Virus record (IMG/VR): IMGVR_UViG_3300047480_000208
Coordinates: 1-34,009 of that record
Length of the DNA stretch: 34,009 bases
Strand: one strand, 5' to 3'
From: a virus
Numbering within the stretch: the first letter of the stretch is position 1; each line of letters begins with the position of its first letter. This document shows, piece after piece, positions 1-34,009 of the stretch. Made by a program: the position numbers and the translations under genes. Below the pieces are notes generated by a model. The model had not been told where the DNA came from, searched no databases, and saw only the letters and a program-made list of their open reading frames with translations.

Positions 1-2628
1 ATATACATCAGAACCATGAATGTCTCCTTGAACAGCCAAAGTGTTTGTAGAATAATTATAATTTACTCTGCCCTGACCTAACCTAAAACTACCTCCAGAA
101 GAAATATAATCTGTCCCAGTAGTAGCTCCAGTATTATTTAAATATAATACTGAGCCAAAAATGTTTGCACCTTTTATGGAACCAGTTTCTCCATCAAGTT
201 CTACTTTAGTAACTCCAGTAGAATAGCCAGTTGAAACTAATTTAGCTGCATCTATTTTCCAGCCCTTATCAATATCTGTCATATCAGACTTAAATGTTCC
301 AAATCCGCCTTCGTTTGCTCTGACGGTTCCCATTATGGTTGCATCAGTAGCAGTTAATGCTCCTGCAGTTGTAACCTTAAAAACTCCGTCTGCGCCAGCC
401 TGAATAGATCCATCAGATCCTAATTTTGTTTGATTTTTAGATATCTCAGTAGCCTTTATCTCCCAGCCACCTATATCCCCCTTAACTGCTATAATTCCAT
501 TTAACGGGTCAAGCTGTACATACTTTCCAGTAGATCCAGTTACTTGAATTCCAGAAAATCCATTTACAGGATTCTTTATATCGCCACTGGTATATTTTCC
601 AATTTCTACTTTTGACCCATTGGATGCATCAATTAGTAATTGTCCAGCATATGTTACTCCGTCTATTGTTCCGCCTACTTCGACATTACCCAAGATTCCA
701 GAAGCGGCTTTGATTTCTCCAGATAGCTTAACATCTGTAGCTTCAACCTTACCCTGAGTGTCTACTTTAAATTTAGATCCTACCTGTATCTCTCCGCCTA
801 AAACTTTTATATTTCTTGCAATTACAGATCCCTCTTTAGTTACAGAAAACTTTGCATCTTCATTTGCGTTAACTGAATATCCTCCAGCTACGCCTCCTCC
901 TGCCCAGAATGCATAAGTGCCGCTTGGGGATAATCCAGTGTATGAGCCTGTTGTAGCATTTAAAGTGTTTTCTATTTTTGTATCAGATATAACCCAATTA
1001 GCAATTTTTGCTTTTTTAGTTATAAAGGTGGCAGTAACTCCATTATCTTCACCAATAATTTGTGTAGTAGGGTTTAGCCCATTTTCATCATTATCATCAT
1101 ACAAGAAAAAGCCACGCTTATTAAATACTGCTCTAGCTCCAGTTAAAACTGGTTCATCATTAACATCAAGAGTTCCAGCAAATATCGATCCATTTGTTTT
1201 TATTTTAATTGGATTCTCAATAATAGATAAAGCGCCAACATCTAAAATCTCTACTGAGTGTGCTATTGACATTGAGGCGTTTCCGTCTTCTGAGGTCCAC
1301 TCTGCTTTTACCCAAACAGTACTTCCAGCATTTGTTTCATCATATACAATAACTGGACTAGAGTTAGATGAAGCAACTAAAGTATAGGTTCCATTCTCTG
1401 TAGAGCTTTGATAAACTTTTATTCCAGTTGCCTTAGAATCAAAGTTTGAGGAAACCACATAGGCATTGGCAGCTCCCGCCACAGATATGGTAGTAGTCTT
1501 TCCAGCCAATGGATTTGGCTTAGATATAGAAGATATATTTGATATAGGTACCTGAGTTGTATTTTCGTTTCTATATATATCTAGGTCTGTTACATAGCCA
1601 GATGTAAATGAAGATGGGCTAGCTCCAAATCCGTCAATCAATTCTGTTCTACTAATTTTTACTGATGTATTTGCAGAAGCTGCAATTCCAGAAACTGCTT
1701 TTTCAAAATACTCTGTTTGTCCAGAATAAACAAGATGAATCTTTACATATGTAGGTATATTTTGAGATGGCATAGTAAAAGAAACAACTAAATCTGTACC
1801 GCTCCAAGCTGCTGTTGGATTTACTACTGGATCTGGTGGCGTATTATCAAACTCTATAGTATCAAAAGCCTTAGCTTGTTTGATATCAGAAAACCCAGTG
1901 CTACAACCGCTTTCTGAAAAATGTTTTATCTTTACGTTATGTAGAGCTAATGAATAAAGTTTTTCGGTTGCTGGGCCAATTCCAGAATAAACTTTATCGT
2001 AAACTAATGTATCTGGGTCTTCTACCCAAACCTCTGTATACTTATAAGTTGGATAATCTACAGAATTTATTTTCCATGAAGCTGTAAATCCATTATCAAT
2101 TGAAGTAACTGACCAATCCGTAGATTCTATTGAGAGAGAGCATATTGCATCTACATACTCTGGCACCGTAAATGCAACTCCTGATGTCGTGCCGTCTAAA
2201 TATGTAGTCTTTAAAAACCCAGTAAAAGAAGTTCTAAAAATGTTGCCAAAATTTGCCTTGTTAGATTCCCTAGAAAGAGTCCAAACCTGTTGGGTTTGTG
2301 ATGCATCTATTGATTGTGTCCAGCTTCTTGTAGTTGATGAATTAGTTAAATATATTTGATAGCCCTTAGCCAAGGCAGATGTTTTATCCCATGTAATCTT
2401 TAGCGTAGTGCCTTCCCATGTGGCAACTACATTTTCTACTTCTTGCTTAACAGCATCAATTGTTCTAAATTCAAAAACATTTGATAATGGGCTCTCTCCC
2501 TTTTCTTTATCAGAGAACACCCACCCAAATCTTAACAGGTAATCGGTACTAGGATCTAGGTCTGCAATTACTACTTTAAAGTAATCACCATCCCTAGTTT
2601 GGCTATTTAGATCTTGATATTGAGCCAA
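1..2628 (-). CDS. Tail fibre / minor tail protein with FnIII-like and repetitive beta modules (C-terminus cut by window edge)
   Basis: The frame is open from 2628 to the window edge, 876 residues without a stop, so the gene is partial. I choose a TTG start at 2628 because GGAGG sits five bases before it and the upstream gene stops at 2630. The N-terminal ~350 residues read as fibronectin III-like beta domains (DLDPSTDYLLRF near residue 30; further sandwich modules to about 350). From about residue 590 a strand-rich motif recurs: FSVTKEGSVIARN (~594), FKVDTQGKVEATD (~620) and FKVTTAGALTATD (~740), each followed by a short G-I/V segment. Such repeats are common in shafts of phage fibres and tail-tip proteins. 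Last gene of the tail module, so host recognition or tail-tip assembly is likely. The receptor-binding end is not in the window. Confidence 0.75.
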   Translation of the reverse strand, partial: MAQYQDLNSQTRDGDYFKVVIADLDPSTDYLLRFGWVFSDKEKGESPLSNVFEFRTIDAVKQEVENVVATWEGTTLKITWDKTSALAKGYQIYLTNSSTTRSWTQSIDASQTQQVWTLSRESNKANFGNIFRTSFTGFLKTTYLDGTTSGVAFTVPEYVDAICSLSIESTDWSVTSIDNGFTASWKINSVDYPTYKYTEVWVEDPDTLVYDKVYSGIGPATEKLYSLALHNVKIKHFSESGCSTGFSDIKQAKAFDTIEFDNTPPDPVVNPTAAWSGTDLVVSFTMPSQNIPTYVKIHLVYSGQTEYFEKAVSGIAASANTSVKISRTELIDGFGASPSSFTSGYVTDLDIYRNENTTQVPISNISSISKPNPLAGKTTTISVAGAANAYVVSSNFDSKATGIKVYQSSTENGTYTLVASSNSSPVIVYDETNAGSTVWVKAEWTSEDGNASMSIAHSVEILDVGALSIIENPIKIKTNGSIFAGTLDVNDEPVLTGARAVFNKRGFFLYDDNDENGLNPTTQIIGEDNGVTATFITKKAKIANWVISDTKIENTLNATTGSYTGLSPSGTYAFWAGGGVAGGYSVNANEDAKFSVTKEGSVIARNIKVLGGEIQVGSKFKVDTQGKVEATDVKLSGEIKAASGILGNVEVGGTIDGVTYAGQLLIDASNGSKVEIGKYTSGDIKNPVNGFSGIQVTGSTGKYVQLDPLNGIIAVKGDIGGWEIKATEISKNQTKLGSDGSIQAGADGVFKVTTAGALTATDATIMGTVRANEGGFGTFKSDMTDIDKGWKIDAAKLVSTGYSTGVTKVELDGETGSIKGANIFGSVLYLNNTGATTGTDYISSGGSFRLGQGRVNYNYSTNTLAVQGDIHGSDVY

Positions 2629-2629
2629 T

Positions 2630-3490
2630 TTATCCTCCGAAAGATAGGTCCATCTTATATTCTATAATTAGTTCTTTTCCTGCTACCTTTTCTACTTCTG
2701 AAGACAGAACCCTTCTAGATATTAAACCATATGATGGGTCAAACGTATCTTCATCATTTATTCTTAAACCATCCATTACTACTGAAGTTGCAGAGCTTGT
2801 GGGCACAACAACAAGGCCTATCTGTGTTATATTTGCCTTATCTGGAGATCCGACTGTAATAAATTCTGATATTGACTTATCAATTATGTTATTCCCTGAT
2901 GAGTAGCTATCAAAAACCATTTCTAAATAATTTGCAGAAGAGCTATATAATCTAAGTTTAATTTCAGATAAATTTGTATCTAGTGCTTTAAATGAAAATG
3001 ATATTGTGTCAAAATTACTATATCCACTTATATCCAATGTTTCTATTGTTGATTTATATTCCTGTTCTGCCGTCCCATTTGATTCAAAAATTAATGAGCT
3101 GTTGCCAACTCTATAATTAATCTGATCTATATCTGGTGTTGGAGACCAATCGAATGGAAGCTCAAAGTCGGTAATAAATTTACTATCATAATTATTAATA
3201 GAAGATCTTGTTCCTGGGAATATACCAACTTCATTTATTTTACCTGCCAAATCAGAAGGTAGCGTTGCTGAATATATTACCGTATAGGTGTTAGGGTTTA
3301 CGGAAGTATCAATATTGATTCCTCCAAATTCTACGGGCATCCTATAAAATTCAAATCCAAGTCGTGAGTTAGTATTAGATGAAGAATACTCAGAACCGTT
3401 AGCAATACCAATGGCTAAATCTTTGGCTGCGAATGAGGCATTTCCAGCTATAAAGTTTGTTAAAAATCTTTTACCGAATTGAGTTATCAT
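2630..3490 (-). CDS. Minor tail protein, 286 aa
   Basis: I use the ATG at 3490 (MITQFGKRF), not the one 36 bases upstream inside the preceding gene, because AGGAG lies four bases before it and directly follows the upstream stop. No named domain is recognised. The N-terminal ~100 residues (YRMPVEFGG, then SATLPSDLAGKINEVGIF) resemble the beta-rich start of many phage tail-tip proteins. Residues ~140-260 read as a jelly-roll-like sandwich (IETLDISGYSNFDTISFSFKA is partly visible, then LRLYSSSANYLEMVFD), like carbohydrate-binding folds. It lies between the small linker protein and the fibre gene and is translationally close to both. Probably a tail-tip or baseplate component; exact role unknown. 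Confidence 0.6.
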   Translation of the reverse strand: MITQFGKRFLTNFIAGNASFAAKDLAIGIANGSEYSSSNTNSRLGFEFYRMPVEFGGINIDTSVNPNTYTVIYSATLPSDLAGKINEVGIFPGTRSSINNYDSKFITDFELPFDWSPTPDIDQINYRVGNSSLIFESNGTAEQEYKSTIETLDISGYSNFDTISFSFKALDTNLSEIKLRLYSSSANYLEMVFDSYSSGNNIIDKSISEFITVGSPDKANITQIGLVVVPTSSATSVVMDGLRINDEDTFDPSYGLISRRVLSSEVEKVAGKELIIEYKMDLSFGG

Positions 3491-3497
3491 TTTTCTC

Positions 3498-3866
3498 CTA
3501 TACCTTTGGTGCGATAACAAACGCAAATTTATCGATGGGCTCTTCGCTTGAATTATAAACTTTGAATGTTACTTTAACTCTAGCCATACCAGCATTATCA
3601 TAATATACTTCTTGACTTAATATTGAGATGTCTCCTATACCTGGACGATCTTCACCATCGCCACCCTCGCCATCTCCGTCACCACTTCCAGGTGTTTCTG
3701 TTACGCTGAAGGGGAATTTAGCATTTTTAATTGTTGCAGTAAGAGGTTGTCCTCCACGCCATTTGCCAGCTAGATAATAATCGTCTGTAGAAAATTTATC
3801 TACAACGATTGGTGCTACTTCAGAGACATCTAAAGAGCTTAATTTTTTATTAGAATTATCTGCCAT
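3498..3866 (-). CDS. Small minor tail protein with acidic Gly-rich linker, 122 aa
   Basis: The ATG at 3866 has no ribosome binding site but lies exactly six bases after an extended -10 element, so a leaderless mRNA is likely. The N-terminal half is hydrophilic. Residues ~59-76 form a low-complexity linker made of Gly, Asp and Glu. The C-terminal ~45 residues form a short beta-rich module (VYYDNAGMARVKVTFKVYN). The gene sits between the hub and the 286-residue tail protein. The flexible acidic linker joining two parts would suit a structural connector or decoration protein at the tail tip. I do not recognise a family. Confidence 0.6.
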   Translation of the reverse strand: MADNSNKKLSSLDVSEVAPIVVDKFSTDDYYLAGKWRGGQPLTATIKNAKFPFSVTETPGSGDGDGEGGDGEDRPGIGDISILSQEVYYDNAGMARVKVTFKVYNSSEEPIDKFAFVIAPKV

Positions 3867-3872
3867 TTATTT

Positions 3873-3881
3873 ATTATACCA
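3873..3881 (-). promoter_or_regulatory. Extended -10 promoter, leaderless for the 122 aa tail gene
   Basis: TGGTATAAT lies on the minus strand with the hexamer at 3873-3878, six bases (AAATAA) before the ATG at 3866. A start site 7 bases after the hexamer falls on the A of ATG. No good -35 is visible. There is no ribosome binding site. Confidence 0.55.
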
Positions 3882-3884
3882 TTT

Positions 3885-3899
3885 GGCTATCCAATAGCC
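3885..3899 (-). repeat. Short perfect inverted repeat at the hub stop codon
   Basis: GGCTAT and ATAGCC flank a three-base loop and overlap the hub stop codon, just upstream of the extended -10 element of the next gene. It could be an operator or a weak 3' hairpin. It has no U-tract. Confidence 0.35.
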
Positions 3900-6800
3900 C
3901 TGCAGGTAAGTCTTGTAGACACCCCCTCTAAATAATCTGTTTCTGATCTTGTAACAATGTACTTATTGTCTCCGTCTAGCCCTTGAAGTGGATAATTAAT
4001 AGAAACAATATCTCCTGGAGATAGAGCTGGGTTTCCGAAGACTGACATCTCTATATACTTTCCTTTATTTAAAACAGTACCAGATATCCAGTCAGCTAAT
4101 GATTTTGCAGCTGGTTCTGTTTGTATCCAGTTTGATTCAAAGATCACTGGCTCTTTTGTAGCCAACTCTGATGCATCATGAGTGCTATATTCTAAAGGGC
4201 TTGATTTGTTTATTGTATTTCCAAGAACGTAGAAGCTACTGTAGTTGCCATCATCTAGTGGAATAAAAGTTGATGTATTATTTAAAACATAAGACTCTGC
4301 TTCAAACGGCTGAAGCTTAGTGTCTAAAACAGTTGCATATTTATTTGCTGCAGTAGAAAATTTTAAAGGAATTCCTGGGCCACCATTATATTTAACTTTT
4401 GATTTTCTAATTTCTCTAGCGGTTGTTCCAAACTCAAGGAACGCTTCGTCTCTCTTGTTCTCATTTTCTCCCTGAGAATATATAATGTTGCCATGCAATA
4501 ATGAAACTGTATCATCTGAAAACACGCCATCAAAAAATAAATTACTTTTAGCTGTTGAGTTTTTATACTCCTGCTCATCTATTGTTTTAGCATAAGCGTA
4601 TTCATAATACACTACGCCCTGGCCACAAAGAAGGCCGAGATTTTTTCCAACAGAGATCTTAGGTGAAGTTTCTGTATCGTTATCAAATGCCTTTATCTTA
4701 AATCCATTTATATATACAACTATTTCATTCTGCTCAGAGCCAATTTTTACTCTTGCGTCAATGTTATAAGCTTGTCCAGCATATATGCCAGCTAAACGAT
4801 TTATGCTTTTTGATTGACTATCTTTTAGAAGTGTGACTTTTCCATTAGCGTTAAACTTCATAATTCTAACCTCTTTGTTTGTCTTGGCAGATGCAGTAGT
4901 ATGAATTGTAATATAATACCCATTCTTTCCATCGTTAGATGTAAATAAAGCTAAGCCACCAATTTGAGCTGGGCTTTCAAATTGTGTATCAAAATACATT
5001 CTGGTACCAAAGGCGAAGTAGCTTTTTGACGTGTCTACAGAATCAAAGGACTTTATAGCTATATCATAAGTAGTCTTATCTTTATCTAAATTGCTAAGGG
5101 CTAAAAATGATTTACTAATAGTATTTTGTTTAGAGTTCGTATCTGATTTAAATGAACTAGATAGCGTTTCTTTTTTTGTTGAAGCTGTAGCAGAAAGCAG
5201 TTTTACTGAATATCTATTAAATTTCTTTGGATCATTTTCTCCAGCTGCATTAATATAAGAGCTTGGTGATTTTTCGTGTGCCGTAGGAGTTTTTGTGTTC
5301 CAAAGAGCACGTGATTTAATTTTATATCTCCCAGTTGGCTTAAAGTAAGCGCTGTTAATATTATTAATATCTTCATACCCTGGCTTTGACAAGTATCTGT
5401 ATTTATATATGTCTGATTCTGATTTAATTAAAACTGGGACAGGTTCATTTGTTGCATCATCCTTGGGCACATATTGGTATTCAATTCCATCATACTCAAT
5501 AATCTCATCATTTATTAAAACATATCCATTAAAGTTAAATAATGCCTGTAGGTTATTATCTTGAGATATGGTGCTATTGTTTAAAGAAAAATATTCATCT
5601 GTTGATGATAATGGCTCTGCTAGGGTTCCAGCCCCAAGGTATGTTTCATCGGACTTCCATAATGGGGATGAGGATCCATCGTATTCAGAGCTAGAAGCGG
5701 CTGACCATATAACCTTAACAGCATTTGCTGAAGCTATTTCAGATGAAGAAAAATTAATAATATTTGGAATTATTGTCGTGCTTCCATCAACATAGTTTTC
5801 GCTGGTGAGAATCCAGTCTGAAGTTCTATCTGAGTCATAAATATAATCTCTACTGTAAAAATTAAGAAGATTGTTTTCGTCTACAAATGCGTTCATTTGT
5901 ATATCTCTGCACAATTCTTGTAGGCATTCCCATACAGTTTTACTTCTATCTGACCACCAATATTTAACAGACGGGATTGATTGATCATTATCTTTTACAT
6001 AAAATTTGTAGTTTGAAAATCCAACTGAGTCGAGAAGGGTCCTAATTACCGAAGTTATTGGGTAGTCTTGGATTAATATTTCTGGGCATAATATTTCCTG
6101 TAATATTTTTGCAGAATCAAGTGCCGTTATACTTCCATCGCCAAATTCTCCTAGCGACCAAGAGTGCATATAAAATAAGCCTTGGTTTATCTTATAAGGT
6201 GTTGCATTGTCCTTAATGATAATGTGAGGCTTTACAACTGCATCTTTGAATACATATAAATTGGTTGGGTCAATATCGTCATCTCTTAAATACTCTTTTA
6301 ATTTTAACGAACCCTGCGTATATTTATTTAAAGACATTGATAATGTATTCGCAGTAAGATTGCCTACTGGAATTATAGAATTGGTATCGTCGCTTGTCTC
6401 TTTCAAAATATTAAAATTTTGTATATCATTTGTAATGTCTGCTACCCATATAGGTGCAAACTCAATGACCCCTATTAGCTTTCCGCCATTAGAGTTAACA
6501 GCTTCTAAGGATATAGACTTAAACTGTTGATAGGAATTAAATGTAGCTGGTTCTGTTGTAGACCATCCAGTTCCATTATAGTATATTGTAGCTTGACCAT
6601 CCGATAAGGTATTTCCAGTAACAGTGATTACGCTATTATCTTGCTTTGTGGCAGATATAGTCCAGGATGTTGGCACATCATGATTTACCTCAAATCTAGC
6701 AACAATCTTATTGGCTACAATAAGCTTTGGAATTGTTTTAGCTTCATCTTTAAAGTATGACACAGATATATCGATATCTTCATTTTTAGGACCAAGCCAG

Positions 6801-7138
6801 TACTTATATGTCATGCTATCTCCAGGATAATAAAGTCTTGTTCCTTCTGGGTTTAATTCCCTGGGGGAGACAAAAGAATCTTCTGGCGTGTCCGTATTAT
6901 TTACCGTATAAATTAAATATTTAATTCCTGGAAGTAGTGGCCTAAATGGCTTATATATAGTATCTATTGGAAATAACTTTTTATATGCATTTGTAAAGTC
7001 TCCATAATCAGCATTAGATGTAGCGCTAATATGGTTGACCATATTATTCATATTGTACTCAATAAGTGCGCCCGCCGAAGTAGAGATACTCCTACTTGTC
7101 TTTAATATATTTTTTACTGTTTCATTTAATTCGATCAT
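3887..7138 (-). CDS. Tail hub / baseplate protein with internal LamG-like domain, 1083 aa
   Basis: I use the ATG at 7138 (MIELNETV): it overlaps the upstream stop as ATGA and has GGAG five bases before it, while the longer ATG at 7168 lies inside the distal tail gene. The N-terminal ~450 residues resemble tail hub proteins of the gp27/Tal type, with a recognisable central stretch (QGLFYMHSWSLGEFGDGS, then SVIRTLLDSVGFSNYKFY and a conserved WECLQELCRDIQMNAFVD). Residues ~660-850 form a concanavalin/LamG-like sandwich (FALFTSNDG-type strands, VVYINGFKIKAF). The last ~60 residues (GNPALSPGDIVSINYP) resemble hub C-termini. It would close the tail tube and carry fibres. Large size and the inserted lectin-like domain suggest a host-surface role. 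Confidence 0.7.
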   Translation of the reverse strand: MIELNETVKNILKTSRSISTSAGALIEYNMNNMVNHISATSNADYGDFTNAYKKLFPIDTIYKPFRPLLPGIKYLIYTVNNTDTPEDSFVSPRELNPEGTRLYYPGDSMTYKYWLGPKNEDIDISVSYFKDEAKTIPKLIVANKIVARFEVNHDVPTSWTISATKQDNSVITVTGNTLSDGQATIYYNGTGWSTTEPATFNSYQQFKSISLEAVNSNGGKLIGVIEFAPIWVADITNDIQNFNILKETSDDTNSIIPVGNLTANTLSMSLNKYTQGSLKLKEYLRDDDIDPTNLYVFKDAVVKPHIIIKDNATPYKINQGLFYMHSWSLGEFGDGSITALDSAKILQEILCPEILIQDYPITSVIRTLLDSVGFSNYKFYVKDNDQSIPSVKYWWSDRSKTVWECLQELCRDIQMNAFVDENNLLNFYSRDYIYDSDRTSDWILTSENYVDGSTTIIPNIINFSSSEIASANAVKVIWSAASSSEYDGSSSPLWKSDETYLGAGTLAEPLSSTDEYFSLNNSTISQDNNLQALFNFNGYVLINDEIIEYDGIEYQYVPKDDATNEPVPVLIKSESDIYKYRYLSKPGYEDINNINSAYFKPTGRYKIKSRALWNTKTPTAHEKSPSSYINAAGENDPKKFNRYSVKLLSATASTKKETLSSSFKSDTNSKQNTISKSFLALSNLDKDKTTYDIAIKSFDSVDTSKSYFAFGTRMYFDTQFESPAQIGGLALFTSNDGKNGYYITIHTTASAKTNKEVRIMKFNANGKVTLLKDSQSKSINRLAGIYAGQAYNIDARVKIGSEQNEIVVYINGFKIKAFDNDTETSPKISVGKNLGLLCGQGVVYYEYAYAKTIDEQEYKNSTAKSNLFFDGVFSDDTVSLLHGNIIYSQGENENKRDEAFLEFGTTAREIRKSKVKYNGGPGIPLKFSTAANKYATVLDTKLQPFEAESYVLNNTSTFIPLDDGNYSSFYVLGNTINKSSPLEYSTHDASELATKEPVIFESNWIQTEPAAKSLADWISGTVLNKGKYIEMSVFGNPALSPGDIVSINYPLQGLDGDNKYIVTRSETDYLEGVSTRLTCRAIG

Positions 7139-7725
7139 ACCTGCTCCATGCTCATATTTACATTCCAATATGCCTGGATGCCTCTTTTAACTACTGTAAA
7201 ATCACAAGATGTAAATGTAACTGTATAGGTATAATCATCTGATAATACGCCTGTATTTTCTAGATTTACTGCTGGATCAAATGAGGTAGGATTTATCATA
7301 ATATCAAATGTACCTTGTCCTAGTGTAGATTCATAGAAGGCTTTTAAATCTTCCGCCGCCCATGCTCCATCTACCGCCTCATTTCTAAATGATGGCAGCA
7401 TTGACCAGGATAGGCTAAATGACTTCTTGTCTGCAACTACATATTTACGTAGGGATCCATTTGCCATTCTTTCTTGCTTTTCTATTCTAATAGGGGTCAT
7501 GCTAAATTCTGATCTATTATGCTCTGTTACTCTTCTGAATCTAGTTTGAGTTTTATTAGCAAAGGCTAGTCCATTTCTGGAAGCCACCGCCGATAGGTAC
7601 TTTTGACCTGGAGCAGTAAATGTAGATCCGCCATAAGTAAATTGATTGTTAGCAGGGTCCATTGCCAATGGGTCTGTTGCCTTTATATAAAGGATAGAAC
7701 CTTTAGGTAAATTTTCAAATGCCAT
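7135..7725 (-). CDS. Distal tail protein-like, 196 aa
   Basis: Encoded directly after the tape measure, overlapping it as TAATG, with AGGAG six bases before the ATG. Position and length fit the distal tail (Dit-like) or tail-tube-capping protein. The sequence has an N-terminal glycine-rich turn region, a basic middle (TRFRRVTEHNRSEFSM) and a strand-rich core with FSLSWSMLPS and YTVTFTSCDFTVVKRG near the C-terminus, as in tail-tube-fold proteins. The FxxxxxTLGQGTFDIMINP stretch also fits. It overlaps the hub gene by four bases, so the two are probably translationally coupled. The Dit call rests mainly on gene order. Confidence 0.65.
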   Translation of the reverse strand: MAFENLPKGSILYIKATDPLAMDPANNQFTYGGSTFTAPGQKYLSAVASRNGLAFANKTQTRFRRVTEHNRSEFSMTPIRIEKQERMANGSLRKYVVADKKSFSLSWSMLPSFRNEAVDGAWAAEDLKAFYESTLGQGTFDIMINPTSFDPAVNLENTGVLSDDYTYTVTFTSCDFTVVKRGIQAYWNVNMSMEQV

Positions 7726-10700
7726 TAGTATCTCCTACCTATTCCAGATGCAGCTTCTCTTAGTTTCATTTCTCTACTTATAGCCTTAGCAACATCATCA
7801 GGATTCATATTTGTTCCATTAAGTGTAACATTTATATTATACAATGCATTTGACGACTTTACCTGACCGCCCTCGCCATACATTATTCTTCCACCCATTC
7901 CATATTTAGGAACGTCAAATCTAGTAGCTAACCCACCCTTTGCCATGCCATTAATTCTATCTAACATTGGAACACCAATATTCTTTACGGCAGCTGCATT
8001 AATTACATACTCTCCATTTGAAAGCATTGCTGGTATGGAATCGGATGTTCCAGATCCTGGACCAGTTATCATTCCGCCAGCTGCTTTCTTTACAAGGTAG
8101 GCTCTGGCATTGGTCATTTTTGAGCCAGTTACTCTATATAGTTGTCCATTATAACTAAAGAAATCATCTTTATTTAAATCTAGCTTATCTACTATTTGAC
8201 CACGAGCTTCATCAGTTAGAGTTCCATCTTTCTTAGTATCATATGTTCCTCTAAGCATAAATGGATTATTTCTACCATATTGAGAGCCTCCGCCCTTTCC
8301 ATCTAATCCCTTTTCATTAATAAGCTTGTAAAGATCAGATAGTTTTTTACCACCAGTAATAGCTAAAGCTTCTCTATTTACCCTATCAATATCTTTCTGG
8401 ACATCTTGACCAATTGTTGATACTGTTCCTCCAGGAACATACTTACCTCCAACAACAGATCCCATGTTCTGGAATACTCCTGCAGGTTGCTGCATCATGT
8501 CACCGAATGCCTCTGTAAATGCTTTCTTTTGAGAAGCAGTTCCAGATGACATTAAGCCTCTTACCGTTGACTGGAAGTTTGCAAGTTCTCCTGTAGCTTC
8601 TTTAATAGCTTTATTTCTAGCTGTAGTTTCTTTTAAAGTTTCATTTGGCATAGCCTGAGCATTAGCTAGATTTTTGACAAGTCTCTGATATTCTGCCTGC
8701 TGCTTAATTAATTCATCACGAGCTGCTGCAGCATCCTGTGCACTCATTTGATTATTCTGGAACGCAGCTTCTTTTCTTTCTAATGCTTTTTGTCTAGCTT
8801 CTTTTTCTGCCTCAGCCTTCTTGATTTTCCGCTCTCTCTCATCTTGAATAGCATCAATAGCGAGAGTATTTTGGCGCTCCTTAACAAGCCGATCAATATT
8901 AAGCTGAGCTCTTGCAGCTGCAGCCATATCTCCTCTAGCTAAAGCATCCTGATAATCTAGCTGAGCTTTTTGTAGATCTAGCTGATAATTCTCTTTTTGT
9001 TCTACTCTTTGAAGAGCTTTGATCTTAGCATCAGCCTCTTCATTAATCTTTCTAATCTTTTCATCAATTAATTTAATTTCTGCTTCAATTTGCTTTCTAG
9101 TCTTCTCGGCATTTCTTTGAGCAGCTATTGATACAGACATAGCAATCTTATTTAATCCAGATATCTGTTTACCTATCTTACCAAAAGTACTATTGCTTCC
9201 GCCCTGCTCTGCAAGATTTGTCATAGCTGTAGACATTGCAGTATCAAATTCTGCTAACATAAGAGCCTGATCGGCTGTCATATTTTTTAGATTTACTCTA
9301 GCTCCAGATATAGCTACTTGCCATTTAGCATATGCACTTGCAATTGTATCTGCTGAGTTTAATATTGCAGCTAATTCTGGCTGAGACTGCTTTAATTGAT
9401 CTAATTTAATTTGACCAATTTGTCTATCTGATCCATTAATATCTTTAACTTGTTGCAATGTCTGCTTTAGTGCTTCTGACTGAGTTATAGTTTGTCCAGT
9501 AGCATCCTTAGTTCCCTCAAGGCCTTTTCTTATTCCATCTATTACAGATAGTGTATTGCTAAATGAATTGCCTAGGTCATTGCTTCTTGTATATCCTTCT
9601 AAATTCTTAACTAAATTCTTGACCATAAAGTCAGCTGCTGAGGCTTTATCAGAAATAATTGCAAATCCAGACGATCCTAATACCTTAAGAACGTCTTTTG
9701 CTTTTTCTGATGCTGCCACAATTCCATATATCTTTTTAGTAGCTTCTTCTGCACTCATTCCGCCTGCTATAAATTGTGCTTTAATATTTTGAGCTAACGG
9801 AACAACCTGATCAGAAGATATAGTATTGAATGTATTAACAAACTCAGTTAAGTTTTCTCTAGCAAACTTTTTAGCTTCCCGCATTTCTTTTATAGTAATT
9901 GACATTCCTGGTAGTCCAGCAGGAGCCATAGCATCATATGTTGCTCTACCTAAAGCTCTTTGTGCTTTTATTTGTTCGGTAACATTCTTAATTGATGCTG
10001 ATAAATTATTATATTTAATTCCAGCTTGTTTAGCTCCCTCTTCAGTCATTCCTGTAAGAAGAGTTTGCTCTCTTTGATATTCTTTTACATTATCTACAAG
10101 CTTCTTTATTACAAGTGCTGTGGCAGAAATTGCTGCTATGGGCCAAGCAAATTTAGTAGCCATTCCTAATAGCCTGAAAGCTTTAGTTAGTCCACCCACT
10201 CCAAATGTTGCGGCTGACATAGCATTCTTAATTGACATAAGTTTAGGGGTTAATAATGGTAGGAAGTTTGCTGCAGCCATAATTCCCATTCCAAGACCTG
10301 ACTGTCCAGCACTCATTGCGCCCATTCCAAGCATGCTTCCGCCCATTGCAATAGCATTCATTTTAATATATGGATCTACATCGCTTTTACCTGTTCCAAT
10401 TAAAGATCTTTGAGTGCTAAATCCTTCTTTAAAAGCACTAAACATTCCTGGTCCACGTGATCTAACAGAAGGATTTTCTGCTGCATAACGTGTAGCCATC
10501 CATGCTGGGCTCAAGTAAGGTGCTGGATTGTCTCCATATAATAATCTTCCTGGCCTTACAACTCCACCACCCTTACTATATCCAGGAACCATTCCGCCAC
10601 GATTTGCCGTAAACAATCTGCCATAAATTTTAGCCATTCCCTGTCTAGATGAGCCTACTGAGCCAGCGAGGCTGCCTCCTCTACCAGATAGACCTTCAAG

Positions 10701-13700
10701 TATTTTTATGTCTGATTCTGGAAGGAAATCCTTCCCTGAACGAATTGCAAAATCAGCAATTGTTGGGAATGGTGTAAGCATTGAAGTTGGAGTAAATAAT
10801 CTTTGTCCATTAACTCTATGCCCTTTTATCATAGATGTATTAAAAAATTCTAAAGTAGCATTATATAAAGCGCCCCTACCCTTATCGCTTAACCCTTCAA
10901 TGTGTCCAAAATACTTCTTGCCGCCGTTGACATCCATTGCATTAATTCTGTATGTCTGCAAGGATTGTGGACCATCATAAGTTTTTCCTTCATACTTGAA
11001 CTTAGCGCCTAATCTAGCTAACAATCCAGCTCTAGATATACCTCCTCCTCCATTATAACCAGGTATCATTCCGCCCATGTTATAACCAGGGATCATTCCG
11101 CCACGATTACTTAGAACAGGTTTCATTCCACGAATCATTCCAACTATAGTATTCCATTGTAATTTTGCTGCACGAGAAGATAAAGGAGTAATATTTTGTA
11201 TTCCACCTCTAGTTAAAATATTTAGAGAAGATGAAGCCTGATTAAATTCTCTACTACCAGCAACGGCCTGAAATAAATTTCCTACACCAAGTGCGCCTTG
11301 CTTCTGCCAAGAAGAGTAAGGTAGTGTATGCTCTGACTCATATGCAAATCTTCTATTATTTAAAAATCTAGAAACATCTGACACTACAGCATCTAAAGTA
11401 GTTTGACTAAATTGTCCGCCTCTTAATCTCATTGCATTTATTAAATCTCTAGTTGGTCTTACTCCTTGAGTTTGACGTGGTCCAGTTATATTATTTCCTG
11501 GCTCAACAATAGCTCTTTTACCAAATCTTGAGTAGGCTAAATTATCAAATCTTCTTAACTGCTCTGTACGTATTTCTGCCCATAAATCTGGATTAATATC
11601 TGTTCCGCCTGGCATACTTCTATCTAATGAATATCGTATAGCATCTCTATAATTTTTTTCTGCAATATCTATAGCTTCGTCTACATCAAATCCCATTCTA
11701 TTTATAATTGCAGCATCATGCATAACTGTTCTAATTCTTAAATCTTCATCATAATCTTTATTTAGCAATCTTGATTCCATGCCCTTGGCAAGTCCCGTCA
11801 TGCTAGTAATCCTACTTCCATTATTAGCATATTGAACACGAGGAATTCTTCCGCCCTTATTGAATAGTGGAACAACTACAGCCCTTCCTTCATTCAGGGC
11901 TCTCATTCCGTCTGGATCTTGTTGTGCAATACCTCTACGAATAACGAACTCTCCTGGAGTTAACATTGCAGGCACAACATCTGCATTTATATTTGGACCA
12001 GGAACTTGATCTCCGTTATTATAAAATACAGAACCTCCAGAATTAAATCTCTTTAATCTATTTACTTCCATGCTATACGGAGCACCGAATGTTTTAACTC
12101 CTCTAAGTCTTCCAAACTCTTCCATAATATTTTTATTATTTTCACGTTTAAATAAATCTCTAAGGGTATACTTTCCATTTTGATCCGTAAGAGGCTGATT
12201 CATTAATGGAGCTTTAGTAACATCAATTGTTCTTCCTTGTGATGCAGCATATTGTGCAACTTCAGCTGTCATTTCAGCTTCTATCTGTGCATTAAGTTGC
12301 ATAATTTTAAGTCTTGCTTGGTCTACAGTAATTTTAGCTGAACGTAATTCTGATACAATTGCTGCCGATTCTGCTGCTGCCTTATCTGCAAACTTTGAAG
12401 TTATTGGAAGCAAATCGTCGTATGTATTTAATAACTCTGAACTTAATGTGCCACCTAATGCAATAACTTTTTTAAGCTGTGCAACTTCTGCATCCGTCTG
12501 CATACCAAGAGTTCCCATTAGGGCATGGAACTTAGCGGCTTCTTGCGCTACAATTCCTGTAGATACACCACCAACAGAAGTTAGCCCTTCAATATTAGGA
12601 AGTCTTTCTGTCATATATATTTGAGGATTTGCGCCTATTTTTCTATTTACAGGAATTGCTCCTGGCACTACACCAAATAATTGTCCAGCTAGTCCGCTCT
12701 TTCTTGGATTAATATGTGAAAATGCTCTTGTATCCATATCTCCAACTAATCTATTTGCTGGATCTACTTCCATTGCAGCCGAACCAGGCATAATTAAATT
12801 ATTAGCCATTGTAGTAACTGCTGGTCTAACTGATATATTTCCACTATTTACTGTATTATTTAATACATTGAATTCATCTATTAGATTTCTTAATGCTTGC
12901 TCTAAAACTGCCGCTGCCTGTGCATCGCTATAGAATGTTTGCTCTAATGACTGTGCAGCATGATTTGCAGCAACAATTTCTGGTGTAAGCATTTTCCAGC
13001 CTTTTGAGCCAGATAGTAATGCTTTAAGATTTGTAGATCCTTTAAGTAGGTATCCAGCAAAGTTTGCGAGAACACCAGTTAACATAATTACTGGTCCAGC
13101 TACTGCTGTAAGGCCTCCGAAGGCAGTAATTAATTTCTTTACTGGATCAGGCAAATCATTTAAAAACTTTAATAGTTTAGTTATAACATTTACAAATTTA
13201 GTTCCTAGGGTTAAGAAGTCCTCCCCAAGTGTCGATAATTCGGCTTTTAAGCCTTCTATGGCCCTCTTATATTGACCAGACGCAGATTCAGTAACAGCTG
13301 TTAATTCTCGGCCCGCTATGGCCTCCAGATCGCCTGCGCTAGCCTTCATAAGATCCATGACCTGGAGCGTTTGGCTGCCCTGTCTGCCTAAATTATTAAA
13401 TAAGGCATTTAGCCGTGAGAACTGGAATTTACCAAATAACTGCTCTATGGCTTGTTGCTTCTGTAATGGATCTAGCTTGTCTAATGCTGACTGCATTTCT
13501 AAAATCATTGCTGTTGTGTTTCCAGCATTTCTTTGAACCATTCCTAACAAATCTATACCAAAATCACTAAACTTAGCTACCGCTACATTTGTTGGATTAA
13601 TTAAAGATGCTAAACCTGATTTTAATGCGTTGGCACCTTCTGATGCTGATATACCACCTTCACGCATTGCAGTAAGATATAGAGCTAAGTCCTGAACACT

Positions 13701-14744
13701 TCCACCAAGTCCCTTAATTACAGGGCCAGCTTTTGGAATTGCTTCTACTAAGTCATTTAGAGTTGTTGAAGTTTGGTTTTCAACTGCGTTTAAAAAGTTA
13801 ATTGAATCAGCTAACTCATCTGTATTTTGCTTAAAGGCTGTCTGTATAGCTAGAGTTGCTTTCATTGCCTCTGCTCTATCTACTTCACCTAGAACTGCTA
13901 AGCGGGTTGTTTCTCTTAAAGATCCCATTAATTCATTACCCTGCTTACCAGTTGCGGCAATATCAGCGGCTAATGAAATTGTTTCCTTATAATTTACACC
14001 AAGAGCGCTTGATAGCTCTTTAGATGTTGCTATGATATCTCTTCTTACTTTAGTAAGTTCATCTGCTGTAGCTCCGCCAATATCCCCATAAACCTTTGAA
14101 AGCCTAGTTAGTTCTTGATCAGCTTCTCTGAATGCCTTAGCGGCAGCAGCTCCGAAACCTGCTATGGGAACAGTCAGACCTACTGTTAACTGACGACCAG
14201 CCCACTGAGTATTCTTACCCCAATTAATTAAAGCTGTTGCTCCCTCATTTATTGCACGATTCATAATCTGCAATTCCATGCGAGCTAGATTTGCTTTATT
14301 TTTTACTAAATCTAATCCTGCAGGAATATGTACGCTGTATTGCATTAAACCTTGAGCATTTTTACCCAATGGTTGCATGACTGAATTTTGGAGCATTACT
14401 TGCTGCTTAGCAAGATCCCTAATTAATCCACCTTGCTGTTTTGCATGCTGGTTAAATGCCTGGAAATAATCTCTAAGCTTTAATCTTCCAGAATCTAAAC
14501 CCTTACCAAATTTTTCTACATCTGAATGTAATGTTACGAAATGCGAAGCAAACTGTCCTGTGCTTCTTAAAGTTTCTCCAAATGAATTATTTATAACCTT
14601 TATTTGAGAAGCAACTGATTTACCTGCAGAAGAAAGATCTTGCTGTAATTTTTGTAGACTGGCAGTAGCCTTGTGCACTTCTGTGACAAGACTTGATAGA
14701 TCAGCTTTTGCAACTATATTCGTCACAATCTGATCATCAGCCAT
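7725..14744 (-). CDS. Tape measure protein, 2339 aa
   Basis: Longest gene in the window. ATG at 14744 follows AAGGGG six bases upstream. Residues ~180-480 match the TP901-type tape measure core (LTRLSKVYGD, LVEAIPKAGPVIKGLGGS, EGANALKSGLASLINP). Hydrophobic stretches occur near 535-565, 1465-1500 and 1535-1550 and may act in membrane passage. A charged coiled coil spans ~1870-2030. Glycine-turn motifs GGMIPGYN and GGMVPGY recur at ~1215-1235 and ~1385, and the motif PAML-(T/S)-(P/N)-GE-(F/Y)-VI occurs twice, at ~925 and ~2243. At the usual 1.5 angstroms per residue the length implies a tail near 350 nm, if the whole protein is extended helix. I see no clear peptidase or lysozyme domain. Confidence 0.95.
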   Translation of the reverse strand: MADDQIVTNIVAKADLSSLVTEVHKATASLQKLQQDLSSAGKSVASQIKVINNSFGETLRSTGQFASHFVTLHSDVEKFGKGLDSGRLKLRDYFQAFNQHAKQQGGLIRDLAKQQVMLQNSVMQPLGKNAQGLMQYSVHIPAGLDLVKNKANLARMELQIMNRAINEGATALINWGKNTQWAGRQLTVGLTVPIAGFGAAAAKAFREADQELTRLSKVYGDIGGATADELTKVRRDIIATSKELSSALGVNYKETISLAADIAATGKQGNELMGSLRETTRLAVLGEVDRAEAMKATLAIQTAFKQNTDELADSINFLNAVENQTSTTLNDLVEAIPKAGPVIKGLGGSVQDLALYLTAMREGGISASEGANALKSGLASLINPTNVAVAKFSDFGIDLLGMVQRNAGNTTAMILEMQSALDKLDPLQKQQAIEQLFGKFQFSRLNALFNNLGRQGSQTLQVMDLMKASAGDLEAIAGRELTAVTESASGQYKRAIEGLKAELSTLGEDFLTLGTKFVNVITKLLKFLNDLPDPVKKLITAFGGLTAVAGPVIMLTGVLANFAGYLLKGSTNLKALLSGSKGWKMLTPEIVAANHAAQSLEQTFYSDAQAAAVLEQALRNLIDEFNVLNNTVNSGNISVRPAVTTMANNLIMPGSAAMEVDPANRLVGDMDTRAFSHINPRKSGLAGQLFGVVPGAIPVNRKIGANPQIYMTERLPNIEGLTSVGGVSTGIVAQEAAKFHALMGTLGMQTDAEVAQLKKVIALGGTLSSELLNTYDDLLPITSKFADKAAAESAAIVSELRSAKITVDQARLKIMQLNAQIEAEMTAEVAQYAASQGRTIDVTKAPLMNQPLTDQNGKYTLRDLFKRENNKNIMEEFGRLRGVKTFGAPYSMEVNRLKRFNSGGSVFYNNGDQVPGPNINADVVPAMLTPGEFVIRRGIAQQDPDGMRALNEGRAVVVPLFNKGGRIPRVQYANNGSRITSMTGLAKGMESRLLNKDYDEDLRIRTVMHDAAIINRMGFDVDEAIDIAEKNYRDAIRYSLDRSMPGGTDINPDLWAEIRTEQLRRFDNLAYSRFGKRAIVEPGNNITGPRQTQGVRPTRDLINAMRLRGGQFSQTTLDAVVSDVSRFLNNRRFAYESEHTLPYSSWQKQGALGVGNLFQAVAGSREFNQASSSLNILTRGGIQNITPLSSRAAKLQWNTIVGMIRGMKPVLSNRGGMIPGYNMGGMIPGYNGGGGISRAGLLARLGAKFKYEGKTYDGPQSLQTYRINAMDVNGGKKYFGHIEGLSDKGRGALYNATLEFFNTSMIKGHRVNGQRLFTPTSMLTPFPTIADFAIRSGKDFLPESDIKILEGLSGRGGSLAGSVGSSRQGMAKIYGRLFTANRGGMVPGYSKGGGVVRPGRLLYGDNPAPYLSPAWMATRYAAENPSVRSRGPGMFSAFKEGFSTQRSLIGTGKSDVDPYIKMNAIAMGGSMLGMGAMSAGQSGLGMGIMAAANFLPLLTPKLMSIKNAMSAATFGVGGLTKAFRLLGMATKFAWPIAAISATALVIKKLVDNVKEYQREQTLLTGMTEEGAKQAGIKYNNLSASIKNVTEQIKAQRALGRATYDAMAPAGLPGMSITIKEMREAKKFARENLTEFVNTFNTISSDQVVPLAQNIKAQFIAGGMSAEEATKKIYGIVAASEKAKDVLKVLGSSGFAIISDKASAADFMVKNLVKNLEGYTRSNDLGNSFSNTLSVIDGIRKGLEGTKDATGQTITQSEALKQTLQQVKDINGSDRQIGQIKLDQLKQSQPELAAILNSADTIASAYAKWQVAISGARVNLKNMTADQALMLAEFDTAMSTAMTNLAEQGGSNSTFGKIGKQISGLNKIAMSVSIAAQRNAEKTRKQIEAEIKLIDEKIRKINEEADAKIKALQRVEQKENYQLDLQKAQLDYQDALARGDMAAAARAQLNIDRLVKERQNTLAIDAIQDERERKIKKAEAEKEARQKALERKEAAFQNNQMSAQDAAAARDELIKQQAEYQRLVKNLANAQAMPNETLKETTARNKAIKEATGELANFQSTVRGLMSSGTASQKKAFTEAFGDMMQQPAGVFQNMGSVVGGKYVPGGTVSTIGQDVQKDIDRVNREALAITGGKKLSDLYKLINEKGLDGKGGGSQYGRNNPFMLRGTYDTKKDGTLTDEARGQIVDKLDLNKDDFFSYNGQLYRVTGSKMTNARAYLVKKAAGGMITGPGSGTSDSIPAMLSNGEYVINAAAVKNIGVPMLDRINGMAKGGLATRFDVPKYGMGGRIMYGEGGQVKSSNALYNINVTLNGTNMNPDDVAKAISREMKLREAASGIGRRY

Positions 14745-14747
14745 TTA

Positions 14748-15406
14748 TTACCCCTTGGAGTATCCCAGTCCCATTCCTATTCCGAATCCAGCTTCTGAGG
14801 CAAATGATCCTTGAAGGCTAACTACATCATCAGCTGATGTATTTATTCCAAGTGCTCTTCGCTTTATATCGTCGAAGGTGGGACCTGATTTTTCTGCCTC
14901 ATCTTCCATAGGAATTCCTTTTAGAGATGCTGCAAACTTTCGCTGGTTATGCTCTTTTTCATGCATTGACTTCAATGTCTGAATAAGCTCTGGCATTGAT
15001 AAATTTTCTTCTAACTCTTCGTAATTCTTCCAATGTCCTAAAAGAAATACTTCTCCTTCTAAAGCGGCAAGATCTAGTTCTGACCAGCCAGAACCGCTGC
15101 CGCTATTAGGTTTGGGTCGTCCATCTTAATTCCCCCACATACTTCAAGGATGCGATTGATTGTTGGAACGTCCAATGCTTCTTCTAATGCGTCTCTATCT
15201 GCTACCAAATCTGGTAACTGTGTTTCTAGTGCAACTGCACATGCGTCAATTAAAATGCTAAGTGTTGCATTTTCATCTGTTGATTCTTGAGTTTTCTGTA
15301 CGGCAGCCATAAACTTGCGTAACTGCTTGATTGATAATGGCTTTAGTTTTACCTTAGCGCCATTCTGTAATTCAATTTCTTCTACGTCGTATACTGTAGT
15401 AGCCAA
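14748..15406 (-). CDS. Tail assembly chaperone, -1 frameshift fusion product (G-T type)
   Basis: Read as two segments: 15406-15110 in frame 0, then 15110-14748 in the -1 frame, giving about 219 residues. The slip site is the heptamer C CCA AAC at 15116-15110. After slippage translation continues PNSGSGSGWSELDLAALEGE and runs to the stop at 14748-14750. The downstream part has no convincing start of its own: the first ATG (14996) lacks a ribosome binding site, and the -1 frame is open back to the slip site. In lambda-like phages the short G and the fused G-T proteins chaperone the tape measure while the tail tube is built. The position just before the tape measure fits exactly. Confidence 0.88.
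15063..15116 (-). promoter_or_regulatory. -1 programmed frameshift signal: slippery heptamer plus nested stem-loop
   Basis: C CCA AAC at 15116-15110 is in the correct X XXY YYZ register of the upstream gene. After a five-base spacer, AGCGGCA (15104-15098) pairs with TGCCGCT (15069-15063). Inside it GTTCTG (15094-15089) pairs with CAGAAC (15082-15077) around a six-base loop. Slip site, spacer and structure are the classical stimulatory arrangement. Confidence 0.85.
15074..15406 (-). CDS. Tail assembly chaperone, short (G-type) form, 110 aa
   Basis: The unshifted product. It starts at TTG (15406) five bases after GGAGG and ends at the TAG at 15074-15076. The N-terminal VYDVEEIELQNGAKVKLKPL and following LSIKQLRKFMAAVQ fit the family of small tail-assembly chaperones that begin with a short beta hairpin followed by a helical bundle. 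The C-terminal ~12 residues overlap the region encoding the start of the -1 extension. The gene heads the tail operon, driven by the promoter at 15433-15461 and separated from the tail tube gene by a terminator. Most ribosomes should make this form, with a minority making the fusion. Confidence 0.85.
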   Translation of the reverse strand: MATTVYDVEEIELQNGAKVKLKPLSIKQLRKFMAAVQKTQESTDENATLSILIDACAVALETQLPDLVADRDALEEALDVPTINRILEVCGGIKMDDPNLIAAAVLAGQN

Positions 15407-15432
15407 TTTATCCTCCTTTAGGATTCTTAATT

Positions 15433-15461
15433 ATTATAACATAAGGATAGTGTGGATACAA
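15433..15461 (-). promoter_or_regulatory. Sigma-70-like promoter for the tail chaperone/tape measure operon
   Basis: TTGTAT (15461-15456), 17 bases, then TATAAT (15438-15433), with TGT forming an extended -10. It lies immediately after the tail tube terminator and leaves a short leader carrying AAAGGAGG. Confidence 0.65.
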
Positions 15462-15464
15462 ATG

Positions 15465-15492
15465 AAAAGGCCCCCATTTCTGGAGGCCTTTT
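15465..15492 (-). terminator. Rho-independent terminator after the tail tube gene
   Basis: A 12-pair stem (one G-T wobble) AAAAGGCCTCCA / TGGGGGCCTTTT closes on a GAAA tetraloop, followed by TTTTCATTT-type sequence on the minus strand. It lies 21 bases after the tail tube stop. Confidence 0.85.
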
Positions 15493-15513
15493 GGTAATAA
15501 TTAAAATTAATTA

Positions 15514-16248
15514 TTATGCTGGTGTCCAAGCACGGTCAATAATCTTACCGTATTCTGAACCTGCGTGAGCTGAGTCACCTGATGGTAGAAGACGGAATGT
15601 TACTGGGAATGTGGTTGGAGCAGTACGAGCAAGCGAGAACTGTGACTGCTGTACTGAAAGAACACGACGTGCATAATATACACGCTCAGTGTTTGGAGAA
15701 GCTACTGTTGGAGCCTTTCCAATAGCAACGAGTTGACGCTCTGTTGGAGCTGCACCAAGTGCACCTGCCTCTAGACCTAACTCATCGTTATCTCCCTCTG
15801 TCAAAGTTGCCTTGCCTTGTCCGAATACAATAAGAATATTTTCTAGAGTACCTTCGGACATTTCTGTTGCGATCATAACCTCCATCGCAGACTTGAAAAG
15901 CTTAGCTGTATCAAGTAACTGGTCGACGGTTACGGAATCGTATGTTGGATTATAAGTGATCTGAAGACCATTATTTGTATAACCAACGTTGCGGTATGCG
16001 CCTCCATCCTTTGGTGTTGTTCCCTGTGTTGCGCCAGTTGTTACTGCAACTGCGTTAAGGGTGTCAGTGTATGACTCTGAAGTTGAAAATGCTGGAACGA
16101 AACGATTTTTGTTCGCAACGAATGCATTTAAAACACCAGCTTCCATGCTCTCATCATAACCATCAACTGTAGAATCTTCTACAGAAAGGAATAATGGAGA
16201 AGCACCGACAAGAATATTTTTAGCATTACCTACGTTTTGTGCTGCCAT
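15514..16248 (-). CDS. Major tail tube protein, 244 aa
   Basis: Position between tail terminator and chaperone, length and composition fit the major tail tube subunit. The sequence is a beta-rich single domain: N-terminal NAKNILVGASPLFLS, a middle GLQITYNPTYDSVTVDQLLDTAK (start shown only), and the C-terminal FPVTFRLLPSGDSAHAGSEYG. Tube subunits polymerise as hexamer rings around the tape measure. The gene is an insulated unit: its own promoter at 16322-16350, a structured ~67-base leader, a strong AGGAGG nine bases before the ATG, and a terminator just behind. Its codons look more GC-rich (GTC, CGT, AAG) than those of neighbours, in keeping with very high expression. Confidence 0.88.
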   Translation of the reverse strand: MAAQNVGNAKNILVGASPLFLSVEDSTVDGYDESMEAGVLNAFVANKNRFVPAFSTSESYTDTLNAVAVTTGATQGTTPKDGGAYRNVGYTNNGLQITYNPTYDSVTVDQLLDTAKLFKSAMEVMIATEMSEGTLENILIVFGQGKATLTEGDNDELGLEAGALGAAPTERQLVAIGKAPTVASPNTERVYYARRVLSVQQSQFSLARTAPTTFPVTFRLLPSGDSAHAGSEYGKIIDRAWTPA

Positions 16249-16263
16249 GAAGTCTAACCTCCT

Positions 16264-16292
16264 ATTTCATGAAATGTTTATATATATATAAA
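16264..16292 (-). repeat. Two perfect palindromes in the tail tube leader
   Basis: ATTTCATGAAAT (16264-16275) and TTTATATATATATAAA (16277-16292) are each perfectly self-complementary and lie between the promoter and the ribosome binding site at 16258-16263. They could fold in the mRNA or bind a regulator. Confidence 0.6.
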
Positions 16293-16321
16293 TGGCTGGC
16301 TAGGCCCTTTCCTCAAATCCA

Positions 16322-16350
16322 ATTATAGATGTCTTAGTCGCCTAAAGCAA
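16322..16350 (-). promoter_or_regulatory. Sigma-70-like promoter for the tail tube gene
   Basis: TTGCTT (16350-16345), 17 bases, then a perfect TATAAT (16327-16322). The -35 overlaps the end of the tail terminator gene region, and the predicted leader is about 67 bases. Confidence 0.6.
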
Positions 16351-16351
16351 A

Positions 16352-16861
16352 TTACGCAAATCTGCCTGAGCTGTCTGTTATTCTCGAATATTTAACCTCA
16401 AGAATTATGTCTGTGGCTAAAAATCCTTGCAATTCTTCAGATGGAGCTGTTGGGGACATGTCTGCTATAAATATGCTATGAAACTTGAATTTGTCTGACA
16501 GGCTATCCCAGTAATTTACATCCCTAGCTGAATCATCCATTCTCCTGAATTCATCTGTTAGGAAGTTTCTAATCTCAACAATATCCAAAATATCTGTTGA
16601 GTAAACGGTAAATAAAATTTGTTCGCAGCATATCAACCAGTTGTTCTCATATGACATGCCTATCTTGTCATAGACTATATGCTTCTTCCCGCTCAAAAAC
16701 TGATTCATTTCTGGTGATTGCTGAATTGGCAATATTGGGATTATGGTTTCATTTAAATTATCACTATAGTAATCATCTGGGTCAAATATATTTAAGTCTA
16801 CTAACTTTTCCCAAAGATATTTTCTTATCTCAAACATTGCATCTAATCTATAGTTTGCCAT
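16352..16861 (-). CDS. Tail terminator / tail completion protein, 169 aa
   Basis: I choose the ATG at 16861 (MANYRLDAM), preceded by GGGGG six bases upstream, over a TTG 15 bases earlier that overlaps the upstream gene. Position directly before the tail tube gene and length fit the protein that caps the tail tube and joins it to the neck. The sequence starts with a helix (MFEIRKYLWEKLVD) and then a mixed alpha/beta domain including NNWLICCEQILFTVYSTD and a final strand DIILEVKYSRI, the usual pattern of this family. No motif proves it, so the call leans on gene order. Confidence 0.65.
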   Translation of the reverse strand: MANYRLDAMFEIRKYLWEKLVDLNIFDPDDYYSDNLNETIIPILPIQQSPEMNQFLSGKKHIVYDKIGMSYENNWLICCEQILFTVYSTDILDIVEIRNFLTDEFRRMDDSARDVNYWDSLSDKFKFHSIFIADMSPTAPSEELQGFLATDIILEVKYSRITDSSGRFA

Positions 16862-16862
16862 C

Positions 16863-17645
16863 TTATACCCCCGCAAATGCCGTACTTACCGCCGCATCAG
16901 CTTGGCTTGCAACTGAATTAGGCGAGAACTTATATTGTACCGTTTTTATATTCATGGGTAACTTCATGGCTTTTGTTAAAGACGAATTAAATAATCTTTG
17001 AAACCCAGAAGCCTTAATTGAATTGCTTACTAAATTACTTGTAAAGAAATATTTATACGCTGATAAAAATGAATTTTTAGTTGCTGCTCCGCCTGGTTTA
17101 TTCACGGTAACAGACTTGCCTTTTGGCATAAAAACAGTATATCCATTAACATCAAAAACTAATCGCTCCGCTGACTTGGGAGATATTAATACTGGCTTGC
17201 CTTGCTCCATAATCTCAGCCTTGCTAACAAAAACATGTCTATGATTTCCCTTTTTTGTTGGAACTAGTGATCTAGATGGAAGCAGGTTGTAATTAATTTG
17301 AAAAGATAGCATACCTTCTGCAACCTTATTTAGCTTAAATAATCTAGCTTCTTTATCTCCAACTCTTTGCCACTCATACACATGGTGCAGTGACCTAGGA
17401 GAAGTTCTTGCCTTTGCGTCAATATACTGACCAAAATCTTTTTCTATCTGACTAAATAATGTTTTTGAAAATGCTCGGTTAAATGCAGTGCTATTAGTTA
17501 GCTTTGCAACCACATTGGCTTGATAAAAAATGGCTGCTGAAACCTGAGCAACAGTGCTATCCTTTATTGCACCGTCGACTCTTTGTCCAGCCATTAACTT
17601 TGTTAATCCGCTAGCTGCCTGTAATAATAACTTATCAGATACCAA
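16863..17645 (-). CDS. Neck / HK97 gp10-like connector protein, 260 aa
   Basis: TTG start at 17645, with GGAG ten bases before it; the start overlaps the previous gene by 11 bases. In siphovirus gene order the gene between head closure and tail terminator encodes a neck protein. The N-terminal ~90 residues are helical; residues ~95-190 form a strand-rich core with NHRHVFVSKAEIM and VLISPKSAERLVFDVNGYTV; a conserved-looking GKSVTVNKPGG turn follows at ~177. At 260 residues it is longer than typical gp10-like proteins. Confidence in the exact neck role is modest. Confidence 0.55.
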   Translation of the reverse strand: MVSDKLLLQAASGLTKLMAGQRVDGAIKDSTVAQVSAAIFYQANVVAKLTNSTAFNRAFSKTLFSQIEKDFGQYIDAKARTSPRSLHHVYEWQRVGDKEARLFKLNKVAEGMLSFQINYNLLPSRSLVPTKKGNHRHVFVSKAEIMEQGKPVLISPKSAERLVFDVNGYTVFMPKGKSVTVNKPGGAATKNSFLSAYKYFFTSNLVSNSIKASGFQRLFNSSLTKAMKLPMNIKTVQYKFSPNSVASQADAAVSTAFAGV

Positions 17646-18063
17646 TCTGTTGATTCTCCGATCTTCTTACGGAAGAATTATAGCCCAAGACAGTCCCGAA
17701 AGGATCTGTTATTGGCGTAGTGCCAACAACCTCAAAAACTGTTGGACTATTAGTTGGAAAATTAATTTCAGTCCAAACACATTCTCCCTTTGAGTCTCTT
17801 ATATTTGTTATCTTTTCACGTATTGTTAATCTGTCTTTTGTTCTAATCTGTAATATTTGATCATTATAATATCGATTATCAAACACCTGCTTATCGCTAG
17901 TTCTTGTTGTAGCAGAATTGCTTATGACTCCTTTTGCATGGCAATCTAAAGTCTTGTCGTAAATCCATTCTTTTTTTAAAGCACCAGTGTTTGGATCTTG
18001 CATATCAATTTGCTTGTAAACATCAAGCCTCATTGACAAGACGGCGTTGATTACTGATGACAT
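17635..18063 (-). CDS. Head closure-like protein, 142 aa
   Basis: Starts at ATG 18063, overlapping the upstream stop as TAATG, with no clear ribosome binding site, so coupling is likely. The opening SMRLDVYKQIDMQDPNTGAL and the following WIYDKTLDCHAKG resemble head-closure proteins (SPP1 gp16 type), small beta barrels that plug the connector: a strand, a D-x-x-T-G turn, an aromatic and then a short C-x-A-x-G segment. Gene order (adaptor, then this, then neck) supports the call. Homology is suggested by pattern only. Confidence 0.6.
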   Translation of the reverse strand: MSSVINAVLSMRLDVYKQIDMQDPNTGALKKEWIYDKTLDCHAKGVISNSATTRTSDKQVFDNRYYNDQILQIRTKDRLTIREKITNIRDSKGECVWTEINFPTNSPTVFEVVGTTPITDPFGTVLGYNSSVRRSENQQIGI

Positions 18064-19046
18064 TAGATTATCGAGGCTTTATTTACTACAAAATCTGCCA
18101 GTAGGCGATCAGCGTAAGCATTACCCGTCCCCATAAACACTTCTGGACTATATTCAAACTGCCAGTCAAATGTTTGTATTGTTGAAATATATTGATTCTT
18201 CCAGGTGTTATCTTTAGCAAAGAAGTCTTTCATCAACTCTATTGCTGCAAGTTCAACCTTATCTGGTACTTTCTTCCATCCAAATTTACCCTGCACCTCA
18301 TACATTGCGCCGTTTTTAAAAACACCTTGTCCGTCATGTATAGTAGGCGGAACCATTCCATTAGCAACATAGACAGTATTATCTAGCATGTTTGCCCTAT
18401 TAATTCTTATCCCAAAACCAGTTTCTGATATCTGAACATCATAGCCCCAATTGTTTACAGCTGGACTTACTGTATTATTTAGCAACAATATATCGTTTAA
18501 GTATACTCTGTGTACAGCATGAATTCTATCTGGGAGAGGTAAGGTGTCTGAACCAGTTCCCATAATCCTGTATATGTCGTTATACAAATAGAATTGCTGC
18601 CCAGTAAAATCTTCAATCTTTTGTCTTGCATATCTTTCAGCCGCAGCCAACTCTGCATAAGATTTATAATTTGGATCAGAATGATCTGTGCTTACACCTA
18701 AACTAGATGCAGATTGATACAAGTCAACATATGGCGTAACTACAAAAACATCATGCTTATAAGTAAATTCTTCTGAATCAACTTCATAGTCCCAGACAAG
18801 TCTTAATGTGGCGTTGGTATTGGTGTAGATTAAAGGTATGTATGCTGCATATAGCCCAACATTAGTTTCATCTTTTTCTGCAGTAATAGTATCTAGCAAT
18901 ACAGTCATTCCAGGATCTTCTTCTTCTGGATTTTCTGTAATATCAAATATTTGAACTACTGGTAGATCATCTGCATCGACAACATTTCCCTTCCAGAACA
19001 CCTGATGGTATACGGGGGAATTGCTATTCTTTAATACCTCTGCCAT
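18063..19046 (-). CDS. Head-tail adaptor-like protein with N-terminal beta domain, 327 aa
   Basis: The C-terminal ~200 residues carry the usual adaptor pattern: a helix AERYARQKIEDFTGQQF at ~136-152, then PLPDRIHAVHRVYLND, and a final helical part VELAAIELMKDFFAKDNTW. Adaptor proteins bind under the portal as a 12-fold ring. The first ~110 residues are an additional beta-rich domain (VFWKGNVVDADDLPVVQIFDI; LRLVWDYEVDSEEFTYKHDV) like the small Ig-like modules often found on phage connector proteins. The ATG at 19046 has no obvious ribosome binding site. It is the second gene of the unit driven from 19485. Confidence 0.65.
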   Translation of the reverse strand: MAEVLKNSNSPVYHQVFWKGNVVDADDLPVVQIFDITENPEEEDPGMTVLLDTITAEKDETNVGLYAAYIPLIYTNTNATLRLVWDYEVDSEEFTYKHDVFVVTPYVDLYQSASSLGVSTDHSDPNYKSYAELAAAERYARQKIEDFTGQQFYLYNDIYRIMGTGSDTLPLPDRIHAVHRVYLNDILLLNNTVSPAVNNWGYDVQISETGFGIRINRANMLDNTVYVANGMVPPTIHDGQGVFKNGAMYEVQGKFGWKKVPDKVELAAIELMKDFFAKDNTWKNQYISTIQTFDWQFEYSPEVFMGTGNAYADRLLADFVVNKASII

Positions 19047-19055
19047 TTAATAGGC

Positions 19056-19454
19056 TTAGTTATAGAACTCTCTTACTTCTACTGGAGTTGCTAATCTAAA
19101 GCCCTCCTCCTTGTCAAAAATTCTTTGAGCGTCTTCTTTGCTCATTGCGACAAATGGATGCTCTTTTGTAAATGTCTTTCCCATTATATCGTATCTAAAA
19201 TTATTTCTTGTCATTCTGACAAGCACCTCTTCTGAGGAAATCTCTTTGCTTGGATCGAACTTTGGAAGAACTTCTGGGGCCTCTTCTTTAGCCTCTTCAA
19301 TATTCTTTAATGTGCTTTTATAAACAGACCAGGTTACGCCTTCTTCTGATAATGCGGCAATGACGTCAGCCTTGTTTTTTAATCCATCTGTATCGACTGC
19401 AAAATCTTCAGCAATCTTTTTTAGCTCTTTTACCTTTAATGTCTCGAATGACAT
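19056..19454 (-). CDS. Small structural protein with SAP/HeH-like N-terminus, 132 aa
   Basis: The N-terminal ~35 residues (LKVKELKKIAEDFAVDTDGL then KADVIAAL) match the helix-extended-helix pattern of SAP/HeH domains, often found in small phage proteins next to the capsid gene. A charged linker rich in Glu follows (~50-75) and then a compact C-terminal part (VRMTRNNFRYDIMGKTF, AQRIFDKEEGFRLATP). Well-formed signals precede it: an extended -10 at 19485 and AAGGAG eight bases before the ATG. First gene of the connector block. It may bind DNA at the head-neck region or decorate the head; function unknown. Confidence 0.6.
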   Translation of the reverse strand: MSFETLKVKELKKIAEDFAVDTDGLKNKADVIAALSEEGVTWSVYKSTLKNIEEAKEEAPEVLPKFDPSKEISSEEVLVRMTRNNFRYDIMGKTFTKEHPFVAMSKEDAQRIFDKEEGFRLATPVEVREFYN

Positions 19455-19462
19455 ATTAATAT

Positions 19463-19493
19463 CTCCTTAATCTAGGTACCAATAATTATAGCA
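19463..19493 (-). promoter_or_regulatory. Extended -10 promoter and strong ribosome binding site for the connector block
   Basis: TGCTATAAT (19493-19485) lies just after the capsid terminator. The leader is about 25 bases and carries AAGGAG at 19468-19463, eight bases before the ATG at 19454. The -35 is weak. Confidence 0.6.
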
Positions 19494-19509
19494 TTACTGG
19501 GCTAAAAGG

Positions 19510-19539
19510 AAAAGCCCCCAAAATAAATTAGGGGCTTTT
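19510..19539 (-). terminator. Rho-independent terminator after the major capsid gene
   Basis: AAAAGCCCC (19539-19531) pairs with GGGGCTTTT (19518-19510) around a 12-base loop, followed by CCTTTT on the minus strand. It lies 21 bases after the capsid stop. Confidence 0.85.
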
Positions 19540-19560
19540 CAGCAGTTTAATTCCTATAAA

Positions 19561-20613
19561 TTAGGAAGCAACCTTAACGTTCTTAACAACTACCCATGCG
19601 TCTGCTTGCTCAATTTGGGTTCCAACACGAGTATACATTGTGTACTCAATGGAGTCCTTCTTTGGCCAGAAGAAGCGGTAAACAGTTACGTCACGCTTGA
19701 TACCAATAACTACGTTATTTGGGAATGTCAAGTGGACGTCTCCGTGATTACCTGATGGAGTATCATAGTCACCAGTTTGGGTCTCTGGAAGTAGTGGTAC
19801 TTCAACAATCGGAATACCGAATGCGAATGGTGCCACGAATCCAGCTGGACCACCTAGTCCTGGCTGATCTCCACGGATAATGCTTGAAGCGATATCCTGA
19901 GGGTTTACGTTCTGAATGTTTTGCGATGTGCTGTATAAGTAATCCTGGATCAAGTTAGAACCTGATAGGAAGCGTAGATCTGGTCTGCGCTGCTTGTACT
20001 TACGAGGCAAAGCCTTGAGGGCATTGTTGAATACTTCACGAGATACGTTAGCACCTTCAGCATCAACAACGTGTCCGTTGGTCTTTGCGATCTTAACTAC
20101 ACCGTCAAATGCCTTGTATAGCTGGTCAGAGCTTAGTGAGGTATTTCCATTGAGAATTACATCTTCAATATCATTACCTGCCTGAGTTGCCATCATACGT
20201 GCAATATGATCTTCTAGATCAGCACCTTCAATGTTGTCTTCAAGAGATTCAGTTGAAAGCTCCCAATCTAGGCGAAGCTTCTTTGTGGTAAGAGAAATCT
20301 TCGAGAAGGTAACTGCAGCATTTCCACTGTTTGTGTTATCTGCTTCAGAAGCAACCTTCATAAGTTTCTCACCTACGCCGATACGATCAATTTCAGTAGT
20401 GTCTGCTCTCATTCGAACAGTACGAGCTACCTTACCGATTACTGTCGCATCGAACATATAATCGAGGAATCGAGCAGACTGCTCTGGGTTTAACAAACCA
20501 CCTTTGCCTTCGGAACCTACGTGGATACCTGAATCGGCACCAGCGGAACCAGTCATGGCTGTAGTGAGTGTTGTCTCAGCAGCTACTGCTTTTTGTAATA
20601 GTTCATTGCTCAT
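19561..20613 (-). CDS. Major capsid protein (HK97 fold), 350 aa
   Basis: The region from LLNPEQSARFLDYMFDATV (~41-59), through VRTVRMRADTTEIDRIGVG-like sequence and LRLDWELSTESLEDNIEG (~113-130), to DHIARMMATQAGNDIEDVIL (~135-154) is the recognisable pattern of HK97-type capsid proteins of actinobacterial siphoviruses. The late RDVTVYRFFWPKKDSIEYTM segment fits the A/P-domain end. It follows the protease/scaffold gene, as usual. Codon choice is visibly more GC-rich than in neighbours, as in the tail tube gene. The weak GGTAGGTGA before the ATG lies about 11 bases upstream. A strong terminator follows immediately. Confidence 0.93.
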   Translation of the reverse strand: MSNELLQKAVAAETTLTTAMTGSAGADSGIHVGSEGKGGLLNPEQSARFLDYMFDATVIGKVARTVRMRADTTEIDRIGVGEKLMKVASEADNTNSGNAAVTFSKISLTTKKLRLDWELSTESLEDNIEGADLEDHIARMMATQAGNDIEDVILNGNTSLSSDQLYKAFDGVVKIAKTNGHVVDAEGANVSREVFNNALKALPRKYKQRRPDLRFLSGSNLIQDYLYSTSQNIQNVNPQDIASSIIRGDQPGLGGPAGFVAPFAFGIPIVEVPLLPETQTGDYDTPSGNHGDVHLTFPNNVVIGIKRDVTVYRFFWPKKDSIEYTMYTRVGTQIEQADAWVVVKNVKVAS

Positions 20614-20636
20614 TGTTTTTGTTTCACCTACCTTTA

Positions 20637-22049
20637 TTATTTAAGTAATTCATTAACGGAACCGAGGAAAGAACCGTTCCATTTTGATTTTTTTATTGTA
20701 ATCTCCTGAGACCCGCCAAGGTCTGAGGACTTCTTAAATGCAGTTTCTGATTCAACTGCGTCTACTCTCTTTTCAACAGTTGCAATTGTATTATTAATTG
20801 CATCTACTGCAGATGAGAGTGCTTTGTGTTGTTCTGCTAATTCTGAAATTCTAGCATCTACGCCCTTGCTGAAAGTTTCAACTGTATCTTTAATAGCTGT
20901 AACTTGAGCTGCGTTTGCCTCAGAGGCTTTTTCCAAAGTCTCTGAGAAGAAACCCTTAAGGTCGCCAAGCATCTTTGCAAAATCAGGTTCTTCAACCTCA
21001 ACTTCTGATACGTCGGCTGCTTTTTCCAGAACTTCGGCAGAAGTTTCTTCTGATGTTGCTTCTGTAGTGTTTTCAACTTCATCAGACTTCTTAACTTCAT
21101 CAGATGATGGAGCAGCTGTAGTTGCTTCTGCAACTGGTGCTGCGGACGCCTCTGTCTTAACAACAGGAGCTGCTGCCTTAGGCTCATCTTTCTTTGGAGC
21201 CTCAGGAGCACGTAATTTTTCAACAGTATCTTCTACGATTTCTGTATTCTCTACGTTTTCCACTTCATTACCTCCTTCTGCGTTTGCCTGTTTTGCAATT
21301 TGTGTATCAGGCAACGTTTTTAATCTTGATTTATAAGAATCAAGAATCTTATCTATTTCCTTTGATTTGTTTACATCGTTGGATTCTATCCATCCAATAA
21401 GCTCTGTTTTCTTTCCAGTAACTGGTGATATGTATTCTGACTCAGTTGACATAAATACAGAATCACTTTCTGCACAATAAAAAATATTTTCCATTTTAAC
21501 ATCTGCAGCAATTCCTTTAAAAATCATTTGTCCATTTACTTTTTCAATAGACAAGATGTTGCATAATTCATTTGCTGGAGAATCTACAATTGATAACTCT
21601 ATTAGCGAATAGTCTTTAATAAAGCGAACTGATTTACCTGTTGACTTATTAACTTCATTATCTGAATCTAGAATCTTGCCGCCGATTGAAAATCCTGCAA
21701 GAGTGCCGTCTAAAACCTTTTCCCATGTATCTTGTGCGCCCTTTGAAATATAAGCGTCTACATAAACACCATTGTAAAACTCTTTTGTATTTGGATCATA
21801 ATATGTCTCTGGTCTAAATGAGACAACTTTGCCAACTGCAAGTGGTTGATGCATTTCTCTTAAATTGCCACGGAAACTTTCAAATGCTTTTAAGCTAGCT
21901 TCTTGCGTGACAACATCACCAGTCTGATCTAGGTTGTCTAATGTTGCAAAACCTGAGACTGTTCTTTTTTCTCTATTAACCTTCGTAAAGGGAACTGATA
22001 ATTTAATATCATTTCCGTTAGAAGACCAATATGATTTTTCAATGGTCAT
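20637..22049 (-). CDS. Prohead protease fused to scaffold, 470 aa
   Basis: Residues 1-190 are a prohead protease of the XkdF/S78 type: KRTVSGFATLDNLDQTGDVV near 28-48, then a probable catalytic His67 (REMHQP) and Ser121 (AGFSIGG), with SLIELSIVDSPANELC around 155. Residues ~245-350 form an Ala/Glu/Pro-rich low-complexity linker. Residues ~350-440 are a predicted coiled coil (KASEANAAQVTAIKDTVETF is part of it), typical of scaffolding cores. Such proteins template the capsid and then cleave themselves and the scaffold. No ribosome binding site precedes the ATG; a TATAAT lies eight bases upstream. The C-terminal WNGSFLGSVNELL may contact the capsid shell. Confidence 0.88.
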   Translation of the reverse strand: MTIEKSYWSSNGNDIKLSVPFTKVNREKRTVSGFATLDNLDQTGDVVTQEASLKAFESFRGNLREMHQPLAVGKVVSFRPETYYDPNTKEFYNGVYVDAYISKGAQDTWEKVLDGTLAGFSIGGKILDSDNEVNKSTGKSVRFIKDYSLIELSIVDSPANELCNILSIEKVNGQMIFKGIAADVKMENIFYCAESDSVFMSTESEYISPVTGKKTELIGWIESNDVNKSKEIDKILDSYKSRLKTLPDTQIAKQANAEGGNEVENVENTEIVEDTVEKLRAPEAPKKDEPKAAAPVVKTEASAAPVAEATTAAPSSDEVKKSDEVENTTEATSEETSAEVLEKAADVSEVEVEEPDFAKMLGDLKGFFSETLEKASEANAAQVTAIKDTVETFSKGVDARISELAEQHKALSSAVDAINNTIATVEKRVDAVESETAFKKSSDLGGSQEITIKKSKWNGSFLGSVNELLK

Positions 22050-22057
22050 ATGTGTAT

Positions 22058-22073
22058 ATTATAGATTTCTATA
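22058..22073 (-). promoter_or_regulatory. Candidate -10 with overlapping palindrome before the protease gene
   Basis: TATAAT (22063-22058) lies eight bases before the ATG at 22049, giving at most a 1-2 base leader. The palindrome TATAGA-TT-TCTATA (22060-22073) overlaps it and might be an operator. No ribosome binding site and no good -35 are visible. Confidence 0.4.
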
Positions 22074-22104
22074 TATCAAAAGGCAAATAAACAGTTGAGT
22101 AAGA

Positions 22105-23688
22105 CTACTCGACTTGTCTTCCGTCGCCCTTTGCATTTCGGGCCTCACCAGAGGTATCTGGTGAATTTGCAGACCTTTCTTGGTCCCTGGTTCTGCTTTG
22201 CATAGCCTGAGCCTTTGCTTCTGCTGCCTGTGCCTGGAGATCAACAACTTCATCTCCACCATCTCTAGGAACTAGCCCCATTCTAATTCTAACTTCATTT
22301 GGAGTAATTACCTGGAATCTTAAATATCTTTCGTCAATCTTAGATTGAGTATCATCATCATTAAGGGCCAGCTGATTAAATTTAATTGTTAAAGCATCAG
22401 TCTTTTCCTCAATAATTTTATTTAATTTCTTTTCTAAATTAGCCTGGGCTGGACCGCAAACCTGCTCTCTAAATGTCTTATCGGCATCACGAGCTACTGC
22501 TAAATTAACTCCAGCTGGGGTACCAATTTTATTAATAGGCACTCTATGAGAAATTAATATTTCATCTCTATTTGAAATCCTGTAGGTATTAAATGAACCA
22601 TCTTGAACCCCAGACTCAATAGGCTCCATTTTAAACTCGGTCTTAGAATCAGCAGAATCTGGTGGCAATGGAATATAAAGTGATCTATGATTTTTGCCTC
22701 TTAGGCCTACTTGGAAAAACTCCAAAAGCTTTCTTTCAGATTCTGAGGATAGCTTTGCACCCTTTACTGTTATTAAATATCTAGGAACAGCTTTATTTTC
22801 AAAATAGTCTAAGTTATACTTTCCTGCAAATTCATTTCCAGCCATAGCATTTTGAGAAGCTATAATATCTGGAATTCCATAATAATTATTTGTGGGAGTA
22901 TACTTTTTCAAATGTATAATTTCATTAGGTCTATCTGTTGCACTAGTAATAGGGTTAACAGTATCCTGATCCCCAAAATTTCTAAAGAATACTGCTTTGC
23001 CGTATAGCAGCTGCATATATCCATCACGAAGTCTTCGAACACGCATTGTCTTAGCTGGAATATGACCAATATAGCCAATATCTCCTCTAGTTGTTCTGCC
23101 AATTTCTATATACCCGTTACCTGTAGCCTCTAAATCAGTATAAACTTTAATTAGTGTTTCGGTAAAAGTTTCTTCTTCATTAACAGACTCAAGCCATTCA
23201 TTTAAATCTTGACGAATTCTATTAAGCTTTTTTCTAGCTCTAGCCAATTGCTTTTCATCATCAATATTGTCTAAGGCATCGTTTGCTCTTTTTGATTCTA
23301 TAAATTGATACCCTAATCCAACAATGTTAGAAACCTTTGCATTAATTGCTGCATAGTTGTAAGGGGAAATTTCATAAATTTTTGATAAGTATTCTAAGTT
23401 GTATGGAGGCTCAATTAAATCAAACATTGCATAGCCAGTTACAGCTTGCTGCAATAGATTCTGTTGAGTTGAAGTTCCATCTATACCGACAAATCGCTTT
23501 TGTAGATCACGATTCATTTTTCTTCTAAAGGAGGGTCCAAGGCCAGCTATCTTAGAAAGATCTTCGCCCTCCACTTTAAATGGATCATTGCTTATAGTAT
23601 TTTTAGGGCTATTAAATTTTGCCCAATCTGCTGCATTAGAAATCTCAATTTCTCTTACAGAATTTTCTTCATCATCAATGAACTCCAT
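22105..23688 (-). CDS. Portal protein, 527 aa
   Basis: A member of the Phage_portal family by pattern: the early YEISPYNYAAINAKVSNIVG segment, a central IHLKKYTPTNNYYGIPDIIA (~255-275) followed by the helix NAMAGNEFAGKYN, and KAVPRYLITVKGAKLSSESE. The C-terminal region TPNEVRIRMGLVPRDGGDEV (~455) is also typical. The portal ring is the DNA entry point of the head and the base for the adaptor. The start overlaps the upstream gene as TAATG with AAGGGTGG about seven bases before. The last ~45 residues are low-complexity and hydrophilic. No terminase gene adjoins it, which is unusual for this class. Confidence 0.92.
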   Translation of the reverse strand: MEFIDDEENSVREIEISNAADWAKFNSPKNTISNDPFKVEGEDLSKIAGLGPSFRRKMNRDLQKRFVGIDGTSTQQNLLQQAVTGYAMFDLIEPPYNLEYLSKIYEISPYNYAAINAKVSNIVGLGYQFIESKRANDALDNIDDEKQLARARKKLNRIRQDLNEWLESVNEEETFTETLIKVYTDLEATGNGYIEIGRTTRGDIGYIGHIPAKTMRVRRLRDGYMQLLYGKAVFFRNFGDQDTVNPITSATDRPNEIIHLKKYTPTNNYYGIPDIIASQNAMAGNEFAGKYNLDYFENKAVPRYLITVKGAKLSSESERKLLEFFQVGLRGKNHRSLYIPLPPDSADSKTEFKMEPIESGVQDGSFNTYRISNRDEILISHRVPINKIGTPAGVNLAVARDADKTFREQVCGPAQANLEKKLNKIIEEKTDALTIKFNQLALNDDDTQSKIDERYLRFQVITPNEVRIRMGLVPRDGGDEVVDLQAQAAEAKAQAMQSRTRDQERSANSPDTSGEARNAKGDGRQVE

Positions 23689-24026
23689 TATTTACCACCC
23701 TTTAACTTCTTCATCTCATCCTTATAGTTTCCTATATCTAGAGGATCTGGGGTTAGACCCCACTTCAACCTTTGCTTTTGATACTCAAATTCTTCATCAT
23801 CAATCTTACGACTTCCCTCTAAAAACTTAGGCTTTCCTTCTTCAATGCCATAGTGTCTAACGGCTTTTGCTAGCATCTCTATCTTCTGTCTATTATCTTT
23901 ACGTGATGCTATTGATAAAAAGTTACCCTCATCGTCACCAATCCAGCGTCCATCTGGCATCTCCCAGACATAAACACCAATTGTAGTTTCGCCTTCTTTT
24001 ACTTTATAGCTAGTTTTAATATCCAT
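23688..24026 (-). CDS. Conserved-looking small protein before the portal, 112 aa
   Basis: First gene of the head operon, with a sigma-70-like promoter directly upstream and coupled to the portal gene by a one-base overlap. A short beta-hairpin start (YKVKEGETTIGVYVWEMPDGRWIG) is followed by a basic helical part (ASRKDNRQKIEMLAKAVRHYG), then a charged tail (EYQKQRLKWGLTPDPLDIGN). No known family is recognised. The position suggests a head or packaging accessory protein. The tail includes a highly charged C-terminus ending GGK. Confidence 0.55.
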   Translation of the reverse strand: MDIKTSYKVKEGETTIGVYVWEMPDGRWIGDDEGNFLSIASRKDNRQKIEMLAKAVRHYGIEEGKPKFLEGSRKIDDEEFEYQKQRLKWGLTPDPLDIGNYKDEMKKLKGGK

Positions 24027-24047
24027 ATTAACACAATTTTACCACTA

Positions 24048-24076
24048 ACTATAGCCTAAGTCCAGCTTTTTGTCAC
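24048..24076 (-). promoter_or_regulatory. Sigma-70-like promoter for the head operon
   Basis: GTGACA (24076-24071), 17 bases, then TATAGT (24053-24048): five of six consensus bases at each box. Start of transcription should lie about 20 bases before the ATG at 24026. Confidence 0.65.
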
Positions 24077-24092
24077 AGATAATACCAATACT

Positions 24093-25814
24093 TTAGTTAG
24101 ATATCCTTATCCAGTCTGGGGAGTAAGTATTTATATCTGATTCTGTCAGGGTAATGTCTGAATCTTCTACAACTAATGAATTATTGCCCATATACAATTC
24201 GTAATTATTTTGAGGTATCGTGTCGCTATTGGCATAAATGGTTATATTCTTATAAACATTATCATCTAAAAGGCCCGTCCAGGCACCAGACTGATACTTA
24301 ACATTAAACCAAATGTCTCCAGTAATTGCTGAATTTAGTTTAATAAATATATGATTTGAGTCATTAATATTTAGGTAGGAAGATATGCTTGAAGCCCCTG
24401 TAACGTCCTGCCCATTTATATGTAGCTCAGATATACCAGACTTAGAGATCGTGCCCCCAGAGGCCCATGAAAGGCTGTATTCGGTACCCTCAGTTATGTT
24501 GTGGAACAGATATCCACTAGAAAGAGTTTTTGGCGTAAAAATAAATTCTAAATCTAATATATCGTCAAGTGTATTTAATTTAAACCCAGATGACTTGCAG
24601 GATATGCCGTCTTTTTTAGACCTAGCAAGAACTGGGTACTCAAAGCTAGAAAACTCTATATCACCAGAAGTTTGGCTATCTTCAATATAGCCAGATCCGT
24701 TATGTGCAAATAATTTCTTTTCAGGATAAAACAATAAACTTAAATAGTGTAACTCTGGAGTATAAATTGTTGAATCACTTGACTGAAATTGTACTTTTAC
24801 ATAAATTATTTTCTTATTGTTAATATTTGGAATAGCCGATCCATTTTCACACTCAGTCCAGTTAGTTTCGTCAGTAGATACAAATACGGATATGCCTTCT
24901 CCACCCAGCCACTCTATTTTTGAAGACACATATGACTTTCTTATAGATAAGGATACGGCTTCTATAAACTCAGCTGAGACACTTCCATTTTTTAAATAAA
25001 TTGTGTCTTTAATTTCATCATAAGATAGATTTTCATTTACAAAATATTCCCATTTTTTAGATAGCGGGAATATAAATTTGTCTGCTTCTGGCTGATGCTT
25101 TTCTGTAGACTTAAATAAAAATCCAGAATTTAAAGATGCTATTTGTGCTGGCGTAATTGAAAAAGATTTTGCATAATGATTCTTTATCTGAGTATCGCTT
25201 AAAGAATATCTATATACAGACGGAGCATCAATTATAAAACTTTGTCCAGTCTCACATGGGCCAGCTGATAAAAGTAACGAGCTATTTGTAAATTTAAATG
25301 AATCTATTTTTTTATACTTAACCAACATCCCATCTATATAAAGAGATATAGATTGCTTTTTATAAACACCCACAATGTATATTGTTTTATTTAAATTTGG
25401 TAATGTATAGTATAAGCTTTCAGAGCCTACAGAAAACACAATATTGCCATTGTCCCAATATATTCCAATGTTGTTTGTGCTTCCTAGAATAGGAGTCAAT
25501 GAATTTATATTTTTAGGAAACACCCAAGCTTCCAAAGAGAAATCATTATCGGATGTCTTTTCTGTTCCAAAAGATTCTGATGAGCTCTGTCCATAATAAT
25601 CTTTTTGTATAGGAAATTCAATATAAGAACTGTCTGTAATTGTTGTACCAGAGACGCCCTGCGGAACTAGAGGAAATATATTTTCATTTATAAAATTTAT
25701 ATACTGTGCGTTGTTGCCACAACCTGAATAATCGTATGCAACATCGCCCGCATTCTCATCTAGCTTCCAGAATCCTAGCGGGCTGTCCTTAATAATTGAC
25801 GTGTAATAGGACAT
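24093..25814 (-). CDS. LamG/concanavalin-like surface protein, 573 aa
   Basis: Residues ~1-215 match LamG-type lectin domains: SPLGFWKLDENAGDVAYDYS at the start, FSLEAWVFPKN near 92, and LYIDGMLVKY near 155. A second sandwich (~260-360) contains WLGGEGISVFVSTDETNW. A third (~405-560) resembles another LamG-like module (LDLEFIFTPKTLSSGYLF, YSLSWASGG). This is typical of phage proteins that bind host glycans or decorate virions. Here it lies before the portal rather than in the tail cluster, so a head fibre or a transplanted receptor-binding protein is possible. It starts at an ATG six bases after TGATATAAT with no ribosome binding site, and a moderate -35 (CTGGCA) lies 17 bases farther up. Confidence 0.7.
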   Translation of the reverse strand: MSYYTSIIKDSPLGFWKLDENAGDVAYDYSGCGNNAQYINFINENIFPLVPQGVSGTTITDSSYIEFPIQKDYYGQSSSESFGTEKTSDNDFSLEAWVFPKNINSLTPILGSTNNIGIYWDNGNIVFSVGSESLYYTLPNLNKTIYIVGVYKKQSISLYIDGMLVKYKKIDSFKFTNSSLLLSAGPCETGQSFIIDAPSVYRYSLSDTQIKNHYAKSFSITPAQIASLNSGFLFKSTEKHQPEADKFIFPLSKKWEYFVNENLSYDEIKDTIYLKNGSVSAEFIEAVSLSIRKSYVSSKIEWLGGEGISVFVSTDETNWTECENGSAIPNINNKKIIYVKVQFQSSDSTIYTPELHYLSLLFYPEKKLFAHNGSGYIEDSQTSGDIEFSSFEYPVLARSKKDGISCKSSGFKLNTLDDILDLEFIFTPKTLSSGYLFHNITEGTEYSLSWASGGTISKSGISELHINGQDVTGASSISSYLNINDSNHIFIKLNSAITGDIWFNVKYQSGAWTGLLDDNVYKNITIYANSDTIPQNNYELYMGNNSLVVEDSDITLTESDINTYSPDWIRISN

Positions 25815-25820
25815 GCTTTT

Positions 25821-25849
25821 ATTATATCAAACGATTTACTTTTTGCCAG
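25821..25849 (-). promoter_or_regulatory. Leaderless promoter of the LamG gene
   Basis: CTGGCA (25849-25844), 17 bases, then TATAAT (25826-25821) preceded by TGA, and six bases before the ATG at 25814. The predicted start of transcription is the A of ATG. Confidence 0.6.
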
Positions 25850-26003
25850 TCAGTTTCTTTATATGCTGAATAAAGCGATAAAACGATTTTTCTACAGACC
25901 TTTCCATTTTAGTATGCTCTTCATCATAATGATTGCTTTTAAAATAAGGATTAAACATGACATCGGTAAAGTGTCTTCTGGGAGTCCTTTTATATGGAGT
26001 CAT
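25836..26003 (-). CDS. Small basic protein, 55 aa
   Basis: A complete short ORF: ATG 26003, TAA 25836-25838. It begins MTPYKRTPRRHF and is rich in Lys, Arg and His, with an amphipathic helical look toward the C-terminus (MERSVEKSFYRFIQHIKKL). It is preceded by TGGTATAAT six bases before the ATG, so it has its own leaderless-type promoter, and lies between two recognised genes in what otherwise would be a 207-base gap. No family recognised. The basic N-terminus could bind nucleic acid, but nothing proves it. Confidence 0.65.
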   Translation of the reverse strand: MTPYKRTPRRHFTDVMFNPYFKSNHYDEEHTKMERSVEKSFYRFIQHIKKLTGKK

Positions 26004-26009
26004 ATGTAT

Positions 26010-26018
26010 ATTATACCA
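26010..26018 (-). promoter_or_regulatory. Leaderless promoter of the 55 aa gene
   Basis: TGGTATAAT with the hexamer at 26015-26010, six bases (ATACAT) before the ATG at 26003. No ribosome binding site is seen and the -35 is weak. Confidence 0.55.
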
Positions 26019-26021
26019 ATC

Positions 26022-26492
26022 TTATTGATTTAAAATGTATTTGACTTCTAATTCTGATAAGAACCTATCTGGGTTAAACCGCCAATTATCTTTTGAAAAA
26101 GATGTAGCTATTTTAATACAGGCACCCTCATAAACTTCTTCAGGCAACAACGGCTTTAGCTGCTTTAAAACTTCTGTAATATCATAATAATTTTGTCTAA
26201 GAAAAGTTGGGTCTCCCGCCTGATTTCTTTTGAATACTTTTTGGTTAACTCTTCCAGAAGGTTCATATAGCGTAACAGTTAAATACTGTTTGGCAAATCC
26301 CCAGTCCTGGTACATATTATATGCTTCCGACGCATCTATTGCATTATCGTAAAATATAATAGTTCTAACTGGAGACTCCCCGTCCCTAGAGATAGTAAGC
26401 ATGTAAGAGTTAGCATTTTTGCGTTCTACATCTTGCAAATAGTTTGCAACTACATCCCCATGCTCTTGTTTAAGTTGACCAGCTGCTGTCAT
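26022..26492 (-). CDS. Unknown protein, 156 aa
   Basis: Starts as ATGA overlapping the stop of the methyltransferase gene, so it is translated with it. It is a mixed alpha/beta protein: an N-terminal helix (LKQEHGDVVANYLQDVERK), a strand pair (YMLTISRDGESPVRTIIFYD), DASEAYNMYQDWGFAKQYLTV and a C-terminal helical part. No catalytic motif seen. Last gene of the oxygenase operon before the leaderless 55-residue gene. Its coupling to the methyltransferase suggests shared function, but I cannot assign it. Confidence 0.55.
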   Translation of the reverse strand: MTAAGQLKQEHGDVVANYLQDVERKNANSYMLTISRDGESPVRTIIFYDNAIDASEAYNMYQDWGFAKQYLTVTLYEPSGRVNQKVFKRNQAGDPTFLRQNYYDITEVLKQLKPLLPEEVYEGACIKIATSFSKDNWRFNPDRFLSELEVKYILNQ

Positions 26493-27091
26493 GGTGACTC
26501 AAATCTTGAGTACCACTTATACTCTTGATAAGGGATAACAGTAGAGTCTACCCACCAGTCTTCATGACCAATTTTACAAACCAGCGAGTATCCTAAGCTA
26601 TCTAAAATTTCTCTCTGTGCATCTCTAAGGGCTGCGTTTTTATAATGAATTATAAACTCGTGTTCAAATGAAATTACTGTAAATCGATAGTGATTTAGAG
26701 GCAAAGCAATTAAACCAAGTAGCGGCTGCCCTATTGGATCACGTGGCCTACCGCCTCTATCCATTGGACTTTCAATATCGATTTGTAGATAGTCTATTTG
26801 TTTTGGAAAATTATTTTCCTCAAAATATTTAAGGTAATTAAATTTTGTTGCATCCTCCACAAGGCATGGGTTAGATCTAACTGAGTTATATTTTTCTGCA
26901 TGCTTTTCGTTTAAATCAAATCCTATACCCTTCCAGCCATAATCCTTTTCCATCCTATATGTAGTATTTCCCTGTATTGGATCTGCAGATCCCATTTCTA
27001 CATAGTATCCATCCTTTTTATACTTCAATATGTCTAACGCAAATGCGTCTGAAGAATGGATAAAATTTCTTTTATCAATAGGTTGTTCCAT
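26489..27091 (-). CDS. FkbM-like SAM-dependent methyltransferase, 200 aa
   Basis: The FkbM-type pattern is clear in the N-terminal half: motif I YVEMGSADP at 30-38, then TTYRMEKDYGWKGIGFDLN at ~43-61, and LQIDIESP at 102-109. The usual FkbM order is G-x-x-x-G-x-x, then a Glu/Asp at the end of the next strand, then (V/I)-D-x-E in the third. FkbM enzymes make O-methyl groups on sugars or small molecules. It starts eight bases inside the end of the oxygenase gene upstream, with AGAGGA before the ATG, so it belongs to the oxygenase operon. A tailoring role beside hydroxylases is likely; the substrate is unknown. Confidence 0.75.
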   Translation of the reverse strand: MEQPIDKRNFIHSSDAFALDILKYKKDGYYVEMGSADPIQGNTTYRMEKDYGWKGIGFDLNEKHAEKYNSVRSNPCLVEDATKFNYLKYFEENNFPKQIDYLQIDIESPMDRGGRPRDPIGQPLLGLIALPLNHYRFTVISFEHEFIIHYKNAALRDAQREILDSLGYSLVCKIGHEDWWVDSTVIPYQEYKWYSRFESP

Positions 27092-27680
27092 CTGATTCCT
27101 CTATTCCATTAAACAATTCCTTATTTAGAATTGTAGGTTTATCTTTAGAGCCCTTAACAAACATTGTTGAAACATATCTAAAGTTATTGCTCTTTACTGG
27201 TAGTGTACCATGAAGAATATTCCCTCCATGTATAATCATAGATCTTGCCTTAGGCTTATGGACTAAATTAAGTTCTGGATATTCAATCTCTCCGCCTTCG
27301 TAATCGTCATTATAATAAATAACTAATCCATATCTAATGTGATAATCTTCTTCGTATTTCCAATAATCACGATGTAACCCCAAGCTGTCATCTTTTGTGT
27401 ACCTAGCAATGTTAATACCAGTAATTTCTAAAACGCTATCGAATATACTAAGACACCTTTTGTATATTTCATTATAAACAGAATTGTCTAGAAGTCTTGA
27501 CATTGGATCTAAAACTTTTCCATACCAGAAATTAAATTCATACTCATCTTTATTAATTGGATCCCAAAGTGTTCCCTCTAAACTGTCTATCTGATTTAAT
27601 ATTTTTGATTGCTCTTCAATCGTTATAAAATTTTCTATTTCATAAATATCTGGTAAAATTTTATTTATTTTCATATTCAT
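27075..27680 (-). CDS. 2-oxoglutarate/Fe(II) oxygenase, P4H type (island member 7), 201 aa
   Basis: Iron ligands are visible as H103-x-D105 (GLHRDYW) and H157 (ILHGTL); R168 (NFRYVST) fits the 2-oxoglutarate contact. The shared signature NDDYEGGEIEY lies at 124-134. At about 201 residues it is the shortest member and lacks the long N-terminal helical extension seen in the others. It starts as ATGA inside the stop of the preceding oxygenase. The family hydroxylates protein side chains or small molecules using O2 and 2-oxoglutarate; the substrate here is unknown. Confidence 0.85.
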   Translation of the reverse strand: MNMKINKILPDIYEIENFITIEEQSKILNQIDSLEGTLWDPINKDEYEFNFWYGKVLDPMSRLLDNSVYNEIYKRCLSIFDSVLEITGINIARYTKDDSLGLHRDYWKYEEDYHIRYGLVIYYNDDYEGGEIEYPELNLVHKPKARSMIIHGGNILHGTLPVKSNNFRYVSTMFVKGSKDKPTILNKELFNGIEESDGTTY

Positions 27681-28474
27681 CCAGTCACATCATCATGTGT
27701 TTTGCTGACAATGTCATCCCATATGTCTTTATGTCTTTGGTCAAGAAAAGACAAGAAGTCTCCTTCGCTCATAGAATTTTTATCATTATAATATTCTTCC
27801 GTTCCATCCTGCCAATATTTCCAATAACTTCTAATTATATACTTTGTGCCATTCTCCACAATTTTAACACCATGATAAACTGGATGTTTTGACGGAAACA
27901 CTATTGCGTCACCCTTTGATGGCTTATAGGATATTCGGTGCAAAACTTTCGAATAATCTTCTTCAAATACCTTAAAGCATATTTCTCCGCCGTCGTAGTC
28001 ATCGTTTAGATAAAAAACACAAGTGGTTTGAAACTTCATCCCTGGCTCATAATCTCTTTCGAGCTGATAGTCTGTGTGATAATTCATTGCCTGAGTTCCA
28101 GAAACTCCTGACATTTGATTGTAATAGCATAAATCTGGACCGCCAAATTCCCAATTATCTAACTGTATATTCTGTGCCTCAGAATATTTTTTTGTTACAT
28201 AATAAAATGCATCGGTAAACTGTTGAAGTGATTTATTCTTAGAAGACTCTTTTGTTACATTATCATCCCATTCGGCCATTGATGGAAAAGACTTAGAATT
28301 CATTCCTCCTAATGGAAGAAATATTTTTTCTCCAAAGGAATACCAACCAAGCCACTTACTAGAAAATTCTTCACCCCTAAGATAATTTATTAAATCATCA
28401 CTTTGAGTCAATATGTTTTTAAAGACCCAAATTTTAGGGTGAAGAACTTCTAATTCAACATCATCAAATGACAA
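27677..28474 (-). CDS. 2-oxoglutarate/Fe(II) oxygenase, P4H type (island member 6), 265 aa
   Basis: TTG start at 28474, directly next to the upstream stop, with AAGGA nine bases before. Ligands: H133-x-D135 (NYHTDYQ) and H201 (VYHGVKIV); K211 (TKYIIRSYW) fits the 2-oxoglutarate contact. The signature is YLNDDYDGGEICF (155-167), with a D in place of the usual E. A conserved MNYHTDYQ motif precedes the core. An N-terminal helical domain of ~120 residues, rich in aromatic residues (WLGWYSFGEK), probably shapes the substrate site and differs between the paralogs. Confidence 0.88.
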   Translation of the reverse strand: MSFDDVELEVLHPKIWVFKNILTQSDDLINYLRGEEFSSKWLGWYSFGEKIFLPLGGMNSKSFPSMAEWDDNVTKESSKNKSLQQFTDAFYYVTKKYSEAQNIQLDNWEFGGPDLCYYNQMSGVSGTQAMNYHTDYQLERDYEPGMKFQTTCVFYLNDDYDGGEICFKVFEEDYSKVLHRISYKPSKGDAIVFPSKHPVYHGVKIVENGTKYIIRSYWKYWQDGTEEYYNDKNSMSEGDFLSFLDQRHKDIWDDIVSKTHDDVTG

Positions 28475-29239
28475 CTACATCATTCCTTGCATCTGCTCGT
28501 GATATGCCTTAATATACTCTTCAGTTGGGCCACCAGGACCACCGACTACATATCCATCAACAAATATAAAACCAGGAGTAATATACTTTTCTCCTTCTTT
28601 CATAATATGAACCTGATGCTTATATGGATCAGTAGATGGGAATATTAGTGCGCTACCAGCCTTTGGCTTTGCAGTAAACGTAACCATATCCTTTGTTCTT
28701 GGATCTAAGGCATCATCTGGTGGCCTTAAGTGACCATTTACTTCTAATCTTAAATCTTCTGGTCTAATAACAAAGGAGATTTCTCCACCCTCGTAATCAT
28801 CATTCCAGTAAATAATAATAGACCATTCTAAGCTATTGTCTCCAGCCTGTCTATCGAAGTGTGCTCCCATAGCGCATCCTGGAATGTACTTAGATATACC
28901 TACAAAAGGGGACACGTTTGGTTCACCTTTCAATCCTCTATCTACGATAAAGGCTTCTGCAATATTTCTAATTGCATTTCTAATTGTAGATATAATGAGG
29001 TCTACATCTTTTCTAACTTCTGGGTCTAGATTTTCCACTTCAGAAAGATTAAAATCCTTTTTCTTTCCAAAGATGTTTCCATCTCTACTGCTTGAGTTCC
29101 AATTATTCCATTTAGGAATTACTTTATGAACTCTTTCGTCAGAATCCAGCTTATTGATCAGATCAATAATTTCTTGAGGATTCTCAATCACATCTGAATA
29201 CATGTAAACATTTTCATGTAATCTTTCTTCTAGTTGCAT
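28475..29239 (-). CDS. 2-oxoglutarate/Fe(II) oxygenase, P4H type (island member 5), 254 aa
   Basis: Ligands: H127-x-D129 (GAHFDRQ) and H208 (YKHQVHIM); K218 (EKYITPGF) for 2-oxoglutarate. Signature YWNDDYEGGEISF at 144-156. It carries an insertion of ~25 residues after the first strands (EVNGHLRPPDDALDPRTKD, ~166-184) that is not in the closest paralogs. The start overlaps the previous stop as TAATG, with GAGGAAAG before it. The insertion could form a substrate loop. Confidence 0.88.
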   Translation of the reverse strand: MQLEERLHENVYMYSDVIENPQEIIDLINKLDSDERVHKVIPKWNNWNSSSRDGNIFGKKKDFNLSEVENLDPEVRKDVDLIISTIRNAIRNIAEAFIVDRGLKGEPNVSPFVGISKYIPGCAMGAHFDRQAGDNSLEWSIIIYWNDDYEGGEISFVIRPEDLRLEVNGHLRPPDDALDPRTKDMVTFTAKPKAGSALIFPSTDPYKHQVHIMKEGEKYITPGFIFVDGYVVGGPGGPTEEYIKAYHEQMQGMM

Positions 29240-29982
29240 TATTCGCTTTCCTCCATTTTATATTTATTTCCATCTGGATCTAACTTGTATCCTTCTTTTA
29301 GTGCATCTTGCCAACCAGCTTTTATAACCTCTTGCTCTTCTCTAATTCTTTTCATTTCTGCATCCCAAGCATCAATTGTTTCTTGAGGATAAGCACTCTG
29401 ATCTCTATCATCCCAGAATGATCCAAGCGTGTATCTAATTCCAGAAGTAATCATTGTTACCTCATGAGTGTTGTCAAACCCGCCAGCAAATGCTGCAAGT
29501 GCCCCTGTTTTTGGATGAATTAGCTGATCCTGTTTATTAAACTTTAGAAGACCACCTTCGAATTCATCATTTAAGTAAAGGAATGCGGCATATCTACTTC
29601 TTTCAAATGGTCCAGTATTTCCTTCTAGATCAGTATTATCTGAGTGTTCTTTTGCAAAAGCACCTGGCTCCCATTTTTGAGCATGAAAACCAATTTTGTG
29701 AATATCAGAAGTAGGCTTGCCATGAACCTCTGCGACAGCACTAATTATTTTATTCTGTAGAATAGAAAAAAAGTCAGAAGGCAAACCAAATTGTTCTAAC
29801 TCCTCATCACCATCTTGAGGAAGTACGGATGAATATGACTCATAGAACGTAATTGGTGTCCATGAAAGTTTTTCATTTTTAACTTGAGCCTCCATAACAT
29901 CAATAATTGCTTGAGACTCTTCTTTGGTCAAAAAGTTTTCGTACAACAAGATATCTTTAGTTAATCTGATATAGTTAGACAT
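29239..29982 (-). CDS. 2-oxoglutarate/Fe(II) oxygenase, P4H type (island member 4), 247 aa
   Basis: Ligands: H113-x-D115 (KEHSDN) and H173 (NTHEVTMI); R183 (GIRYTLGSFWDD) for 2-oxoglutarate. The usual acidic signature is altered to YLNDEFEGGLLKF (136-148), the most divergent of the seven. Its GIRYTLGSFWDDRD ending is like that of prolyl-4-hydroxylase-type enzymes. The C-terminal ~45 residues form a charged helix. GAGGAG lies five bases before the ATG and overlaps the upstream stop region, so translation is coupled. Confidence 0.87.
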   Translation of the reverse strand: MSNYIRLTKDILLYENFLTKEESQAIIDVMEAQVKNEKLSWTPITFYESYSSVLPQDGDEELEQFGLPSDFFSILQNKIISAVAEVHGKPTSDIHKIGFHAQKWEPGAFAKEHSDNTDLEGNTGPFERSRYAAFLYLNDEFEGGLLKFNKQDQLIHPKTGALAAFAGGFDNTHEVTMITSGIRYTLGSFWDDRDQSAYPQETIDAWDAEMKRIREEQEVIKAGWQDALKEGYKLDPDGNKYKMEESE

Positions 29983-29984
29983 AA

Positions 29985-30743
29985 TTACTCCTCATAAACG
30001 CTTTCATAAAGCTTCTTGCCACGCATTTCTGGATCTAGCAAGGTTCTATAGTATTCTTTGTTGGCTTCTGGTTTATTTGCGCCAGTATGCTCTAATATTG
30101 TCCAGAAGAATGGCACTGTATATCTTATATTTCCTTTTATTTCAGTAACTCCATGAATATAATTCATATCACCTGGGAAGAAATATGCAGCTCCTCTTTT
30201 AGGTTTAATGCTAACTCCTTGTAGAGGCCAATAAATTTCTCCACCCTCATAGTCATCATTTAAGTAAAACAAACTAGCTATGTCGTAATAAGGGAAATCA
30301 TTAGGTAGTCCTGCATCAGGACCATCATGAAGCTCTTTGTCAGCATGAGGCTTCTGGATATGTCCAGGTAGCCATCTTACAATTGTTTGACCAGTTGGTT
30401 GAACTCTAACATTAAAAAAGTTTTCTATTACTGGTTGAAGTCTTTGAAACAAACCCTCGATAACTGGACCAATTTTTGGATCATTTTTGTCTAATGAGGG
30501 TCTGGTTGCTACTCTATCTTTCCAATAATTAGCATCATATATAGTAGTTCCATTTTCATTAACGTGACTTTCCGTATAATCCCAAATGGTTATATTTTTA
30601 GCAGCATTTTCTAAAAAGTCTATTTCTTCTTCGGTCATAAAGTTTTCTAGCTCAACAATATTGTCTTTACTCGTCCCAAAAAAACCAGAAGGAGTTATAG
30701 ATTTTGTTACCTGATCTAAATGATTTACATTCATCTTTTCCAT
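29985..30743 (-). CDS. 2-oxoglutarate/Fe(II) oxygenase, P4H type (island member 3), 252 aa
   Basis: Ligands: H133-x-D135 (KPHADKE) and H197 (YIHGVTEI); R207 (NIRYTVPFFW) for 2-oxoglutarate. Signature YLNDDYEGGEIYW at 160-172. An N-terminal helical extension of ~100 residues (NFMTEEEIDFLENAAKNI) is typical of P4H-like proteins. The start has an unusual context: TGATATAAT lies exactly six bases before the ATG and there is no usable ribosome binding site at proper distance (GAGGAG is 15 bases upstream), so an internal leaderless promoter may restart transcription inside the operon. Confidence 0.88.
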   Translation of the reverse strand: MEKMNVNHLDQVTKSITPSGFFGTSKDNIVELENFMTEEEIDFLENAAKNITIWDYTESHVNENGTTIYDANYWKDRVATRPSLDKNDPKIGPVIEGLFQRLQPVIENFFNVRVQPTGQTIVRWLPGHIQKPHADKELHDGPDAGLPNDFPYYDIASLFYLNDDYEGGEIYWPLQGVSIKPKRGAAYFFPGDMNYIHGVTEIKGNIRYTVPFFWTILEHTGANKPEANKEYYRTLLDPEMRGKKLYESVYEE

Positions 30744-30749
30744 ATTAAT

Positions 30750-30758
30750 ATTATATCA
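30750..30758 (-). promoter_or_regulatory. Internal leaderless promoter in the oxygenase operon
   Basis: TGATATAAT, hexamer at 30755-30750, begins inside the stop codon of the DUF6065-like gene and lies six bases (ATTAAT) before the ATG at 30743. The -35 (TTTCTA) is poor. Confidence 0.5.
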
Positions 30759-31472
30759 CTCCTCTATAGGTGTAGAAAGATCATTAATTTTTAGCCTTAT
30801 GGCCTTTAATTCGTGATCTCCTAACTTTGTGCCGTCGTACTCTACACCGTCTCTGTAAAAATTAGTAAATTTGCCTTGCATAGTTATTTCTTTCCAAACT
30901 TTATTTCTTTCTTCTTTTTGCTGCCAAGACATCTCTGGCCACACTTTATCCTGAATTTCCAATTCAACCTCGTTATATTTTCCTAAAGATATAGGTATAA
31001 AAGTTGCTATAGGTGTTCCAGCTGGAATAGTAATTTTTGTATTAGGTCTTGTTATCTTCCATGCTACTGGTATGGCCTCTTGAAAAAATGAAGTTGAGAT
31101 TATAGTTGTAAATGGCATTGCTCCGTCTATAAAATAATTAGGAGGAACTATCTGAAGCATAGAGGTATTTTTATCTGTCTCAAAGAATATTCCCGTATAG
31201 AAGCTAATGGTTCCATTTGATCTCTGAGTGCTACAGAATCCTCCTGGATCTTTAAGAACTTTAACGTGCTCTGCGCTTGAATTAGATATGCCATCCCAAA
31301 TAAACTCTACATCATCTAACAAAGATATAGACCAACCTATTGTATTTGCTAAACTGACTGGAAAACACTTATATGCATGAGCATTATCGGTTGCGTCCAT
31401 CCAATCTCTTTTTACCCTAGTCTGTTCTATCTTGACTCTATGACCAGCATGTTTATAGGCTTTAACCTGCAC
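30756..31472 (-). CDS. DUF6065-like protein, 238 aa
   Basis: By recalled pattern this matches the DUF6065 family of unknown function: RDWMDATDNAHAYKCFPVSL (~22-41), ANTIGWSISLLDDVEFIWDG (~42-61), a central GIFFETD and MLQIVPPNY, and TIPAGTPIATFIPI (~148-161). I favour the GTG at 31472 because GGGAGAG lies about eight bases before it and it fits the family's usual N-terminus; ATGs at 31499 and 31526 lie farther inside the upstream oxygenase gene. It sits between two oxygenases. The related gene at 32138-32821 shares the IPAGTP motif. Function unknown. Confidence 0.75.
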   Translation of the reverse strand: MQVKAYKHAGHRVKIEQTRVKRDWMDATDNAHAYKCFPVSLANTIGWSISLLDDVEFIWDGISNSSAEHVKVLKDPGGFCSTQRSNGTISFYTGIFFETDKNTSMLQIVPPNYFIDGAMPFTTIISTSFFQEAIPVAWKITRPNTKITIPAGTPIATFIPISLGKYNEVELEIQDKVWPEMSWQQKEERNKVWKEITMQGKFTNFYRDGVEYDGTKLGDHELKAIRLKINDLSTPIEE

Positions 31473-32136
31473 TTGGCTCACTCTCCCATTTAGGATCATA
31501 CATTTCTTGAGTGTGAAACTTTCCACTATAGTCCAGCATTGTTACAATAGAATACTTGGTTCCAGAAGTAACTGGTTTTGCTTGATGAGGATACATGTAG
31601 TTAGATGGGAATATATAAAGATCTCCAGCCTTTGGTTTTATGTTAAGATTCTGTAATCTAAAATATAGCTCTCCCCCTTCATAATCATCGTTAACATATG
31701 CAACTAGTGATACTGTACAATTATATGAATAGCCGTGGTCATGGTGTTCCATGAAGTGCTGTCCTGGTCCATATTTAATAAAATTAAATGCTTCCCAATA
31801 CTTTAAATCCATTAAGTTATAATCTTTACGATAATCGTTGACAGCTGCAGACTGAACATCAAAAACATCCTGCCACAAAGCCTGGAGTTTTGAAGATTCT
31901 TCGCTCTTGTCATATTGAATATCAGTTTTCTTAAACTTAAAATCTACACAATCTCTATAATCTGGCATAAGCTGTTGGTATCCAACATAGGCTGGTTGCC
32001 ATGCATACTTAGCTCCAGAATTAACTGGACTTAAAATATTTTCTAATCGATTAATTACATCTAGCTCTTCTTTAATAACATCCCTATAAACAACAATTCC
32101 GTTGCCTAGAGACTCTTTACCTGACCAAGTTTGCAT
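31462..32136 (-). CDS. 2-oxoglutarate/Fe(II) oxygenase, P4H type (island member 2), 224 aa
   Basis: I choose the ATG at 32136 (MQTWSGK) because it lies one base after the upstream stop, with GGAGAG twelve bases before; the upstream ATG at 32187 lies within the previous gene and has no ribosome binding site. Ligands: H131-x-D133 (EHHDHGYSY) and H184 (YPHQA); K194 (GTKYSIVTM) for 2-oxoglutarate. Signature YVNDDYEGGELYF at 147-159. It is the closest relative of member 1: both share EAFNF(V/I)KY, a (A/H)DHG-x-(F/S)Y-x-CTVS core and KPKAGD. It overlaps the DUF6065-like gene by 11 bases. Confidence 0.88.
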   Translation of the reverse strand: MQTWSGKESLGNGIVVYRDVIKEELDVINRLENILSPVNSGAKYAWQPAYVGYQQLMPDYRDCVDFKFKKTDIQYDKSEESSKLQALWQDVFDVQSAAVNDYRKDYNLMDLKYWEAFNFIKYGPGQHFMEHHDHGYSYNCTVSLVAYVNDDYEGGELYFRLQNLNIKPKAGDLYIFPSNYMYPHQAKPVTSGTKYSIVTMLDYSGKFHTQEMYDPKWESEPSAG

Positions 32137-32137
32137 A

Positions 32138-32821
32138 TTACTTGTACTCTCTCCTATTCCATACCTTGCTCTTATACACTCCGCCATCTGGTTGACGGTA
32201 AAATTTCATATTTTCAGTCATCTTGTCATGCATATCTTTTTGAGACAAAAACTTTATTTCATGTTGCCAATCTTCTCTTTTAAAAGGAAGAATTTGAAGA
32301 TAAGGTGTTCCTGCTGGGATAGTTCCCTCCCAACCTTCTACTAAGAAGAACGGGAAAGTACCAGATAGATGAACACTATCATTGTCTACAACTCCAGTAG
32401 TATTTAGGAATGGTAAATCAAATCTATTCATCGGAGTCATATACAAACAACTATAACCTTCTGGGACCTCTAGTGCCCAATCAGGATACCAAGCAAAATG
32501 TTCTTTGTAATAACCCTTTGGATGCTCAAACTGGGGCATTGGAGTTCTAGTTGTACAGAATCCCATATTTCTTTTATCGTCTATCCTTACATTGATTTTA
32601 CCATTTGTATCTTTATAAAATGTTATATCACATGGTGTTTTAAAAACATAGCCAGTAATAAAGGCATCCATAACTGCTGGGCAAGCCTTCCAAGTTGGGA
32701 TGTACCCGTAGTCATCTTTTGTACCCTCTTTTGGAAATGGGCAAACTTCTTTTGTTGCCTTATAATATTCACCATTTGGCATTTTGGCAAATCGATCAGC
32801 ATCTTTATACCATTTAGGCAT
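32138..32821 (-). CDS. DUF6065-related protein, 227 aa
   Basis: Related to the gene at 30756-31472 rather than to the oxygenases: the middle has EGYSCLYMTPMNRFD (like MLQIVPPNY in the other) and ends in TIPAGTPYLQILPF (~167-180, like TIPAGTPIATFIPI). An N-terminal region with KACPAVMDAFITGYVFKTPCDITFYKD is its own. No catalytic motif is recognised. The ATG at 32821 has no ribosome binding site. It follows oxygenase member 1 and precedes member 2, so oxygenase plus this family appears as a repeated pair. Function unknown. Confidence 0.65.
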   Translation of the reverse strand: MPKWYKDADRFAKMPNGEYYKATKEVCPFPKEGTKDDYGYIPTWKACPAVMDAFITGYVFKTPCDITFYKDTNGKINVRIDDKRNMGFCTTRTPMPQFEHPKGYYKEHFAWYPDWALEVPEGYSCLYMTPMNRFDLPFLNTTGVVDNDSVHLSGTFPFFLVEGWEGTIPAGTPYLQILPFKREDWQHEIKFLSQKDMHDKMTENMKFYRQPDGGVYKSKVWNRREYK

Positions 32822-32897
32822 TACTGAGTGCGTTGTCCCTGGTACAGACGGACTAAACTTAGTTAGCCATGGCCTGAATGCAGAAAAAATTATTTTA

Positions 32898-33605
32898 TTA
32901 ATATCCGCCTTCGCTTCCTGGACTCTTATGATACCTATCGTTGTAATCCATCATAATTACAACAGCATATTTTGTTCCTGATCTTATATTTAAAGAGGCA
33001 TGTTCATAAACAAAATTTGAAGGAAATAACATAATATCTCCAGCTTTTGGTTTTATTGTTAAATCATGTCTAGGAAATTCAAGCTCTCCGCCCTCGTAAT
33101 CGTCATTTAAATAAACAACAGCTGAAACCGTACATGTATAGAATGGCCCATGATCTGCATGAATTTTAAAATATTCTCCTGGTAAATATTTAACAAAATT
33201 AAAAGCTTCTTTATACTTAATATTAAAATGCCATAAGCTTTCATAATGCCTCAAAGTTACATCTAATCTATCATTAACCATGTCGTGAGCTTTAGCAAGA
33301 GCCTCATTCTCTGGTATATATGTTCCTAACGCTTCTTTTTTATACTTTAAATCATAGCAGTTTCTAGCATGAGTTGTTCTTTCTTTGCCGTTAACGCTAG
33401 CTTCATTCCACTGTATTTTTGGAATACCAAGGGAGATCTCATTTTCAATAAGATTTATAATTGTATTACAGTCTTCTTTATTTATAGCATTTCGATACAA
33501 ATTGATTCCATAATCTAAATTAATAACTTCTACGTCATCTTGTATCTTTTGGGTATCTAATCTTTTTTTTGTTTTTTCTATTCTTGGTAAATCATACCAT
33601 TCCAT
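32898..33605 (-). CDS. 2-oxoglutarate/Fe(II) oxygenase, P4H type (island member 1), 235 aa
   Basis: The ATG at 33605 (MEWYDLP) is chosen because AGGAG sits five bases before it; a longer frame begins at 33695 but would include the upstream terminator. Ligands: H149-x-D151 (KIHADHG) and H202 (YEHASL); K212 (GTKYAVVIMM) for 2-oxoglutarate. Signature YLNDDYEGGELEF at 165-177. It is the promoter-proximal gene of the island. P4H-type enzymes hydroxylate proline or similar residues in proteins; the adjacent Pro/Phe repeat gene is a possible substrate, though not proven. Confidence 0.9.
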   Translation of the reverse strand: MEWYDLPRIEKTKKRLDTQKIQDDVEVINLDYGINLYRNAINKEDCNTIINLIENEISLGIPKIQWNEASVNGKERTTHARNCYDLKYKKEALGTYIPENEALAKAHDMVNDRLDVTLRHYESLWHFNIKYKEAFNFVKYLPGEYFKIHADHGPFYTCTVSAVVYLNDDYEGGELEFPRHDLTIKPKAGDIMLFPSNFVYEHASLNIRSGTKYAVVIMMDYNDRYHKSPGSEGGY

Positions 33606-33629
33606 AACATCTCCTATACACTTGTATAA

Positions 33630-33658
33630 ATTGTAGCATATACAATTTTTATAAACAA
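33630..33658 (-). promoter_or_regulatory. Promoter of the oxygenase island
   Basis: TTGTTT (33658-33653), 17 bases, then TACAAT (33635-33630) with TGC forming an extended -10. It lies just downstream of the terminator. Predicted leader about 18 bases with AGGAG. Confidence 0.65.
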
Positions 33659-33665
33659 TAGCAAA

Positions 33666-33692
33666 AGAGGGGGCATTTTGAGTGCCCCCTCT
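33666..33692 (-). terminator. Rho-independent terminator after the Pro/Phe repeat gene
   Basis: GAGGGGGCA pairs perfectly with TGCCCCCTC (33667-33675 and 33683-33691, plus one A-T pair outside) around a seven-base loop, followed by TTTT on the minus strand. It lies 20 bases after the repeat-gene stop. A weaker U-tract lies on the other side. Confidence 0.88.
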
Positions 33693-33711
33693 CATATTAA
33701 ACTATATTTTA

Positions 33712-34009
33712 CTAGTATCCAAAGCCTGGGAAGAATGGTCCTCCGCCAAAGCCTGGGAAGAACGGTGGGAAGAATGGTCCAAAGCCTGGGAAGAATGGTC
33801 CAAAGCTTGGGAAGAATGGTCCCTTAAAGTATGGGAAGTAGGGGCCAAAGAACGGTGGGAAGAACGGTGGGAAGAACGGGAAGAACGGTGGGAAGAACGG
33901 GAAGAACGGTGGGAAGAACGGCGGGAAGAACGGTGGGAAGAACGGTGGGAAGAATGGGAAGAACGGTGGGAAGAATGGGAAGAACGGTGGGAAGAATGGT
34001 GGGAAGAAC
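33712..34009 (-). CDS. Pro/Phe-rich repeat protein, C-terminal part (cut by window edge)
   Basis: The minus-strand frame ends with TAG at 33712-33714 and stays open to the edge, 98 codons visible. The N-ward part is a chain of PPFF and PFF units (12- and 9-base DNA units); the C-terminus changes to blocks such as GPFFPGFG and ends GFGY. The other strand has an open EERW-type frame, but the terminator just past the minus-strand stop and the uniform gene direction favour this reading. Such a chain should be disordered or form a polyproline-like, aromatic-rich fibre; secreted, virion-surface or aggregated roles are all possible. The N-terminus lies outside the window, so a signal peptide cannot be checked. 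No family recognised. Confidence 0.7.
   Translation of the reverse strand, partial: FFPPFFPPFFPFFPPFFPFFPPFFPPFFPPFFPPFFPFFPPFFPFFPPFFPPFFGPYFPYFKGPFFPSFGPFFPGFGPFFPPFFPGFGGGPFFPGFGY
33715..34009. repeat. Tandem 9/12-base repeats within the Pro/Phe gene
   Basis: On the plus strand, units of gaagaacgg and gaagaacggtgg alternate irregularly, with some cgg to tgg changes. The array is densest between 33849 and 34009 and decays toward 33715, where GFG-encoding blocks interrupt it. Confidence 0.9.

What the first reader, a model, noticed from the sequence alone, without database searches (positions are those of the whole stretch)
27075..33605. Seven different prolyl-hydroxylase-type oxygenases in one phage operon
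Seven same-strand genes each retain the H-x-D...H iron triad and a K or R 2-oxoglutarate contact, and share an ND(D/E)(Y/F)(E/D)GG signature, while their N-terminal regions differ. None looks broken. Phages commonly have one or two such genes; seven intact, diverged paralogs imply selected division of labour, for instance different substrates or serial hydroxylation. Together with a FkbM-like methyltransferase this looks like a modification island not explained by virion assembly.
Basis: partly seen in the sequence, partly recalled or inferred. Interest (0 to 1): 0.88.

Follow-up and report, generated by a model that had tools for sequence, protein, structure and literature searches.

The report
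Phage hydroxylase array beside FFPP-repeat fibre gene
Seven intact prolyl-hydroxylase-like enzymes in this uncultured phage sit directly behind a gene made of Phe-Phe-Pro-Pro repeats, and the two travel together across many related phages, which suggests that the phage hydroxylates a proline-rich fibre much as animals hydroxylate collagen.

Summary
In detail: seven same-strand, intact, diverged PF13640 oxygenases lie at 27075-33605. All keep HxD...H and K/R, and all are under strong purifying selection (dN/dS 0.01-0.09 against a relative). They are not a loose collection. Across uncultured relatives, four positional orthologue groups keep their order, and the array has a fixed plan: repeat gene - oxygenases with an interleaved DUF6065-like pair - LamG gene. 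In relatives its complete form is an FN3-[FFPP]n protein, and in the relative checked it sits 33 nt behind a tail-fibre gene (Mtd_N). In an oxygenase-blind sample of portal-matched contigs, 18 of 19 with two or more oxygenases carry this repeat gene, against 0 of 14 without. Closest solved relatives are prolyl hydroxylases (PBCV-1 vCPH, P4H, PHD2, P3H1). Best explanation (about 0.7): the array hydroxylates the FFPP fibre, so the 'not virion assembly' reading is probably wrong. Activity and site specificity are inferred, not shown. I found no description of this system; published work calls viral P4H use 'cryptic'.

The parts
33712..34008 (-). C-terminal 98 codons (5' end cut by window edge) of the [FF(P/PP)]n repeat protein, ending ...GGGPFFPGFGY*; proposed substrate
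   Evidence: complete relatives L118, L120, L104 are FN3-[FFPP]n proteins
33665..33693 (-). terminator-like hairpin between the repeat gene and oxygenase 1 (11-bp stem)
   Evidence: such sites are not enriched over shuffles in the region, so weak on its own
32898..33605 (-). oxygenase o1 (core positional group)
   Evidence: PF13640; AF2 model pLDDT 86; best folds prolyl hydroxylases
32138..32821 (-). phrog_7084 / DUF6065-like protein (S); homology suggests a true start near 32902
   Evidence: phrog_7084 E 5e-31; AF2 pLDDT 89; dUTPase-like beta-clip fold, Z 10.5
31462..32187 (-). oxygenase o2 (core group, sister of o1)
   Evidence: PF13640 E 2.7e-15; tree
30756..31526 (-). DUF6065 protein (D)
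   Evidence: PF19541 E 5.7e-35, over cut-off
29985..30743 (-). oxygenase o3 (core group)
   Evidence: profile hits P3H1 and P4H in PDB
29239..29982 (-). oxygenase o4 (core group)
   Evidence: profile hits P3H1 and P4H
28475..29239 (-). oxygenase o5 (accessory)
   Evidence: only PDB profile hit is a prolyl 4-hydroxylase (5c5t) at E 0.0098
27677..28474 (-). oxygenase o6 (accessory; listed start TTG)
   Evidence: profile hits P3H1 and P4H
27075..27680 (-). oxygenase o7 (accessory)
   Evidence: profile hits bacterial P4H at E 6e-9
26489..27091 (-). possible FkbM-like methyltransferase, downstream in several islands
   Evidence: sub-threshold Methyltransf_21; position conserved
26022..26492 (-). 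conserved uncharacterised protein downstream of the array
   Evidence: no family match; found in several islands
24093..25814 (-). LamG/concanavalin-like protein; downstream border of the island, next to the portal gene cluster
   Evidence: PF13385 E 2.7e-10

Best explanation
The seven enzymes are Fe(II)/2-oxoglutarate-dependent prolyl-hydroxylase-type oxygenases. They most likely hydroxylate, mainly on proline, the [FF(P/PP)]n repeat region of the FN3-containing protein encoded just upstream, a tail-fibre-cluster product. Four core enzymes (o1-o4) plus a variable set of accessory ones probably divide the work by repeat context, site or order, as collagen P4H, P3H and LH do on one chain. Hydroxylation would stiffen the aromatic-proline chain, make it soluble or make it adhesive, before or during virion assembly. 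Shown here: intact catalytic residues, selection, old orthologue groups, fixed gene plan, and co-occurrence with the repeat gene. Inferred: that the repeats are the substrate, that proline is the residue hydroxylated, that the protein is in the virion, and the division of labour. The DUF6065-like pair is a near-constant partner of unknown role.
For: Intact triad and K/R in all seven, and in 772 of 783 unique full-length relatives; dN/dS 0.010-0.086. Positional orthologue groups o1-o4 conserved across phages. 177 islands, redundant contigs included: 170 with DUF6065-like genes, 159 with the repeat gene, usual order F-o-S-o-D-o-o. Oxygenase-blind sample fetched by portal: the first count gave 15/19 against 0/14; reading the whole records found the repeat in three of the four exceptions, giving 18/19 against 0/14 (Fisher p 1.8e-8). 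Eight sister records of 22-78 kb with no oxygenase have no FFPP or FFxPP repeat; eight multi-oxygenase records all have one. Oxygenase-blind FFPP pattern scan: 57 of 70 repeat genes with at least 3 kb of room have a same-strand oxygenase within 3 kb downstream. 127 of 148 repeat ORFs with an N-terminal part have an FN3-like domain. In L120 the repeat gene starts 33 nt after a 1067-aa Mtd_N tail-fibre gene. o1 model: top matches PBCV-1 vCPH, PHD2, algal P4H with (Ser-Pro)5 (Foldseek E 3e-11; VIA Z up to 18.3 over 197 residues). Profiles of o1, o3, o4, o5, o6 and o7 find prolyl hydroxylases in the PDB (o5 weak).
Against: No direct evidence of hydroxylation, substrate binding or presence in the virion. 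Gene neighbourhood can reflect shared inheritance: on the portal tree only 2 independent contrasts rest on starred branches (5 on all branches), nearly all pairings in the expected direction and none opposed, but too few for significance. A few repeat genes sit on fragment records with no oxygenase. Phages with 2OG genes but no FFPP exist (S-SCSM2R, HTVC027P), so the family as a whole is not tied to this substrate. Seven enzymes for one repeat is more than any analogue known to me needs, so some may act elsewhere. The window holds only the repeat gene's C-terminus.
Confidence: 0.7

Rival explanations
1. The oxygenases act mainly on something else (host proteins such as EF-Tu, other virion proteins, surface sugars, nucleotides or the 2OG pool); the repeat gene is a neighbour only because both belong to the late fibre region.
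For: Bacterial P4Hs of this fold bind or modify EF-Tu (4iw3 and 5v7y among the matches); other phages carry such enzymes without FFPP genes, among DNA-replication genes; 2OG-level and DNA-repair roles have been proposed (PMC3037559). Late-region position also fits modification of other virion proteins.
Against: Near-perfect presence/absence match with the repeat gene and its constant place 5' of the array; nearest solved relatives include enzymes acting on proline-rich or collagen chains.
Confidence: 0.17
2. The site behind the repeat gene is a recombination-prone cargo region in which oxygenases accumulate; the FFPP repeat is only a landing place.
For: Accessory members (o5 onward) vary in number and kind; some islands hold up to 11 oxygenases.
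Against: Core groups o1-o4 and the DUF6065-like pair keep order across divergent phages; phages lacking the array also lack the repeat gene.
Confidence: 0.09
3. Redundant duplicates kept by neutral amplification, with little division of labour.
For: Paralogues share one family; in some contigs the last gene has lost catalytic residues (L046, L059, L060, L074, L079).
Against: dN/dS 0.010-0.086 for all seven; paralogues only 21-29% identical except o1/o2 and old: the core groups predate the phages compared.
Confidence: 0.03

Closest known systems
PBCV-1 viral prolyl 4-hydroxylase (vCPH, PDB 5c5t) with its proline-rich viral proteins
   Same: Virus-coded prolyl hydroxylase with viral proteins as likely substrates (Eriksson 1999 as cited in PMC9301287); top Foldseek match of o1.
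   Different: Eukaryotic algal virus; here a tailed phage, typically 5-7 paralogues in one array, and an FFPP repeat directly adjacent.
Animal collagen modification (C-P4H, P3H1, LH3)
   Same: Several 2OG oxygenases acting on one repetitive proline-rich chain; P3H1, LH3 and C-P4H-II turn up in profile searches.
   Different: Repeat is FF(P/PP), not Gly-X-Y; no triple helix shown; no homology of substrates.
Cyanophage 2OG-Fe(II) oxygenases (e.g. S-SCSM1 with 24)
   Same: Many diverged 2OG genes in one phage genome (PMC9602691).
   Different: In the cyanophage stretch viewed (S-SCSM2R) they lie among replication genes; no FFPP repeat in that genome; proposed roles metabolic.
Stanwilliamsviridae Streptomyces phages (Jay2Jay)
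   Same: Homologous portal, protease and capsid cluster.
   Different: The Jay2Jay region viewed upstream of the portal has no oxygenase island or repeat gene.

Membership tests
2OG-Fe(II) oxygenase superfamily (PF13640) | Profile match over the curated cut-off | tested here: met
   all seven
2OG-Fe(II) oxygenase superfamily (PF13640) | HxD/E...H iron triad and a K/R 2OG contact | tested here: met
   all seven
2OG-Fe(II) oxygenase superfamily (PF13640) | Double-stranded beta-helix fold | tested here: met
   o1 only: pLDDT 86, VIA Z 15.7-18.3 to prolyl hydroxylases; others not modelled
Prolyl hydroxylases | Closest solved relatives by sequence profile are prolyl hydroxylases | tested here: met
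   weak for o5; o2 not searched
Prolyl hydroxylases | Hydroxylation of peptidyl proline | not testable with these tools
   needs enzyme assay or mass spectrometry
Viral collagen / collagen prolyl hydroxylase system | Gly-X-Y repeat substrate | tested here: not met
   substrate candidate is [FF(P/PP)]n
Phage tail fibre / adhesin | Gene in tail-fibre cluster with fibre-type domains | tested here: met
   in relatives: FN3 domains; behind an Mtd_N fibre gene in L120; the window itself holds only the C-terminus
Phage tail fibre / adhesin | Protein present in the virion | not testable with these tools
   needs virion proteomics
DUF6065 (PF19541) | Profile match over cut-off | tested here: met
   30756-31526: 121 bits; 32138-32821 has no Pfam hit and is linked by an iterated profile
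dUTPase (for the S protein) | dUTPase fold and catalytic motifs | tested here: inconclusive
   fold similar, Z 10.5 over 118 residues; catalytic motifs not examined
FkbM methyltransferase (26489-27091) | Profile match over cut-off | tested here: not met
   14.5 bits against 22.7

The most novel reading that the evidence does not exclude
A previously undescribed class of protein fibre: tailed phages of uncultured hosts make a hydroxyproline-rich [FF(P/PP)]n fibre matured by a dedicated multi-enzyme hydroxylase array with DUF6065-like partners, and in some phages finished by a C-terminal Hint-type self-processing domain; a prokaryotic-virus counterpart of collagen maturation that arose independently.
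Probability: 0.5. Interest if true: 0.92.

Novelty: new variant of a known kind. Interest (0 to 1): 0.82.

Why it matters
[quoted passage not shown] A fixed substrate-enzyme gene pair turns this into a directly testable hypothesis. If true it shows large-scale proline hydroxylation in phage structural proteins, a collagen-like maturation logic outside eukaryotes and their large viruses, and a new genetically encoded aromatic-proline polymer of interest for materials.

Tried and rejected
A first genome pattern for the repeats was mis-specified and found nothing even in positive controls; replaced by two patterns with positive controls. The four apparent exceptions to the association were checked in whole records: L040 and L059 carry FFPP and L054 carries FFxPP outside what was first detected; L074's record shows none and ends close upstream of the array. 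A search for relatives among isolated phages found none with the module: o4 and DUF6065 give no hit, o3 only remote hits. The FFPP pattern in cellular genomes gave mostly single, short matches; 3 of 28 had an oxygenase nearby. Literature searches for DUF6065 and FFPPFF found nothing relevant. Chance or decay of the paralogues rejected by dN/dS. The FkbM call was not confirmed. The first two tries at the active-site/tree script failed or stopped part-way; the tree came. The dN/dS script stopped after the first relative, so only L092 is compared in full. PHROG labels such as 'DNA endonuclease V' and 'ferrochelatase' for these proteins are taken as annotation carry-over.
Full report
WHAT IS THERE. 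The window is a linear virus record of 34,009 bases, a fragment. Its protease matches Streptomyces phages at about 50% identity, and Jay2Jay of the Stanwilliamsviridae shows the same portal-protease-capsid order. On the minus strand, reading 5' to 3': the end of an [FF(P/PP)]n repeat gene (33712-34008, cut by the window), a terminator-like hairpin, oxygenase o1, protein S, o2, protein D (DUF6065), o3, o4, o5, o6, o7, a possible methyltransferase, an uncharacterised protein and a LamG-type protein, then the portal cluster.

CHECK OF THE SEVEN. All pass the Pfam cut-off, all show H-D-H-K/R at the catalytic columns and the NDDYEGG-type motif. Among 783 unique full-length relatives, 772 keep the four positions; six of the 11 exceptions lie in contigs L046, L059, L060, L065, L074 and L079, where the gene affected is the last of the array. 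dN/dS against L092 is 0.010-0.086.

ORTHOLOGY AND SYNTENY. A tree of 170 domains from 25 islands (FastTree, long branches flagged, so deep joins are unsure) places o1, o2, o3 and o4 in groups made mostly of the same-position genes of other phages; o1 and o2 are sisters. o5-o7 belong to more variable groups. Of 177 islands with at least three oxygenases (redundant contigs included) 170 hold DUF6065-like genes and 159 the repeat gene, typically F-o-S-o-D-o-o... or F-o-o-D-S-o-o.... Thirty-seven complete, non-redundant islands hold 2-8 oxygenases, 34 of them 5-7.

THE NEIGHBOUR THAT EXPLAINS IT. Translation around the relatives showed an FFPP repeat gene upstream in nearly all of them. Complete examples have one to several FN3-like domains, then up to well over 100 residues of FFP/FFPP units or FFxPPx units, then a short tail or a Hint-like domain. 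The repeat uses several Pro and Phe codons, which suggests that the protein, not a DNA repeat, is conserved. In L120 the gene follows a tail-fibre gene with an Mtd_N domain by 33 nt.

TEST OF THE ASSOCIATION. The oxygenase-fetched loci are biased, so three other samples were used. (i) Loci fetched by the portal protein with at least 9 kb upstream: 15 of 19 with two or more oxygenases had the repeat gene, 0 of 14 of the rest; the whole records raised this to 18 of 19 (Fisher p 1.8e-8). The samples share ancestry: on the portal tree only two independent contrasts are well supported and they agree, for example L043 (array and repeat) beside L037 and L020 (neither). (ii) Whole records: eight records without oxygenases have no repeat, eight with arrays do; two records with a single oxygenase (L062, L068) have none. 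Of 13 records checked, each behind a locus without an oxygenase nearby, seven carry PF13640 genes over the cut-off elsewhere, one a sub-threshold hit, five none. A cyanophage and a pelagiphage with 2OG oxygenases have no such repeat.

ENZYME TYPE. The o1 model (pLDDT 86) matches PBCV-1 vCPH, PHD2, algal P4H and Pseudomonas P4H. Profiles of o1, o3, o4, o6 and o7 find bacterial P4H, P3H1 or LH3; o5 only weakly. Sequence and fold cannot settle the residue hydroxylated; LH3 and PiuC appear too.

PARTNERS. S and D are homologous. The S model (pLDDT 89) has a dUTPase-like beta-clip core (Foldseek E 1.5e-3; VIA Z 10.5 over 118 residues). S relatives occur in haloarchaeal tailed viruses near fibre or adhesin genes. 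Their role is unknown.

HOW IT MOST LIKELY WORKS. The repeat protein is made late with the other fibre proteins; the core enzymes hydroxylate prolines of FFP and FFPP units (inferred), and accessory enzymes add further sites or contexts (inferred). The result would be a fibre with altered stiffness, solubility or adhesion (inferred). Multiplicity is easiest to understand if enzymes differ in the proline they accept or act in sequence, as on collagen; no data here assign sites to enzymes.

PRIOR KNOWLEDGE. No paper found describes FFPP phage proteins or DUF6065 (the library lacks most subscription journals). Multiple 2OG genes in phages are known and viral prolyl hydroxylation is known from PBCV-1. 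The system is therefore filed as a new variant of a known kind, with the categorically newer reading kept open.

Noticed in passing
L129:2541-3956, L142:2603-3907, L153:3020-4381 and others: 41 of 204 unique repeat ORFs match a Hint/intein-like C-terminal domain (C...HN), suggesting self-cleavage or attachment of the fibre.
   Followed up: partly
window 30756-31526 and 32138-32821: A homologous pair of DUF6065-like proteins is a near-constant part of the island; predicted dUTPase-like beta-clip fold, no known role.
   Followed up: partly
L046:6924-7508, L059:6862-7437, L060:7213-7767, L074:6894-7448, L079:7168-7770: The last oxygenase of the array has lost catalytic residues in these contigs: possible pseudoenzymes.
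   Followed up: no
L175:3020-4066, also L170, L168, L185, L192: Some phages carry two repeat genes; L175 has two in tandem and 11 oxygenases.
   Followed up: no
L338:6001-6657 (HF2), L339:6001-6639 (HRTV-17): Relatives of the S protein sit near fibre/adhesin genes in haloarchaeal tailed viruses.
   Followed up: partly
L333, L322, L316: FFPP repeat plus oxygenase on contigs binned to bacterial genomes (Chitinophagaceae, Gammaproteobacteria, Verrucomicrobiales); may be phage contigs.
   Followed up: no
L012, L026, L043, L047, L048, L054 record, L077, L078: A second repeat type, FFxPPx with x often G/S/A, replaces FFPP in these phages.
   Followed up: partly
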